Below are positions 1 through 64,000 of a DNA stretch of 64,000 nucleotides, piece after piece. The notes under the pieces were generated by a model, which searched no databases, was not told the DNA's origin, and saw only the letters and a list, made by a program, of their open reading frames with translations. How positions within the stretch are numbered: position 1 is the stretch's first letter; each line of letters begins with the position of its first letter. The position numbers were made by a program, and so were the translations under genes. The DNA is from Desulfovibrio aminophilus (GTDB lineage: Bacteria > Desulfobacterota > Desulfovibrionia > Desulfovibrionales > Desulfovibrionaceae): NCBI RefSeq assembly GCF_023660105.1, contig NZ_JAMHGA010000015.1, positions 62,001 to 126,000 on the forward strand, given 5' to 3'.

Positions 1-1607
1 TCGAAGGGCGAGGCCCCCTCGGCCGGGCCGTGGGTCGGCCGGATCGTCTGCACGGCCCGTCGGATGTCCAGGCCCATGCCCCGGCCGGCCTTCTCGAACG
101 AGCCCTCGGCCAGGCGCAGGGCCCCCATGGGCTCCACCTGGATGGCGGAGGCGGCCTGCACCGGGCAGCGGCTCTCGCAGGCCCCGCAGCCAGTGCAGCG
201 GTTGCCGAGCACGAAGGGCACGGTCACGGGCGAGGAGTCCACCCGGCGCATCTCGATGGCCCCGTAGGGGCAGACTTCCTTGCACACCAGGCAGGGCTTG
301 CCCCATTCCCAGGCCAGGCACTTCTGGCGCAGGACATGGGCCGTGCCCATCTTGGCCCACATCTTCTCGGAAAGCGGCAGGGGCCGCACCGCGCCCGTGG
401 GGCAGACCCGGCCGCACTCGGCGCAGTCCGGGTCGCAGGCCCCGCGCCGGGCCTCGGCCACCGGGCTGAACATGCCCCAGACTCCGGCCTGGAGCCAGGC
501 GGGCTGGAGCGTGTTCGTGGGGCAGGCGGCCATGCACTCGCCGCAGCGCAGGCAGCGGGCCAGGAAATCCCCCTCGGGCAGGGCCCCGGGCGGCCTCACC
601 CGGTCGGGATCCACGATGGTCCCGGCGACGCCCTCCTTGAGGGCCGGGGAGTCCAGGCCGGTGAGGGCCAGGGCCGCCATGCCCGCGCCGGACAGGCCCG
701 CGGCCAGGAACTCGCGCCGCGCGGGCAGGAAGGATTCCGCCCCGGCGGAGCGGGGCAGGAGCCGGAAGTCCACCGCGTTCTCGGGGCAGACCCGCACGCA
801 GCGCAGGCAGGCGATGCATTCGCGGAAGCGGGTCGCGCCGGGGTCCTCGGGGATGGCCCCCATGGGGCAGGTCCGGATGCAGGCCCCGCAGCCCGTGCAG
901 TCCGGGGACACGGAGCGCCGCCAGGCCGGACGGCCGGAGAACAGGGCCAGCAGGGCCCCGGCCGGGCAGAGGCAGCGGCACCAGAAGCGCGGGGCCGAGC
1001 GGGCCAGGGCGAACAGGCCCGCGAAGAGCAGGGCCACGAAGAGCATGGTCGCGAAGCGCGGCACCGGGACCACGGCGAAGCTCAGGGCCCGCCAGTCCAG
1101 GGCCCGGGCCAGGGGCCGCAGGGCTCCCAGGCCGGAGTCCAGGCCCAGCCGGACCACGGGCAGGACCACGAGGCCCCAGAAGCGCGTGGCCAGGGGCATG
1201 GGCGCGAGCCAGTAGAGCAGCGACACGCCCAGCGCGGAGGAGCCCAGGCAGGCGGCCAGCAGGCCGTACTTGATCCGCCGCGCGCCGGGCCCGGGCTCGG
1301 CCCCTTTCTTCCTCTTGATATGGAGCGCGCCCTGGGCCAGGTCCAGGGTCGCGCCCATGGGGCAGATGTGGCCGCAGAAGAACCGGCCCACGAACAGGCC
1401 CGTGGCGATGATCGCCAGGCCCGCCAGCAGGGCCGGGATGACCGCCCGCGCGGCCAGCATGGCCCCCGCGGCGCCCAGGGGATCGAGCCAGAGGAAGACG
1501 TCCGGCGTGATGCCCTGGGCCGCGCGGAAGGAGAGAAAGCCCAGGAACCCCAGAAAGGTTCCCAGGCTCAGGGTCTGGAGGATTCGCTGCAAGCGCGGCC
1601 GTTTCAT
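1..1607 (-). CDS. Membrane-anchored polyferredoxin, NapH/NosR-like (C-terminus cut by window edge)
   Basis: About 535 codons are visible and the frame runs off the left edge. The N-terminal third has several hydrophobic helices and a CGHICPMG-type motif, then CRCLCPAG, as in NapH/CcoG-like Fe-S membrane proteins. Many ferredoxin motifs follow (CTGCGACIRTCP, CLRCVRVCP, CLRCGECMAACP, CAECGRVCP, CLVCKEVCP, CTGCGACESRCP). This predicts four or more 4Fe-4S clusters carrying electrons at the cytoplasmic membrane. A second hydrophobic stretch after an RREFLAAGLSG sequence inside the protein looks like a Tat-type segment, as if a NapH-like and a NapG-like part were fused. It lies upstream of, and is co-directional with, a region ending at the DUF362 gene; the electron partner is not visible. 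Confidence 0.8.
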   Translation of the reverse strand, partial: MKRPRLQRILQTLSLGTFLGFLGFLSFRAAQGITPDVFLWLDPLGAAGAMLAARAVIPALLAGLAIIATGLFVGRFFCGHICPMGATLDLAQGALHIKRKKGAEPGPGARRIKYGLLAACLGSSALGVSLLYWLAPMPLATRFWGLVVLPVVRLGLDSGLGALRPLARALDWRALSFAVVPVPRFATMLFVALLFAGLFALARSAPRFWCRCLCPAGALLALFSGRPAWRRSVSPDCTGCGACIRTCPMGAIPEDPGATRFRECIACLRCVRVCPENAVDFRLLPRSAGAESFLPARREFLAAGLSGAGMAALALTGLDSPALKEGVAGTIVDPDRVRPPGALPEGDFLARCLRCGECMAACPTNTLQPAWLQAGVWGMFSPVAEARRGACDPDCAECGRVCPTGAVRPLPLSEKMWAKMGTAHVLRQKCLAWEWGKPCLVCKEVCPYGAIEMRRVDSSPVTVPFVLGNRCTGCGACESRCPVQAASAIQVEPMGALRLAEGSFEKAGRGMGLDIRRAVQTIRPTHGPAEGASPF

Positions 1608-1700
1608 GCCAGTTCCGTTTTCCCCCCGCGCGAGCCCGGTTGGCGCGCGCCCATCGCGGGTCCAGGGCCCGGGGGCCCTGGCGGAGCCCCCGCTTCCCGT

Positions 1701-2636
1701 CTACGCGGTCACGCCGGCCACGTTCAGCTTGTCCACGTCCATGCGTCCGAGGCCGCGCTCGGCGGCGTAGCGGATGTGCCGGACCTGGGAGGGGGCGATC
1801 TTCTGCCCGTACCAGGGGGTCAGGGTCACGGCCAGGGCGTCGGCCGCGACCATGTCGGCCGAGGCCAGCACCGTGTCCAGCTTGACCACCGGGCCGGGGC
1901 CGTAGGGCCCGCCGGAGGTCATCACCGTGGTGGCGTCGATGACCGCCAGTTTGGTCTTGGGCTTGAGCAGGGAGGCCAGGTCCACGATGGCCTTGTCCAG
2001 GCCGATGCGGTGGAAGCTCTCGCGTTCGAAGATGAGGCCCATCATGCCCTTGAGCGCCAGGGTCACGCCCGTGGCCCCGTGGGACTTGGCCTTGGGCGCG
2101 GCGATGATCACGTCGGCCTCCAGCACGTCCTGCATGACCAGGGTTTCGGCCAGGACCTTGGCCCCGGGGATGGCGGCCTTGGCGAAGAACCGCTCCTCCT
2201 TGAGGTTGTGCACGGAGTCTTTTTCGATGCCCTGGCAGGCCGCGCGGATGCCGGAGAGGTTCAGGCAGCCCTCGGGGTCGGCCAGGGTGTTGTCCAGGAC
2301 GAGCACGCGCGCGGCCCCGGCCTCCTTGCACAGGCGCATGAGCTCCGCGATGACCGCGGGATGGGTGTTGCAGGCGGAATCCGGCCCGGCGGCGAAGCTC
2401 ATGTTCGGCTTGATGACCACGCGCTGGCCGGGCTTGACGAAGGCGGCCATGCCGCCCAGGGCCTCCACGGCCTTGCGGGTGGCGGCGGCGGGGTCGCCCT
2501 TGGCCAGGACCGCGTCCGGGGCGGCGGCCAGGGTCGAGAGCGGAGCCAGCAGGCCGGAGCCCGCCACGGTTCCGGCGGCCACCGCGCCGGTCTTCAGGAA
2601 GTCGCGCCGGGTGAGGCGCGGGGTGCGCTGCGACAT
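1701..2636 (-). CDS. Tat-exported DUF362 domain protein
   Basis: A 311-residue protein whose N-terminus carries RRDFLKTG followed by a hydrophobic Ala/Gly segment, a clear twin-arginine signal. The body matches DUF362 proteins (VVIKPNMSF, then DVIIAAPKAKSHG near mid-protein). Members are often found beside ferredoxin-type proteins and are presumed redox or cofactor proteins, but the reaction is unknown. The frame stays open far upstream, but the Tat signal fixes this start. It is transcribed toward the adjacent polyferredoxin gene (about 93 nt apart), so the two may act together outside the cytoplasm. The gap between them holds a GC-rich palindromic segment (1657-1693). Confidence 0.8.
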   Translation of the reverse strand: MSQRTPRLTRRDFLKTGAVAAGTVAGSGLLAPLSTLAAAPDAVLAKGDPAAATRKAVEALGGMAAFVKPGQRVVIKPNMSFAAGPDSACNTHPAVIAELMRLCKEAGAARVLVLDNTLADPEGCLNLSGIRAACQGIEKDSVHNLKEERFFAKAAIPGAKVLAETLVMQDVLEADVIIAAPKAKSHGATGVTLALKGMMGLIFERESFHRIGLDKAIVDLASLLKPKTKLAVIDATTVMTSGGPYGPGPVVKLDTVLASADMVAADALAVTLTPWYGQKIAPSQVRHIRYAAERGLGRMDVDKLNVAGVTA

Positions 2637-2781
2637 GGGGTTCGTCCTCCGGGGAGCAAGAATATCCGTTCCGCCTCGGCTTGGAAAGGGGGCGGAGGGG
2701 GCCGGGAAAAAGGTTTTGAAAAGCGGGGGGCCGTGGAGTAAGGAAGGGGGTCTGACGGGGCTCCGGCCCCAGGAGGCTGCC

Positions 2782-3966
2782 ATGATTCCGGTTCCCAAGG
2801 ACTTTCTCTTCGGCGCGGCGGCGGCGGGCTTCAAGCGGCCCGACCGGCTCGACCTGGGCGTGATCCTGAGCGCCCGCCCGGCCCAGGCCGCCGGGGTCTT
2901 CACCACGAACAAGTTCCAGGCCGCGCCCGTGCTCGTCTGCAAGGAACGCCTGAACGCCTCGCGCACGGCCCGCGCCCTGCTGGCCAATTCCGGCCAGGCC
3001 AACGCCTGCACCGGCGAGGAGGGCCTGCGCAACTGCCGCCTGACCCAGGAGATGGTGGCCAAGGCGCTCAAGATCGAGCCCGGCGAGGTCCTGCCCGCGT
3101 CCACCGGCGTCATCGGCGCGCAGCTCAGGGTGGACAAGTGGAAGGAGGCCGTGCCCGCGCTCAAGAAGAGCCTGGGCCAGGTCGACGCCATGGGCTTCGC
3201 CCGGGCCGTGATGACCACGGACAAGTTTCCCAAGGCCGCCTGGAGTTCCGTGCGCGTGGGCGGCAAGGAGGTGCGCCTCCTGGGCATGGCCAAGGGCGCG
3301 GGCATGATCAGCCCGAACATGGCCACCATGCTCGGCTTCGTGCTCTGCGACGCGGACGTTGAGCCGGACTCCTGGCGGGAGATGCTCCGCTCCTGCGCCG
3401 ACCGCTCCTTCAACCGCGTCACCGTGGACGGCGACACGAGCACCAACGACTGCATTCTGGCCCTGGCCAACGGCGCGTCCGGCGCGCGGGTCTCCGGCCG
3501 GGAGGCCAACGTCGCCCTGGAGGCCGCCCTGCTGGAGGTGCTCCAGGGGCTGGCCTACATGATCGTGCAGGACGCCGAGGGCGGCACCAAGGTGGCCCGG
3601 ATCAGCGTCACCGGCGCGGCCGACGCCGCCGACGCCGAGCGCGCGGCCCGGGCCGTGGGCAACTCGCCCCTGGTCAAGACCGCGCTCTTCGGCCAGGACC
3701 CCAACTGGGGCCGCATCGTGGCCGCCGTGGGCCGCTCCGGGGCCGAGTTCGAGCCCGAGGACATGGTGCTCAGCCTGGGCGGGGTGGTGATCTTCGAGAA
3801 GGGCCGTCCGGCCTCCGGCGACCTGGACGGCGTGCTGGCCCCGATCATGCGCAGGCAGGACATCGACATCCGCGTGTCCCTGGGCGCGGGGCCCGGTGAA
3901 TACTCCCTGCTGGCCTCGGACCTGACCAAGGAATACGTGGCCATCAACGCGGACTACAGGACCTGA
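2782..3966 (+). CDS. argJ: Bifunctional ornithine acetyltransferase / N-acetylglutamate synthase
   Basis: A 394-residue ArgJ. It transfers acetyl from N-acetylornithine to glutamate in cyclic arginine synthesis and may also use acetyl-CoA. The self-cleavage site is seen in KGAGMISPNMATML, where Thr182 would become the new N-terminal nucleophile of the beta chain. Other family blocks are visible (ANSGQANACTG, DGDTSTND, GQDPNWGRI). Start chosen by AGGAGG six bases before the ATG; the open frame extends much further upstream without family similarity. The HD-domain gene begins four bases after the stop, so the two are probably co-transcribed. Confidence 0.95.
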   Translation: MIPVPKDFLFGAAAAGFKRPDRLDLGVILSARPAQAAGVFTTNKFQAAPVLVCKERLNASRTARALLANSGQANACTGEEGLRNCRLTQEMVAKALKIEPGEVLPASTGVIGAQLRVDKWKEAVPALKKSLGQVDAMGFARAVMTTDKFPKAAWSSVRVGGKEVRLLGMAKGAGMISPNMATMLGFVLCDADVEPDSWREMLRSCADRSFNRVTVDGDTSTNDCILALANGASGARVSGREANVALEAALLEVLQGLAYMIVQDAEGGTKVARISVTGAADAADAERAARAVGNSPLVKTALFGQDPNWGRIVAAVGRSGAEFEPEDMVLSLGGVVIFEKGRPASGDLDGVLAPIMRRQDIDIRVSLGAGPGEYSLLASDLTKEYVAINADYRT

Positions 3967-3970
3967 CGCG

Positions 3971-4588
3971 ATGAGTGATGAACAGGGACGCGGCAAGCTC
4001 AAGCGCATCGCGGACTTCCTCTTCGAGGCCGGGATGCTGCGCAAGACCCCGCGCACGGGCTACCAATTCCTGGGCACGGGCCAGGAGAACGTGGCCGAGC
4101 ACTCCTTCCGCACGGCCGTGATCTGCTACGTGCTGGCGCGCATGGCCGGGGCCGACCCCGGCCGGGCCGCGCTCCTCGGGTTGTTCCACGACCTGCACGA
4201 GGCCCGCATCGGGGATTTCAACTACGTGAACCGGATGTACAACACCTCCGAGCGCAGCGCGGCCCTCAAGGACGCCACGGCCGGCACGGGCCTCACCGAG
4301 GAGCTGCTGGCCCTCTGGGCCGAGCTGGAGGCCACCGAGACGCCCGAGGCCCGGCTGGCCCAGGACGCGGACCAGATCGACCTGATCCTGAACCTCAAGG
4401 AGCAGTCCGACCTGGGCAACAGGTACGCCGACAAGTGGATGGACTCGGCCGTGCAGCGCCTGCGCACCGAGGAGGGCCGGGAACTGGCCCGCGTCATCCG
4501 CGAGACCGACCACACGGACTGGTGGTACCTGGGCCCGGACCCCTCCTGGTGGGCGAACAAGAACGGCGGCCGCAAGATAAAAGGCTAG
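3971..4588 (+). CDS. HD-domain phosphohydrolase, YfbR/HDDC2-like
   Basis: A 205-residue protein with the HD metal site: His44 in AEHSFR, His73-Asp74 in FHDLHE and a distal Asp in QDADQIDL (132-134). Family members such as YfbR and HDDC2 dephosphorylate deoxynucleoside 5'-monophosphates in the cytoplasm; the substrate here is not shown. It follows argJ by four bases and ends just before a strong bidirectional terminator. Confidence 0.8.
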   Translation: MSDEQGRGKLKRIADFLFEAGMLRKTPRTGYQFLGTGQENVAEHSFRTAVICYVLARMAGADPGRAALLGLFHDLHEARIGDFNYVNRMYNTSERSAALKDATAGTGLTEELLALWAELEATETPEARLAQDADQIDLILNLKEQSDLGNRYADKWMDSAVQRLRTEEGRELARVIRETDHTDWWYLGPDPSWWANKNGGRKIKG

Positions 4589-4634
4589 CGGGCCGCAGAG
4601 AATTTCGCGTCGGCCGTGCTGCCGAAAAAAATCG

Positions 4635-4677
4635 CGCCCACGCGTAGGTGAAGCCACGCGTGGGCGTGTGTTTTTTT
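4635..4677 (+). terminator. Intrinsic terminator, probably bidirectional
   Basis: An 11-bp perfect stem (CGCCCACGCGT / ACGCGTGGGCG) with a 10-base loop is followed on the plus strand by TGTG and seven T. On the minus strand the same hairpin runs into another T tract (A run near 4625-4631). It sits between the convergent HD-domain and flavoprotein genes and can stop both. Confidence 0.85.
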
Positions 4678-4742
4678 CGCGTCTTTCCCGTGTTGCTCCG
4701 AACGGCCTTCGGAAAAAAGGCTTTGTTCAATGCTCCGACCGG

Positions 4743-5360
4743 TCAGCCCTCGCCCCCGGCGAATACGGGGTAGGGCGCGGCGCTGTTCCCCATGGCCGAG
4801 CCGAGCCAGTCGATGGCCCGGCCCAGGTGACGCATGTTGCGCAGGGCCTCCTCGTCTCCGGCCACCTTGCCCGGCTCCAGGCCGTAGCCCATGTTCCAAT
4901 AGGTCGAGCCCGGCACGACCATCTGCGAGATGAAGAACAGGTGGTTCATGGTGTCGAAGACGTGCGTGGCCCCGCCCCGGCGCACGGCCACCACGGCCGC
5001 GCCGACCTTGCCCGCCAGGATGCAGCCGTTGGCCATGGATACGAAGCCCGCGCGGTCGATGAAGGCCTTCATTTCGGCCGAGACGTCCGCGAAGTAGGTG
5101 GGCGAGCCCAGGATCAGGGCGTCGGCCGAGAGGGCCTTTCCGAAGACCTCGTTGAACACGTCCTTGTCCCCGAAGACGCAGCGCTTGTCCTGCTTCTCCC
5201 AGCACTTGAAGCAGGCGCGGCAGCCCTGGATGGTCTTGCCGCCCAGCTGCACGATCTCCGTTTCCCAGCCCTTTTCGGCCAGGGGCGCCAGCACGGTCTC
5301 CAGGAGCAGGCGGGTGTTTCCGTTCTTGCGGGGACTTCCGTTGATGGCCACTGCCTTCAT
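4743..5360 (-). CDS. NADPH-dependent FMN reductase / iron-sulfur flavoprotein family
   Basis: A 205-residue flavodoxin-fold protein. The N-terminus MKAVAINGSPRKNGNT is the FMN phosphate-binding loop of this family, and LILGSPTYFADVSAEMKAF is the second flavin-contacting segment. CRACFKCWEKQDKRC supplies four cysteines in a spacing typical of iron-sulfur flavoproteins, so a cluster is possible. It probably passes electrons from a nicotinamide or ferredoxin donor to a small acceptor in the cytoplasm. It is divergent from an HxlR-type regulator 129 bases away, an arrangement typical of regulator and redox/electrophile target. Confidence 0.8.
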   Translation of the reverse strand: MKAVAINGSPRKNGNTRLLLETVLAPLAEKGWETEIVQLGGKTIQGCRACFKCWEKQDKRCVFGDKDVFNEVFGKALSADALILGSPTYFADVSAEMKAFIDRAGFVSMANGCILAGKVGAAVVAVRRGGATHVFDTMNHLFFISQMVVPGSTYWNMGYGLEPGKVAGDEEALRNMRHLGRAIDWLGSAMGNSAAPYPVFAGGEG

Positions 5361-5437
5361 GGGTTCCTCCCAATGGGTTGTCGTTGACTCGCGATCATGG
5401 GACGGCTATCGGATACCCAGCGTATGCGTTTCGCGCA

Positions 5438-5477
5438 AGTACTGTCTTTTTTGTCAGGTACTATCACCCAGTATAGT
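5438..5477. promoter_or_regulatory. Overlapping dyads, candidate HxlR-family operator
   Basis: Two inverted repeats lie in the divergent gap. AGTAC (5438-5442) pairs with GTACT (5458-5462) over 15 bases, and ACTAT (5460-5464) pairs with ATAGT (5473-5477) over 8 bases. They overlap at 5460-5462, and the block sits just before the regulator start. HxlR/YodB-type proteins bind such short dyads, so autoregulation and control of the flavoprotein gene are likely but inferred. Confidence 0.4.
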
Positions 5478-5489
5478 GAGGATCCCGCC

Positions 5490-5924
5490 ATGACCCGAGC
5501 CTGCGCCATGAAGCAGCTCAACGGCAAGACCTACCGCTGTTTCTTCGAGCTGGCCCTGGCGGTCATGGGCGGCAAGTGGAAGCCCATCGTGCTCTACCAC
5601 CTGGGCCACGCCGGGGTGCTGCGCTTCGGCGAGCTGAAGCGCGACATGCCCGAGGTCACGGACCGCATGCTCACGCGCCAACTGCGCGAGCTGGAGGCCG
5701 ACGGACTCATCCACCGCGAGGTCTACCGCCAGGTGCCGCCCAAGGTGGAGTATTCCCTCACCGCCCAGGGCCTGGGCCTGTTTCCGATCCTCTGCGCCAT
5801 GCGCGACTGGGGCTCGGACTACGAGGCCTGGCGCGGCGGGGCCGAGGTGCTCAGCGAGGGCGAGGCCGAGCCCCGGGAGGCCCGTTCCCTGCATCCGCGC
5901 TACTCCGGCCCGGCCGGGGCCTGA
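5490..5924 (+). CDS. HxlR-family winged-helix transcriptional regulator
   Basis: A 144-residue HxlR-type DNA-binding protein, with family blocks FELALAVMGGKWKPIVLYHL, RFGELKRDMPEVTDRMLTRQ and LEADGLIHREVYRQVPPKVEYSLT. A cysteine near the N-terminus (MTRACAMKQ) fits the thiol sensors of the YodB/HypR subgroup. Start chosen at the ATG eight bases after a GAGGA; upstream codons in frame lack family similarity. It is divergent from the flavoprotein gene and probably regulates it in response to an electrophile or redox signal. Confidence 0.85.
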   Translation: MTRACAMKQLNGKTYRCFFELALAVMGGKWKPIVLYHLGHAGVLRFGELKRDMPEVTDRMLTRQLRELEADGLIHREVYRQVPPKVEYSLTAQGLGLFPILCAMRDWGSDYEAWRGGAEVLSEGEAEPREARSLHPRYSGPAGA

Positions 5925-6079
5925 GCGCGGGCTCCCGCCATCCGGCGGTTTCGGCCCCGGAGTCGTCCACCGGGAAGCTTCGGCTTGCCCTCGGCCTCGA
6001 GATTCGTTAATGGAATTGAGATCATTGATGGGGGGGCGCATGGCCGCTTCCCGGAACCGCGCGCAAAGGATCGTTCGTC

Positions 6080-6883
6080 ATGGGTCAGGAGCAGAAAGGC
6101 GTTCTCGCGCCCGTCGCCTCCCTGGGAGGGGCCAGCCTCCGCTTCCTGGGGGAAATGGGGGCCATGTTCCTCTTCCTGGCCGACTCCCTGCGCCTCATGT
6201 TTTCTTCCTTCGGCCAGGTTCCCAAGACCGTGCGCCAGGTCTTCTTCATCGGCGTGAAGTCCATCAGCGTCATCGCCCTCATCGGCCTGTTCACGGGCAT
6301 GGTCATCGGCCTGCAGACGTACTACGCCCTGTCCAAGTTCGGGTCCGAGGGCTTCCTGGGCGCGGCCGTGGCCCTCTCCCTGGTGCGCGAGCTGGCCCCG
6401 GTGCTCACGGCCTTCATGGTCACCGGCCGGGCGGGCTCGTCCATGACCGCCGAGATCGGCGTCATGCGCATCAGCGAGCAGATCGACGCCCTGGAGATCA
6501 TGGACATCAATCCCATGAGCTACCTGGTGAGCCCCAAGCTCGCCGCCTGCCTCATCAGCTTCCCGATCCTGACCACGCTCTTCGACCTCATCGGCATGCT
6601 CGGCGGCTACCTCACGGGCGTCATGCTCATGGGCGGCAACGCCGGAGCCTACATCTACCGCGTGGACTCCTCCCTGGACTGGGAGGACGTGTCCGGCGGC
6701 TACATCAAGGCCCTGGTCTTCGCGGTCATCGTCTGCACGGTCTGCTGCTACCAGGGCTACTTCACCCACCTGCGCGAGGACAAGGGGCCCGAGGGCGTGA
6801 GCCAGGCCACCACCACGGCCGTGGTCATGTCCTGCGTGCTCATCCTGGTGGCCGACTACGTGCTCACCTCCATCCTCTACTAG
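6080..6883 (+). CDS. mlaE: ABC transporter permease, MlaE family
   Basis: A 267-residue inner-membrane permease with about five to six hydrophobic segments. It has the MlaE signature region (SLVRELAPVLTAFMVTGRAG and SSMTAEIGVMRISEQIDALE). In the Mla system MlaE is the membrane core that, with the MlaF ATPase and MlaD ring, moves phospholipid between outer and inner membrane. It is the first gene of the cluster, and mlaF starts nine bases after its stop. Confidence 0.93.
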   Translation: MGQEQKGVLAPVASLGGASLRFLGEMGAMFLFLADSLRLMFSSFGQVPKTVRQVFFIGVKSISVIALIGLFTGMVIGLQTYYALSKFGSEGFLGAAVALSLVRELAPVLTAFMVTGRAGSSMTAEIGVMRISEQIDALEIMDINPMSYLVSPKLAACLISFPILTTLFDLIGMLGGYLTGVMLMGGNAGAYIYRVDSSLDWEDVSGGYIKALVFAVIVCTVCCYQGYFTHLREDKGPEGVSQATTTAVVMSCVLILVADYVLTSILY

Positions 6884-6892
6884 GCCCGGATC

Positions 6893-7732
6893 ATGGAACG
6901 CAGCCGATACGACATCCGCCTGGAGGACCTGAGCGTGGGCTACGGCGAGCACGTGGTGGTCTCGGACGTGAACGTGACCCTGCCCGGCGGCAAGATCACG
7001 GTCATCCTGGGCGGCTCGGGCTCGGGAAAATCCACCCTGCTCAAGCACATCCTGCGCCTGCACCGGCCCATCACCGGCCGGGTGACCATCGGCGGCCACG
7101 ACATCTTCAAATTGTCGCGCAACGCCCTGCGCTGCCTCAAGCAACGCCTGGGCCTGCTCTTCCAGGACGGCGCGCTGCTCGGCTCGCTGAACCTCTTCGA
7201 CAACGTGGCCCTGCCCCTGCGCGAGCACACCCGGCTCAAGGAGCCCCAGATCGCCGAGATCGTGCGGGCCAAGCTCGCCCTGGTGGGGCTGGCCGACTAT
7301 CTGCAACTTTTCCCCAACCAGCTCTCGGGCGGCATGCGCAAGCGCGCGGGCCTGGCCCGGGCCATGGTCATGGACCCGGAGATCCTCTTCTGCGACGAGC
7401 CCACATCAGGCCTGGACCCGGTGAACTCCGCGGCCCTGGACGACCTGCTCCTGGCCCTCAAGCGCCGCTTCGACATGACCCTGGTGGTGGTCAGCCACGA
7501 CCTGGCCAGCATGCGGCGCATCGCGGACCACGTGGTGGTGCTCGGCCGGGGCAGGGTGCTCTTCGACGGCACCCAGGCCGAACTGGAGGCCACCCAGGAC
7601 CCGTACCTGCGGCGCTTCCTGGAGCGCCGGGCCGAGGAGAGCGCGGGAGAGATGCTCTCCATGCCCAAGCTGGATCCCAAGGTCATGAAGATCGACTGCA
7701 GCAAGTACCTGGGCGCCGGAAACGGCCGCTGA
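6893..7732 (+). CDS. mlaF: ABC transporter ATP-binding protein, MlaF family
   Basis: A 279-residue ATPase. Walker A is GGSGSGKST (residues 40-48), the ABC signature is LSGGMRKR, Walker B is EILFCDEPTSGLDP, and the H-loop is VVVSHDLAS. LSGGMRKRAGLARA is typical of the Mla/Mkl branch. It powers the MlaE-MlaD lipid transporter. The C-terminal ~35 residues after the ATPase fold are a short extension of unknown role. mlaD follows after 18 bases with its own strong ribosome-binding site. Confidence 0.93.
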   Translation: MERSRYDIRLEDLSVGYGEHVVVSDVNVTLPGGKITVILGGSGSGKSTLLKHILRLHRPITGRVTIGGHDIFKLSRNALRCLKQRLGLLFQDGALLGSLNLFDNVALPLREHTRLKEPQIAEIVRAKLALVGLADYLQLFPNQLSGGMRKRAGLARAMVMDPEILFCDEPTSGLDPVNSAALDDLLLALKRRFDMTLVVVSHDLASMRRIADHVVVLGRGRVLFDGTQAELEATQDPYLRRFLERRAEESAGEMLSMPKLDPKVMKIDCSKYLGAGNGR

Positions 7733-7750
7733 GGAGACAAAGGGGAGGCC

Positions 7751-8209
7751 ATGAAGAAATATTCCAAGGAAACCTCGGTGGGCATCTTCGTGCTGGTGGG
7801 CCTCATCGGCATCGCCTACATGAGCATCAAGCTCGGCAACCTGGGCCTGTTCACCGACAACTACATGACCCTCAGGGCCGCGTTCACCAACGTCTCCGGG
7901 CTGAAGATCAACTCGCCCGTGCAGATGTACGGCGTGGACGTGGGCTACGTGGACGGCATCCAGCTCGACCTCTCCGGCGACATCCCCCTGGCCCGCGTGA
8001 GCATGAAGGTCCACAAGGGCATCGACATCCGCGACGACGCCACCGCCTCGGTGAAGACCAGCGGCCTCATCGGCGACAAGTTCGTGGGCCTCACCGCCGG
8101 GGCCGTGGGGCAGCAGCTCAAGGACGGGGAATCCATCTTCCAGACCAACCCGGCTCTGGACCTGGAGGACCTGCTGGCCAAGTTCGCGACCCCAAGCGTG
8201 AACAAATAA
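7751..8209 (+). CDS. mlaD: MCE-domain lipid-binding protein, MlaD family
   Basis: A 152-residue protein with one N-terminal membrane anchor (GIFVLVGLIGIAYMSIKLG) and one MCE domain (LRAAFTNVSGLKINSPVQMY to GLTAG). MlaD forms a periplasmic hexameric ring on MlaFE and carries phospholipid. Its size is usual for the family. A strong GGGGAGG lies before the ATG. No MlaB (STAS) gene is seen in the cluster. Confidence 0.92.
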   Translation: MKKYSKETSVGIFVLVGLIGIAYMSIKLGNLGLFTDNYMTLRAAFTNVSGLKINSPVQMYGVDVGYVDGIQLDLSGDIPLARVSMKVHKGIDIRDDATASVKTSGLIGDKFVGLTAGAVGQQLKDGESIFQTNPALDLEDLLAKFATPSVNK

Positions 8210-8262
8210 AGTAACAAGGAACCTCTTGATTCCGTAACGAGAATCGAATACGACGGCCGCAC

Positions 8263-8940
8263 ATGAAACGCACCATCCTTTTCAGCATCGTCAGCGTCGC
8301 GCTTTTCGGGCTTCTGGCCGCCTCCGCCTGGGCCGGCGTGCCCACGGACACGGTCAAGGAAGGGGTTGACAAGGTCATCACCATCCTGCAAGACCCTAAG
8401 TATAAGGGGGCCAAGGTGATCTCCGGCGAGCAGCTGGACCGCCTGCGGGCCGCCGTGCGGCAGTTTTTCGATTTCGAGGAACTGACCGCCCGCGCCGTCG
8501 GCCGCCCCTGGCTGAAGTTCACGCCCCAGCAGCAGAAGGACCTCAGTTCGTCTTTTCAGGAGCTGCTGGAGAAGACGTACATCAGCAAGTTCGAGGGCTA
8601 CAACGGCGAGAAGTTCGACTACCAGAAGGAGATGGCCCAGGGAAATCTGGCGTTCGTCCAGAGCCAGGTCCAGGCCAACGACGGCAAGCTCCTCTCGGTC
8701 AACTTCCGCCTGATTCAGAAGGATGGGCATTGGCTCATCTACGACGTGATCGGCGAGGGCATCTCCATCATGGAGATCTACCGCAGCCAGTTCGCGCAGG
8801 AATTGCAGAACGGCACCCCGGACAGCCTCATCGGCAAGGTCCGCGACAGGGTGGCCGACATCGCTGCGGGCAAGGCCCCGGCCGATGACAAAGCAGTGCT
8901 CAACGACGCGGCCAAGCAACCGGCCACGGCGAAACAGTAA
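8263..8940 (+). CDS. mlaC: Periplasmic phospholipid-binding protein, MlaC family
   Basis: A 225-residue secreted protein. The signal peptide ILFSIVSVALFGLLAASAWA is followed by GVPTDTVKEGVDKVITIL, then FDFEELTARAVGRPWLKFTP, the usual MlaC/Ttg2D blocks. It shuttles phospholipid through the periplasm between MlaA and the MlaFED complex. The C-terminal ~25 residues are low-complexity. mlaA starts 15 bases downstream. Confidence 0.9.
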   Translation: MKRTILFSIVSVALFGLLAASAWAGVPTDTVKEGVDKVITILQDPKYKGAKVISGEQLDRLRAAVRQFFDFEELTARAVGRPWLKFTPQQQKDLSSSFQELLEKTYISKFEGYNGEKFDYQKEMAQGNLAFVQSQVQANDGKLLSVNFRLIQKDGHWLIYDVIGEGISIMEIYRSQFAQELQNGTPDSLIGKVRDRVADIAAGKAPADDKAVLNDAAKQPATAKQ

Positions 8941-8955
8941 CGGAGCGATCGGACC

Positions 8956-9753
8956 ATGGGCAAATCCGCTGCGCGCGCACTCGTCCTGACCATCGGCACG
9001 CTCTTCCTTTTGGCCGGGGCCGCCCTGGCCGCCGACAGCCAGCAGGTCGCCCAGCTGGAGGACACCTACTACTCCCAGGAGTTGTGGGACGTTTCCGGCA
9101 AGACCCCCTCGGGCCCCGCGGTCACGCCCGACACCTCGAACATCGCTCCCGATTCCGTCCCCGGCTGGAACCGCTTCTGGTTCAACGTCAACGACCGGCT
9201 CTACTACTACCTGTTCAAGCCCGCCGCCCAGGGCTACGGCTACGTTGTGCCGGAGAAGCCCCGCACCTGGGTCAACAACTTCTTCCACAACCTGCTCTTC
9301 CCCATGCGCTTCGTGAACTGCCTGCTCCAGGGCAAGTTCCGGGCCGCGGGCGTCGAGACGTCCCGTTTCATCGCCAACACCGCCTTCGGCTACGGCGGCC
9401 TCTCCAACTTCGCCTACGACCTCAAGCCCACCAAGCCCACGGCTTCGGGCGACGAGGACACCGGCCAGACCTTCGGCGCCTGGGGCATCGGCAACGGCAC
9501 CTATCTCGTCTGGCCCATCATCGGCCCCTCCACCGTGCGCGACTCCTTCGGCTACGCGGGCGACTACTTCATGCGGCCCACCACGTACCTGCACCCCTGG
9601 TACTGGTCCATGGGCGCCACAGCCTACGACAAGCTGAACAACCTGTCGCTGCGCATCGGCGAGTACGAGACGCTGACCGAAAGCGCCATCGACCCCTACA
9701 TCGCCATGCGCGACGCCTATCTCCGCTACCGGGCGCAGAAGGTCCAGGAATAG
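8956..9753 (+). CDS. mlaA: MlaA/VacJ family outer-membrane lipid protein, without a lipobox
   Basis: A 265-residue protein with family blocks NRFWFNVNDRLYYYLFKP, FRAAGVETSRFIANTAFG, DTGQTFGAWGIGNGTYLVWP and GPSTVRDSFG. MlaA removes misplaced phospholipid from the outer-membrane surface and hands it to MlaC. The signal sequence ends LLAGAALAADS with no cysteine, so unlike E. coli MlaA it would be cut by signal peptidase I and not lipidated. It ends the mla genes; a phosphodiesterase gene starts 10 bases later. Confidence 0.9.
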   Translation: MGKSAARALVLTIGTLFLLAGAALAADSQQVAQLEDTYYSQELWDVSGKTPSGPAVTPDTSNIAPDSVPGWNRFWFNVNDRLYYYLFKPAAQGYGYVVPEKPRTWVNNFFHNLLFPMRFVNCLLQGKFRAAGVETSRFIANTAFGYGGLSNFAYDLKPTKPTASGDEDTGQTFGAWGIGNGTYLVWPIIGPSTVRDSFGYAGDYFMRPTTYLHPWYWSMGATAYDKLNNLSLRIGEYETLTESAIDPYIAMRDAYLRYRAQKVQE

Positions 9754-9763
9754 TCCCGGACCC

Positions 9764-10231
9764 ATGCTCCTGGCCGTCATTTCCGACTCCCACCTGGGCG
9801 CGCCCACGCCCTGGCTGGAGTCCGTCTACGCGCGCCATCTGGCCGGGGCCGACGCCCTGGTCCACTGCGGCGACATCACCGCCGAGTCCGTCTGGGCCTT
9901 TTTTCTCCAGCACCCCAATTTCCACGCCTGCCTCGGCAACTGCGACTGGACCCTCGGTTCCCTGCTCCAGCCCGTGGCCAGGCTCTCCCTCGGCGGCCTG
10001 AACATCGCCGTGACCCACGGCTTCGGCCCCCGGCCCGACGTGCCCCGCCGCGTGGCCCGGGCCCTCGGCCCCGAGGCCGACCTCGTCTGCTTCGGCCATA
10101 CCCACGCCCGCTACTTCTCCGACGAGCACGGCGCGCTCCTCGTCAACCCCGGCTCCCTGGCCGAAGGTTCCCTGGCCCTGCTCACCCTGGAGTCCGGCCA
10201 ACGCCCGGCCTGCCGCTTCGTGGATATCTGA
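9764..10231 (+). CDS. YfcE/MJ0936-type metallophosphodiesterase
   Basis: A 155-residue calcineurin-like phosphodiesterase. The metal motifs are visible: ISDSHLG at the N-terminus, VHCGDIT, LGNCDW, VTHGF and FGHTHARY, ending with VNPGSLAEG. Family enzymes hydrolyse phosphodiesters in the cytoplasm with Mn-type metals; the physiological substrate is usually unknown. It follows mlaA by 10 bases and may be the last gene of that operon. Confidence 0.85.
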   Translation: MLLAVISDSHLGAPTPWLESVYARHLAGADALVHCGDITAESVWAFFLQHPNFHACLGNCDWTLGSLLQPVARLSLGGLNIAVTHGFGPRPDVPRRVARALGPEADLVCFGHTHARYFSDEHGALLVNPGSLAEGSLALLTLESGQRPACRFVDI

Positions 10232-10270
10232 CCGGCTGCCAGCGGATGGGAGCCGGCAGACGGTTCCCGA

Positions 10271-10330
10271 CTTTCTGAAAAAGGCCGAAGGCCTCCGGCG
10301 GCCAGGAGGGCAGCGCCCCCCTGGACCCGG
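10271..10330. repeat. Dispersed extragenic repeat, two-part copy
   Basis: The first part, TTTCTGAAAAAGGCCGAAGG, recurs with small changes at 10415, 10478, 12041 and (inverted) 21641. The second part, CCAGGAGGGCAGCG then CCCCCCTGGACCC, can fold and resembles the GC-rich palindromes at 1657-1693 and 21704-21754. All copies seen lie just beyond gene 3' ends. Confidence 0.6.
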
Positions 10331-10336
10331 CGATAG

Positions 10337-10376
10337 GTGAAGGGCGATTCCCCCTAACGGGGGAATCGCCCTTCAC
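10337..10376. terminator. Perfect 18-bp hairpin without a T tract
   Basis: GTGAAGGGCGATTCCCCC (10337-10354) and its exact complement (10359-10376) enclose the loop TAAC. It lies between the convergent phosphodiesterase and FemAB-like genes. No run of T follows on either strand, so it may stop transcription poorly, or instead protect or process the 3' ends. Confidence 0.6.
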
Positions 10377-10414
10377 GTGTGGACTTGGGAGGTTCGAGGC
10401 GTCAGCACAACCGG

Positions 10415-10500
10415 TTTTCTGAAACGGGCCGAAGGGCCCTGGTCTGGAACGGCTGGGAATTGAGGACGTTTTCCGCCTTTCTGAAACGGGCCGAAGGCCC
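10415..10500. repeat. Two further copies of the dispersed extragenic repeat
   Basis: TTTTCTGAAACGGGCCGAAG begins at 10415 and TTTCTGAAACGGGCCGAAGG begins at 10478. The copies are in tandem about 60 bases apart and end at the stop of the FemAB-like gene. They match the first part of the copy at 10271. Confidence 0.65.
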
Positions 10501-10505
10501 TCCGC

Positions 10506-11585
10506 TCAGTGGGGGTGCGGGGCGTGCTGCTCGCGGGCCGAGAACACGAGTTCCGCGTTGCGATACTCGTCGTAGACGTCCTGGCGCAGGGGGTAGTCCC
10601 AGGAGCCGCACCTGAATTCGATCCTGCCGCCGAATCCGGTCTTGAAGCGGTAGAGGCCGTGGAATGGGTGGTCCGGGGTGTCGGCGGGCGAGACGGCTCC
10701 CAGGTCATACCGGACGCAGCCGTGCTCGCGCGCCAGGCGCATGGCGGTCCAGTGCATGAGGCTGGGGGCCATCAGGTTGCGTTTGGTGTTGGAGGATGCC
10801 CCGTAGAGGAAGGTCGCGGTCTCGCCCGAGATGCCGACGATGGCCCCGGCCAGGACGTCGGAGCCGTGCCGCGCGAGCAGGAAGAGCAGGTCCGAGCGGT
10901 CCGGGGCGGAGAGCAGGGACTGGAACATGGCGTTGAAGTGCTCCGGGCCGCAGGGGCTGAAGCCGTTGCGCAGCGCCGTCTGCCGGTACAGGGCGTGGAA
11001 GTCGGGCAGGCAGCGCGCGTCCGCCTCCAATACGCTGACGCCCTTGCGCCGCGCGAGCCCGATGTTGTAGCGCGTCTTGGGCTTCATCCGGCCGAGCATC
11101 TCCTCCTCGCTCCCCACGAGATCCAGCACCAGGGAGCTGGCCACGGTCATGTCCTCGCGCGCCTTCCTGATGTTCCAGAACCTGGTGCCCATGTTCATGC
11201 GCAGTTCGCGCAGCCTCGGCTCGGGAAAGGCGTCCAGGTCCTCCTGCTCCATCACGTCCGCGTAGGGGGAGAGCCAGGGCAGGTCGTAGCGGATGAAGGC
11301 CACTTCCGGGCCCAGGGTCGTGGCCAGGGCCACGGAGAAGTCCTCGAGGAAGGTTCCGTACTCTTCTTCGGAGGGCGCGTGCTCCGGCCCCTGGGGCACG
11401 ACGGCGACGCTGTGCCCGCCGAAGGGCTTGAGCAGGACGAGCACGTCCTTGCCAGGTCCGGCCGTTGGAATGTCGAACGCCCGGGGCTGGAGGCCGAGCC
11501 GGGCCTTGACCTGCGCCCAGTACGAGGTCTGGAACAGGATGTCCGTTGGAAACAACGCGGCCATTGCCTTTGATCTGATATCCAC
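10506..11585 (-). CDS. FemAB/FemX-like aminoacyl- or acyltransferase (GNAT fold)
   Basis: A 359-residue protein with FemAB-type features: FQTSYWAQVKARLG near the N-terminus, RYNIGLARRKGVSVLEAD, and a C-terminal GCVRYDLGAVSPADTPDHPFHGLYRFKTGFG split by the catalytic fold. FemX-type enzymes add residues to peptidoglycan stems or act in capsule and polysaccharide modification; the substrate here is unknown. The start is GTG, chosen because GGAG lies seven bases upstream. A terminator just upstream (11655-11693) separates it from the 37-aa gene, so it needs its own promoter or readthrough. Confidence 0.75.
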   Translation of the reverse strand: MDIRSKAMAALFPTDILFQTSYWAQVKARLGLQPRAFDIPTAGPGKDVLVLLKPFGGHSVAVVPQGPEHAPSEEEYGTFLEDFSVALATTLGPEVAFIRYDLPWLSPYADVMEQEDLDAFPEPRLRELRMNMGTRFWNIRKAREDMTVASSLVLDLVGSEEEMLGRMKPKTRYNIGLARRKGVSVLEADARCLPDFHALYRQTALRNGFSPCGPEHFNAMFQSLLSAPDRSDLLFLLARHGSDVLAGAIVGISGETATFLYGASSNTKRNLMAPSLMHWTAMRLAREHGCVRYDLGAVSPADTPDHPFHGLYRFKTGFGGRIEFRCGSWDYPLRQDVYDEYRNAELVFSAREQHAPHPH

Positions 11586-11654
11586 GTCTCTCTCCGGTCA
11601 GGAACATATGCCGCGGCCGTGGCGCGCCCGCGTTCGCGGCGGGCCCGACGGCCG

Positions 11655-11693
11655 AAAAAAAGCCCCATCTTCCGCCGTTCGGAATGATGGGGC
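11655..11693 (-). terminator. Intrinsic terminator after the 37-aa gene
   Basis: On the minus strand GCCCCATC pairs with GATGGGGC, extended by an inner CGGAA/TTCCG stem with one bulged base, and is followed by seven T. It ends a short transcription unit that begins about 210 bases upstream. Confidence 0.88.
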
Positions 11694-11718
11694 CTGCGTG
11701 CGTGCGGTGGATGTGACG

Positions 11719-11832
11719 CTACACGGCAGCCCCGATCTCGCGGGAGAGGAAACGGTTCTCCCGGTGGGAATGGGCGCGGCCCGCCGCGATCCAGGGCGAG
11801 TCGGCGGAGAACAGGGCATGCTGCTGCGTCAT
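11719..11832 (-). CDS. Small protein of 37 aa in its own transcription unit
   Basis: The product starts MTQQHALFSADSPWIAAGRA and ends FLSREIGAAV. GGAG lies seven bases before the ATG. A near-consensus promoter (11873-11900) lies upstream and a strong terminator (11655-11693) downstream, so the whole unit is about 210 nt. It has no membrane segment or cysteine, and several Arg/His residues. An in-frame ATG five codons earlier (11847) lacks a better site. I do not recognise it. It could be a real small protein, a leader peptide for the FemAB-like gene, or an sRNA with incidental coding. Confidence 0.5.
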   Translation of the reverse strand: MTQQHALFSADSPWIAAGRAHSHRENRFLSREIGAAV

Positions 11833-11872
11833 GAAGTCACTCCACATGATCTGTCGGTCAGTGCGAGGGCGC

Positions 11873-11900
11873 AGCATACCGCAACCAGGAAAGAATGCAA
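11873..11900 (-). promoter_or_regulatory. Sigma70-type promoter for the 37-aa unit
   Basis: Read on the minus strand: TTGCAT, 16 bases, TATGCT. The predicted start point is near 11866, about 34 bases before the 37-aa start codon. Confidence 0.55.
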
Positions 11901-11976
11901 CCTGGCGGCGCGCCTGGAGAAAATATTCCGCAGGCGGCGGGAAAAACAGTCTCTTTCGCGCGGGGGGGCAGCACAA

Positions 11977-12016
11977 GAAAACGGCCCAGGAGCGCATGCT
12001 CCCGGGCCGTTTGTTT
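11977..12016 (-). terminator. Terminator downstream of secA
   Basis: ACGGCCC (11981-11987) pairs with GGGCCGT (12004-12010), enclosing a second GGAGC/GCTCC stem with loop GCAT. On the minus strand the hairpin is followed by TTTTCTTG and on the plus strand by TTTGTTTT, so it may act both ways. It lies about 50 bases past the secA stop. Confidence 0.75.
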
Positions 12017-12065
12017 TCCGGAACGGACCGAAGCCCTGTCTCTCTGAAGCGGGCCGAAGGCCCCC
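12013..12065. repeat. Dispersed extragenic repeat at the secA 3' end
   Basis: TCTCTGAAGCGGGCCGAAGG at 12041 matches the repeat family seen at 10271, 10415 and 10478. A weaker copy, TTCCGGAACGGACCGAAGCC, starts near 12015. The repeat touches the secA stop codon. Confidence 0.55.
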
Positions 12066-14618
<2,553 letters not shown>

Positions 14619-14736
14619 GGGTTCTCCTTGACGGAAAGGGGCGCTCGCTGCGCCCCGACGGCCCGGGCATGCGCGCATGCCGGGACGGTGTTCGTTGGTG
14701 TCGGGTCTGGGTTCGCCGTGGCCGGGACGGGCCGCG

Positions 14737-15132
14737 CTAGGCGCGGTCCGGGGCGCGCGGCGGCGCGCGTCCGGCGCGGTTGGAGGGCAGGACCTCGCGC
14801 GCGCCGGGAGCGGGGGGAAGATCGAAGAGGGCGGCCGACAGGCGCAGGCGCGGGCCGTGGGCCTGGGCCACGGCGGCGGGCGAAAACGCGTTGCCGCCGT
14901 CCGGTTCGGTCTGGGCCAGGCCGTCGCGCAGGAGCTGCCCGGCGATGAAGCGGGGCACGGAGCGCAGCATGCCGCCGCGCCACTTGGCGGCGGCCGCCAC
15001 CAGCTTGATGCGGGCCGCGTTGCCCGCCTCCAGGGCCTCCTGGGGCGGCAGGGCGGCGCAGAGCGCTCCGGCCAGGATGGCCGCGCCCAGGGCCAGGCCC
15101 GGGGCCAGGACGCGCATGCTTCCGCGCCTCAT
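14737..15132 (-). CDS. Short protein resembling the N-terminus of a SIMPL (DUF541) protein
   Basis: A 131-residue protein. Its first ~50 residues ([20 protein letters not shown] and GMLRSV) align with the neighbouring SIMPL protein (IEATGSARVKVVSDVAKWHG and SIYRTV), including a similar N-terminal hydrophobic segment. The rest, Ala/Pro/Arg-rich, has no visible similarity to the family. A GGAGG six bases before the ATG suggests it is translated. It looks like a tandem duplicate that lost most of the domain or diverged beyond recognition. The product is probably exported or membrane-anchored. Function is unknown. Confidence 0.5.
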
Positions 15133-15222
15133 GCCCGCCTCCGCGCGGCCGATGCGGATCCCCGCCGCGCGGGGATGTGGTTGTCGTGAAGCAACGCAGT
15201 CATCGTGGAGTGTTTCAGCAGC

Positions 15223-15927
15223 CTAGCGCACCGCGAATTCGGCGCGCACCGTGACCATGACTTCCTTGTCCACGGTGGAGGTGTCGTAGGCCCCGGAGCC
15301 GGAGACCTCCACGGAGTTGGGGGCCAGGACCTGGACCACGCCGATGCGCGCGGACTGGAGCGGTCCCACGCCCCGGCCGTCGCTCCCGGCGATCTCCTGG
15401 GCCCGGCGGCGGGCGTCCTTCACGGCCGCGCCCAACAGCTCCACGCGCATCTCGGGCAGCCGCGAGACATAGTATTCCAGCGAATAGGTGGTCAGCTGCA
15501 CGCCCTGGTCCATGAGCGTCTGGTCCAGGCCCAGGGCCGTGATCTTGGCCGTGTCCGGGGAGGTCACGGTGAAGCCCTGGCGCAGGGTCTGCTCGCGCGG
15601 GGCGCTGGGGTTCTGCTGGTAGACCTGCTCCATGTTCACCGGCTGGAGCTCCAGGGCGGCCTCGGGCAGCCCGGCGGCCTTGAGATAGTCCTTGAGGGCC
15701 TGCAGGTCGGCGCGCAGCTGGGCGTAGCCCTGCTTGAGGTTCGTTTCGGCAACGGTGCGGTAGATGCTCCCATGCCACTTGGCCACGTCCGAGACCACCT
15801 TGACCCTGGCCGAGCCCGTGGCCTCGATGGTGTTCTGCGGCAGGCGCGAGGCGTAGAAGGCCCAGGCCATGAGGGCCGAGGCCAGGATCAGGCCCAGGGC
15901 CAGGATGGAGGCGGTTCTGTTGTTCAT
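15223..15927 (-). CDS. SIMPL domain (DUF541/YggE-like) protein
   Basis: A 234-residue protein with an N-terminal membrane anchor or signal (ASILALGLILASALMAWAFY) and the SIMPL domain: IEATGSARVKVVSDVAKWHG, the mid-domain YSLEYYVSRLPEMRVELLGA, and AVKDARRRAQEIAGSDG with a C-terminal EVMVTVRAEFAV strand. SIMPL proteins sit in the periplasm or on membranes; E. coli YggE is linked to oxidative stress, but no reaction is known. The short relative at 14737-15132 lies directly downstream in the same direction. Confidence 0.8.
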   Translation of the reverse strand: MNNRTASILALGLILASALMAWAFYASRLPQNTIEATGSARVKVVSDVAKWHGSIYRTVAETNLKQGYAQLRADLQALKDYLKAAGLPEAALELQPVNMEQVYQQNPSAPREQTLRQGFTVTSPDTAKITALGLDQTLMDQGVQLTTYSLEYYVSRLPEMRVELLGAAVKDARRRAQEIAGSDGRGVGPLQSARIGVVQVLAPNSVEVSGSGAYDTSTVDKEVMVTVRAEFAVR

Positions 15928-15954
15928 GTCGTCTCCGTCGTCATGTGTCCGTCG

Positions 15955-17088
15955 TCAGGCGTCCAGGGCGTCCAGCCAGTGCGCGGCCCGGACTCCCTCG
16001 GGGGCCGCGGCCGCGAGCTGCATGGCGCAGGCCGAGCAGCCCGTGAGCACGAGGCCCGCCGTCATGTCGCGCCAGCGCAGTTCCGACACCCGGGCCGCCA
16101 GGGCCGGGTCGGCCAGCTGGAGCACGCCGCCGAAGCCGCAGCAGCGCGCCTCGGGCGTCTCCAGGTCCAGGCCCGGCACGCCGCGCCAGAGCGCCAGGTC
16201 CGGGTCCGGGACCGCCGCGTGGCAGGGCGTGTGCCAGGCCGCGCGGCCTGGATTGCTCGTTAGCACAAAGCGGCCGCCTTGCAAAATCGCGGAAAGGGGG
16301 GTGATCGAGGCGGCCCAGGCCGCTTCCTCGGCCGCGTCCTGAAACAGCCCGGGCCCGGCGTAGGCCCGCAGGCCCGCCAGACAGGAGACGCAGAAGGCCG
16401 CCAGCAGGGGCCGCCCGGCCGCGCGCCAGGCCGCCACGTTGGCCGCCCGGGCCGCGTCGCGTTCCCTTGGCAGCCCGGCCGAGCCCAGGGTCGCGCCGCA
16501 GCACTGGAACTCCGCCTCGGCGCGCGTCACTCCGGCCATGTCCAGGAGCCGCGCGGCCCGGTCCGTCCAGCGCCGGGCCGCGTGCGCGCCCGCGCAGCCG
16601 CTGAACAGGGCCGCGCGCCGCCCGCGCCAGGCGTCGGACAGGCCCGCGACCCGGACGAACGGTTCGCAGCCCGGCCGGGAGAGCGCACCCAGGCCCTTGA
16701 GCAGGCCGCCCAGGCGCTTTCGCAGAAAGTCCTTGGGCATCGGCTTGGCGAGCGTGGCGGCGACAGGCCAGAGCGCCCCGCTCCGGGCCAGGGCCGCCTT
16801 CCAGAGCCACTGCCGGAAGTCCGGTCGCGCGGCCCGCAGGGCGGCCACCACGGCCGGGACGTCCTGGCCCTGGGGGCAGACCCGCGCGCAGCGGCCGCAG
16901 CCCAGGCAGAGCCGGGCCAGGTCCTCGGCCGAATGCGAGCCGCCGTGGACGGTGAGCACGGCCTTGGCCCGGGGCGACAGCTCCTCGCGGCCCGTGGCGG
17001 CCAGGAGCGGGCAGACCTCCAGGCACTTGCCGCAGAGCACGCAGCCGTCGAGGCCGGGCCGGGTATGGGACGGGTTGTCCTGCATCAT
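15955..17088 (-). CDS. Fe-S subunit of a D-lactate/glycolate-type dehydrogenase (GlcF/LldE-like)
   Basis: About 377 residues. Two ferredoxin motifs at the N-terminus (CVLCGKCLEVCP and CLGCGRCARVCP) are followed by two CCG domains (FQCCGATLG and ARCCGFGGVLQ, each with upstream and downstream Cys), as in GlcF, LutA and heterodisulfide reductase subunits. It would pass electrons from a flavin subunit oxidising a 2-hydroxy acid to membrane carriers. The likely flavin partner is the FAD protein at 20179-21555, with two signalling genes between. The start at MMQDNP is favoured; an in-frame ATG at 17133 lacks a ribosome-binding site but cannot be excluded. Confidence 0.82.
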   Translation of the reverse strand: MMQDNPSHTRPGLDGCVLCGKCLEVCPLLAATGREELSPRAKAVLTVHGGSHSAEDLARLCLGCGRCARVCPQGQDVPAVVAALRAARPDFRQWLWKAALARSGALWPVAATLAKPMPKDFLRKRLGGLLKGLGALSRPGCEPFVRVAGLSDAWRGRRAALFSGCAGAHAARRWTDRAARLLDMAGVTRAEAEFQCCGATLGSAGLPRERDAARAANVAAWRAAGRPLLAAFCVSCLAGLRAYAGPGLFQDAAEEAAWAASITPLSAILQGGRFVLTSNPGRAAWHTPCHAAVPDPDLALWRGVPGLDLETPEARCCGFGGVLQLADPALAARVSELRWRDMTAGLVLTGCSACAMQLAAAAPEGVRAAHWLDALDA

Positions 17089-17143
17089 GGGCGTCCCGCG
17101 CGCGTGGCGCGCGAACCGTCTGATAATAATCATCAGCCCGGCG

Positions 17144-17172
17144 TTGACCAGATTCCCGAAAGCAATTTAAAG
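17144..17172 (+). promoter_or_regulatory. Sigma70-type promoter for the chemoreceptor gene
   Basis: TTGACC, 17 bases, TTAAAG, ending about 30 bases before the ATG. It lies in the short divergent gap shared with the Fe-S dehydrogenase subunit. Confidence 0.5.
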
Positions 17173-17201
17173 TGATTACCCACTATGTTCGGAGGTGCCC
17201 C

Positions 17202-19010
17202 ATGATGCGGCTCATGTCCATCGGAACGAGAATATTTTTGCTCCTGGGCGTCATCGTCTGCTTCGTGGCCGGGACGGTGCTGGCCTTCCTGCACAACGCG
17301 GGAAAGATCGAGGCCATGGGCGTGGAGCAGGTCCAGGTCCAGATGCTCGACCTCCAGAAGCAGAAGATCCAGGTGGCCACGCGCAGCATGGCCCTGTCCC
17401 TGGGCCAGGAGTTGGCGGGAGTCGCCGGGGACGAGGCTCGGGTGGAGTTCATCCGAAGGGCCGTGGACCCCATCCGCTTCGAGGATGACAAGTCCGGCTA
17501 CTACTTCGTCTACCGGGGCACGGTGAACGTGGCCCTGCCGCCCAAGAAGGAAGTCCAGGGCAAGGACATGGCCGAGAGCAAGGACAAGAACGGGGTCTTC
17601 TTCGTCCGGGAGCTGGCCCGGCAGGCGGCGGCCGGGGGCGGCTTCGTGCAGTATATCTTTCCCAAGCCGGGCAAGGGCGACCAGCCCAAGCTGGGCTATG
17701 CCGAGATGATCCCGGGCACGGACCTCTGGATCGGCACCGGCATCTACATCGACAACATCGAGCAGGCCAAGCAGGGCATCGCCCAGGCCGTCGGCGAGCT
17801 GGTCCGCGCCGACACCCTGATGCTCCTTCTCGTGCTCGGGGCCGTCTTCCTTCTCGGCGTCCTGCCCCTGAGCATCGTGACCATCCGGGGCATCGTCCGG
17901 CCGCTGTCCCAGGCCACCAACGCGGCCTGCGGCATCGCCGGGGGCAGCTACGACGTGAACCTGGACGAGTCCGGCCGCGACGAGGTGGCCAGCCTGCAGA
18001 AGGCCCTCAACACCATGGCCCGCACCCTGCGCGGCAACATCGCCCAGATCACGGCCAAGTCCGCCGAGGCCGAGGAGAAGGCCCGCGTGGCCGAGCGCGC
18101 CCTGGCCGACGCCGAGCAGGCCAGGGGCCAGGCCGAGAGCGCCCGGCGCGAGGGCATCCTCCTGGCCGCCGGACGCCTGGAAACCATCGTGGAAAAGGTC
18201 ACCGGCGCGGCCGAGGCCATCGCCGCCCGCTCCCGCGACATCCGCCAGGGAACCGACGTGCAGCGCGACCGCATCCAGTCCACGGCCACGGCCATGGAGG
18301 AGATGAACGCCACGGTGCTGGAGGTGGCCAGGAACGCCTCCGAGGCGGCCGAGTCCGGCAACCACGCGCGTGCCGAGGCCGAGAAGGGCGCGGAGGTGGT
18401 GGGCCAGTCCGTGGAGGCCCTGCGCGCCACCTACAGCGAGGCCGACCATCTCCAGGAGAACATGAACCAGCTCGGCGGCCAGGCCGAATCCATCGGCAGG
18501 ATTCTCGGCGTGATCACGGACATCGCGGACCAGACCAACCTCCTGGCGCTGAACGCGGCCATCGAGGCGGCCCGGGCGGGCGACGCCGGGCGCGGCTTCG
18601 CCGTGGTGGCCGACGAGGTGCGCAAGCTGGCCGAGAAGACCATGACCGCCACCAAGGAGGTGGGCGACGCCATCCTGGGCATCCAGAGCGCCGCCACGGC
18701 CAACATCGGGACCACCCGCAAGGTGCTCGCCGACCTGAGCCGGGCCGTGGAGCTCTCCAGCCATTCCGGCGAGGCCCTGCGGGCCATCGTCAATGGGGTG
18801 CAGACTTCGGCCGATCAGATCCGCGGCATCGCCACCGCGGCCGAGGAGCAATCCGCGGCCTCGGAGGAGATCAACAGATCCGTGGAGGAGGTCAACAGCA
18901 TCACCTCGGCCACCGCCCGCAACGTGGAAGACGCGGCGCGGGCCGTGGAGGCGCTCGACGAGCAGATGGCCCGGCTGCGCGATCTGATTCGGGAACTGAA
19001 GGAAGGCTAG
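17202..19010 (+). CDS. Methyl-accepting chemotaxis protein with periplasmic Cache domain
   Basis: A 602-residue chemoreceptor. TM1 ([20 protein letters not shown]) is followed by a Cache-type sensor (to about residue 185, with [20 protein letters not shown]), TM2 ([20 protein letters not shown]), a HAMP region, and the signalling tip [20 protein letters not shown] followed by [20 protein letters not shown]. It ends KEG with no CheR-tether pentapeptide. The start at the first of two ATGs is fixed by GGAGG six bases upstream. It lies between the two dehydrogenase subunits and may sense a related organic acid, but no ligand can be read from the sequence. Confidence 0.92.
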
Positions 19011-19032
19011 GCCGAAGCCGCTCCGGGCGGCG

Positions 19033-20169
19033 TCAGCCCGCGCAGATGCGCCGCCGCTTGCGCTCGTACATCATCGTGTCGCAGCGGCGCAGCAGTTCTT
19101 CCACATCCTCGCCCGGCCTGGACACGGCGAGGCCGTGGCTGAACGTGATGGCGTAGGGCTTGCCCGAGGAGGCGTTGTATTCCTCCAGCCAGGCCTCCAG
19201 CCTGGCGATCCGTTCGGTCAACAGCGCCGGGTCGTCGCTGAATCGCGCCACCGCGAATTCGTCGCCGCCGAAGCGCATGGGGTTGAACTCGCGGCCGAAG
19301 ACCATGCGCATGCCCTCCGCGAGCACGCGGATGGCGTGGTCGCCCTCGCCGTGGCCGTGGGCGTCGTTGATCTTCTTGAGCCCGTCCAGGTCGAGCAGGG
19401 CGATGGACATCCTGAGATCCTTCATCCGCCTCGCCCTGAAGATGATGTCGCGGTAGAGCGTGCGGTTGCCGAGCCGCGTCAGGTCGTCCATCTCCGCCTT
19501 GCGGATGAGGATGCAAACGAAGAGCACGATGGCCGACACGGCCCAGCTGTTCCAGATGGTCAGGTAGACGAAATATTTCAGCTGGATGTATCCGATGACC
19601 GCCGGGATGGCGAGCACGGTCAGCAGGAAGCCGATCTCCTCCAGGCGCAGCCGGGCCCGGTTGCGCCAGATGAACAGCGCGCTGAGGAAAAAGAAGCAGT
19701 AGCTGACCAGCGGCGAGGCGAGGAAGTATTTTCCCCGGGCGTATTCGTTCTCCGGCGAGATGGCGAACAGCACGTCCTGGCCGACGCTCAGCACGGCAAG
19801 CAGCGTGTTGGCGAACAACGGAACGGCGCAGGCCAGGAGCCATTTCCGCGTGACCGGCCTGGATGTCCAGGTGTGCAGGAAGAGCAGGAACAGCAGGGGC
19901 GGGACCGGGACCATGGCGAACCCGGCCGCGTTGACGAGCCTGTTCAGGGTCACGAGATGCCCGCTGGAGCGAACGGCGTCGTTGAAGTTCGCATTGAGCA
20001 CCACGCTCCAGACCTCCAGCACGAGCAGGACGGCGATGCTCAGCGCCATGCCGGTGAAGAGCCTGCTTTCCCTCTTTCCCGTGTCGAGCTTCAGGAACGC
20101 CGCGGCCAGGGTGATGGCCAGCAGCAGACACATGAACAGGTTGATCTGGATCGTGACGAGATAGGTCAT
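19033..20169 (-). CDS. Membrane diguanylate cyclase (GGDEF)
   Basis: A 378-residue protein. About seven hydrophobic helices occupy residues 1-220, followed by a GGDEF domain (DDLTRLGNRTLYRDI, LLDLDGLKKINDAHGHGEGD, RFGGDEFAVARF) with an intact active site, so it can make cyclic-di-GMP. No upstream RxxD inhibitory site is obvious. It lies nine bases after the FAD dehydrogenase gene in the same direction and converges with the chemoreceptor. Its membrane sensor domain resembles no named class I can identify. Confidence 0.88.
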   Translation of the reverse strand: MTYLVTIQINLFMCLLLAITLAAAFLKLDTGKRESRLFTGMALSIAVLLVLEVWSVVLNANFNDAVRSSGHLVTLNRLVNAAGFAMVPVPPLLFLLFLHTWTSRPVTRKWLLACAVPLFANTLLAVLSVGQDVLFAISPENEYARGKYFLASPLVSYCFFFLSALFIWRNRARLRLEEIGFLLTVLAIPAVIGYIQLKYFVYLTIWNSWAVSAIVLFVCILIRKAEMDDLTRLGNRTLYRDIIFRARRMKDLRMSIALLDLDGLKKINDAHGHGEGDHAIRVLAEGMRMVFGREFNPMRFGGDEFAVARFSDDPALLTERIARLEAWLEEYNASSGKPYAITFSHGLAVSRPGEDVEELLRRCDTMMYERKRRRICAG

Positions 20170-20178
20170 GCGTGCCGG

Positions 20179-21555
20179 TCAGCCCCATTCCTTGCCGGGG
20201 TTCATGATTCCCTGGGGATCGAAGACGGCCTTGACCCCGCGCATGAGCGCGATCTCCTCGGGCCCGTGCCGCCAGGGCAGGTAGGCCCCCTTGGTCAGGC
20301 CCAGGCCGTGTTCGCCGGAGAGCGTGCCGCCCAGGTCCAGGGCCGCGCGCAGGACGGCCTCCTTGGCCGAGGCCGCGCGGCGCAGCTCGTCGGGCTTCTG
20401 GGCGTCGAAGAGCACGTTCACGTGGATGTTGCCGTCGCCCAGGTGGCCGAAGCAGGCCACGCGCAGGCCGTTGGCGCGCCCGGCCTCGCGGAACGCGGCC
20501 ACGGCCGCCGGGATGCGCCCCCGGGGCACGGCCACGTCCTCGGCGGCCTTGTCCGGGCCCACGCGGTGCAGGGCCTGGCTCACCGTGCGCCGCACCTCCC
20601 AGAGCTTTTCCTCGGCCTCGGGCGTGGCCGCCGTCTCCAGGGCCAGGGGCCTGAGCGGGGCCAGGACCGTCTTGAGCCGGTCCAGGTCCGCCAGCACCGC
20701 CCCGGCCGAGCCGTCCAGGCGGTAGAGCAGGGCCGCGCCGGAATCCGCCGGGCACAGGGCGCAGCCCGCGTCGGCCACCGCGCCCAGGGCCGTGGCGTCG
20801 AGAAATTCCAGGGACACCGGCAGGATGCCCGCCTCGAATCCGGTCCGGGCCGCGTCCAGGGCCGCCTCCAGGGAGGCGAAGGCGCAGAGCAGCGAGGCCT
20901 GGGCCTCGGGCAGGGGCAGGAGCTTGAGGGTCAGCCGGGTGATGAGTCCCAGCGTGCCGCCGGAACCCACGAAGAGCCGCGTCAGGTCCAGGCCCGAGAC
21001 GTCCTTGTGGCAGCGGCCGCCCGCGCGGATGATCCGGCCGCCGGGCAGGGCCGCCGAGAGTCCGAGCACGTAGTCCCGGGTCACGCCGTACTTCACCGCG
21101 CGCATGCCCCCGGCGCAGGTGGCCGCGTTGCCGCCGATGGTCGAGTAGCCCGCGCTGGCCGGGTCCGGCGGGTAGAACAGACGCTGTTCCCGCAACCGGG
21201 CCTGGAACGCGCCCGTGACCACCCCGGGCTCCACCTCGGCCACGAAGTCCGCCGCGTCCACGTCCAGGATCTTGTCCATGCGCAGCATGGAGACCACCAC
21301 CCCGCCGTGTTCGGGCACGGCCCCGCCCACCCGGCTGGTGCCCCGGGCGCGGGGATACACGGGCAGGTTCTCGGCCTGGGCGAAACGCAGGAACTCGGCC
21401 GCCTGCTCGCCGGTCTCGGGCCGGACCACGGCCCAGGGCCGGGCGAAACGGCGCGAGGCGTCCGCGCCCAGGGCCAGGGCCTGCTCCGGATCCAGGACGC
21501 AGCCGTCGCCCGGAAACAGCGAGAGCAGAGATTCTTTCTGACGATCGGTCAGCAT
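20179..21555 (-). CDS. FAD-linked oxidase, GlcD/D-lactate dehydrogenase-like
   Basis: About 458 residues of the FAD-binding (PCMH) oxidase family. It has PVYPRARGTSRVGGAVPEHG for the FAD pyrophosphate, GGNAATCAGGMRAVKYGVTRD, and a C-terminal HLGDGNIHVNVLF and SGEHGLGLTKG with the family's active-site His. It oxidises a 2-hydroxy acid such as D-lactate or glycolate. The likely electron partner is the CCG protein at 15955. Start chosen at MLTDRQKES; an in-frame ATG at 21576 is also possible. It begins an operon with the diguanylate cyclase nine bases downstream. Confidence 0.85.
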   Translation of the reverse strand: MLTDRQKESLLSLFPGDGCVLDPEQALALGADASRRFARPWAVVRPETGEQAAEFLRFAQAENLPVYPRARGTSRVGGAVPEHGGVVVSMLRMDKILDVDAADFVAEVEPGVVTGAFQARLREQRLFYPPDPASAGYSTIGGNAATCAGGMRAVKYGVTRDYVLGLSAALPGGRIIRAGGRCHKDVSGLDLTRLFVGSGGTLGLITRLTLKLLPLPEAQASLLCAFASLEAALDAARTGFEAGILPVSLEFLDATALGAVADAGCALCPADSGAALLYRLDGSAGAVLADLDRLKTVLAPLRPLALETAATPEAEEKLWEVRRTVSQALHRVGPDKAAEDVAVPRGRIPAAVAAFREAGRANGLRVACFGHLGDGNIHVNVLFDAQKPDELRRAASAKEAVLRAALDLGGTLSGEHGLGLTKGAYLPWRHGPEEIALMRGVKAVFDPQGIMNPGKEWG

Positions 21556-21640
21556 GGAAACGATCATACGGTGCATCGGCCCGAAAGAAAAGCGTGGGCC
21601 GTCGCGGGTCTTCGGCCAATTTGCGTCACCCGGCGACGCC

Positions 21641-21754
21641 GGGGGCCTTCGGTCCGTTTCAAGAAAGACGGAAGAGACTTTTCCCCTGGCTGACGGTGCT
21701 GCGGGTCCAGGGGCCGCCGGCCCCTGGCGGGGTCCGGGGCGGAGCCCCGGGATG
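21641..21754. repeat. Dispersed extragenic repeat and GC-rich palindrome after smpB
   Basis: GGGGGCCTTCGGTCCGTTTC at 21641 is the inverted form of the repeat at 10271-10500 and 12041. A second block at 21704-21754 (GGGTCCAGGGGCC ... GGCCCCTGGCGG ... GGAGCCCCGGG) resembles 1657-1693. The block ends at the smpB stop. Confidence 0.6.
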
Positions 21755-22234
21755 CTATTTGTTGTATTGGGCCAGCTGGCGCGCGGTGTCGCGGGCGATG
21801 TCCTTCTGCTTCAGGTCGTCGCGGCGGTCGTGGACCTTCTTGCCCTTGGCCAGGGCGATTTCCAGCTTGACCCGGCCGCGCGTGAAGTAGAGGCGCACGG
21901 GGATGATGGTCAGGCCCTTCTGCTCGGCCTTGGCCTGGAGCCGGTCGATCTCGCGGCGGTGGAGGAGGAGCTTGCGGGGCCGTTCGGGGTCGGGCCGGTC
22001 GAAGAGGGAGGTCTTCTCGTAGGGCGCGATGTGCACGCCGACGAGGAAGGCCTCGCCGTTCCTCACGTCCACGTAGCCGTCCTTGAAGCTCACGCGGCCG
22101 TCGCGCAGGGACTTGACCTCCGAGCCCTGGAGCGCGAGTCCGGCCTCCAGGGTCTCGGTGAACTCATAGAGCCGCCGGGCGTTTCTGTTTTCGGCGATGG
22201 GCTTGCGCCCGGCCGCTTCGGGTTTTTCGCTCAT
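21755..22234 (-). CDS. smpB: SsrA-binding protein SmpB
   Basis: A 159-residue SmpB, needed with tmRNA for rescue of stalled ribosomes. Family blocks visible: [41 protein letters not shown], then [20 protein letters not shown] and a basic C-terminal tail. It follows ptsI by 12 bases, so it is probably co-transcribed with the PTS genes. No ssrA gene was seen in the window. Confidence 0.96.
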
Positions 22235-22246
22235 GGTGGGTCGAGG

Positions 22247-24031
22247 CTATCCGCCGTGCTCCTCATTGTCCAGGAGGGAGGCGAAGAAGGTCAGCTCCTC
22301 GGGGAAGCGCTTGAAGATGGTCTCCTTGACCAGTCGGTTGACGCGGCCCACGGTGCGGCAGGAGAGGACCTCGCGCAGCAGGTCGCGGCAGTCGGACATG
22401 CGGGCCTGGCGGATGATCCGCTTGATGCCCGGGATGGCCTGGGGAGTCAGCGAGATGCTGTCCACCTGCATGCCCATGATGATCGGCACGCAGAAGGGGT
22501 CGGAGGCGACCTCGCCGCAGAGGCTGACCTCGATGCCCGCCTGGTGGGCGGCGTCGGTGACGTGCTTGATGGCGCGCAGCACGGCCGGGTGCAGGGGCTG
22601 GTAGAGGTAGGACACGTGCCGGTTGGTGCGGTCGATGCCCACGCTGTACTGGATGAGGTCGTTGGTGCCGATGCTGAAGAAGTCGCACTCGTCGGCCAGG
22701 AACTCGGCGATCATCACGGCCGAGGGCAGCTCGACCATGATGCCCACGGGCATCTCCTCGTTGAAGGGCACGCCCTCGCGGCGCAGCTCGTCCTGGGTGT
22801 CGCGCAGGAGGCTCTTGGCCCGGCGCAGCTCCTTGAGCCCGGAGATCATGGGGAACATGATCGAGGCGTTGCCGTAGGCGCTGGCCCGGCAGATGGCCCG
22901 CAGCTGGGAGCGGAAGAGGTCCGGGTGGCGGAGGCAGAAGCGGATGGCCCGCATGCCCAGGGCCGGGTTGGGCTCCTCCAGGGAGCCGAAGCTCTGGATG
23001 AACTTGTCCGCGCCGAGGTCCAGGGTGCGGAAGATGACCCTCCGGGGGGCCATGATGGAGACGAGGTCCGAGTATTTCTCGGCCAGCTCCTCCTCGCTCG
23101 GCAGGTCGGTGCGGTTCAGGTAGGAGTACTCGGTGCGGTAGAGGCCGATGCCCTCGCCGCCCCGGTCCAGGACCGCGGCCACCTCCTCCAGGAGTTCGAT
23201 GTTGGCCATGACCTGGACGCGGTAGCCGTCGCTGGTCTCGGCCGGGAGCTGGCATTCGCGGATGATGCGCCGGGTGTAGTCCTCGAACTGGGCGGAAAGC
23301 TCGTTGTAGCTGGTCAGCTCGTCCTCGTCGGGATCGACCACGATCTTGCCCGCGAGGCCGTCGATGACCACGAAGTCGCCTTCGAGGACGTGGGACTCCA
23401 GGTCCGCCACGCCGACCATGGCCGGGATGCCCAGGGTGCGGGCCATGATGCCGGTGTGCGAGGTCTTGCCGCCCTGGACCGTGGCGAAGCCCAGGATCTT
23501 GTTCACGTCCAGCTCCACGGTGTCGGCCGGGGTCAGGTCGTGGGCCATGATGATGACCCGGCCCTGGATGGAGCGCAGGTCCTTGTCCTCGCCGATGAGG
23601 TGGGACTGGACCTTGACGATGACGAAGCGGACGTCCTGCATCCGCTCGCGGATGTAGACGTCGTCCAGGGCCCCGAAGGTCTTCTCCAGGTCGCCGAGGG
23701 CCTTTTCCAGGGCCCACTCGGCGTTCAGGCGCATGTCCGCGATGTAGGAGCGGGCGGAGCCGCGCAGCTTGGGGTCCTTGAGCATCATCAGGTGGGAGTC
23801 GATGATGAGCCGGTGCTCCTGGAGTTCGGCCGGGACCTTGTCGCGGGCGGCGGCCAGCTCCTCCTCGGCCTGGCGGAAGGCCTGGGCCAGGCGGTCGAGC
23901 TCGTGGGGCACGGCCTCATCGGCCACGGTGAGGCGGGGCAGATGGGCCAGGCGGTTGCGGTTCAGGAAGAACGCCTTGCCGATGGCGATGCCCGTGGAGA
24001 CGGAAATGCCGGGAATGACGACTCGGGCCAC
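22247..24031 (-). CDS. ptsI: Phosphoenolpyruvate-protein phosphotransferase (PTS enzyme I)
   Basis: A 594-residue enzyme I. It takes phosphate from PEP onto a histidine in GGKTSHTGIMARTLGIPAM and passes it to HPr. The C-terminal PEP-binding TIM barrel is seen (GIGLYRTEYSYLNR, GMRAIRFCLRHPDLFRSQLR, FSIGTNDLIQYSVGIDR, VSLCGEVASD). The start is GTG, overlapping the HPr stop by one base, showing translational coupling. The PTS here may be regulatory, since few sugar permease parts are visible. Confidence 0.97.
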   Translation of the reverse strand: MARVVIPGISVSTGIAIGKAFFLNRNRLAHLPRLTVADEAVPHELDRLAQAFRQAEEELAAARDKVPAELQEHRLIIDSHLMMLKDPKLRGSARSYIADMRLNAEWALEKALGDLEKTFGALDDVYIRERMQDVRFVIVKVQSHLIGEDKDLRSIQGRVIIMAHDLTPADTVELDVNKILGFATVQGGKTSHTGIMARTLGIPAMVGVADLESHVLEGDFVVIDGLAGKIVVDPDEDELTSYNELSAQFEDYTRRIIRECQLPAETSDGYRVQVMANIELLEEVAAVLDRGGEGIGLYRTEYSYLNRTDLPSEEELAEKYSDLVSIMAPRRVIFRTLDLGADKFIQSFGSLEEPNPALGMRAIRFCLRHPDLFRSQLRAICRASAYGNASIMFPMISGLKELRRAKSLLRDTQDELRREGVPFNEEMPVGIMVELPSAVMIAEFLADECDFFSIGTNDLIQYSVGIDRTNRHVSYLYQPLHPAVLRAIKHVTDAAHQAGIEVSLCGEVASDPFCVPIIMGMQVDSISLTPQAIPGIKRIIRQARMSDCRDLLREVLSCRTVGRVNRLVKETIFKRFPEELTFFASLLDNEEHGG

Positions 24032-24348
24032 TAGCGCTCCTCGCCGAACTTGGAACGGAAGAGCCTCTCCAGGCTTTCCACGGCCTGGGCGGCGTCCTCG
24101 CCCTTGGCCCTGAGGTCCAGGGCGCTTCCCTGGGCCGCGGCCAGGGTGAGGATCTCCAAAATGCTCTTGGCGTCCACTTCCTGGTCCTGGCAGACGATGG
24201 AGATGGAGGCCTTGAAGTTCTGGGCGGTCTGGGCCAGCTTCCCGGCCGGACGCGCGTGCAGCCCGAGCTGGTTGGTCACCACCACCCGCCGGGTCACCTC
24301 GCCCGGCAGAGCTGCCTCGGCGTCCCTCGCCTCGTTCATCTCACCCAT
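24031..24348 (-). CDS. ptsH: HPr phosphocarrier protein
   Basis: About 105 residues. The active-site His lies in NQLGLHARPAGKLAQTAQ, and the segment SILEILTLAAAQGSALDLRA follows where HPr Ser46 would be in Firmicutes-type proteins (KSILEIL). It relays phosphate from enzyme I to EII domains. The ATG at 24348 is chosen; a second ATG at 24339 is nearly as good and would give 102 residues. It overlaps ptsI and follows the IID gene by about 15 bases. Confidence 0.92.
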   Translation of the reverse strand: MGEMNEARDAEAALPGEVTRRVVVTNQLGLHARPAGKLAQTAQNFKASISIVCQDQEVDAKSILEILTLAAAQGSALDLRAKGEDAAQAVESLERLFRSKFGEER

Positions 24349-24362
24349 AGCATCCCGCTTGA

Positions 24363-25127
24363 TCAAAACGGCCAGCCGCCGAGGGATTCGGCGACCACCG
24401 GATAAAGGGCCCAGAGCGCGGCCAGGGCCACCGCCGGAATGGTTCGGGGCAGGTGGAACCGCTGCACGAGCCGGGCTGTCACGGCGAGGCCGAGCATGCC
24501 CGCCAGCCATCCCTGCCAGGCCACGGGCTTGGGCCACACCAGAATCCAGAACCAGAGCAAAAGGGCCGCGTTGGCGTACTTGATGCGCTGTCCCCAGTTG
24601 ATGAGGTCCCAGCGCTTGAGGCTCTCCAGGAAGAGGAAGCCGCCGCGCAGTCCGCGCCAGAAAGTATACACCTTGAACACCTGGAGACCAATGAAAAAAA
24701 CGAGACCCTCGGCGAAGGCCGCCGCGGCGTGTCCGGCCAGGAGCAGGCAGGCCGTGGACAGGGCCCAGTAGATGAGCAGGCTGCCCGCGAAGACCGAATC
24801 GCCGATGGCCGAGAGGGTGTAGGTGGTCCGGTCCTTGACCTTCTCCAGCATGGCCGGGGGGAAGGCCCCGGCGGCGATGCGCTGCTCCGTGGAGAGGAAG
24901 ATGCCCACCAGGCAGGGGGCCCAGAAGGGGTGGGAGTTGTAGTGGCGCACGTAGCGCTTCACGGCCTGCCGGAAGCGGGCCGGATCCTCGTGGATGGCGG
25001 CCAGCCCGGGGAGCATGGCGTAGACCAGTCCGATGTTCTGCATGCCCCTGGGGTTGAAGTTGGCCCCCACCAGGTAGCAGCGCAAGAATGACCGGATCAC
25101 GGCCTTGGTCAGCCTGTCCGCGGGCAT
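24363..25127 (-). CDS. PTS system mannose-type IID subunit
   Basis: A 254-residue membrane protein of the EIID-Man family. It has RSFLRCYLVGANFNPRGMQN near the N-terminus, AVKRYVRHYNSHPFWAPCLVG, and three to four hydrophobic segments in the C-terminal half. IID normally works with IIC as the sugar channel; no IIC, IIA or IIB gene is in the neighbouring sequence. It is preceded by GGAGGAGG and overlaps the end of bioY by 19 bases, so the biotin and PTS genes share one transcript. Confidence 0.85.
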   Translation of the reverse strand: MPADRLTKAVIRSFLRCYLVGANFNPRGMQNIGLVYAMLPGLAAIHEDPARFRQAVKRYVRHYNSHPFWAPCLVGIFLSTEQRIAAGAFPPAMLEKVKDRTTYTLSAIGDSVFAGSLLIYWALSTACLLLAGHAAAAFAEGLVFFIGLQVFKVYTFWRGLRGGFLFLESLKRWDLINWGQRIKYANAALLLWFWILVWPKPVAWQGWLAGMLGLAVTARLVQRFHLPRTIPAVALAALWALYPVVAESLGGWPF

Positions 25128-25699
25128 GAACCTCCTCCGGGGGGCGCGGCGTCCCCGTCTCCCGGCAGCAGCCTACACCGGGAGAGCAGCCGGTAGCAAG
25201 CCACGGCGGCCACGATCTTCAGGCAGTCCCAAGGCAGGAAGGGGGCCAGCCCCAGGACCAGGGCCCGGGTCCAGTCCGTGTCCAGGACGTGGCGCAGCCA
25301 GAGCACTCCCGGGACGTAGGCCGCGACCAGGGCCGGAATCCCGAAGCCCAGGCCCCTGATCCAGGTCAGGGCGCGGCCGCGTCCGCCCGTGGCCAGGCCC
25401 GTGATCCAGGCGGAGAGGACGAAGCCCAGGAGATAGCCGCCCGTGGGGCCCAGGAGCTGGGCCGGTCCCGAGCGTCCGCCCGCGAACACCGGCAGGCCGA
25501 TGACCCCGGCCAGGATGTAGAGCAGGACGCAGAGCGCGCCCCGGCGCGGGCCCAGGGCGTATCCGGCCAGGAAGACGAACAGCGGCTGGAGCGACACCGG
25601 CACCGGCCCGATGGGCGCCACGATCCAGGCCCCGGCGGCCACGGAGGCGGCCAGGAGCGCGGTCCAGACCAGCCGGTGCAGCGGGGCCAGGGGGTTCAC
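25109..25699 (-). CDS. bioY: Biotin transporter substrate-binding component BioY
   Basis: A 196-residue hydrophobic protein with about six membrane segments. It carries the BioY signature: PVSLQPLFVFLAGYALGPRR, IGLPVFAGGRSGPAQLLGPT and GGYLLGFVLSAW. BioY binds biotin as the S component of an ECF transporter, or alone. Its start is GTG, overlapping the bioB stop (GTGA), so it is coupled to bioB. ECF A and T components are not seen here. Confidence 0.92.
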   Translation of the reverse strand: MNPLAPLHRLVWTALLAASVAAGAWIVAPIGPVPVSLQPLFVFLAGYALGPRRGALCVLLYILAGVIGLPVFAGGRSGPAQLLGPTGGYLLGFVLSAWITGLATGGRGRALTWIRGLGFGIPALVAAYVPGVLWLRHVLDTDWTRALVLGLAPFLPWDCLKIVAAVACYRLLSRCRLLPGDGDAAPPGGGSCPRTG

Positions 25700-26682
25700 G
25701 CCGCGTCCTCCGGCGTCTCCAGGCGCAGGCCCAGGGCGGCCGCCGCCTGCCGGTCCCGCTCCGGGCTCCCGCCCGGGGTGGTCAGGTAGTCCCCGATCAT
25801 CAGGCCGTCGGCCCCGGAGCGGAGCACGGCCTCGCGGTCGGCCCCGAACACGGCGGGCCTGCCGCCGCAGACGCGCAGGTGCGCGCCGGGCAGGAGGAAG
25901 CGGTACAGGGCCAGGATCTTCAGGGCCTCGGTCCGGAAGAGGATCGGCCGGTCGGCCATGCGCGTGCCCGGAATGGGTGTGAGGAAATTCATGGGCACCG
26001 AGGCCACGCCCAGGCGGGACAGGGACAGGGCCAGGTCCACCCGGTCGTCCCAGGACTCGCCCAGGCCGAAGAGCCCGCCGGAACAGACGGCGAGCCCGGC
26101 GGCCACGGCCTGGTGCACGGCCAGGGCGTCGTCCTCCCAGGCGTGGGTGGTGCAGATGTTCGGAAAGAAGTCCTGGGACGTCTCCAGGTTGTGGTGGTAG
26201 CCCGCGAGCCCGGCGGCCTGGAGGCGCTCGATCTGCCCGCCGTCCAGGATGCCGGGCGAGACGTCGGCCAGGACGCCCTCGGCCCGGACCGCGGCCACGG
26301 CCTCCACGAGCCGCTCGAAGTCCCCGCCGCGCGGGGCGAGCCCGCTGGTCACGATGCCCAGGCGGCAGGCACCGGCCTGGCGGGCCCGGCGCGCGGCGGC
26401 CACGATCTCCGGCAGGGGCAGGAAGTCGTGCACCGGGGCGTCGGTCGCATGGTGGCCGGACTGGGCGCAGAAGGCGCAGTTCTCGGAACAGCGCCCGCTC
26501 TTGGCGTTGACGATGGCGCAGAAGGAGACGGTGTCGCCCAGGAAACGTCGCCGCACGCGCTGGGCGGCGGCCGAGAGGGCGGGAACGTCCTCGTCCGGGG
26601 CCCCGGTCACGGCCCGCAGGCCGGCGTCGGACAAGGCGCGGCCGTTCAGCACGGCCTCGGCGATCTGATCAAAGCGGTTCAT
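25696..26682 (-). CDS. bioB: Biotin synthase
   Basis: A 328-residue radical SAM enzyme that inserts sulfur into dethiobiotin. The AdoMet cluster cysteines are C65, C69 and C72 in CSENCAFCAQSG. ETSQDFFPNICTTHAWEDD and GLFGLGESWDDRVDLALSLS follow the usual BioB pattern. It is first of a run bioB-bioY-IID-HPr-EI-smpB and is divergent from hydG across 400 bases. Confidence 0.95.
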   Translation of the reverse strand: MNRFDQIAEAVLNGRALSDAGLRAVTGAPDEDVPALSAAAQRVRRRFLGDTVSFCAIVNAKSGRCSENCAFCAQSGHHATDAPVHDFLPLPEIVAAARRARQAGACRLGIVTSGLAPRGGDFERLVEAVAAVRAEGVLADVSPGILDGGQIERLQAAGLAGYHHNLETSQDFFPNICTTHAWEDDALAVHQAVAAGLAVCSGGLFGLGESWDDRVDLALSLSRLGVASVPMNFLTPIPGTRMADRPILFRTEALKILALYRFLLPGAHLRVCGGRPAVFGADREAVLRSGADGLMIGDYLTTPGGSPERDRQAAAALGLRLETPEDAA

Positions 26683-26839
26683 CGGGCATGTCCTGGCGGC
26701 GATTTGGGGTGCGCGCCGCGAGGGCGGAGTCTCTCACAGGGGGCTTTCCGCGTCCAGGCCCGGCCCGGCGACGGGGGCGGCTGGGTATTTTGGAAAAGGG
26801 GGTTGCCTCCCTGGGTGAAAAGGCGTAGTCCGGGAGTGA

Positions 26840-26931
26840 GTGTTACGAAATATTAAATTATTCACATGATTCAATCACTAAAGATGACTAAAATATTTGT
26901 ATTAAGCTGAGTGGTGTGTAAATCGTAACAC
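26840..26931. promoter_or_regulatory. Widely spaced 9-bp inverted repeat, candidate operator
   Basis: GTGTTACGA (26840-26848) and its exact complement TCGTAACAC (26923-26931) bracket 74 bases of AT-rich DNA. The right half-site overlaps the -10 of the candidate hydG promoter. The spacing suits two separate sites or a looping regulator. The factor is not identified; the motif does not match the BirA operator I know. Confidence 0.4.
26897..26924 (+). promoter_or_regulatory. Candidate sigma70 promoter for the hyd maturation operon
   Basis: TTGTAT, 16 bases, TAAATC. The implied transcript has a leader of about 150 bases before hydG. Confidence 0.35.
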
Positions 26932-27082
26932 GAATAGGGTGCGGGCACTGGCCGGGGACGGGCCCCGGACGGTCGGAAACCGGCCGGCCGCAAGGCCGCC
27001 CGGTTCTCCCCGCCGCGCCGGAACGGGAACGCGGCCCGGCCGGGACACGGGCGAAGGCCGCGAGGGACAACGGAGGCTTCAG

Positions 27083-28483
27083 ATGAACGACGCGACGCGG
27101 GCGGACTGGGTGGACGAGGAGCGGATCGCCAAGGCCATGCGGGCCGGGGACGAGGCTCCCAAGGGCAAGGTCCGGGAGATTCTGCTCAAGGCCCTGGACA
27201 TGCAGGGCTTGGACTTGGACGACGTGGCCGTGCTTGCGGCGATCCGGGACGAGACCCTGTTGCGCGAGCTGTTCCAGACGGCCCGCAAGGTCAAGGAGGA
27301 GATCTACGGGCGGCGGCTCGTGCTCTTCGCGCCCCTGTACATCTCCAACCTGTGCAGGAACGAGTGCCTGTACTGCGCCTTCCGGGCCTCCAACAAGGAA
27401 CTCAAGCGCCGCGCCCTGAGCCAGGAGGAGATCGCCGAGGAGACGCGGATCATCATCCGCCAGGGCCACAAGCGCATCCTCCTGGTGGCGGGCGAGTCCT
27501 ACCCGGAGAAGAAGGGCTTCGACTACGTGCTGGAGTCCATCGCCACCTGCTACGCCACCAAGGAGGGCCCGGGCGAGATCCGGCGCATGAACGTCAACGT
27601 CGCGCCCCTGACCGAGGCCCAGTTCCGCGACCTGAAGGCCACGGGCATCGGCACCTACCAGGTCTTCCAGGAGACCTATCACCGCGACACCTACGCCAAG
27701 GTGCACAAGACCGGGCCCAAGACCGACTTCGACTGGCGCGCCACGGCCATGGACCGGGCCATGCGCGCGGGAATCGACGACGTGGGCGTGGGCGTGCTTT
27801 TCGGCCTGTATGACTGGCGCTTCGAGATGATGGCCCTCATGCAGCACATCGCCCACCTGGAGAAGGAGTTCGGCGTGGGCTGCCACACCATCAGCGTGCC
27901 GCGCATCGAGCCCGCCTCGGGTTCGGACATGGCCTCGGCCCCGCCGCACGCGGTGAGCGACGACGACTTCCGCAAGATCGTGGCCATCCTGCGCCTGGCC
28001 GTGCCCTACACCGGCATGATCATGTCCACCCGCGAGAACGCGGACATGCGCCGCGAGACCCTGGCCCTGGGCGTGTCCCAGATCTCGGCGGGCAGCCGGA
28101 CCAACCCCGGCGGCTACGCCGAGGACGAGCAGTTCGACGCCAGCCAGTTCCAGCTGGGCGACCACCGCTCCCTGGCCGAGGTCATCGCCGACGTCTCCGA
28201 ACTGGGCTACATCCCCTCCTTCTGCACCGGCTGCTACCGCCTGGGCCGCACGGGCCAGGACTTCATGGACATGGCCAAGCCCGGGCTCATCAAGGAGAAG
28301 TGCGGGCCCAACGCCCTGTCCACCTTCCAGGAGTACCTGCGCGACTACGCCCCGGTGGACCTGGGCCGCATCGGCGAGCGGGCCATCGGCCGCGAGCTGG
28401 AGGACATGGCCCCCAAGACCCGGCGGGTGGCCGAGCGCATGCTGGAGAAGGTGCGCGAGGGGCGGAGCGATGTGTTCTGTTGA
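27083..28483 (+). CDS. hydG: [FeFe]-hydrogenase maturase HydG (radical SAM tyrosine lyase)
   Basis: A 466-residue HydG. It cleaves tyrosine to make CO and cyanide ligands for the H-cluster. The AdoMet cluster cysteines are C91, C95 and C98 (CRNECLYC). The C-terminal auxiliary cluster ligands CTGC and, after 22 residues, a further Cys in LIKEKCGPN are present. Start fixed by GGAGG six bases upstream. The downstream aspartase-like gene overlaps by 14 bases. No hydrogenase structural gene is in the window. Confidence 0.96.
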   Translation: MNDATRADWVDEERIAKAMRAGDEAPKGKVREILLKALDMQGLDLDDVAVLAAIRDETLLRELFQTARKVKEEIYGRRLVLFAPLYISNLCRNECLYCAFRASNKELKRRALSQEEIAEETRIIIRQGHKRILLVAGESYPEKKGFDYVLESIATCYATKEGPGEIRRMNVNVAPLTEAQFRDLKATGIGTYQVFQETYHRDTYAKVHKTGPKTDFDWRATAMDRAMRAGIDDVGVGVLFGLYDWRFEMMALMQHIAHLEKEFGVGCHTISVPRIEPASGSDMASAPPHAVSDDDFRKIVAILRLAVPYTGMIMSTRENADMRRETLALGVSQISAGSRTNPGGYAEDEQFDASQFQLGDHRSLAEVIADVSELGYIPSFCTGCYRLGRTGQDFMDMAKPGLIKEKCGPNALSTFQEYLRDYAPVDLGRIGERAIGRELEDMAPKTRRVAERMLEKVREGRSDVFC

Positions 28484-29909
28484 CGCCGTCAAGCGAGGGG
28501 AGGCCTGCGGGCCTCCCCCGTCCACGCGCGTGGAGCGCGACGCCCTGGGCGAGCGGGAGATTCCGGCCGGGGTCTATTGGGGCGTGCACACGGCCCGGGC
28601 CCTGGAGAACTTTCCCCTGAGCGGGCGGCCGCCGCATCCGGCCCTGGTGGCGGCCCTGGCCCAGGTGAAGCTGGCCTGCGCCCGGGCCAACGCCGAGCTG
28701 GGATATCTGCCCGCGCCCGTGGCCGAGGCCGTGGCCCTGGCCTGCGGCGAGGTCCTGGACGGCAACCTGGGCCGGGCCGTGGTGGTGGACGCGCTGCAGG
28801 GCGGCGCGGGAACCTCCACGAACATGAACCTGAACGAGGTGCTGGCCAACCGCGCCGAGGAGATCCTCGGCGGGCGGAAGGGCGAGTACGCCCTGGTCCA
28901 CCCGCTGCGACACGTGAACCTGCACCAGTCCACCAACGACGTCTATCCCACGGCGGTGCGGCTGGCGGCCATCGGGCTCCTGCGGGAGCTGGAGCGGGCG
29001 GTGGCCGGGCTCCAGGCCGCCTTCCAGGAGAAGGAGGCGGAGTTCCGCGATGTGCTCAAGGTGGGCCGCACCCAGCTCCAGGACGCCGTGCCCCTGACCC
29101 TGGGCGCGGAGTGCTCCGCCTGGGCCGAGGCCCTGTCCCGCGACCGTTGGCGGGTGTTCAAGTGCGAGGAGCGGCTGCGGGTGGTCAACCTGGGCGGCAC
29201 GGCCGTGGGCACCGGGCTCACCGCGCCCAGGGACTACATCTTCCTGGTGGTGGAGAAGCTGCGCGAGATCACGGGCCTGGGCCTGTCCCGGGCCGAGAAC
29301 CTGGTGGACGCCACCCAGAACGCCGACGCCTTCGTGGAGGTCTCGGGCATTCTCAAGGCTCACGCCGTGAACCTGTTCAAGATTTCCTCGGACCTGCGGC
29401 TGCTCGGCTCCGGCCCCCGGGCGGGTCTGGGCGAGGTGCGGCTGCCCCCGGTGCAGGCCGGGTCGAGCCTCATGCCCGGCAAGGTCAACCCGGTGATCTG
29501 CGAGGCCGTGGGTCAGGCCGCGTTGCGGGTCCTGGCCGAGGACCAGGCCGTGACCCAGGCCGCCCAGCTCGGCCAACTGGAGCTGAACGCCTTCATGCCC
29601 CTGCTGGCCGAGGCCCTGCTCGGCGGCCTGAGCCTGCTCGCCCGCGCCGACGCGCTCTTTCGCGAGCGCTGCGTGGCCGGGCTCGGCGCGGACCGGGAGG
29701 CCTGCGCCGCGCACCTGGAGCGCTCCCAGGCCCTGGCCACGGCCCTGGTGCCGCGCCTGGGCTACGATCTGGCCGGGGAGATCGCGGTCCAGTCCCGGGA
29801 CTCGGGCCAAGGCGTGCGCGAGGTGATCCTGGCGCGCGGCCTGCTGGAGCCCGGGGAGCTGGACCGCCTGCTTTCGGCGGAGGCCATGACCGCCCTGGGG
29901 CGCCGCTGA
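28470..29909 (+). CDS. Aspartate ammonia-lyase/fumarase family enzyme of the hyd operon
   Basis: A 479-residue member of the aspartase/fumarase class II family. It has the N-terminal GEREIPAGVYWGVHTARALEN-type segment, QGGAGTSTNMNLNEVLANRA, HVNLHQSTNDVYPTAVRLA, and the signature loop GSSLMPGKVNPV with its catalytic Ser. It likely releases ammonia from aspartate (or a related substrate). It lies between hydG and hydE with overlaps on both sides, a position which in some other bacteria is filled by a lyase of this family. A role in supplying nitrogen for the bridging amine of the H-cluster is an attractive inference, not shown here. Confidence 0.88.
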   Translation: MCSVDAVKRGEACGPPPSTRVERDALGEREIPAGVYWGVHTARALENFPLSGRPPHPALVAALAQVKLACARANAELGYLPAPVAEAVALACGEVLDGNLGRAVVVDALQGGAGTSTNMNLNEVLANRAEEILGGRKGEYALVHPLRHVNLHQSTNDVYPTAVRLAAIGLLRELERAVAGLQAAFQEKEAEFRDVLKVGRTQLQDAVPLTLGAECSAWAEALSRDRWRVFKCEERLRVVNLGGTAVGTGLTAPRDYIFLVVEKLREITGLGLSRAENLVDATQNADAFVEVSGILKAHAVNLFKISSDLRLLGSGPRAGLGEVRLPPVQAGSSLMPGKVNPVICEAVGQAALRVLAEDQAVTQAAQLGQLELNAFMPLLAEALLGGLSLLARADALFRERCVAGLGADREACAAHLERSQALATALVPRLGYDLAGEIAVQSRDSGQGVREVILARGLLEPGELDRLLSAEAMTALGRR

Positions 29910-30913
29910 TGGGCCCCGCGTGTCTCCTGGAGTCCCCGGCGGTCCTGAACCGGGCGCGCATTCTCGACGGCCTGCTGGCCCCGGACCCCGGGCCCCTGTT
30001 CAGCGCGGCCGACGCCGTGCGCCTGCGGGTCAAGGGCAGCGGCGTGTTCCTGCGCGGGATCATCGAGTTCTCCAGCCACTGCGTCCGCAACTGCCTCTAT
30101 TGCGGTCTGCGCCGGGCCAACACGCGGGCCGCGCGCTATCGCCTGGATCCGGACACCGTGGTCCGGCTGGCCGTGGGCATCGCGGCCCGGGGCATCGGCA
30201 CGGTGGTGCTCCAGTCGGGCGACGACCTGGACTACCCGGCGGCGGAGATCGCCCGCATGGTGCGCGAGATCAAGCGCCGGGCGGACATGGCCGTGGTGCT
30301 CAGCGTGGGCGAGCGGGAGCCCAGGGAATACGCGCTCTGGCGCGAGGCCGGGGCCGACCGCTACCTCATGAAGCACGAGACCTCGAACCCCGGACTCTAC
30401 GCCCTGCTCCATCCGGGCCGGACCCTGGCCCAGCGGCTCTCGGCCCTGCGCACGCTCAAGTCCCTGGGCTACGAGATCGGCACGGGCTTCATCATCGGCC
30501 TGCCCGGCCAGACCCCGGAAATCCTGGCCGAGGACGTGCTCCTGGCGCGCGAGCTGGGCGCGGACATGTGCGGGGTGGGGCCCTTCGTGCCCCAGTCCCG
30601 CACGCCCCTGGCCGCCGAGCCGCCGGGCAGTCCGGAGCGCACGCTGCGGGTGGTGGCCTTGCTGCGGCTGGCCTCGCCCGGGCTGAACCTCCCGGCCACC
30701 ACGGCCCTGGCCACCCTGGACCCGGCGGCGGGCCAGACCCGGGCGCTCCGGGCCGGGGCCAACGTGATCATGCCCAGCTTCACGCCCACGGAAGCGCGGG
30801 CCAAGTACCGCATCTACGACAACAAGGCCGAGGTGGACCTGGCCGCGGCTCTCGACGCGGCCACGGCCGCCGGGCGCTGCGTGGTCAGGGACGGAAAAGT
30901 GAGGATCGGATGA
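29909..30913 (+). CDS. hydE: [FeFe]-hydrogenase maturase HydE (radical SAM)
   Basis: A 334-residue HydE with AdoMet cluster cysteines C58, C62 and C65 (CVRNCLYC). IGTVVLQSGDDLDYP and YLMKHETSNPGLYALLHPG are family blocks. HydE builds on a HydG product during H-cluster assembly. Its ATG overlaps the upstream TGA by one base, and its own stop overlaps the hydF start, so the operon is tightly coupled. Confidence 0.94.
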   Translation: MGPACLLESPAVLNRARILDGLLAPDPGPLFSAADAVRLRVKGSGVFLRGIIEFSSHCVRNCLYCGLRRANTRAARYRLDPDTVVRLAVGIAARGIGTVVLQSGDDLDYPAAEIARMVREIKRRADMAVVLSVGEREPREYALWREAGADRYLMKHETSNPGLYALLHPGRTLAQRLSALRTLKSLGYEIGTGFIIGLPGQTPEILAEDVLLARELGADMCGVGPFVPQSRTPLAAEPPGSPERTLRVVALLRLASPGLNLPATTALATLDPAAGQTRALRAGANVIMPSFTPTEARAKYRIYDNKAEVDLAAALDAATAAGRCVVRDGKVRIG

Positions 30914-32148
30914 ACGAGGCTCCCAAGGGATTGCGGCTGCACATCGGCATCTACGGCCGCCGCAACGTCGGCAAGTCGTCGCTGCTGAACGCCCTGTCCG
31001 GGCAGGACGCGGCCATCGTCTCGGACACCCCGGGCACCACCACGGACCCGGTGGAGAAGACCCAGGAACTCGCGCCCCTGGGGCCGGTGGTCTTCATCGA
31101 CACGGCCGGGATCGACGACGAGGGCGACCTGGGCGCGCTGCGCGCGGAGCGGACCATGAAGGCCCTGGAGCGCACGGACGTGGCCCTGCTGGTGGCCGAG
31201 GCGGAACGCTGGAGCGCCTACGAGGAGGGGCTCGTCTCGGTCCTGTCCGAGCGCAAGATTCCCTTCGCCGTGGTCTTCAACAAGGACGACCTGGCCGCGC
31301 CTCCGGCGGAGCGCGTGGCCGCCCTGGAACAGGCCGGGGTCAGGACCATCCGGACCTCGGCGGCCCAGGGCCGGGGCATCGGCCTGGTCAAGGAGGCCCT
31401 GGCCGGGCTGGCCCCGGAGGACTGGTTCCAGGAGCCCCGGCTCCTGGGCGACCTGCTGCCCGCCGGGGAGCTGGCCGTGCTCGTGGTGCCCATCGACCTG
31501 GGCGCGCCCAAGGGCCGTCTCATCCTGCCCCAGGTCCAGGCCATCCGCGACATCCTGGACAGCGACGCGGCCTGCATGGTGGTCAAGGAGCGCGAGCTGC
31601 GCGACGCCCTGGAGCGGCTGAACCGCAAGCCCCGGATCGTGGTCTGCGACTCCCAGGTGGTGCTCAAGGCCGCCGGCGACACCCCGCCGGACGTGCTCCT
31701 GACGACCTTCTCCATCCTCATGGCCCGTTTCAAGGGCGACCTGGCCCGGCTGGCGCGCGGCGCGGCTGCCATCGAGAAGCTGCGGCCCGGCGACCGGGTG
31801 CTGGTGGCCGAGGCCTGCTCGCACCACCCCCTGGCCGACGACATCGGCCGGATCAAGATTCCACGCTGGCTGCGGCAGTACGCGGGCGGGGACATCGAGG
31901 TCGTCAACGTGGCGGGCCGGGACTTCCCGGAGGACCTGGAGCGGTACCGGCTGGTGGTGCATTGCGGGGCCTGCGTGGCCAACCGCAGGCAGATGCTCAC
32001 CCGCATCCAGCGGGCCGAGGGCCTGGGCGTGCCGATCACCAACTACGGCCTGGCCATCTCCTACGTGCAGGGCGTGCTGCCGCGCGTGCTGGACCCCTTC
32101 CCGGCGGCCCGGGAGGCCTTCCTGGAGGCCCGGCGCGCGGCGCGTTGA
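30910..32148 (+). CDS. hydF: [FeFe]-hydrogenase maturation GTPase/scaffold HydF
   Basis: A 412-residue HydF. The GTPase P-loop is GRRNVGKSSL (residues 16-25), with DTPGTTTDPV and DTAGIDDEG switch segments and FNKDD. The C-terminal cluster ligands CSHH and HCGAC match the HydF metal site, where the 2Fe precursor is assembled before transfer to the hydrogenase. Its ATGA overlap with hydE fixes the start. It ends the operon; rsmI converges seven bases away. Confidence 0.95.
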   Translation: MNEAPKGLRLHIGIYGRRNVGKSSLLNALSGQDAAIVSDTPGTTTDPVEKTQELAPLGPVVFIDTAGIDDEGDLGALRAERTMKALERTDVALLVAEAERWSAYEEGLVSVLSERKIPFAVVFNKDDLAAPPAERVAALEQAGVRTIRTSAAQGRGIGLVKEALAGLAPEDWFQEPRLLGDLLPAGELAVLVVPIDLGAPKGRLILPQVQAIRDILDSDAACMVVKERELRDALERLNRKPRIVVCDSQVVLKAAGDTPPDVLLTTFSILMARFKGDLARLARGAAAIEKLRPGDRVLVAEACSHHPLADDIGRIKIPRWLRQYAGGDIEVVNVAGRDFPEDLERYRLVVHCGACVANRRQMLTRIQRAEGLGVPITNYGLAISYVQGVLPRVLDPFPAAREAFLEARRAAR

Positions 32149-32154
32149 GCGGCG

Positions 32155-32997
32155 TCAGTCTTCGCGCAGGGCGCTCAGTTTTTCGTAGGCTTCCTTGGCG
32201 CTCCAGCCCGGGGCCCGGGACGCGGCGCGGCGGGCCACCTCGCGGGGCTTGCCTCCGCGCGCGGATTCCTCGCGCAGCAGGTCCAACAGGGCCTCCTCGG
32301 TCAGCCGGGCCGGGGTCTCGGGCGGGCCCACCACCACGGTGATCTCGCCCAGGAATTCCTCGGGCAGGGCGTCCAGGGCGTCCAGGCGGCCCTGGATGAA
32401 CTCCTCGAACTCCTTGGTCAGTTCGCGGGCCACGCAGAACTCCCGGGGGCCGAGGACCTCGGCGGCCAGGGCCAGGGTGGCGGCGAGCCGGGTCTTGCGC
32501 TCGAAGAAGACCAGGGTGGCGGGCAGGGCGGCGTAGGTCTCCAGCAGGCGGCGGATGTCGCCGTCCTTGCGCGGCAGGAAGCCGAGAAAGACGAAGGGCA
32601 GGGGCGGCAGGCCGCAGGCCGAGAGCGCGGCGATGGGGGCCGAGGGCCCGGGCACGGGCGACACCGGCACCCCGGCGGCGCGGCAGGCGCGCACGAGGCG
32701 GTAGCCCGGATCCGAGAGGAGCGGGGTGCCCGCGTCCGAGACCAGGGCCACGCTCCGGCCCTCGGACAGGGCGGCCAGGACCTGCTCCACGCGGGCCTCC
32801 TCGTTGTGCTCGAAGAGGCTCAGGAAACCCTTGGAGGGCAGGCCCAGGCGCTGGAACAGGAGCCCGGCGCGGCGGGTGTCCTCGGCCAGGACCAGGTCCG
32901 CCGAGGCCAGGACCTCGCGGGCCCGGGGCGAGAGGTCACCAAGGTTGCCAAGCGGCGTGGCCACCACCCATAGCCGGGCTGAAGGCGTCGCGCACAT
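32155..32997 (-). CDS. rsmI: 16S rRNA 2'-O-ribose methyltransferase RsmI
   Basis: A 280-residue RsmI, which methylates C1402 of 16S rRNA. Blocks visible: [55 protein letters not shown] and SPVPGPSAPIAALSACGLP. Start at MCATPS, seven bases after AGGAG; an ATG at 33015 lacks a comparable site. It overlaps the end of yraN by 62 bases, an unusually long overlap. Confidence 0.94.
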   Translation of the reverse strand: MCATPSARLWVVATPLGNLGDLSPRAREVLASADLVLAEDTRRAGLLFQRLGLPSKGFLSLFEHNEEARVEQVLAALSEGRSVALVSDAGTPLLSDPGYRLVRACRAAGVPVSPVPGPSAPIAALSACGLPPLPFVFLGFLPRKDGDIRRLLETYAALPATLVFFERKTRLAATLALAAEVLGPREFCVARELTKEFEEFIQGRLDALDALPEEFLGEITVVVGPPETPARLTEEALLDLLREESARGGKPREVARRAASRAPGWSAKEAYEKLSALRED

Positions 32998-33343
32998 GCT
33001 CGATCTCCTCCCCATCCGCCGTGACGCGCACGCAGACCACGTCGAAGCGGCAGGGGCTGTCCCAGAGTTTCTTCTTGCTCAGGTACTGCGCGGCGGCCGT
33101 GCCGAGCTTGGCCTGCTTGCGGCCGTCCACGGCCTCGGCCGGGGACGCCAGCGAACCGGGGCCGCGCGTCTTGACCTCCACGAACACGAGGGTGTCGCCC
33201 TCGCGGCAGACCATGTCAAGCTCCCACTGCTTCCAGCGCCAGTTGCGTTCGAGCACGGCCAGCCCGGCCCGCTCCAGGAAGCGGGCGGCGGCCGCCTCGC
33301 CGCGCGCGCCGAGGGTCAGATGGGCAGGCGTGCCTGCGGGCAT
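32936..33343 (-). CDS. yraN: UPF0102 (YraN) family protein
   Basis: A 135-residue UPF0102 protein. [37 protein letters not shown] and VKTR hold the restriction-nuclease-like core (E..D...E-x-K). Members are predicted nucleases with no settled role, often next to rnhB as here. It overlaps rnhB by 28 bases upstream and rsmI by 62 bases downstream; the last ~20 residues ([10 protein letters not shown]) lie in the overlap. Confidence 0.88.
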
Positions 33344-33972
33344 GTCGCCCCCTTGCGCTGTTCGTCGGGCAGCACGCCCCGGAAGGTGAGCCGGTGGGCC
33401 GGGCAGGGCCCCAGGCGGAGCAGGGCCTCGCGGTGGACCGCCGTGCCGTAGCCCTTGTGCTCGGCCAGCCCGTAGCCCGGAAAGCGCCGGTCCAGGGCCG
33501 CGAGCATGTGGTCGCGGGTGGTCTTGGCCAGGATCGAGGCCGCCGAGATGGCCGCGAAGCGGGCGTCGCCGCCCACCTTCGCGCGCTGGGCCGGGGCGTC
33601 GTCCAGCAGGTGCGGCGGGATGGTCTTGTCGCCGTCCACGAGCAGGAGCCGGGGCCGGAGCCGCAGGCGGCGCACGGCGCGGCTCATGGCCAGGAAGGTG
33701 GCCTGGAGGATGTTCACGGCGTCGATCTCGCGGGGGCGGGCCAGGGCCACGGCCCAGGCCAGGGCCTGGGCGCGGATGCGCGGGGCCAGCGTCTCGCGGG
33801 CGAGCTCGGAGAGGACCTTGGAGTCGTTCAGCCCGGGCAGGTCGAAGGAATCGGGCAGGATCACCGCCGCGGCCACCACGGGCCCGGCCAGACAGCCCCG
33901 GCCGGCCTCGTCCACTCCGGCCGTCTCGGCGGCGGCTGGTCCGGCGTGCTCGTGCAGGAAAAGCTGGGGCAT
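33316..33972 (-). CDS. rnhB: Ribonuclease HII
   Basis: A 218-residue RNase HII, which cuts RNA-DNA hybrids and single ribonucleotides. Catalytic carboxylates are in [24 protein letters not shown] and [19 protein letters not shown]. The start at [11 protein letters not shown] is the first good ATG; a long upstream open frame shows no similarity. It is separated from rplS by 181 bases containing a terminator. Confidence 0.95.
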
Positions 33973-34097
33973 GGGGTCTCCGGCGGTTGGAATCCTGGCT
34001 GCGCGGCCGGTTCCGGTTCCCGCGCGGGGCGGTTGGGCCGGAATCCGGGCCACAGGGGGGCCGGACGGAAAGGCGGAAGGGGGAAGGCGTTCCTGGG

Positions 34098-34139
34098 AAA
34101 AAGTCCGGGAAGGGCCCGAGGTCTGGACCCCTCCCGGAC
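34098..34139 (-). terminator. Intrinsic terminator after rplS
   Basis: On the minus strand GTCCGGGAGGGG pairs with CCCTTCCCGGAC (one mismatch) and is followed by TTTTT. It lies 15 bases past the rplS stop and should separate the rpsP-rplS operon from rnhB-yraN-rsmI. Confidence 0.7.
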
Positions 34140-34153
34140 GAAACTCCCCGGGA

Positions 34154-34507
34154 TTACTCCCAGATCTGCTTGGACTTGATGCGCGAGGCCTTGCCCTTGA
34201 GTTCGCGCAGGTAGTAGAGGCGGCTCCGGCGGACCTTGCCCTCGGAAACCACCTCGACCCGCTCGATGAAGGGCGAGTGGAAGGGGAACACGCGCTCGAC
34301 GCCCACGCCGTCCGACATCTTGCGCACGGTGAAGGTGGAGCCGACACCGCCGCGGTGCACGCGGATGATCACACCCTGGAAGACCTGGATGCGCTCTTTC
34401 TCGCCCTCGATGATGCGCAGGTGGACCTTGACGGTGTCCCCGGCCTTGACCGCCGGGATGTCCAGGCGCATCTGCTCGGCTTCGATGTTCTTCAGGATGG
34501 CGTTCAT
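34154..34507 (-). CDS. rplS: 50S ribosomal protein L19
   Basis: A 117-residue L19 with [60 protein letters not shown] and the basic C-terminal [25 protein letters not shown] lies eight bases before the ATG; codons upstream in frame are not part of the family. It is the last gene of the ribosomal operon. Confidence 0.97.
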
Positions 34508-34544
34508 GTCTTGATCTCCTTGTTCGGGAAAACCCGATTTCTTC

Positions 34545-35837
34545 TCAATATGCATCGCCCAGGAGGCGGTCCACGGTGATGCCCAGGGCCGCCCGCACGG
34601 GCAGGTGGTTGTATCCCCCCAGGAAGCGGATCGGCGCGAGCCGCGCGTCCGCCAGTCCCAAGGCCTCCGGGGCCAGGCCCGATCCCGTTCCGAAGAGCAG
34701 GAGCACGGGGCCTTGGGCCAGCCGTTCCCGCACCTCGCCGGGGCCGATCATGGGCGGCCCGCCGCGCTCGAAGCGCGCGCTGGTGGCCAGCACGAAGGGC
34801 CGTTTTCCGGCCCGCCGGGCCACGTCCTCCACGGCCTCGGCGATGCCCGCGAGCACCTCCGTCCGTTCCAGGGCCTCGGCCCGGTCCGGGTTGGCCGCGC
34901 CTCCCGGTCCCTCGGTCCAGTGTCCCAGAAGGGTCCTCGCCAGCCGCCGCTGGTCCTCCAGCGGGGTGAGCACATAGGCCCCTCCCAGATCATAGGAGCG
35001 GGAAACGCGGGACATATCGTGAACGTCGAGATTTGTCAAAGAGACAGTGACGGTTTCTCCGGCTCGGTTCTTCACCGGGTGGTGGCAGAGCCCCAGGTAG
35101 AGGCAGCGGCCGAGCCCGGAATGCGGCCGACGGCGCAGGAATTCCGCGTCCGGCCGGGTCAGGGGCGCGCCGGAGAGAAGTTCCGGCCGCTGCCGGAGCG
35201 TGGTGGCCAGGGACTGCTCCCGACGCCAGGTTTCGATGCGGGCGTGGTCGCCGGAGAGGAGCACCTCGGGCACGGACAGGCCCTCGAAGACCTCGGGCCG
35301 GGTGTAGTGCGGATATTCCAGGAGCCCGGCGGAAAAGCTCTCCTCGGTCCCGGACTCCTCCTTGCCCATGAACCCGGGCAGGAGACGGCCCACGGCCTCC
35401 AGCAGGCAGAGGGCCCCGGACTCGCCGCCGGTGAGCACGAAGTCGCCCACGCTCACGGGCTCCACGGGGAACAGCTCCATGATCCGCTCGTCCAGGCCCT
35501 CGTAGCGGCCGCAGATGAGCGTCAGGTCGTCGCCCCCGGCGGCCAGCTCCCGGGCCAGGGCCTGGGTCAGCGGGCGGCCGCGCGGGGTGAGCAGGAGCAT
35601 GCGCCCCGGGGCGTCGATGCTCCGCAGGGCCCGGGCCAGGGGATCGGCCTGCATGACCATGCCCGGCCCGCCGCCGTAGGGCCGGTCGTCCACGTGCCGG
35701 TGCTTGTTGGTGGAGAAGTCGCGCGGGTTGACCAGCTCGAAGTCCACGATGCCCGCCTCGCGCGCCTTGCCCATGAGCCCGGCGGACAGGGGGGAGTCGA
35801 AGAACTCCGGGAAGAGGGTCACGAGATGGAAACGCAC
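34545..35837 (-). CDS. trmD: TrmD tRNA (m1G37) methyltransferase fused to a second RNA methyltransferase-like domain
   Basis: A 430-residue fusion. Residues 1-240 are TrmD ([77 protein letters not shown]), which methylates tRNA at G37. Residues 245-430 ([49 protein letters not shown]) look like the SAM-dependent RNA methyltransferase domain found in Desulfovibrio-type TrmD, from memory. The start is GTG, eight bases after AGGAG. The AT-rich alien gene ends 19 bases upstream. Confidence 0.93.
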
Positions 35838-35846
35838 GGCCAGGAC

Positions 35847-36782
35847 TCCTGGTCAGCTATTCCTCATCATTTCTGATGATCAAAATTGTTTTTGTGGTGT
35901 TTGCTGTTATGCGGGGAGCATTATCAATGTCTAATGCTTCGCGGAGATCTTGAACGAGAGATTTCCTATTAACCTGATCATTCGCTATTGAATCAAGTAC
36001 TCCAGCAAGCCAAATCCTGCTGTCGTAAGCGGCCCCATTTGTCATTGTGTCTGTCGAGGGATCAATGGGCGTCCCGATTTGAACGTTTATCAGCGAAGAT
36101 ATGAAGCCGTATGTACAGGCTGATATTTGATTTTCATTAAAAATGTATTGTGAACAAGGCCTAAATTTGTTTCCACAGCATTTCAGTGATGTTGTGAACA
36201 CAACATATCGAGATGTAGTCTGTTGGTTTAGTGGGTTTATATTATCTGCTGCACAAAATATGATGTTATTATTATTATTATTTAGTTTTGAAAAAACAAT
36301 GAATGCTCCAACAGTGCTACATATGGCATCTGATAAAATGTTTGGCGGTATGGAGTTATTATTTTTTACTGCCTTGATAGATGGTCTATATCTTAGCAAA
36401 TACCACTGCTTCTTGTCAGCTTTAAATTGTATTGTATTAATACACTGCGGATGTTTATATTTTTTTTTGTCGTATTTAGCCTGCAAAAAAGCAATTCTAA
36501 GTTCAAATGCTGGCCTTTTTCTGTAGGATATTAATAATAAATCCGCAAGTTCACATCGCGCAGGAAGGCGCCCAAGCCAATTCGGCGCGGGATGGCTCAC
36601 GGGATGAAAATCAACAAAACTTTTAGCACCATGATATATCTCAGCTGTTATATTGCACGAAACGCTGTTGATAGCTGTTTCTAGGTTCTTGAAACACGCA
36701 ATCTCCTTATCGCAACTCCCTGAGTTAAATGCGTTGATAATCTTATTAATAATTGGTGTGCTCATTTTTTATCCGGGTCAGC
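35847..36782. mobile_element. AT-rich insert bounded by an 11-bp direct repeat
   Basis: TCCTGGTCAGC (35847-35857) and TCCGGGTCAGC (36772-36782) match at 10 of 11 bases and bracket the AT-rich gene. One copy covers the end of the upstream gene (its TGA), the other precedes the trmD ribosome-binding site. Without the insert the two genes would join at one copy. The composition changes abruptly at both edges; 36181-36240 holds 22 G/C in 60, against over 40 in most lines around it. No transposase or integrase is present. Confidence 0.6.
35857..36765 (-). CDS. AT-rich acquired gene; possible PD-(D/E)XK-like nuclease (unknown family)
   Basis: A 302-residue cytoplasmic protein with no signal or membrane segment. 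WLGRLPARCELADLLLISYR (63-82) and RIAFLQAKYDKKK (90-102) place Glu72, Asp75 and Gln95-x-Lys97 in the order of a PD-(D/E)XK nuclease core. A hexa-Asn run near 164-169 comes from an ATT-type triplet repeat. It is rich in Asn, Ile and Lys, unlike all neighbours, and its codons are A/T-ended. It starts 12 bases after the substrate-binding protein gene and ends 19 bases before trmD, so it could ride on the ribosomal operon transcript. I do not recognise the family; a defence or restriction role is inference. Confidence 0.7.
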   Translation of the reverse strand: MSTPIINKIINAFNSGSCDKEIACFKNLETAINSVSCNITAEIYHGAKSFVDFHPVSHPAPNWLGRLPARCELADLLLISYRKRPAFELRIAFLQAKYDKKKYKHPQCINTIQFKADKKQWYLLRYRPSIKAVKNNNSIPPNILSDAICSTVGAFIVFSKLNNNNNNIIFCAADNINPLNQQTTSRYVVFTTSLKCCGNKFRPCSQYIFNENQISACTYGFISSLINVQIGTPIDPSTDTMTNGAAYDSRIWLAGVLDSIANDQVNRKSLVQDLREALDIDNAPRITANTTKTILIIRNDEE

Positions 36783-37524
36783 GCGGGCGGTTGAGGATGG
36801 CCACCAGGGTCCCGTCCGCGCGCATCTCCGCCAGGGCCTTGTCGAAGGCGGGCATGAGCCCGGCCGCCGCGCCGTGGCGGTTCAGGTGCAGGTGGAAGGC
36901 GATCTCGTCCAGGAACACGCCGGGCACGCGCAGCACCTGGGCCGAGAGGCCCAGCCGGGCGGTCTGGAACTCCACCACCTCGGGCGCCTGGGCCATGACC
37001 TGGGCGTCGCCCCGGGCCAGGGCCGAAAGGGCCTCGGCCAGGTTGGGGTAGATGGTCAGGTCGAGGCCCGCCAGCCTGGCCTGGGACCAGGAGTCGTAGC
37101 GCGAGGCGCAGAGCTTGAGCCCCTTGAGCCCGTCCAGGCCGTGCGCGAGGCGCAGCTGCTGGATCAGGGGCTCGTAGCTCAGGCTCACGAAGAGGCCTAT
37201 GGAGGTGGTCAGCACGGGCGCGGCGCTGTGCACGCTGAAGGCGTCGTAGTCCGGGGAGGGTACGGAGAGGAAGCCGTCGGCCCCCAATCCCTTGACCTTG
37301 GCCGCCACCTCGCCGCCGGGCAGGGCCTGGTGGCTGACCGTGACGCCCATGCGCCGGGCGGCCTCGTCCATGATGTCCGGCAGGATGCCCGCGACCTGGC
37401 CCTGGCTGGTCCAGGAGAAGGGCGCGAAGCCCTCGGCGTAGACCATGCGCAGCGCGGCCTGTTGGGCCCGGGCCGGGACGGCCGGGAGCAGCAGCAGCGC
37501 CAGGAGGAGGACGACGGTTTTCAC
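36778..37524 (-). CDS. Periplasmic amino-acid-type substrate-binding protein (SBP_bac_3)
   Basis: A 248-residue secreted protein. The signal peptide is VVLLLALLLLPAVPARAQQ, then LRMVYAEGFAPFSWTSQGQV and GILPDIMDEAARRMGVTV, typical of the PAAT/SBP_bac_3 fold. It probably binds a small ligand in the periplasm; no permease genes are near. Its GTG start overlaps the rimM stop (GTGA), so it is translated with rimM inside a ribosomal operon, an odd place for such a gene. Confidence 0.85.
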   Translation of the reverse strand: MKTVVLLLALLLLPAVPARAQQAALRMVYAEGFAPFSWTSQGQVAGILPDIMDEAARRMGVTVSHQALPGGEVAAKVKGLGADGFLSVPSPDYDAFSVHSAAPVLTTSIGLFVSLSYEPLIQQLRLAHGLDGLKGLKLCASRYDSWSQARLAGLDLTIYPNLAEALSALARGDAQVMAQAPEVVEFQTARLGLSAQVLRVPGVFLDEIAFHLHLNRHGAAAGLMPAFDKALAEMRADGTLVAILNRPR

Positions 37525-38072
37525 TGCTGGTCCTTGATGTACAGGTCCAGGAGTCCCTCGGGCGGTTCCACCACCGCGACGCGGGCGTCCAGGTCGATGT
37601 CCAGGACGAACTCCGGGGTGGCGGGCAGCAGGATCTCGCGGCCCTCGGGGTCGCGGATCGCCCAGGTCTCCTGCCCGCCCGCGAAGAGGAAGCCCGTCAG
37701 CTCGCCGAGCGGGCGGCCGTCCGGCAGGCGCACGGCCAGGCCCTCCAACTCGTGGAGGTAGACTTCGTCCTCTTCTGGTTCAGGGAGGTCGGCGGCCGCC
37801 ACGGCCACTTCCAGACCGCGCAGGGCATCGGCCGCGTCGCGGTCCGAGACGCCCCGCAGGGTCAGGAGCATCCGGCCCTGGTGGGGCCGGGAGCCGAGCA
37901 CGGCGTATTCCCTGGCGCGGCCGCCGGGACGGCGCAAAAACACCCGTCCCGCTTCCTCGAAGAGAAAAGGGGAGTCCGCATGGCAATCAATGCAGAGCTC
38001 CCCCCGGACTCCGTGGGGCTTGACGACCGCCCCCACGGCCACGAGGCGGTCGCCGGGGGCTGTGGCGGACAT
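37521..38072 (-). CDS. rimM: 16S rRNA processing protein RimM
   Basis: A 183-residue RimM, which binds S19 and helps mature the 30S head. VAVGAVVKPHGVRGELCIDC opens the N-terminal domain, and a C-terminal PRC-barrel follows (VYLHELEGLAVRLPDGRPLG, GREILLPATPEFVLDIDLDA). It is seven bases from the KH gene and overlaps the substrate-binding gene. The usual order rpsP-KH-rimM-trmD-rplS is interrupted after it by two genes. Confidence 0.94.
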   Translation of the reverse strand: MSATAPGDRLVAVGAVVKPHGVRGELCIDCHADSPFLFEEAGRVFLRRPGGRAREYAVLGSRPHQGRMLLTLRGVSDRDAADALRGLEVAVAAADLPEPEEDEVYLHELEGLAVRLPDGRPLGELTGFLFAGGQETWAIRDPEGREILLPATPEFVLDIDLDARVAVVEPPEGLLDLYIKDQQ

Positions 38073-38078
38073 GGGTCG

Positions 38079-38312
38079 CTATTCCAGAATTTCCAGGACC
38101 GAGCGTTTTCGGGCCTTGGTGGACGCGGCGCCCAGCAGGGTGCGCATGGCGCGGGCCGTGCGGCCCTGCTTGCCGATGACCTTGCCCAGGTCTTCCTTGG
38201 CCACCTTCAGCTCAATCACGGAGGTCTGCTCGCCTTCCACTTCCGAGACGTGGACCTGATCCGGGTTATCCACGAGGGACTTGGCGATGAATTCGATCAT
38301 TTCCCTGAGCAT
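38079..38312 (-). CDS. khpA: KH-domain RNA-binding protein (KhpA)
   Basis: A 77-residue KH protein. [20 protein letters not shown] holds the GxxG loop (GKQG). Start at MLREMIEF, with GGAGG eight bases upstream; a GTG three codons earlier overlaps that site. KhpA-type proteins bind RNA and affect division and translation in other bacteria. It sits between rpsP and rimM, the usual place. Confidence 0.9.
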
Positions 38313-38405
38313 GAGCTTCACCTCCGCTTGAGTGCCCGCGCGCGGACCCGTGTGGATCGCGCCTGCCGTATGAACCGGGCCGGGCCCGGAGCGTTGGGGG
38401 CCCGG

Positions 38406-38645
38406 CTACTTCTGGACTTTCTTCAGGAGCGTGCGCACGGAGTCGGAACAGGTGGCGCCCTGCTTGGACCAGTATTCCAGGCGCTCGGCGTTCACGGTGA
38501 TCTCGGCGGGCTCCACCATGGGATTGTAGTGGCCGATGTACTCCAGGGCGCGGCCGTCGCGGCGGGTGGCGCTGTCCAGGGCCACGATGCGGTAGAACGG
38601 ACGCTTCTTGGAGCCCATGCGGGTCAGTCGAATCTTCAGGGCCAT
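38406..38645 (-). CDS. rpsP: 30S ribosomal protein S16
   Basis: A 79-residue S16: [66 protein letters not shown] lies upstream of the ATG. It is the first gene of the ribosomal operon and lies just after the ffh terminator, so it needs its own promoter or readthrough from ffh. Confidence 0.97.
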
Positions 38646-38688
38646 ACTGTCTTTTCCCCCATATTTGAGTTGATTACGGTTTCTTTCC

Positions 38689-38714
38689 AAAAAAGGCAAG
38701 ACGCTTCTTGCCTT
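38689..38714 (-). terminator. Intrinsic terminator between ffh and rpsP
   Basis: On the minus strand a 9-bp perfect stem AAGGCAAGA / TCTTGCCTT with loop AGCG is followed by TTTT. It begins five bases after the ffh stop. Confidence 0.85.
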
Positions 38715-38719
38715 GGGAA

Positions 38720-40243
<1,524 letters not shown>

Positions 40244-40356
40244 GCGTCTTCCTCCGCGTGGCGGGCGGATGCGGTTTCCAGGCTCCTCCCTGTCGAGGAG
40301 CGCGGATAAAGGGACTGTGTATTAAAGGGGAACGCCGGGCAAGTCAAGCCGGGGAG

Positions 40357-40770
40357 TCAGCCCCCGCGCGGGCCCGCCGCGCGCCGTTTGCGCGGGATGG
40401 TCACGGTCAGGAGCCCGTCCTTGAGCGCGGCGCTCACGGCCTCGGGGTCGGCGTCCGGGGGCAGGGCGAAGGCCCGGGCGAAGGGGCCCTGGGGCCGCTC
40501 CACGGCGTGGAACGCCGTGCCCGGGAAGTCGCGTTCCGGGGGCCGCCTGCCGCTGATGCGCAACTCGCGGCCCACGGCCTCCAGGACCACGTTCTCCAGG
40601 GGAACGCCGGGCAGCTCCACGCGCAGCACGTAGGCCGAGGGGGTCTCCAGCACGTCCGCGGCCGGGGACCAGAGGCAGCCCCGGCGCGCCTCGGCGCCGG
40701 ACTCGCCCCACAGGCGGTCCATGTACGCGCGCATGGCCTCCAGATCGGCCCATGGGTTCCACTTGAACAT
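40357..40770 (-). CDS. Small heat-shock protein, Hsp20/alpha-crystallin family
   Basis: A 137-residue Hsp20. The alpha-crystallin domain runs from ADVLETPSAYVLRVELPGVP to DGLLTVTIPRKR, with ELRISGRR and GTAFHAVERPQGPFARAFAL. It holds unfolding proteins as an ATP-independent chaperone in the cytoplasm. It is divergent from cydAB across 197 bases; a shared stress or oxygen signal is possible but unproven. Confidence 0.92.
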   Translation of the reverse strand: MFKWNPWADLEAMRAYMDRLWGESGAEARRGCLWSPAADVLETPSAYVLRVELPGVPLENVVLEAVGRELRISGRRPPERDFPGTAFHAVERPQGPFARAFALPPDADPEAVSAALKDGLLTVTIPRKRRAAGPRGG

Positions 40771-40885
40771 ACGTTCCCCGGTTTTCGAAATCCTTAATCT
40801 ATAGTATGGTGACTTGCAATTCCCCGTGAGCCGCCGCGTTCGAGGCCCGTTCCGAAGAAAAATTAAAAATAGTTCCTATTCCTAC

Positions 40886-40914
40886 TTGTGGACCGGGGGC
40901 GCTTTGGCTACAGT
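40886..40914 (+). promoter_or_regulatory. Sigma70-type promoter for cydAB
   Basis: TTGTGG, 17 bases, TACAGT, about 50 bases before the cydA ATG. AT-rich sequence lies just upstream (40855-40885). Confidence 0.5.
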
Positions 40915-40967
40915 GGGCCGAAATCGACGGATGACGAGCGCTGAAAGGAGAAACAGGGAGAGGTAGT

Positions 40968-42269
40968 ATGGACGCGATTCTGCTTTCGCGGCTGCAATTC
41001 GCCGCCGCCACCATGTTCCACTTCATCTTCGTGCCGCTCACGCTGGGGCTCTCGGTCCTCATCGCGGGCATGGAGACGGCCTACGTGCGCACGGGCAAGG
41101 AACTCTACCTGCGCATGGCCAAGTTCTGGGGCAAGCTGTTCCTGATCAACTTCGTGCTGGGCGTGGTCACGGGCATCACCCTGGAGTTCCAGTTCGGCAC
41201 CAACTGGTCGCGCTACTCGGCCTACGTGGGCGACATCTTCGGCTCGCTGCTGGCCATCGAGGCCACGGCGGCCTTCTTCCTGGAGTCCACCTTCATCGGG
41301 GTCTGGGTCTTCGGCTGGAAGAAGCTCTCGCCCAAGGCCCACGCCATCGTCGCCTGGCTCGTGGCCGGGGCGGGCAACCTCTCGGCGGTCTGGATCCTCA
41401 TCGCCAACGGCTTCATGCAGAACCCGCTGGGCTACGTGATCCGCAACGGCCGCGCCGAGCTGAACGACTTCATGGCCGTGGTCCTGAACCCCTTCGCCTG
41501 GCAGCAGTTCGCGCACACCATCCTGGGAGCCTTCTGCGTGGCCGGGTTCTTCGTCCTGGGCATCTCGGCCTGGCACCTGGCCCGCAAGTCCCACGAGGAA
41601 TTCTTCAACGCCTCCCTGCGCATCGGCGCGGGCGTGGCCCTGGCGGCCAGCATCCTGGTGGCGGTGCAGGGGCACTTCCACGGCAACGAGGTGGCCCGCG
41701 TCCAGCCGGTCAAGCTGGCGGCCATGGAGTCCCACTGGGAGACCCGGGCCAACGCGCCCATGTACCTCCTGCAGATTCCCGGCGAGAACGGCAACGTGCT
41801 GGAGGCCCTGCCCGTGCCCTCGCTGCTGAGCATCCTGGCCTACAACGACCCGAACGCCGTGGTGAAGGGCCTGAACGACGTCCCGGCCGCGGACCGGCCG
41901 CCGGTGGCGATCACCTTCTGGGCCTTCCGGGCCATGGTCGGCATCGGCACGATCATGCCGCTCATCGCGCTTTTCGCCTGGGTCAAGCGCCGCGACATCG
42001 GCAAGTACCCCTGGTTCCTGAAGCTCCTGCCCTGGGCCATCCCCTTGCCCTACCTGGGTCTCCAGGCGGGCTGGATCGTGGCCGAGGTGGGCCGCCAGCC
42101 GTGGATCGTCCACGGCCTGATGCGGACCTCGGACGCGGTCTCGCCCATCTCGGGCGGACAGGTGGGGTTCACCCTGGCGGCCATCATCGTCCTCTACACG
42201 CTGCTGGGCGCGGCCGGGTTCTTCCTGGCGGGCCGGGCCGTGAAGCAGGGACCGGACGCGGCGCGCTAG
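40968..42269 (+). CDS. cydA: Cytochrome bd oxidase subunit I
   Basis: A 433-residue CydA, which with CydB reduces oxygen to water using quinol. RLQFAAATMFHFIFVPLTLG places the high-spin heme ligand at His18. GRQPWIVHGLMRTSDAVSP is the family GRQPW motif, and VAITFWAFRAMVGIGTIMPL holds the likely heme b558 Met. The periplasmic quinol loop is short, as in many non-enteric enzymes. In a sulfate reducer it would serve oxygen defence. cydB follows 30 bases downstream. Confidence 0.95.
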   Translation: MDAILLSRLQFAAATMFHFIFVPLTLGLSVLIAGMETAYVRTGKELYLRMAKFWGKLFLINFVLGVVTGITLEFQFGTNWSRYSAYVGDIFGSLLAIEATAAFFLESTFIGVWVFGWKKLSPKAHAIVAWLVAGAGNLSAVWILIANGFMQNPLGYVIRNGRAELNDFMAVVLNPFAWQQFAHTILGAFCVAGFFVLGISAWHLARKSHEEFFNASLRIGAGVALAASILVAVQGHFHGNEVARVQPVKLAAMESHWETRANAPMYLLQIPGENGNVLEALPVPSLLSILAYNDPNAVVKGLNDVPAADRPPVAITFWAFRAMVGIGTIMPLIALFAWVKRRDIGKYPWFLKLLPWAIPLPYLGLQAGWIVAEVGRQPWIVHGLMRTSDAVSPISGGQVGFTLAAIIVLYTLLGAAGFFLAGRAVKQGPDAAR

Positions 42270-42299
42270 CCGCCCAAGGACAAGGAAAGGAGCGACATC

Positions 42300-43325
42300 A
42301 TGTTGGAAACCATTTGGTTCCTTCTCTGGGGCGTGCTCTGGGCGGTCTATTTCGCCCTGGACGGATTCGACCTGGGCATGGGCATGCTCAAGCCCTTCCT
42401 GGCCCGCGACGAGTATGAGAAGCGGGTCATCTACAACGCCGCCGGTCCCTTCTGGGACGGCAACGAGGTCTGGCTCATCTCGGCCGGAGGCGTGACCTTC
42501 GCGGCCTTCCCCCTGGCCTACGCGGCCATGTTCAGCGGGCTCTACACCGCGCTCATGCTCCTGCTCTTCGCGCTCATCGTGCGCGGCGTGAGCTTCGAGT
42601 TCCGCTCCAAGGTGGACTCGCCCGGCTGGAAGGCGCTCTGGGACGGCTGCCAGGTGGCCGGCAGCTTCCTGCCCGCGCTGCTCCTGGGCGTGGCCTTCGC
42701 CAACATCTTCCAGGGCCTGCCCCTGGACCAGAACCAGGTCATGCACGGCGGCCTGCTCGACCTGCTCAACCCCTACGGCCTGGCCGGCGGCGTGCTCTTC
42801 GTGCTGCTCTTCCTGCTGCACGGCGCGCTCTGGCTCAGCATCAAGGCCGAGGGCGACCTGCGCGAACGCGCGGCCTCCACGGCGGCCAAGCTCTGGCCCG
42901 TGCTGGCGGCGGTGATCGTGGTCTTCCTGGCCTACACCTGGTTCGCCACCAAGCTCTTCACCAACTATATGGCCAATCCGGCCCTGTTCCTCATCCTGCT
43001 CGTGCCCGTGGGCGGGCTGGTGATGATCCGGGTCTGGCTGGCGGCGCGCCGCTTCTGGGCCGCCTGGGGGGCCTCGGCGGTGATGATCATCGGCGTGACC
43101 CTCTTCGCCGTGGTGGGCCTGTTCCCGGCCATCCTGCCCTCCAGCCTGAACCCGGCCTGGAGCCTGACGGCCACGGACGCGGGCATCAAGGCCTCGTCCA
43201 GCCCGCTGACCCTGGCGATCATGCTCGGCGTGGCCCTGGTCTTCGTGCCCATCGTCATCGGCTACCAGTTCTGGGTCTACAAGACCTTCAGCGCTCCCGT
43301 GACCCGGGAGGACCTGGAATACTGA
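42300..43325 (+). CDS. cydB: Cytochrome bd oxidase subunit II
   Basis: A 341-residue membrane protein with about eight hydrophobic segments. MLETIWFLLWGVLWAVYFAL is followed by DGFDLGMGMLKPF and NAAGPFWDGNEVWLISAGG, the CydB signature. It completes the oxidase with CydA. No CydX-type subunit directly follows; a 30-aa membrane ORF lies 2 kb further on. Confidence 0.95.
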   Translation: MLETIWFLLWGVLWAVYFALDGFDLGMGMLKPFLARDEYEKRVIYNAAGPFWDGNEVWLISAGGVTFAAFPLAYAAMFSGLYTALMLLLFALIVRGVSFEFRSKVDSPGWKALWDGCQVAGSFLPALLLGVAFANIFQGLPLDQNQVMHGGLLDLLNPYGLAGGVLFVLLFLLHGALWLSIKAEGDLRERAASTAAKLWPVLAAVIVVFLAYTWFATKLFTNYMANPALFLILLVPVGGLVMIRVWLAARRFWAAWGASAVMIIGVTLFAVVGLFPAILPSSLNPAWSLTATDAGIKASSSPLTLAIMLGVALVFVPIVIGYQFWVYKTFSAPVTREDLEY

Positions 43326-43359
43326 TTCTCCCCTCGCACTCTCTCCACCTCAAACAGGG

Positions 43360-43390
43360 AAGGCCCCCGGCGACGGTCGTCGGGGGCCTT
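43360..43390 (+). terminator. Hairpin after cydB
   Basis: AAGGCCCCCG (43360-43369) pairs with CGGGGGCCTT (43381-43390), with an inner CGAC/GTCG stem. Only TTCTCC follows, so it is a strong hairpin with a weak T tract. It lies between convergent cydB and the flavoprotein gene. Confidence 0.6.
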
Positions 43391-43554
43391 CTCCATTCTG
43401 GAGGGAGGAGGGGAGGCGGCCTGTCGACGCCTCCCCTCCGCGAGGAGCGCCGGGAGGGTGCCCGGCTTGGCGAGGATCGTCGCGAACAGCGACGAGTCCC
43501 TTCTATTGAAATTGATTTTCAATGTCAACAAAAAGAAGAGGGAAAATCTTCGGC

Positions 43555-44739
43555 TCAGAACGAAGCGGCAGCGGCGGCGGCCGAGGACCAAGCCCACTGG
43601 AGGTTGAAGCCCCCCAGCCTGCCGGTCACGTCCAACGCCTCGCCCAGGAAAAAAAGGCCTGGAATCTTCCGGCACTCCATGGTCTTGGAGGAGATGTCCC
43701 GGGTGTCCACGCCCCCGGCCGTGACCTCGGCCTTGGCCAAGCCCTCGGTGCCGGAGGGGGTGGCCGTGAAGTTCTGGAAGGCACGGGCCGTCTCGGCCAA
43801 CTCGGCGTTGGAGAGCTGGGCCAGGGGCCGCTCGGCCGGGCCGGGCGGAGCCAGCGCCGCCACGAGCCGGTCCGGCAGGAGACGGCGCAGGAAGGTTTTC
43901 GTCAGGCCCCGGAATTCCGCGCGGCCCTGGCGGAGCAAATCTTCCAGGTCGCGGCCGGGCAGGAAGTCCACGGCCACGTCCAGGCCGGGCCGCCAGAGGC
44001 AGGAGGCCTCCAGCACGGCCGGGCCGGACAGGCCCCGGTGGGTGAACAGCAGGCCGCCCAGGAAGGACCGGCCGCCGCAGGACACCCGGGCCTCGGCCGG
44101 GGAGAGCCCGGCCAGGTCGCGGCAGAGCCGGGCCTGGCCGCCGGAGAGGATCAGGGGAACCAGCGCGGGCCGGGGTTCGACCACGCCGAGGCCGAATTGG
44201 CGGGCCAGGCGGAAGGCCAGGTCCGAGGCTCCCAGATTGGGCCAGGACGGGCCGCCGCAGGCCACGGCCAATCTCGATGCCTGGAAGCTCCCGGCCCCGG
44301 CCTCCACGCGGAAGTGGGCCGGTCCCGCCACCGCGCGCACCGGGCAGTTCAGGACGATGCGCGCCCCGGCCTCGCGGCAGGCCGTCTCCAGGGCCTCGGC
44401 CAGCCGCCGCGCGCCCTGGACGCAGAACATCTGGCCCGGGGCCTTCTCCTCGAAGGCGAGCCCGAACTCCGCGAACGCGGCCAGGGCCTCGGCCGGGGTG
44501 AAGCGGGCCAGGGCGGACCTGCAGAAGTGCGGGTTGTCCGAGAAGTAGTCCTCGGGCCCGGCGGCCAGGTTGGTCAGGTTGCAGCGGCCGCCGCCCGAGG
44601 CGCGCAGCTTGCGGGCCGCCGTCGGGCCGTGCTCCAGCACGGCGACGGACAGGCCGCGCCGGGCGGCCAGGAGGGACGCGAAGAGGCCCGAGGCCCCGGC
44701 CCCGATGACGAGCAGGTCGAGCGGATCGGAGGAACGCAT
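43555..44739 (-). CDS. HI0933/YhiN-type FAD-dependent oxidoreductase
   Basis: A 394-residue flavoprotein of the HI0933 (BaiN/YhiN) family. LLVIGAGASGLFASLLAARR binds FAD, RKLRASGGGRCNLTN follows, and the C-terminal FLGEALDVTGRLGGFNLQWA is a family mark, with EVTAGGVDTRDISSKTMECR before it. The reaction is unknown for most members. Start at MRSSDPLDLL, the first ATG close to the FAD loop. Confidence 0.85.
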   Translation of the reverse strand: MRSSDPLDLLVIGAGASGLFASLLAARRGLSVAVLEHGPTAARKLRASGGGRCNLTNLAAGPEDYFSDNPHFCRSALARFTPAEALAAFAEFGLAFEEKAPGQMFCVQGARRLAEALETACREAGARIVLNCPVRAVAGPAHFRVEAGAGSFQASRLAVACGGPSWPNLGASDLAFRLARQFGLGVVEPRPALVPLILSGGQARLCRDLAGLSPAEARVSCGGRSFLGGLLFTHRGLSGPAVLEASCLWRPGLDVAVDFLPGRDLEDLLRQGRAEFRGLTKTFLRRLLPDRLVAALAPPGPAERPLAQLSNAELAETARAFQNFTATPSGTEGLAKAEVTAGGVDTRDISSKTMECRKIPGLFFLGEALDVTGRLGGFNLQWAWSSAAAAAASF

Positions 44740-44768
44740 GGGACTCCGGTAGCGCGAATCGCCCCGGC

Positions 44769-44796
44769 GGGAAAGCCCCCTTCCCACGCGGCGGGG
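44769..44796 (+). repeat. 28-bp direct repeat, left copy
   Basis: Twenty-eight bases, starting GGGAAAGCCCCCTTCCCACG, recur without a mismatch at 45259-45286. The two copies bracket the small gene at 44893-45153. The left copy lies just upstream of the flavoprotein start. Confidence 0.75.
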
Positions 44797-44892
44797 CGCT
44801 GCCGACTTCCGTGACGAAGGAGGCCGGTCGATCCGGCTGCCGCTTTCGAAGAGGGGGGGAGCCGGCGCGGTGGCGGCAGACGCTGGAGGCGT

Positions 44893-45153
44893 TCAGCCCC
44901 GCCCGGAGGCAGGGGGGCGGAATCGTTCGTACAGGGTGCCGATGGCCCAGCAGAACAGCCGGACGCCCAGGCAGGCCGCGAAGGCGTGCCGGAGCGGCGC
45001 TTGCCAGCATTCGCCGTCGCCCTGTCCGAGCAGCAGCCGCGCGCACAGCTCCGCGAAAAACACGAGCAGAAACGCGGCCCGCGGCAGCGGGTTTCCGCTT
45101 TCGAGCTCTAGGACGGAGAGCATGAGTGTCGTCGAACGGTCCGGCATCTTCAT
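44893..45153 (-). CDS. Hypothetical protein of 86 aa, possibly membrane-bound
   Basis: The product starts MKMPDRSTTLMLSVLELESG and has a hydrophobic stretch, RAAFLLVFFAELCARLLLG, followed by HAFAACLGVRLFCWAIGTLY, so one or two membrane segments are likely. GGGAA lies about eight bases before the ATG; the frame stays open upstream without a better start. It has three to four Cys. No family is recognised. It lies between two copies of a 28-bp direct repeat and may have been brought in or duplicated with it. Confidence 0.4.
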   Translation of the reverse strand: MKMPDRSTTLMLSVLELESGNPLPRAAFLLVFFAELCARLLLGQGDGECWQAPLRHAFAACLGVRLFCWAIGTLYERFRPPASGRG

Positions 45154-45258
45154 CTCATTTCCCTGGACTGGTCTGATTACATACGAGCTTCTGGAGAAGC
45201 CGCAAGCTCTTTTGGGCGGGCCCTGACCCCCACGGCGAGGCCTCTTCCAAGGCTGCAG

Positions 45259-45286
45259 GGGAAAGCCCCCTTCCCACGCGGCGGGG
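45259..45286 (+). repeat. 28-bp direct repeat, right copy
   Basis: Identical to 44769-44796. It lies about 60 bases before the 30-aa membrane ORF. Confidence 0.75.
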
Positions 45287-45347
45287 TTTCTGCTATGCCC
45301 GTGGCTCTGGGAGAGGATCGTTCCACACAAGCGAAGGAGACGCCGCC

Positions 45348-45440
45348 ATGATGTCCACTTTCTGGTTCTTCCTGGGCCTGGCCTCGGTCATCGCCGCCCT
45401 GGTCATGATCAAGTGCTCCAGCCTGTCCGACAGCGAGTAG
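45348..45440 (+). CDS. Small single-pass membrane protein of 30 aa
   Basis: MMSTFWFFLGLASVIAALVM is followed by IKCSSLSDSE. One hydrophobic helix fills residues 4-21, with a short polar C-terminal tail. GGAG lies seven to eight bases before the first ATG. Its size and shape recall bd-oxidase accessory peptides such as CydX, but no sequence signature supports that and it is 2 kb from cydB. It may be an unrelated small membrane protein. Confidence 0.5.
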   Translation: MMSTFWFFLGLASVIAALVMIKCSSLSDSE

Positions 45441-45522
45441 AGCGGGACAGACCCTTTTCAGCCCGAGCGGGGGGCGCGGTCCGGGTGACGGGCCGCGCCC
45501 TTCGCTTGTTTTGGGACGGGAA

Positions 45523-46599
45523 TCAGGGGATCAGCCCGCGATCCCTGAGAAAGGCGGCCAGGGCCCGGGCCGCCACGGCATGGCCGTGGGCGTTCCAGTG
45601 TCCGTCGTGAGGAAAGGCGAAGGGCTGGTGCAGGTCGGCGAAATCGGCGGCGAACGCCGGGTGCAGATCCAGGAACGGAATGCCGCGCCGCGCGGCCGAC
45701 TCGGCGGAGAGCCGGTTCAGGACCAGGGCGTCGGACGTGTCGGGATGCCCGGCCTCGATGGCCCCCCGGTCGCCGTCCATGAGCAGGACGAGCCGCGCGC
45801 CCTGCGCCCGGGCCGCCCGGTCCAGTTCGCCGAACAGGTAGTCCGTGGCCGCCCGGACGTCCGCCAGGCGTTCGGCCACGGCCCGGGGCGCCATGTTGGC
45901 CTGGAATATCTCGGGTTCCTTGCCCAGGATCAGGTCGCGCAGCGTTTGGAAGCCGAACTGGCGGCGGTGGCGCAGATAGCGCCAGAGGGCGCTTTCCCGC
46001 GCCAGTCCGTACCAGGGTCGGACGTAGGGCCGGATCGGCCGTTCGCCCAGGACCCGGCCGTCCTCCACGTCCAGCCGCAGCAGGGCTTGCTGGTGCACGC
46101 CGGGCGGCGGGATGAAGGATTCGAGGAAGTCGTTGTGCACGAGCAGGATCACGAGCACGTCCGGGGACCAGGCCGGGGTCTCGCGGCGGGCCAAGTGCAC
46201 GTATTGCGACAGGGGGATGCCGGAGAGCCCGCAGCGCAGGACCTCGGTTCCGGGCGACAGCCGCTCCAGGTCCTCGGCCAGGCTCTGGTCCGCGTCCACC
46301 TGCAGGGCCTCGACATATGAGTCGCCGATCACCACGATGCGGGTTCCCGTCTTCGGCGCGAGGCTGTCCGCGCGCCCCGAGTTCCAGCCCTGGGCGTTGA
46401 TCCGGTAGCTGGCACGGATTTCGTCGCGCACCATGTATGTTCCGGTCTGGTTCGGGGCGTAGGCCATGACCCCGTCGCGAAAGGTCGGCTTCGGCAGGTC
46501 CGGGGCCATGCCGGTGACGCGGCAGAACCCCTCCAGGCCGAGCAGGGTCAGGAGGACGGCGGCCAGGGCGAGGCCGAGATGTTGAAGGGCGCGGCGCAT
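45523..46599 (-). CDS. SGNH/GDSL-type hydrolase with membrane anchor
   Basis: A 358-residue protein. An N-terminal hydrophobic segment (LGLALAAVLLTLLGLEGF) anchors or exports it. IVVIGDSYVEALQV carries the SGNH block I serine (GDS), LVHNDF is the Asn block, and DGHWNAHGHAVAARAL ends with the Asp-x-x-His pair (DGHW). Such enzymes remove acyl groups from lipids, polysaccharides or peptidoglycan, or act as AlgX/DltD-like proteins; the substrate is unknown. Start at MRRALQHLG; the frame extends 17 codons upstream. It is divergent from xth. Confidence 0.8.
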   Translation of the reverse strand: MRRALQHLGLALAAVLLTLLGLEGFCRVTGMAPDLPKPTFRDGVMAYAPNQTGTYMVRDEIRASYRINAQGWNSGRADSLAPKTGTRIVVIGDSYVEALQVDADQSLAEDLERLSPGTEVLRCGLSGIPLSQYVHLARRETPAWSPDVLVILLVHNDFLESFIPPPGVHQQALLRLDVEDGRVLGERPIRPYVRPWYGLARESALWRYLRHRRQFGFQTLRDLILGKEPEIFQANMAPRAVAERLADVRAATDYLFGELDRAARAQGARLVLLMDGDRGAIEAGHPDTSDALVLNRLSAESAARRGIPFLDLHPAFAADFADLHQPFAFPHDGHWNAHGHAVAARALAAFLRDRGLIP

Positions 46600-46661
46600 G
46601 CTGCTAGGTTCCTGCTCGGGATTGGTAAACCGCGCGAATGAAGGAATCAAGCGGAGGGCGC

Positions 46662-47429
46662 ATGCGCATCGTCTCCTGGAACGTGAACGGCTACCGGGCC
46701 GTGCTCAAGAAGGGCTTCCTGGATTGGCTGAACGCCTGCGGGGCCGACGCCGTGCTCCTGCAGGAAACCAAGGTGGAGCCGGACCAGCTGGCCCCGGAGG
46801 AGCGCGAACCCGAGGGCTGGCACTCGGTCTGGAACTGGTCCAAGAAGAAAAAGGGCTATTCCGGCACGGCCTGCTTCCTGCGCACGCCGCCCCTGTCGCA
46901 CTCCTTCGGCCTGCCCGGGGACGAATTCCGGGGCGAGGGCCGGACCATCCTCCTGGAGCTCCCGGATCTCTGGCTCTTCAACATCTACTTCCCCAACGGC
47001 CAGATGGGCGAGGCGCGCCTGGACTTCAAGCTGCGCTTCTACGACCGCTTCCTGGAGTACGCCCAGGAGCTGCGGGCCACCAAGCCCGTGGTGGTGGGCG
47101 GCGATTTCAACACCGCGCACAAGGAAATCGATCTCAAGAACGCCAAGGCCAACGAGAAGACCTCCGGCTTCCTGCCCGTGGAGCGGGCCTGGCTGGACAC
47201 CTTCACGGCCCACGGCTACCTGGACACCTTCCGGCTCTTCGAGTCCGGCCCGGGCCACTACTCCTGGTGGTCCTACCGCTTCAACGCCCGCAAGAACAAC
47301 GCGGGGTGGCGCATCGACTACTTCTTCGCCTCCGAGGAGCTGCGCAATCGTGTGCGCGCGGCCTGGATCGAGGCGGCCACCGAGGGCTCGGACCACTGCC
47401 CGGTCTGGGTCGAGATCGCGGACCTCTAG
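46662..47429 (+). CDS. xth: Exodeoxyribonuclease III (AP endonuclease)
   Basis: A 255-residue enzyme of the ExoIII family. MRIVSWNVNGYRAVLKKGFL begins the fold, LLQETK holds the metal Glu, VVVGGDFNTAH the Asn/Asp pair, and SDHCPVWVEI the catalytic His. It cuts DNA at abasic sites for base-excision repair. Start set by GGAG seven bases before the ATG rather than the in-frame ATG at 46638. Confidence 0.94.
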   Translation: MRIVSWNVNGYRAVLKKGFLDWLNACGADAVLLQETKVEPDQLAPEEREPEGWHSVWNWSKKKKGYSGTACFLRTPPLSHSFGLPGDEFRGEGRTILLELPDLWLFNIYFPNGQMGEARLDFKLRFYDRFLEYAQELRATKPVVVGGDFNTAHKEIDLKNAKANEKTSGFLPVERAWLDTFTAHGYLDTFRLFESGPGHYSWWSYRFNARKNNAGWRIDYFFASEELRNRVRAAWIEAATEGSDHCPVWVEIADL

Positions 47430-47502
47430 AATCGGCTTCCGGCGAATCCGGGCGGAGCTGCCCGGAGAGGGTGGATTTCGGCGCGGACGGTCGCTTGGCG
47501 GG

Positions 47503-47532
47503 GGGCCCCGGCGCGGTTTCACGCCGGGGCCC
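47503..47532. terminator. GC-rich hairpin between xth and the RRM gene
   Basis: An 11-bp perfect stem GGGCCCCGGCG / CGCCGGGGCCC with an eight-base loop lies between convergent genes. No T run follows on either strand, so termination is uncertain. Confidence 0.45.
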
Positions 47533-47565
47533 GTATGAGCCGACAGCCCCTTGGGCTGTGCGCGT

Positions 47566-47832
47566 CTACCAGTTCTTGGCGGGGCGCGGGGCGCGCTCGC
47601 GCGCCTCGTTGACCTTCAGGCTGCGGCCGCCGAAATCCTTGCCGTCCAGGGCCTCGATGGCCGCGGCGGCTCCGGCGTCATCCATCTGGACGAAGGCGAA
47701 TCCACGGAACCGGCCGGTTTCCCGGTCCATGACGAACTTCACTCCCTGCACCTCGCCGTGGGCGGCGAAGAGGTCCTTGAGCTGGTCTTCCGTGGCGCTG
47801 TAAGGCAGATTCCCGACGTAAATCGACTTCAT
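47566..47832 (-). CDS. RRM-domain RNA-binding protein
   Basis: An 88-residue protein that is one RRM: KSIYVGNLPYSATEDQLKDL holds RNP2 and GRFRGFAFVQMDD holds RNP1. A short RERAPRPAKNW tail follows. Bacterial proteins of this kind resemble cyanobacterial cold-induced Rbp proteins and bind RNA. AGGAG lies seven bases before the ATG. It is monocistronic by position. Confidence 0.93.
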   Translation of the reverse strand: MKSIYVGNLPYSATEDQLKDLFAAHGEVQGVKFVMDRETGRFRGFAFVQMDDAGAAAAIEALDGKDFGGRSLKVNEARERAPRPAKNW

Positions 47833-47988
47833 GGAACCACTCCTCTCGCAAGACGACAAGACAGCCCTTGCCGTTGTAGGCGTCTCCGTCGCCCACGTCC
47901 CGAGCGGCAAGGAAACCCTTGACTTCTTTCCGCCTATCCCAGGCGGAGGAAAACAGCAAGAGGGGGGCGGGGCCGCCGGGCCGCCCAT

Positions 47989-49707
47989 TCAGCCCTTTTC
48001 ATCCACCAGACGGCCCGAGGGCGAATAGTCCGCCCCCGAGGGCGCGGCGGGCGTCTCGTAGAGGTCCAGCAGTCGTCGGCCCAGGTCCAGCTCCAGTTCG
48101 CTGACGGCCTGGGGAGCTCCGGGCGGCACGCTCGTATCCGGGGCCAGGAAGCGTGTGGGGTCGCCCCGCAGCTCCTCGGCGGCCATCCCGCTCCAGCGGG
48201 TGAGCAGGCCGTTTTCGCCGCTGAGCAGGTCGCGGGCCGTGTCCGGGGCCTGGCCCAGGGCGGCGTAGAAGGCGTCGGCGTCCAGCCAGAGCTGCTTGTC
48301 CGCGCCGGTCTCGCGCAGGCCCAGCCAGGACAGGCCGGTCTGGGCGTCCCGCACCGGCTCGCGCCATTGCTCGGCCAGCCCGGGCTGGAAGCGGGCCTCG
48401 TCGGACTGGATCAGGCCGCGCAGGTCGTTGTAGGCCGTGAGGGTGTCGCCCAGGCCTTTTTCCATGACTTCCAGGGCGTCGGTCACGCGCAGGGGCAGGG
48501 TCTCGCCGAAGGGCTCGGCCAGGTCCAGCCGCAGCCGTCCCTGGTCGGCCTCGAAGGTTCCCGGCCGGCGGATCTGCGTCGCGGCGTCCACGCGCATTTC
48601 CCCGTCCGTGCCCGGCCGGGCCGTGGCCGAGAGTCCCAGGGCGGCCAGGGCCGCGCTGGAGGCGTCGTCCGCGCCGCTGATCACCAGCCGTTGCCCGAGC
48701 TTGGGATTCCTGTCCGAGAGCGAGAGCAGCTCGCCCTCGGCCGGAAGGGCCCGGCCGTCCTCGGTGTAGACCGTGCGGTCGCGGGCGGCGGTCTCGGCCG
48801 TGAAGCGCTGTTGGGTCATGTTCAGGGCCGAGGAAAGGTTCTGGAGCACGTCATCCCAGGAATCCCCGGCGTTCACCTGGAATTCCGCCGAGCCCGAGTC
48901 CGGCCCGGCGCTCCAGTCCAGGGCGTAGGTCCCCGGGGCGATGTCCGTGACGGCCGTGGGGTCCAGGGTCTTGGATACGTAGGATGTGGCCGTGGCCGCC
49001 CGCTCGCCGAGCACTTGGCAGGCCCCGGTTTCCGCCGGGCCCTGGGGCGCGGGCACGGCCGCGAGGTTCAGCGAATCGAGCAGGTGGCCGGAGGTGTCGC
49101 GCAGGGCGAGTTCGCCCGCGTCCCGGGCCTGGTTCAGGTCCAGGGTCAGGGACAGGCCCGTGGCCAGGCTGTTCTCCAGGTGCTGGCCCGGGGCGCTCTG
49201 GAAGACCACCCGGGACTGGGCGGGAAGGTCCGCGTCGTTCACCGCGTCGGCCACCTTGCCGAGCACATCCCGGTTCGTGTCCCCGGCGGCCACCTCCACG
49301 GAGAGCTTTTCCGTGGTTCCGTCCAGGGTCATCTCGAAGGAGTAGGTTCCCGGGTCCAGGGCGCTGGCCGCCTCCGGATCGAAGCCGCGCGAGACGAAAC
49401 GCTCGTAGGGACGGGCCCGCGAGGCGTCCGGCAGGCTCGCCGCCAGCTTGCCGTCCAGGCCGGGATCGGCCACCACCAGCCGCGCGCGGTCCGGGGCCCA
49501 GCCGGAATCCGGCCAGGAAAAGGCCGCCAGGCGGCTGCTCAGGGTCTGGACGCGGTCCCGGTATTCCCGGGCCGGGCCGGGGTCGAGGCGGCGCAGGGAG
49601 GCGGGGCGGGGATCGGGAAAACGCTGGGCGACGGACGAGGCCGAGGTGGTGGTTCCTCCGGCGGCGCTGGGCTCAATCCCCAGGATCGTCTTCAGGCCCT
49701 CGCTCAT
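47989..49707 (-). CDS. FliD-like flagellar hook-associated protein (tentative)
   Basis: A 572-residue protein with no signal peptide. Two repeat units, GTYSFEMTLDGTTEKLSVEV ... VLGKVADAVNDADL and GTYALDWSAGPDSGSAEFQV ... VLQNLSSALN, resemble the flagellin_IN motif of FliD and hook-associated proteins. The C-terminal half (LRVTDALEVMEKGLGDTLTAYNDL) is helical like FliD's. It is last in a run with fliJ and motE, which supports a flagellar role, but the overall match is loose. Start at MSEGLKTILG; it overlaps truA by 35 bases. Confidence 0.55.
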   Translation of the reverse strand: MSEGLKTILGIEPSAAGGTTTSASSVAQRFPDPRPASLRRLDPGPAREYRDRVQTLSSRLAAFSWPDSGWAPDRARLVVADPGLDGKLAASLPDASRARPYERFVSRGFDPEAASALDPGTYSFEMTLDGTTEKLSVEVAAGDTNRDVLGKVADAVNDADLPAQSRVVFQSAPGQHLENSLATGLSLTLDLNQARDAGELALRDTSGHLLDSLNLAAVPAPQGPAETGACQVLGERAATATSYVSKTLDPTAVTDIAPGTYALDWSAGPDSGSAEFQVNAGDSWDDVLQNLSSALNMTQQRFTAETAARDRTVYTEDGRALPAEGELLSLSDRNPKLGQRLVISGADDASSAALAALGLSATARPGTDGEMRVDAATQIRRPGTFEADQGRLRLDLAEPFGETLPLRVTDALEVMEKGLGDTLTAYNDLRGLIQSDEARFQPGLAEQWREPVRDAQTGLSWLGLRETGADKQLWLDADAFYAALGQAPDTARDLLSGENGLLTRWSGMAAEELRGDPTRFLAPDTSVPPGAPQAVSELELDLGRRLLDLYETPAAPSGADYSPSGRLVDEKG

Positions 49708-50455
49708 GAACGTCACCGTAGACCACCCGCTCCAGGCAGAGCCCCCGGGCGGGAGCCGTGGCCGGAGCAAGGGTCCTGTCCCTTCCTTCCAGGATAGTTC
49801 GGACGGATTGGGGATCGGCTTTACCCCGGCCCACCTCCACCAGCAGGCCCATCACGTTGCGGACCATCTGCTTGAGGAAGCCGTCGGCCTCGATGCGCCA
49901 GACCACCTCGTGCTCCGTGAGGCCCGGGCAGCGCTCCAGGCGGGTCACGCCGCGCACGGTGTGGCGCACGGGGGTGCCGGTGTTCATGAAGCTCTTGAAG
50001 TCGTGGGTTCCGAGGAAGTGGGGCGCGGCGGCGTCCATGGCCGCGAGGTCCAGGGGGCCGCAGTCCCAGACGTACTTGCGGCGCTGGGGATGGACGAAGG
50101 CCCGCGTGGTCCAGAGGGTGTAGGCGTAGGTCTTGGACACGGCCCCGAAACGGGCGTGGAAGTCCCGCGACACGGGCTCCACGGCCAGCACGGACACGGA
50201 GTCGGGCAGCAGGCAGTTGAGGGCCCGTTGCCAGGGCACGGAGAGCTTGTGCTCCGGGATGTCCACGTGGGCCACCTGGCCCAGGGCGTGAACCCCGGTG
50301 TCGGTGCGGCCCGCGCCCTGCACCCGGGCGTGGCGGCCGATGATCCGCTCCACGGCGGCCTCCAGGGCCCCCTGGATGGTGGGGTCGTCCTTCTGGAGCT
50401 GCCAGCCCTTGAAGTTGGTCCCGTCGTAGGCCAGGGTCAGTTTGAGCCGGACCAT
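49673..50455 (-). CDS. truA: tRNA pseudouridine synthase A
   Basis: A 260-residue TruA, which makes pseudouridine at positions 38-40 of tRNA. LKLTLAYDGTNFKGWQLQKD, VQGAGRTDTGVHALGQVAHV (catalytic Asp) and FLKQMVRNVMGLLVEVGRGK are family blocks. It lies three bases after motE and overlaps the FliD-like gene. Confidence 0.95.
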   Translation of the reverse strand: MVRLKLTLAYDGTNFKGWQLQKDDPTIQGALEAAVERIIGRHARVQGAGRTDTGVHALGQVAHVDIPEHKLSVPWQRALNCLLPDSVSVLAVEPVSRDFHARFGAVSKTYAYTLWTTRAFVHPQRRKYVWDCGPLDLAAMDAAAPHFLGTHDFKSFMNTGTPVRHTVRGVTRLERCPGLTEHEVVWRIEADGFLKQMVRNVMGLLVEVGRGKADPQSVRTILEGRDRTLAPATAPARGLCLERVVYGDVHERGPEDDPGD

Positions 50456-50457
50456 TC

Positions 50458-51105
50458 CTACTGCTGGGGCCGGGCCGGGGCCGCGGGCGTCTCCAGGGGA
50501 GCCTGGAGACGGGTCAGGGCCTCGGTGAGCACGGCGGCCCGGTCGGCGCGCACGTTGGAGAGGATTTCGCCCGCGGTGCGGCCGCGCATGCCCGACAGGA
50601 TTTTGACGGCCAGGGCGTCGTCCAGGGTCTCCAGCACGGCGGCGGCCTGCTTGGACTTCATGTTGGAATACACGTCCACGAGATGCTTGAGCTTTTCGTC
50701 CTTGAGCACGTCGGCCTGGTCGAGCATGGCCTGGATGCGCTGCTCCACCTGCTTGAGCTCAACCAACTTGTCGTCCAGGCTCTTTTCCAAAGCCTTGAGC
50801 GAGCGCTCCTTGGAGGCCAGATCCTCCTCGCGCTGCTTGAGGATCTTCCAGTCCGCCGGGGAGCCGGCGGGCGGCAGGGCGGCGTCCTGGGCCGGTTTCT
50901 GGCCCTGCGCCGCGTCCTGGGTCTTGGCCGGGGGCGTGGCGGTCTGGGCCTGGGCGGCCTTGGGCTCCAGGGCCGCGACCACGGGCCGCTCGGCCTTGGC
51001 CGGACGTCCGTCGAAGAGCCCGAACCCGGCGGCGCCCACCAGCCCGAGCTTGATCAGGCCCAGGAGGAGGACCCAGAGGATGATCCTAGAGGGCCGAACG
51101 CTCAT
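50458..51105 (-). CDS. MotE-like flagellar protein with MgtE-N/FliG-like domain
   Basis: A 215-residue protein. One N-terminal membrane helix (IILWVLLLGLIKLGLVGAAG) is followed by an Ala/Pro/Gln-rich linker, a coiled coil (KQREEDLASKERSLKALEKS ... LVELKQVEQRIQAML), and a compact C-terminal domain (AAAVLETLDDALAVKILSGM, GRTAGEILSNVRADRAAVLT), as in MotE. MotE helps MotB/C or other motor proteins reach the periplasm. It overlaps the fliJ stop by about 20 bases. A start further upstream in frame is possible. Confidence 0.75.
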   Translation of the reverse strand: MSVRPSRIILWVLLLGLIKLGLVGAAGFGLFDGRPAKAERPVVAALEPKAAQAQTATPPAKTQDAAQGQKPAQDAALPPAGSPADWKILKQREEDLASKERSLKALEKSLDDKLVELKQVEQRIQAMLDQADVLKDEKLKHLVDVYSNMKSKQAAAVLETLDDALAVKILSGMRGRTAGEILSNVRADRAAVLTEALTRLQAPLETPAAPARPQQ

Positions 51106-51529
51106 GACGCAGGACAGCCATTTCCTCGGTTTCCTTGGCTTCGCGGAGGGCTTGCTCTTCATGGTGTTTTCTGGCCTGCTGTTCCTTGAGTTTTTCGAGC
51201 AGCTTGCGGTCCTTGGAACGGGAAACCGCATCCTGGCGGGCCCTTTGCAATTTCAAGGCCAGCCTGGCCAGTTCGGCCTTGGCCATGATGAGGTCCTGTT
51301 CCAGGGCTTGGCGGTACTGCCGCCAGAGCCAGATTTCGTTGACGCTTGAGGCTCCCTGGCCCACGCCCCGGCGCAGGTGCTCGGCCAGGCGCGCCTCCAG
51401 CTCGGCCGCGGCCCGTTCGCCCCGGGCGTGTTCCGCGATGGCCCGGGCCAGATCGAGCTTGGCCTGTTCCTCCAGCTGGGTCCGGTAGTCGAGGACCTTC
51501 TCCAGCTTGAAGACGAAGGGTCCGGGCAT
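51086..51529 (-). CDS. fliJ: Flagellar export chaperone-like protein FliJ
   Basis: A 147-residue, almost wholly helical coiled-coil protein. FVFKLEKVLDYRTQLEEQAK opens it, and IWLWRQYRQALEQDLIMAKA and ARQDAVSRSKDRKLLEKLKE continue. FliJ is the stalk of the flagellar type III export ATPase. It sits between the Cys-rich 56-mer and motE. Confidence 0.8.
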   Translation of the reverse strand: MPGPFVFKLEKVLDYRTQLEEQAKLDLARAIAEHARGERAAAELEARLAEHLRRGVGQGASSVNEIWLWRQYRQALEQDLIMAKAELARLALKLQRARQDAVSRSKDRKLLEKLKEQQARKHHEEQALREAKETEEMAVLRHERSAL

Positions 51530-51533
51530 GGGG

Positions 51534-51704
51534 TCAGCCGCGTTCCGGCCGTCCGGCCAGGCCGCAGTAGCCCCGGCCGCCGGGCTCTTCCGGGTTCTCC
51601 CAGCGCCACATCATGCACATGGAGCACTGGCAGAAGCGCAGCTTGTCGTCGTGGGTGGTCAGGTGCGGGCAGTACTTGAACTTGGCTTCGTCCTCGGAGA
51701 GCAT
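51534..51704 (-). CDS. Cys-rich 56-aa protein, candidate metal-binding
   Basis: MLSEDEAKFKYCPHLTTHDD begins the product, followed by FCQCSMCMMWRW and GYCGLAG. Cys at 12, 25, 27, 30 and 47, plus His14 and His18, could bind zinc or a small Fe-S cluster. The ATG overlaps the stop of the upstream secreted-protein gene by one base (TGATG), so it is translationally coupled. fliJ starts five bases after its stop. No family is recognised. Confidence 0.65.
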   Translation of the reverse strand: MLSEDEAKFKYCPHLTTHDDKLRFCQCSMCMMWRWENPEEPGGRGYCGLAGRPERG

Positions 51705-53056
51705 CACGGCGTGGTCCCTCCCTGTTCCTTGCCCTGTTCCGGGGCCAGCGCGGCCACGCTGTCGCCGCCCGGCTTGGCGGCCAGGGCCTTGTCGATCATG
51801 CTCAGGTCCACGAGCACGGGCTTGCCGACCTTGGCCTTGAGGTACTCCAGGGCGAGGATGCCCAGGCGCTGCTCGCGGTCCAGGACCTTGGCGTAGCCGC
51901 CGTTCTCCCAGATCTTGCGGAACTCGGACTTGTCCATGTTCGGATAGTTGCGGGCCAGCTGCTCGAAGGCGAGGGAGTAGGAGCGGATCTTCTCGTCCAG
52001 CACGGAATCGGGCAGGGCGCGGATTTCCCGCACGGCGGCGGCGAAGCGCTCGGAGTCGGGCAGGGCGGCGGACTCCATGACCTTCTTGAAGCCCTTGATG
52101 AAGCGCAGGTTGCCGTCATAGATGTGCCGGGGCATGATCACGTTCAGCCCGGCCCAGCCGCCGGCGAGCCACTTGAAGAGCAGGCAGGTGGTCCGGGGCT
52201 CGGCCGTGTCCTGCTCCACGAAGACCTGCACGGAGCAGGAGTTGTACAGGGTCGTGTCCATCCAGCCGATGAGGCCCCGGTCCAGGCCCTCGATCCCGGA
52301 ATAGAAGTAGTTCCAGTTCTGGTCGTCCATGGGCACGCCCTTCCTGCCGCCCTCGGATTCCTTGGGCATGCGGGAGATCGAGACGAGGACGTTCTTGCCG
52401 TCCACGCGCAGCAGGGCGATGAAGCGGTCCAGTTCGTAGCGGTAGTAGGCCCCGGTGCTGGAGTCCGGGGTGTTCACCTCGAATTCCCGGCCCCAGAGCT
52501 GCACCGGCGCGGGCAGGTCGCCATCGGCCAGCTGCCAGAGGCCCTTGCCCGGCAGGAGAATGTCGCTGCCCGGCTCCCAGCCGGTGAGCCGCAGCACCGA
52601 GGGGAAGATGACGTGGTTCGGGATGTCCCGGTTGTAGCCGTAGCGCATGATGCGCTCCAGCGGGGCCTTGAGGTCCTCGCGCAGGCACACGCCGTTGCCG
52701 CCCTCGCGTTTGGCGGGCTTGAGGGCGCGGGCGTCGAAGGCCGGGCCCGTGGCCATGGCCAGGAGCGGGGCCAGGCGCGCGGGGTCCAGGGAGCGGTCGC
52801 GGCGCCCGGGCAGCCCGAGGAGGTAGGTCAGGGCCTCCTCCACGTCCGGGGCCAGGGCCTGGGAAAAGCCCTTGGCCTGCTTTTCCTCGGCCGGTTCCGG
52901 GGTGTCGGTCGCCGGGGCGGACTGGATGCTGGTCTGGGGGGCGGAAATGGCCGTGTCCTGGGCCCTCGCGGACATGCCGCAGAAGGTCACGAAAAGGGCC
53001 AGGGCCGCCGCCAGGAGGCGGGGAAAACGTTTGTCAAAGGAAGCGAATGAGGGCAT
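51704..53056 (-). CDS. Secreted protein of unknown function heading the fliJ-motE run
   Basis: About 450 residues. A signal peptide (LLAAALALFVTFCGMSARAQ) predicts export. The body is mixed, with WEPGSDILLPGKGLWQLADG, LLVSISRMPKESEGG-like (NVLVSISRMPKESEGGRKGV) and a helical C-terminus (EQLARNYPNMDKSEFRKIWE). It has few cysteines. I do not recognise a family. It is first of a co-directional run ending in the FliD-like gene, so it may assist flagella or envelope function. The start MPSFASFDK is favoured over in-frame ATGs further upstream. Confidence 0.6.
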   Translation of the reverse strand: MPSFASFDKRFPRLLAAALALFVTFCGMSARAQDTAISAPQTSIQSAPATDTPEPAEEKQAKGFSQALAPDVEEALTYLLGLPGRRDRSLDPARLAPLLAMATGPAFDARALKPAKREGGNGVCLREDLKAPLERIMRYGYNRDIPNHVIFPSVLRLTGWEPGSDILLPGKGLWQLADGDLPAPVQLWGREFEVNTPDSSTGAYYRYELDRFIALLRVDGKNVLVSISRMPKESEGGRKGVPMDDQNWNYFYSGIEGLDRGLIGWMDTTLYNSCSVQVFVEQDTAEPRTTCLLFKWLAGGWAGLNVIMPRHIYDGNLRFIKGFKKVMESAALPDSERFAAAVREIRALPDSVLDEKIRSYSLAFEQLARNYPNMDKSEFRKIWENGGYAKVLDREQRLGILALEYLKAKVGKPVLVDLSMIDKALAAKPGGDSVAALAPEQGKEQGGTTP

Positions 53057-53271
53057 AATGAATTTCTCGACGGGCATATGGTTTGCCCGGGTTGATCCGG
53101 ACCTGCCGTGCAAGCGCATAGTAGGCGTCCGGAGTTCTTTTGGCAAGTCGCGGGCCGGAACCAGACCCGGCCGCGCGGAGGCTTTGGCGCGAACCGGTTT
53201 TCATCCGGGACGATTTCGACGACCTGTCCGTTTCCTTCGGGGGCGGAAAATCCGCGTGGCGGGGTGCCCGG

Positions 53272-54376
<1,105 letters not shown>

Positions 54377-54390
<14 letters not shown>

Positions 54391-55240
54391 CTTCTTCAAG
54401 GTCGCCGCCATCGGCGGCACGGCCGCCTGGCTGGCGGTGTTCGCCCTGCTGCCCTTCCTGCTCATCCTGGTGGTCAGCTTCCTGGCGCGCGACCCCTCGT
54501 CCTTCGTGGCCCCGAGCTTCTCCCTGGAGGGCTACGCCGGCATCGGGGACGGGGCCTTCCTGCGCATCTTCCTGGACTCCTTGGCCTGGGCCGCCACCAC
54601 GGCCGCGGCCTGCCTCCTGCTGGGCTACCCCTTCGCCTACGGCCTGGCCCGGTTGCGCACGAAGCGCAAGAACCTCTTCCTGCTCCTGATCATCATCCCG
54701 TTCTGGACCAACTCGCTCATCCGCACCTACGCCCTGGTCTTCATCCTCAAGGCCCAGGGCCTGCTCAACACGGCCCTGCTCGGGCTGGGGCTCGTGGACC
54801 AGCCCCTGGAGATCCTCTACACCGACACGGCGGTGCTCGTGGGGCTGATCTACACGCTCCTGCCGTTCATGATCCTGCCGCTCTACAGCTCCATCGAGAA
54901 GCTCGACCCCCGGCTGCTGGAGGCGGCCAAGGACCTGGGCGCGGGCCGCTTCCGGGCCTTCTTCGCCGTGAGCCTGCCGCTCACTTGGCCGGGCATCCTG
55001 GCCGGGACCATGCTCACCTTTCTGCCCGCCCTGGGCATGTTCTACGTGGCCGACGTGCTCGGCGGGGCCAAGAGCCTGCTCATCGGCAACTTCATCAAGA
55101 ACCAGTTCCTCACCGCCCGGGACTGGCCCACGGGCTCGGGGGCCAGCGTGGTTCTCACCGGCATCATGATCCTGCTGCTCCTGTTCTACGGGGGCAGCGG
55201 CAAGGGCGCCCCGCGCAAGCCGGAGGACATCGGTGCTTAG
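54377..55240 (+). CDS. potB: Spermidine/putrescine ABC transporter permease PotB
   Basis: A 287-residue permease with six membrane segments and the EAA-type loop LDPRLLEAAKDLGAGRFRAF. VLGGAKSLLIGNFIKNQFLT is a PotB mark. It overlaps potA upstream and potC downstream, so the operon is coupled. Confidence 0.92.
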
Positions 55241-56000
55241 GCGCATCCGGCTGGCCTACATGGCCCTCGTCTATCTCTTCCTGTACCTGCCCATCGTGGT
55301 GCTCATCGTCTTTTCCTTCAACAACTCCAAGTACTCCACGGGCTGGAAGGGCTTCTCCCTGCGCTGGTACGGCGAACTCCTGTCCGACACCCAACTTCTG
55401 GACGCCGCTCTCAACTCCCTGACCGTGGCCTCGCTCTCGGCCACCTGCGCCACGATCCTCGGCACCCTGGCGGCCTGGGCCCTGCACCGCTACGATTTCA
55501 AGGCCAAGAAGCTCTTCCAGACCGGCCTGTTCATCGTCATCATGTCCCCGGACATCGTCATGGGCGTGTCCCTGCTCATGCTCTTCGTGGCCGTCCAACT
55601 GGAGCCCGGCTTCGTCACCCTGCTCCTGGCCCACATCACGTTCAGCCTGCCCTTCGTGGCCGTGACCGTGGCCTCGCGGCTGGCGGGCTTCGACAAGCAC
55701 GTGGTGGAGGCGGCCCAGGACCTGGGCGCGGACGAGTACGAGACCTTCCGCCACGTGATCCTGCCCATGGTCATGCCCGCGGTGCTGGCCGGGTGGCTGC
55801 TGTCCTTCACGCTCTCCCTGGACGACGTGATCATCAGCTTCTTCGTCACGGGTCCGGGCTACGAGATTCTGCCGCTGCGCATCTACTCCATGGTCAAACT
55901 CGGAGTGAAGCCCGTGGTCAACGCGCTCTGCGCGATCATGGTCGCGGCCACCGTGGTCGTGGTCTTCGCCTCGCAAATCCTGCTCAAGGAGAAGAAATGA
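55233..56000 (+). CDS. potC: Spermidine/putrescine ABC transporter permease PotC
   Basis: A 255-residue permease with six membrane segments. The EAA loop is VVEAAQDLGADEYETFRHVI and FTLSLDDVIISFFVTGPGYE is a PotC mark. The start is GTG, overlapping potB by eight bases; the stop overlaps the potD start. Confidence 0.92.
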   Translation: MLRRIRLAYMALVYLFLYLPIVVLIVFSFNNSKYSTGWKGFSLRWYGELLSDTQLLDAALNSLTVASLSATCATILGTLAAWALHRYDFKAKKLFQTGLFIVIMSPDIVMGVSLLMLFVAVQLEPGFVTLLLAHITFSLPFVAVTVASRLAGFDKHVVEAAQDLGADEYETFRHVILPMVMPAVLAGWLLSFTLSLDDVIISFFVTGPGYEILPLRIYSMVKLGVKPVVNALCAIMVAATVVVVFASQILLKEKK

Positions 56001-57043
56001 TGAAGAAGTCCCTTGCCCTGGTCCTGGCGCTCTGCCTTTGCCTCCTGACCGCGTTCCCGGCGTGGGCGGCCAAGGGGGAGGTGGTGGTCTACAACTGGAC
56101 CGAGTACATGCCCGACGCGGTGCTGGCCCAGTTCACCAAGGAGACCGGCATCAAGGTGGTCTACTCCACCTTCGACAGCAACGAGGCCATGTACGCCAAG
56201 CTCAAGCTCGTGGGGGCCAAGGGCTACGACGTGATCGTGCCCTCGGCCTACTTCATGAAGAAGCTGCGCGCCGAGACCCTGCTCCGGCCCCTGGACAAAG
56301 CCAAGCTGCCGAACCTGAAGAACCTGGACGCCAACGTCCTGGACAAGCCCTATGATCCGGGCAACGCCTTTTCCGTGCCCTACATGTGGGGCGGCGCGGG
56401 CATCCTGGTGGATTCGGCCAAGTTCGACCCCAAGACCGTGACCTCCTGGGCCGACCTCTGGAAGCCGGAGTTCAAGAACCAGGTCCTGCTGCACGACGAC
56501 GTGCGCGACGTGTTCGGCGCGGCCATGCTCATCAAGGGCTGGTCGCTCAACGAGACCGACCCGAAGCGCATCGAGGAGGCCTACAAGCTCATCGAGAAGC
56601 TCGTGCCCAACGTGCGCGTGTACAACTCCGAGAGCCCCAAGACGCCCTTCCTGAACAAGGAAGTGGCCCTGGGCATGATCTGGAACGGCGAGGCCATGCG
56701 CGCCATGGAGGAGGACCCCAAGCTGGTCTTCATCTGGCCCAGGGAGGGCGGCATGTTCTGGACCGACTGCCTGGCCATTCCCAAGAACGCGCCCAACCCG
56801 GACAACGCGCACGCCTTCATCAACTTCCTCATGCGCCCGGACATCGCCAAGGCCATCGTGGAGGAAGTGGGCTACTGCACGCCCAACAAGGAGGCGTTGA
56901 AGATGCTGCCCGCCGAGCTGCGCGAGAACCCCACGGCCTATCCCCCGGCCGAGGTGCTCAAGCGCTCCGAGTTCCAGAACGACGTGGGCGACGCGGCCCT
57001 GGTCTACGAGAAGTTCTGGGAGAAGCTGAAGACCGGGGAATAG
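55997..57043 (+). CDS. potD: Spermidine/putrescine-binding protein PotD
   Basis: A 348-residue periplasmic protein. The signal peptide is KKSLALVLALCLCLLTAFPA, ending AWA; a lipobox is not clear (LCLC lies too early). VVVYNWTEYMPDAVLAQFTK and GYDVIVPSAYFMKKLRAE are family blocks, and Trp/Asp residues such as in NWTEYMP and MFWTDC line the polyamine site. The ATG overlaps potC's stop. Confidence 0.92.
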   Translation: MMKKSLALVLALCLCLLTAFPAWAAKGEVVVYNWTEYMPDAVLAQFTKETGIKVVYSTFDSNEAMYAKLKLVGAKGYDVIVPSAYFMKKLRAETLLRPLDKAKLPNLKNLDANVLDKPYDPGNAFSVPYMWGGAGILVDSAKFDPKTVTSWADLWKPEFKNQVLLHDDVRDVFGAAMLIKGWSLNETDPKRIEEAYKLIEKLVPNVRVYNSESPKTPFLNKEVALGMIWNGEAMRAMEEDPKLVFIWPREGGMFWTDCLAIPKNAPNPDNAHAFINFLMRPDIAKAIVEEVGYCTPNKEALKMLPAELRENPTAYPPAEVLKRSEFQNDVGDAALVYEKFWEKLKTGE

Positions 57044-57050
57044 GGAATGC

Positions 57051-57079
57051 GTGACATTGTATTTATTTTTTGATATAAA
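57051..57079 (+). promoter_or_regulatory. Sigma70-type promoter for the DUF3606 gene
   Basis: GTGACA, 17 bases, TATAAA, in an AT-rich stretch right after the potD stop, and about 24 bases before the start codon. Confidence 0.5.
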
Positions 57080-57102
57080 GACGGCGGACAGGGAGGTCTG
57101 CC

Positions 57103-57279
57103 ATGCCTGATGATGAGACGAAACGCGCACCGCTTGACAACAAACGGATTGATGTCGACGATCCAGCGGAGGTGCGCAACTGGTGCAAGTCATTCGGATG
57201 CAGCGCGGCTGAATTGAAAAAGGCGGTGTCCGAAGTCGGGACGTCGGCCGCCGCGGTAAAGCAGCATTTAGGCAAGTAG
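57103..57279 (+). CDS. DUF3606 domain small protein
   Basis: A 58-residue protein. RIDVDDPAEVRNWCKSFGCS and AAELKKAVSEVGTSAAAVKQ match the DUF3606 pattern of a short helical protein. GGAGG lies six bases before the ATG. It has its own AT-rich promoter and an intrinsic terminator, so it is an independent unit. Composition is lower in G+C than its neighbours. Function of the family is unknown. Confidence 0.8.
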   Translation: MPDDETKRAPLDNKRIDVDDPAEVRNWCKSFGCSAAELKKAVSEVGTSAAAVKQHLGK

Positions 57280-57296
57280 CGCATCATTGAATCCAG

Positions 57297-57328
57297 AGGC
57301 CCGTTCGGCAACGCCGGGCGGGCCTTTT
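57297..57328 (+). terminator. Intrinsic terminator after the DUF3606 gene
   Basis: AGGCCCG pairs with CGGGCCT, enclosing a second CGGC/GCCG stem with loop AAC, and is followed by TTT. It touches the stop of the convergent dinB gene. Confidence 0.75.
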
Positions 57329-58488
57329 CATTTCTCCATCTCCAGCACGTCGCCGCGCCGCACGGCGTCCCTGCCGAACTTCTCGCGCACCTGGTCCACG
57401 GCCCGGTCCAGGGCGCTCTGCCTGCGCGGGGGCGCGGGCTCCAGGAGCGAGAGCTGGGTCGGGCCGTCGCCGAAGTGCGAGGCCGTGACCCCGATGAGCC
57501 GCACCCGCATGGCCAGGTCCACCCCGGCCAGGATCTCGCGGGCCGCGCGGTAGATGGCCAGGGTCTGGTCCGTGGCCGAGGACAGGGTGCGCGAGCGGGT
57601 GATCTGGCGGAAATCCGCGTACTTGATCTTCACGGTCACGGTGCGGGCCTTGACCTCCATGCGCCGCAGGTCCGCGCCCACGCGTTCGCTCTGGACCAGG
57701 AGCCAGCGCCGGAGCACGTCGCGGTCCAGGGTGTCCTCCTCGAAGGTGTTCTCCGCGCCGCTGGACTTGGCCTCCCCGCCGGGCTCCACCCCGCGCGGGT
57801 CGATGCCCTGGGCCCGCTCCCAAAGCACCGGCCCCCATTTGCCCAGGCGGGCTTCCCAGAACTCCGGGCCGAAGCGCAGCACGTCCCCGGCCTCGCGCAC
57901 GCCCAGGCCGCGCAGGAGATCCAGGGTCCGGCCGCCCACTCCCGGGATCTTGCTCACCGGCAGGGTGCGCAGGAACCCGCGCATGCGCTCCGGCTCGATG
58001 ACCGTGAGCCCGTCGGGCTTGTCCAGGTCCGAGGCGATCTTGGCCAGGAAGCGCACCGGGGCCAGGCCCACGGAGCAGGTCAGGCCGGTTTCGGCGCGCA
58101 CGGCCTCCTTGATGCTCCGGGCCATGTCCGGGGCCGGGCCGAAGAGCCGTTCCAGGCCCGTGGCGTCGAGGTAGGCCTCGTCGATGGAGGCCTGCTCCAC
58201 CAGGGGCGAGAAGCGGCCGAGCACGTCCATGACCTTGCGGGAGATTTCGGAGTAGCGGCGGAAGCGCGGCCGCACGAACACGGCCTGGGGGCAGAGCTTG
58301 CGGGCCTTGACCACGGACATGGCCGAGCGCACGCCGTACTTGCGGATTTCGTAGGACGCGGCCGCGACCACGCCCCGGTCGCTCTGGCCGCCCACGGCCA
58401 CGGGCAGCCCGGCCAGCTCGGGGTTGTCCAGGATTTCCACGGACGCGAAGAAGGCGTCCATGTCGATGTGCATGATCCAGGTCCGCAT
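57328..58488 (-). CDS. dinB: DNA polymerase IV (Y-family)
   Basis: A 386-residue translesion polymerase. WIMHIDMDAFFASVEILDNP holds the first metal Asp pair and EQASIDEAYLDATGLE the second. LVGVTASHFGDG-like C-terminal little-finger sequence is present (RLIGVTASHFGDGPTQLSLL). It copies damaged DNA without proofreading. It begins 23 bases after mgtC. No LexA box was identified in the short gap. Confidence 0.94.
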   Translation of the reverse strand: MRTWIMHIDMDAFFASVEILDNPELAGLPVAVGGQSDRGVVAAASYEIRKYGVRSAMSVVKARKLCPQAVFVRPRFRRYSEISRKVMDVLGRFSPLVEQASIDEAYLDATGLERLFGPAPDMARSIKEAVRAETGLTCSVGLAPVRFLAKIASDLDKPDGLTVIEPERMRGFLRTLPVSKIPGVGGRTLDLLRGLGVREAGDVLRFGPEFWEARLGKWGPVLWERAQGIDPRGVEPGGEAKSSGAENTFEEDTLDRDVLRRWLLVQSERVGADLRRMEVKARTVTVKIKYADFRQITRSRTLSSATDQTLAIYRAAREILAGVDLAMRVRLIGVTASHFGDGPTQLSLLEPAPPRRQSALDRAVDQVREKFGRDAVRRGDVLEMEK

Positions 58489-58511
58489 GGCGGCTCCGGT
58501 CCGCGCCGCGC

Positions 58512-59216
58512 TCAGGGCACCTCGGCCTCGGTCCAGGCCACCTCTTCCACCCCCGGCAGGTCCTGGAGCCGGGAGACGATCTTGCCCCAGTGCGTGTTGT
58601 GCCGCGTGCTCAGGCGCAGGGAGTAGGTCGTCTGGCGCGAGACCAGGTTCTGGCGGAAGTTGGTGAACAGGACCTGCACGTGTTCGTGCTCGGCCAGGAT
58701 GTCCTTGATCTGCTTGAGCGGCTTGTTGTCGCAGCAGCAGGTTACGGTGAGCTGGGTGAACTCGTGGCGCGGCAGCCAGTGCTTGAAGCGCCCGAAGTTG
58801 TAGAGCACCACCAGGCTGATGATCGTGGTGGCCAGGGCCGGGAGGTAGAGCCCGGCGCCCACGCAGAGCCCGATGCCCGTGACGAGCCAGAGCCCGGCGG
58901 CCGTGGTCAGGCCGCGTATCGAGCCTCTGCCCTTGAGGATCGCTCCGCCGCCGAGAAAGCCCATGCTGGCGATGGCGTAGGAGGCGATGCGCGCGGGATC
59001 GAGGCGCACCGAGGATTCGGAGGAGAGGTGGGCGAACATGTCCTGGAGGTGCACGGAGAGCATCATCATCAGGCAGGCCCCCAGGCCCACCAGGAGCATG
59101 GTGCGGAATCCGGCGGACTGGCCGTGGGTCTCGCGCTCGAAGCCGATGAGTCCGCCCAGCAGCGCCGCCAGCAGCAGTTTCGCCACCGCGAGCAGGGGAG
59201 GGTAGGTGATCGTCAT
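58512..59216 (-). CDS. MgtC/SapB family membrane protein
   Basis: A 234-residue protein. LLAALLGGLIGFERETHGQS and AGFRTMLLVGLGACLMMMLS are the MgtC signature, with SYAIASMGFLGGGAILKGRG following; about four to five membrane helices. A C-terminal soluble part (residues ~150-234) has an ACT-like shape. MgtC-type proteins influence magnesium and membrane-potential homeostasis. It lies just upstream of dinB. Confidence 0.88.
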   Translation of the reverse strand: MTITYPPLLAVAKLLLAALLGGLIGFERETHGQSAGFRTMLLVGLGACLMMMLSVHLQDMFAHLSSESSVRLDPARIASYAIASMGFLGGGAILKGRGSIRGLTTAAGLWLVTGIGLCVGAGLYLPALATTIISLVVLYNFGRFKHWLPRHEFTQLTVTCCCDNKPLKQIKDILAEHEHVQVLFTNFRQNLVSRQTTYSLRLSTRHNTHWGKIVSRLQDLPGVEEVAWTEAEVP

Positions 59217-59313
59217 GCGGACCTCGCCGGGTTGGTCGGCGGAAAAAGCCTAGCCTGAAGCCGGACCGGGCGCAAGACGCCGTTCGGTGGGGATTTCAGC
59301 CGGGTCGGGCGGT

Positions 59314-60678
59314 TCAGCGCCGCGCGGCGCAGGCCTCCACGAAGGCCTCCGCGGCCTCGGGGCGCGAGCCGAAGTGCAGGTGGATGTAGGAGCCCAGGGT
59401 GTTTTCGTGGAGGTAGCCCTCGTCCGGGCGCGGGCCCTCGCGGCCGCTCACCGCGTAGGCCGTGTCCGGGTTTTCCGGCGCGGGCTCCAGGGCGGTGTAG
59501 TGGAACTCGTGGCCGCGTAGGATCGTTCCGGCCGGGCCCAGGAGCGTTGGCCGGGTGGTGGCCACCTGGCGATAGCCCAGGGCCGCCAGCCGGGGCTTCA
59601 GTTCGGCCCGGAAGGGAAAGACCCCGCACATGGGGAAGATTCGGCCCTCCACCCCCACCCGGTCCAGGAGGTAGAGCAGGCCGCCGCACTCGGCGTAGAC
59701 CGGCCGCCCGGAGCGGGAAAAGGCCAGGATCTCCTTGCGCAGCGGGGCGTTCTGGGCCAAGTCGAAGGCCGCCAGTTCGGGATAGCCGCCGGGCAGGTAG
59801 AGGCCGTCCAGGTCCGGGGGCAGACGCTTGTCCGCCAACGGCGAGAAGGGCAGGATTTCGGCCCCGGCCGCGCGCAGCAGCCGCAGGTTTTCCTCGTAGA
59901 CGAAGCAGAAGGCCCGGTCCCGGGCCAGGCCGATGCGCGCGCGGGGCGCGGGCGGCGGCGGATCGTCGGGAATCGCGGCCTCCACCCCGGGCAGCGCGGC
60001 CAGCAGGCCGTCGAGGTCGAGGTGGCGCTCGCAGGCCTCGGCCAGGCGGCCGAGCAGGGCGTCGAGCCCGGCCGCGTCCTCGGCCGTGACCAGGCCCAGG
60101 TGCCGCGCGGGCAGGGCCAGGGAGTCGTCGCGGGGCAGGCAGCCCAGCAGGGGCGTGTCCGGCAGGTGCGCCTCCAGGGCCTTGCGCAGGGTGTCGGCGT
60201 GGGAGGCCGATCCCACCCGGTCGAGGATCACCCCGGCGAAGCGCAGGGACGGGTCGAAGCGCACGTAGCCCTGGACCAGGGCGGCCACGGAGCGGGCCAG
60301 GGAGCGGGCGTCGGCCACCAGGACCACGGGCAGGCCCAGGAGCGCGGCCAGCTCGGCCGTGGAGCCGGTGTTCTCCGTGGCCGAAATGCCGTCGAAGAGG
60401 CCCATGACGCCCTCCAGCAGCGCCAGGTCCGCGTCTCCGGCGTGGCGCGCGAAGAGGCCGCGCACGGCCTCCGGGGGCAGCATCCAGGAATCCAGGTTGT
60501 GCGAGGCGCGTCCGGCGGCCCGGGCGTGCAGGCCGGGGTCGATGAAGTCCGGCCCGGCCTTGAACGGGGCCACGCGCAGGCCGCGCCGGGCGAAGGCCGC
60601 CATGAGCCCCAGGCTCACCGAGGTCTTGCCGCAGCCGCTGTGGGTTCCGGCGATGACGCAGGCCTTCGGGGCGGACAT
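59314..60678 (-). CDS. cbiA: Cobyrinate a,c-diamide synthase
   Basis: A 454-residue CbiA/CobB. The ATP loop is GTHSGCGKTSVSLGLMAAF, KAGPDFIDPGLH and LLEGVMGLFDG are family motifs, and the C-terminal glutamine amidotransferase domain holds the nucleophile Cys in VYAECGGLLYLLD and His in GHEFHYT. It amidates the a and c side chains of cobyrinate in corrin synthesis. No cobalamin riboswitch was found upstream, where the TPR gene lies 11 bases away. Confidence 0.93.
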   Translation of the reverse strand: MSAPKACVIAGTHSGCGKTSVSLGLMAAFARRGLRVAPFKAGPDFIDPGLHARAAGRASHNLDSWMLPPEAVRGLFARHAGDADLALLEGVMGLFDGISATENTGSTAELAALLGLPVVLVADARSLARSVAALVQGYVRFDPSLRFAGVILDRVGSASHADTLRKALEAHLPDTPLLGCLPRDDSLALPARHLGLVTAEDAAGLDALLGRLAEACERHLDLDGLLAALPGVEAAIPDDPPPPAPRARIGLARDRAFCFVYEENLRLLRAAGAEILPFSPLADKRLPPDLDGLYLPGGYPELAAFDLAQNAPLRKEILAFSRSGRPVYAECGGLLYLLDRVGVEGRIFPMCGVFPFRAELKPRLAALGYRQVATTRPTLLGPAGTILRGHEFHYTALEPAPENPDTAYAVSGREGPRPDEGYLHENTLGSYIHLHFGSRPEAAEAFVEACAARR

Positions 60679-60689
60679 GGCGCGACGGG

Positions 60690-61436
60690 TCAGGCCAGGC
60701 CCTTCTTCTTGAGGTGCGCGAGGAAGGTCTGGGCCTCCTCGAAGCCGGGATTGAGCTCCAGGGCCTTGCCCAGGTGCTCGGCGGCGGCCTTGTGGTCGGC
60801 CTTCTCGAAGGCGGCCCGGGCCGCGTTGTAGTACAGATTCTCGTCCCGGGGGGAAATCTCCAGGCCCTTGAGATAGTACTCCAGGGCCTGCTCGTGCATG
60901 CCGGACTTGCGCAGGTTGATGCCGAACTCGTTGAACAGGTGCTTGTGCTCGGGCTCGTAGGCCGCCTCGATGGAGACCACCCGGCGGAAGACCTCGTCGG
61001 CCTTCTGCGTCTCGCCCCGGGAGAGGTAGCACAGGCCGATGCCGAAGTTGGCCCGCACGTTCTCCTCGTCCAGGGCCAGGGCCTTGTTGAACTCGAACTC
61101 GGCGGTGAAGGTCTCGCCGCGCTTGCGGAACTTCTCGCCCCGGGCCACCGAGACCTGGACCTCGCGCATCTTGGGCAGCACGGTCTTCTGGTACATGCCC
61201 GGCTCGGGCAGGTAGGACTTGAGCAGTTCCTCGCGGGTGATGGGGGTCTTCGATCCCACGGGCATGCCGTGCGGTCCCAGGGCCTGCATGATGAGCTCCC
61301 CGGCCTCGTTTTCCGAGACGAAGAAGAAGGAGCTCTGGGACACCCGGCGGCTGGTGGTGCCCGCTCCGATCTTGATGGTCTTCTGGATGGAGAAGACCCC
61401 GGCGAAAGGTTCCTTGGGGGCCGTGCCCTCGCTCAT
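60690..61436 (-). CDS. TPR-repeat protein
   Basis: A 248-residue protein. The first ~130 residues (SIQKTIKIGAGTTSRRVSQS, SFFFVSENEAGELIMQAL) have no named domain. TPR units follow (RANFGIGLCYLSRGETQKAD, HEQALEYYLKGLEISPRDEN, KAAAEHLGKALELNPGFEEA). It probably mediates protein contacts in the cytoplasm. GGAG lies seven bases before the ATG. It may be co-transcribed with cbiA. Confidence 0.8.
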   Translation of the reverse strand: MSEGTAPKEPFAGVFSIQKTIKIGAGTTSRRVSQSSFFFVSENEAGELIMQALGPHGMPVGSKTPITREELLKSYLPEPGMYQKTVLPKMREVQVSVARGEKFRKRGETFTAEFEFNKALALDEENVRANFGIGLCYLSRGETQKADEVFRRVVSIEAAYEPEHKHLFNEFGINLRKSGMHEQALEYYLKGLEISPRDENLYYNAARAAFEKADHKAAAEHLGKALELNPGFEEAQTFLAHLKKKGLA

Positions 61437-61515
61437 GCTCGCTCCGCGCCGCTTGGTTCCAGGCGCGGGCCCAACATACACGGAAAGGGGCCGGCGGGGA
61501 AGCCGGGGAATGGCC

Positions 61516-64000
61516 TCAGGCTTTCGGGCGGCCGGCCTGGGCGTGGAGCAGGTCCAGGGCCTCCTCGCCGCCCACGGGCTTGTGGAACAGGAAGCCCTGG
61601 GCCAGGCCGCAGCCGGACTGGCGCAGGAATTCAAGCTGCTCGGGCGTCTCCACGCCCTCGGCCACCACCGAGAGGCCCAGGGAGTTGCCCAGGGAGATGA
61701 TGCTCGTGGCGATGGCCCTGGTGTCCGCGTCGCTGTTCACGGCGGCCACGAAGCTCTTGTCCACCTTGATCACGTCGATGGGGTAGCGCTGGAGGTAGCC
61801 CAGGGAGGAATAGCCGGTGCCGAAGTCGTCGATGCAGAGGTTCACGCCCAGGCTTTTCAGCTTGGCCAGCACGTCGGCGGCGGTGGACAGGTTGTCCACG
61901 AAGGCGCTCTCGGTGATCTCCAGGGTCAGGCAGGCCGGGGGCAGGCCGGAGTCCAGGAGCGCGGCCTCCACCTCGCCCACCAGGAAGGGGTTGCGGAAGT
62001 GCTTGCCCGAGACGTTCACGTGCACCGTCAGGGCGCTCGTCGAGGGGCCCGGTCCCCGGCCGTTCATCCAGGAGCTCAGGTCCTGGCAGACCTGGTGCAG
62101 CACGCCGTAGTCGATGGGATAGATGAGCCCGGCGTCCTCGGCCAGGGGGATGAACTCGTCGGGCCGCACCGGGCCGTGGACCGGGTGGGTCCAGCGCAGC
62201 AGGGCCTCGAAGGCCACCACCCGCCGGTCGTCCAGGCGCACGATGGGCTGGTAGACCAGCCGCAGGTCGCGGGAGTCCACGGCGCGGCGCAGGTCGGTCT
62301 CCAGCTCCATGAGCCGCAGGGCGGCCACGTGCATGCGGTGGTTGAAGACCTTGAAGCGCGACTTGCCCTGCTCCTTGGCCCGGTACATGGCCGTGTCCGC
62401 GTCGCGCAGCAGGGCGTCGGGATGCTCGTAGGACTCGGTGTGCAGGACGATGCCGATGCTGGCCGAGGTGAAGACCTCGTGGCCGCGCAGGTCGAAGGGG
62501 CGGCCCATGTCCTCCAGGATGCGCCGGGCGATGCGGATGGCGTCCCGGGGCGCGGTGATGTCCTCCAGGAGCACGGCGAACTCGTCGCCGCCGAAGCGGG
62601 CCACGGTGTCCATGCTCCGGGCGCAGCGGGCCAGGGTCTGGGCCACCGAGCGGAGCAGCTCGTCGCCCGCCGCGTGGCCCAGGGAGTCGTTGATGACCTT
62701 GAAGCGGTCCAGGTCCAGGTAGAGCACGGCGAAGCGGAAGCGGTCCTGGCGTTTGCGGCGCTCCATGGCCATCCTCAGGTGGTCCAGGAACAGGGCCCGG
62801 TTGGGCAGCAGGGTGAGCGGGTCGTGGAAGGCCTGGTGCAGGAGTTGGGCCTCGTACTCCTTGCGCAGGGTGATGTCCTCCACCGAGCCCTCGACGTACA
62901 GGGGGTTGCCCCGCGAGTCGCGCACCATGCGGGCGTTTTCCGAAATCCAGATGACCCGGCCCGAGCGGCGGCGGAACTGGGACTCGAAGCCCTTGACCTC
63001 GCCCTTGTCCAGGATCAGGGCCAGCAGCTCCCGCCACTTGCCCGGCTCCACGTAGCGGCTGCCCGCGCTGTCGCGCAGTTCGGTGAGCAGGCTCTCCACG
63101 TCGGCGTAGCCCAGGATGCGGGCCAGGGCTGGGTTGGCGCTGATGTAGTGGCCGTCCGGGGAGACCTGGTAGATGCCCTCCCCGGCGTTCTCGAAGATGG
63201 AGCGGTACTTGCTCTCGGCCTTGCGCAGGGCCTCGGCCACCACCTTGCGCTCGGCCACCTCGATCTTGAGCTGGATGTTGGCCCGGGAGAGCTCCCGGGT
63301 GCGTTCCTCGACCTTCTGCTCCAGGTCGTCGTGGGCCTGGCGCAGGGCCTCCTCGTGGCGCTTGCGCTCGGTCACGTCGCGCAGGATGCTCACCGTGCCG
63401 GTCTGGTCCTTGAGGGCCACCGGCGCGGAGGAGACCTCCACGGGAAAGAAGGTGCCGTCGGCCCGCTGGGCCAGGGTCTCCAGCGCGCGGGGCGCTCCCG
63501 TGGCGTCCCGGTCTTCCGGGGCGTCGGGGCGGATCAGCTTGGCCGTCTCGGGCCCCAGCAGGTCGCCCACCAGGCGGCCCAGGATGGTCGCGCCCTCCAG
63601 GCGGAAGAGCCGGGCCAGGGCCGGGTTGTGGCGCACCACTCGGCCCTCGGCGTCGATGACCAGCAGGCCCTCGGCCATGTTGTTCAGCACGGCCGAGAGC
63701 GAGGAGAGGGCCTCCTTGAGGTCGCCGGTGGCGTTGGCCACGGCGGCCTCAAGGCCGGTGACCATGCCGGACACGTCGCGGGCCATGGAGCGCATGCTCC
63801 GGGCCAGGTCGCCCACCTCGTCCTTGGAGGAGATGTCCACCTCGGCGCTGAAGTCGTGGGCCGCCACCTTGCCCGCGTATTCCGTGAGCTGGACCAGGGG
63901 CTGGGAGATGTTGCGCATGAACAGGGCGGCCACGATGGTGCAGAGGGCGAAGAGCAGCAGGGTGATGGAGAGCTGCTGGACGAGGGCCTGGTGGATGTAG
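61516..64000 (-). CDS. Membrane GGDEF-EAL protein with HAMP and two PAS domains (N-terminus cut by window edge)
   Basis: About 828 codons are visible and the frame continues past the right edge. In order: a transmembrane helix (LSITLLLFALCTIVAALFMR), HAMP (residues just after), a coiled coil, PAS 1 (VLNNMAEGLLVIDAEGRVVR), a second coiled coil, PAS 2 (YRSIFENAGEGIYQVSPDGH), GGDEF with an intact FGGDEFAVLL, and EAL beginning FEALLRWTHPVHGPVRPDEF with NVSGKHFRNP and IDDFGTGYSSLGYLQRYPID. Both catalytic motifs look intact, so it could make and break cyclic-di-GMP. The missing N-terminus likely holds a periplasmic sensor. Confidence 0.93.
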   Translation of the reverse strand, partial: YIHQALVQQLSITLLLFALCTIVAALFMRNISQPLVQLTEYAGKVAAHDFSAEVDISSKDEVGDLARSMRSMARDVSGMVTGLEAAVANATGDLKEALSSLSAVLNNMAEGLLVIDAEGRVVRHNPALARLFRLEGATILGRLVGDLLGPETAKLIRPDAPEDRDATGAPRALETLAQRADGTFFPVEVSSAPVALKDQTGTVSILRDVTERKRHEEALRQAHDDLEQKVEERTRELSRANIQLKIEVAERKVVAEALRKAESKYRSIFENAGEGIYQVSPDGHYISANPALARILGYADVESLLTELRDSAGSRYVEPGKWRELLALILDKGEVKGFESQFRRRSGRVIWISENARMVRDSRGNPLYVEGSVEDITLRKEYEAQLLHQAFHDPLTLLPNRALFLDHLRMAMERRKRQDRFRFAVLYLDLDRFKVINDSLGHAAGDELLRSVAQTLARCARSMDTVARFGGDEFAVLLEDITAPRDAIRIARRILEDMGRPFDLRGHEVFTSASIGIVLHTESYEHPDALLRDADTAMYRAKEQGKSRFKVFNHRMHVAALRLMELETDLRRAVDSRDLRLVYQPIVRLDDRRVVAFEALLRWTHPVHGPVRPDEFIPLAEDAGLIYPIDYGVLHQVCQDLSSWMNGRGPGPSTSALTVHVNVSGKHFRNPFLVGEVEAALLDSGLPPACLTLEITESAFVDNLSTAADVLAKLKSLGVNLCIDDFGTGYSSLGYLQRYPIDVIKVDKSFVAAVNSDADTRAIATSIISLGNSLGLSVVAEGVETPEQLEFLRQSGCGLAQGFLFHKPVGGEEALDLLHAQAGRPKA

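Follow-up and report, generated by a model that had tools for sequence, protein, structure and literature searches.

The rimM–trmD interval and its AT-rich gene

On the minus strand of the window (the whole 64-kb stretch of DNA that was analysed), the gene order is taken to be ffh, rpsP, a KH-domain gene, rimM, a family-3 solute-binding-protein gene (SBP), an AT-rich ORF, trmD and rplS. The operon genes are named from sequence and order, except for SBP and trmD, which are backed by Pfam (Table 1). SBP is present in the rimM–trmD interval of all three genomes of the genus (the window genome, G001 and G002) and was not found in the rimM–trmD loci of the other genera tested; it may itself be an older insertion.

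Table 1. Coordinates of the features at the locus and of the genes compared with the AT-rich ORF
Feature	Location	Strand	Remarks
rimM	37521–38072	-	named from sequence and order
SBP, family-3 solute-binding-protein gene	36778–37524	-	PF00497
Upstream repeat copy	36772–36782	-	forward strand TCCGGGTCAGC, operon sense GCTGACCCGGA
Inserted AT-rich segment	35858–36771	.	914 bp; absent from G001 and G002; 37.4 % GC, flanks about 72 %
ORF, candidate stand-alone PD-(D/E)XK-type nuclease	35857–36765	-	302 aa; nuclease reading inferred
Supposed nuclease motif, ORF codons 75–97 (D75 ... Q95-x-K97)	36475–36543	-	conserved in the Hymenobacter relative; catalytic role inferred
Downstream repeat copy	35847–35857	-	forward strand TCCTGGTCAGC, operon sense GCTGACCAGGA
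trmD with fused C-terminal RNA methyltransferase domain	34545–35837	-	PF01746 + PF09936
rplS	34154–34555	-	named from sequence and order
Hymenobacter relative, split by an IS3-family element	L051:5965–8061		NZ_CP043645.1
Mrr-like nuclease gene, AT-rich	L092:896–1792 (G596), L093:1344–2237 (G594)
FRG-domain gene	L085:1487–2344 (G017), L101 gap 2818–3705 (G658)

The insert consists of 6 nt before the ATG of the ORF and the ORF minus its final stop base, with no second gene. In 400-bp windows across it, GC content passes from 0.72–0.75 to 0.35–0.44 and back to 0.73, the abrupt switch that a first-pass annotation of this DNA had described, and the insert is the sole place below 50 % GC in the 64 kb (300-bp windows, 100-bp steps). 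GC by codon position in the ORF is 0.40/0.39/0.35; the GC3 of 0.35 compares with 0.87–0.97 in the five operon genes measured. When the bases of the ORF interior were shuffled 20,000 times, in-frame stops appeared every time, and the ORF is real, as a relative exists on a Hymenobacter plasmid.

Mobility functions were sought within the insert. No transposase is matched by Pfam, in line with the first-pass annotation, and a single ORF leaves no room for one. Terminal inverted repeats do not exceed chance, with 61 % of 2,000 shuffles reaching the end-to-end score. Likewise, no methyltransferase partner of a restriction-modification system is present, the sole ORF of the insert being adjoined by SBP and trmD. 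The only tRNA found by the tRNA scan is located at 20356–20449, with none near the insert, and no RNA family is matched at the insert; one match outside of it is to a microRNA model and falls far below cut-off. Promoter scanning returned four promoter-like sites (1.8 ± 1.4 expected), two of them inside the ORF on the operon strand, and terminator scanning returned one terminator-like site (1.5 ± 1.2 expected).

Edge repeats and empty sites

The two 11-bp repeat copies sit exactly on the edges of the insert and are identical at 10 of 11 positions. The upstream copy contains the stop codon of SBP (TGA) and a GGA located 6 nt before the ATG of the ORF, while the downstream copy supplies the last base of the TAG of the ORF and the greater part of the GGAG that precedes trmD. 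A search of both strands of the window for TCCKGGTCAGC returns these two copies alone. Of 61,161 other positions in the window compared at the 925-base offset of the two copies, 4 agree at 10/11 or better, and the direct repeat claimed at both edges is thus better than chance.

Empty sites are evident in both other genomes of the genus (G001 and G002), in which SBP is followed directly by trmD and no match to the ORF is found; the distance from the SBP stop to trmD is 14 nt in G001 and 11 nt in G002. G001 is the nearest relative, collinear with the window in long blocks at 91–94 % identity, and carries the repeated stretch once, minus one base. The flanks of the insert are 92–94 % identical to G001, and at the join their matches to G001 overlap over 7 identical bases. 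Read in the operon sense, the G001 junction is GCTGACC-GGAG, 8 nt and the GTG of trmD. In the window, the SBP-side junction reads GCTGACCCGGA, TAAAAA and the ATG of the ORF, and the trmD-side junction reads GCTGACCAGGAG, 8 nt and the GTG of trmD. The duplicated target, GCTGACCNGGA in the operon sense, is present twice round the insert. The G002 join is shorter, differs too much for the site to be recognized and shows no sign of the repeat.

Collinearity with G001 is also lost elsewhere in the window. Approximately 5.5 kb at 26701–32164 has no counterpart at the collinear place in G001, and an ORF lying partly within this segment is presumably a HydF-like GTPase sequence. At 57044–57320 collinearity breaks, with ~2.7 kb in G001 and ~0.3 kb in the window.

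The edge repeat looks like a target-site duplication, and from the compared junctions an insertion with target duplication appears almost certain. As the duplicated stretch holds both the SBP stop and the GGA before trmD, both neighbours are intact: the GGAG of trmD remains 8 nt away, the distance found in G001, and the end of SBP is unchanged. The same duplicated GGA stands 6 nt before the ATG of the new ORF and probably serves as its ribosome-binding core, albeit a short one. The empty sites and the better-than-chance repeat thus uphold the insertion proposed by the first-pass annotation, and the 302-aa ORF does run in the orientation of the operon with SBP and trmD unbroken. That annotation had also suggested a selected cargo gene; of this, the insertion stands, and selection is plausible only, not being measurable on an ORF found in one genome.

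The encoded protein and its relatives

No family in Pfam, NCBIfam, PHROGs or PADLOC is matched by the ORF protein, and no convincing match was found among PDB sequences. The Pfam searches include no homing-nuclease domain for the ORF, and those with PADLOC, extended to both pieces of the Hymenobacter relative, include no known anti-phage defence model. The single-sequence structure model of the protein is unusable (pLDDT 33 throughout). The ORF would add a protein family that is missing from the curated libraries searched.

The ORF is present in one copy in its own genome. At E ≤ 0.001, a search of 395 genomes drawn from the phylum returned the window's own ORF alone; 36 other matches, with E values of 0.037–0.89, were taken as chance, being short and in many cases containing stops. 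Profile A1 identified, among the 348 genomes of the order, the window's own genome only, plus a weak match in G521 (0.0096), which was judged spurious given an in-frame stop and overlap with an opposite-strand ORF. Scans that need shared short peptides or pairwise similarity, and which can therefore miss distant relatives, confirmed none in genome contigs, none in viral contigs at the protein level and none in phages. Three viral contigs raised by a motif scan have frames unrelated to the ORF.

The only relative detected came from the plasmid scan, in a single record (Hymenobacter sp. NBH84 plasmid NZ_CP043645.1), with a match over residues 16–145 at 30.5 % identity (tblastn E 2e-4). An annotated 131-aa piece aligns with ORF residues 14–145 (pairwise E 7e-13), and a frame behind an IS3 gene aligns with residues 151–234 (pairwise E 3e-4). 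Since the two pieces align in order, the Hymenobacter gene is colinear with the ORF and is interrupted by the IS element. Both genes end at about the same place, with the alignment being weak beyond residue 234. As queries on plasmids, the Hymenobacter pieces find only themselves. Surrounding the Hymenobacter relative are the IS3 transposase, integrase and recombinase genes, and genes for an AAA-domain protein and a DarT-family protein.

Residues E21, E42, H45, E72, D75, Q95 and K97 are identical in the ORF and the Hymenobacter relative, a comparison of two sequences only. In members of the PD-(D/E)XK superfamily, a conserved acidic residue is followed by D and after that by (D/E/Q)xK. In the ORF, the motif is the QxK variant, with glutamine replacing aspartate or glutamate. 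It is these E, D and QxK residues common to both proteins that suggest a nuclease, and they are the ones to test. Judged on E21, E42, D75 and Q95-x-K97, the ORF protein is a somewhat probable candidate for a PD-(D/E)XK-type nuclease; its role in defence is a tentative, though quite possible, reading.

Occupants of the interval and origin of the inserted gene

The spacing between rimM and trmD was measured in genomes for which matches to both genes were listed and lay adjacent on the same strand (n=130). The sample comprises 51 genomes from the set of relatives (leaving out another 6, whose matches are non-adjacent or on other contigs), 77 of 82 further genomes typed from order-wide listings (matches non-adjacent in the other 5) and two added genomes, G658 and G659. 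Order-wide data are the best-scoring matches of 348 genomes, genomes with rimM and trmD on different contigs being left out, and the sample is weighted to near relatives. Among the matches listed, median spacings are 55 and 62 bp. Spacing exceeds 600 bp in 9 of the 130 listed: G000, G001, G002, G017, G018, G034, G594, G596 and G658. As a control, the trmD–rplS spacing is at most 258 bp in the 54 genomes measured (3 more have the genes on other contigs).

SBP occupies the gap in G000–G002, together with the ORF in G000. The gaps of G018 and G034 contain no long ORF on the operon strand. G594 and G596, which belong to one genus, have an AT-rich spacer (42 and 39 % GC, respectively) with an ORF matching Mrr_cat (PF04471) at 22.6 bits in G596 (cut-off 21) and at 16.0 bits, under the cut-off, in G594. 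These Mrr-like proteins have no PADLOC match. Four other genomes of the same genus have spacers of 8–270 bp without the Mrr-like gene. In another genus, the gap of G017 holds an FRG-domain gene (PF08867, 2.7e-30), the protein of which matches the PADLOC phage-defence candidate PDC-S15 at 2.1e-43; a similar ORF is apparent by eye in the gap of G658, of the same genus. G676, with a spacing of 439 bp, has a 75-aa ORF (L094:407–634) that is presumably tautomerase-like.

Like the window ORF, the Mrr-like gene is a single AT-rich gene of comparable length that lies in the rimM–trmD interval in the operon orientation and ends a few bases before trmD. Unlike with the ORF, no clear target duplication could be made out there, and relatives of the Mrr-like gene lie on five plasmid records. 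The two proteins share no sequence similarity, and a profile comparison of the ORF with the G594/G596 pair gave a probability of 0.1 %. The FRG-domain/PDC-S15 gene, too, is a lone gene in the interval, unrelated to the ORF and matching a defence candidate, but it has a different domain, a GC content of 0.64–0.65 that is close to that of the surrounding DNA, and is found in both genomes seen of its genus.

The Mrr-like gene is present in 4 of the 348 genomes of the order (E ≤ 1e-15), twice in the rimM–trmD gap and twice elsewhere (G656 and G619), and thus is not tied to the site; by analogy, the window ORF may not be either. In G619, the distant Mrr-like gene (L111:1465–2406) is another single gene adjoining a housekeeping gene, the ORF beside it looking like a ferredoxin-thioredoxin reductase catalytic subunit.

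On this evidence, unrelated single genes have entered the rimM–trmD interval on at least three occasions, across three genera. Among the five kinds of occupant, the Mrr-like and FRG-domain genes have nuclease or defence-candidate matches, the window ORF is putatively nuclease-like, and SBP and the tautomerase-like ORF are neither. The interval may be merely a permissive slot, given that SBP in this genus and the tautomerase-like ORF in G676 also occupy it.

A recently acquired stand-alone nuclease, inserted with a target duplication of ~11 bp and most likely defensive, is the best explanation for the gene, held at about an even chance; the insertion is well supported, and the function is what we infer. 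A single AT-rich gene would have been acquired recently by the lineage and placed between SBP and trmD, duplicating ~11 bp of target. The upstream stop codon and the GGA of the duplicated target would leave the signals of both neighbours in place, and the new ORF would be translated, by way of the borrowed GGA, from the transcript of the operon itself. The stand-alone PD-(D/E)XK-type nuclease would most likely act against foreign DNA. The Mrr_cat-matching and FRG-domain genes in the gap of two other genera favour this explanation, as do the transposase, integrase, AAA-domain and DarT-family genes around the Hymenobacter relative. Against it stand the absence of curated nuclease or defence models that fit the ORF, the disruption of the Hymenobacter relative by an IS element, and a gap that also takes non-defence genes, namely SBP and the tautomerase-like ORF. 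A broader, unlikely proposal is that in this bacterial family the gap before trmD is a recurrent docking place for bare nuclease or defence ORFs, reached by a transposase-free, target-duplicating route, and that the ORF founds a new nuclease family. The duplicated stop codon and ribosome-binding core would then form a ready-made slot, and the essential operon would express a defence gene at once, undamaged.

An apparently empty site can also arise when the DNA between short repeats is deleted, and the gene could accordingly be ancestral, lost by such deletion in G001 and in G002. This is extremely improbable in view of the GC3 of the ORF relative to that of the operon genes, the lack of a copy in the other 347 genomes of the order by profile A1 (bar the one spurious match), the lack of any sign of the repeat at the shorter G002 join, and the failure to find the gene at the corresponding position in an outgroup genus. 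More weight may be placed on a neutral or short-lived passenger, although it too is improbable: end-joining or template switching would have placed a foreign fragment whose gene does nothing useful, and only fragments leaving both neighbours intact would survive. Presence in one genome only, codon usage that has not yet become that of the host and an interval that accepts varied genes all agree with a passenger. However, the insert comprises the whole ORF and just 6 nt more, and the reading frame remains open over 302 codons; the boundaries of a random fragment would rarely coincide with the start and stop of a gene, and the Hymenobacter plasmid gene terminates at a similar position.

Free-standing homing endonucleases exist in phages such as T4, and the presence between intact genes of a lone ORF, nuclease-like and flanked by a short direct repeat, raises the possibility of a selfish nuclease of homing or restriction type, which would spread by cutting empty sites, the duplication being a filled-in staggered cut. 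Like the T4 type, the ORF lies between host genes with none broken. In the portion of the source available, restriction-modification genes are also reported to insert with long, variable target duplications (PMC3031569). A selfish nuclease is nevertheless quite doubtful: among the 348 genomes of the order, one alone has the gene at the site, the gene matches no Pfam homing nuclease, its protein shows no sign of recognizing the site, and no copy occurs there in other genomes; the Mrr-like gene of the same interval lies elsewhere in two of its four genomes. Alternatively, the ORF might encode a toxin or a defence protein with a different biochemical activity, built on a domain other than a nuclease. 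Profile and fold support for a nuclease is absent, and the FRG-domain gene demonstrates that occupants of the interval need not be nucleases, but the conservation in order of E21, E42, D75 and Q95-x-K97 makes this unlikely.

If the best explanation is right, a promoterless gene without mobility functions can join an essential operon unharmed, the duplicated target giving the upstream gene its stop and the new gene its ribosome-binding core. Extra ORFs inside core operons could be screened for undescribed defence genes.

No literature on insertions between rimM and trmD, or of single genes in operons, was found by title or start of abstract. Restriction-modification genes that inserted with a long duplication of the target were reportedly described by Nobusato et al. 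in 2000. Such insertion is the nearest precedent, as far as the available portion of PMC3031569 describes it: a (here probable) nuclease gene, no mobility genes and a duplicated target revealed through a close relative. In contrast, the present case involves one ORF, no methyltransferase and an 11-bp duplication, and its location is an essential operon in which a stop codon and a GGA core come from the duplicated target. The unusual points are that little besides an ORF was inserted and that the duplicated target carries both of these signals.
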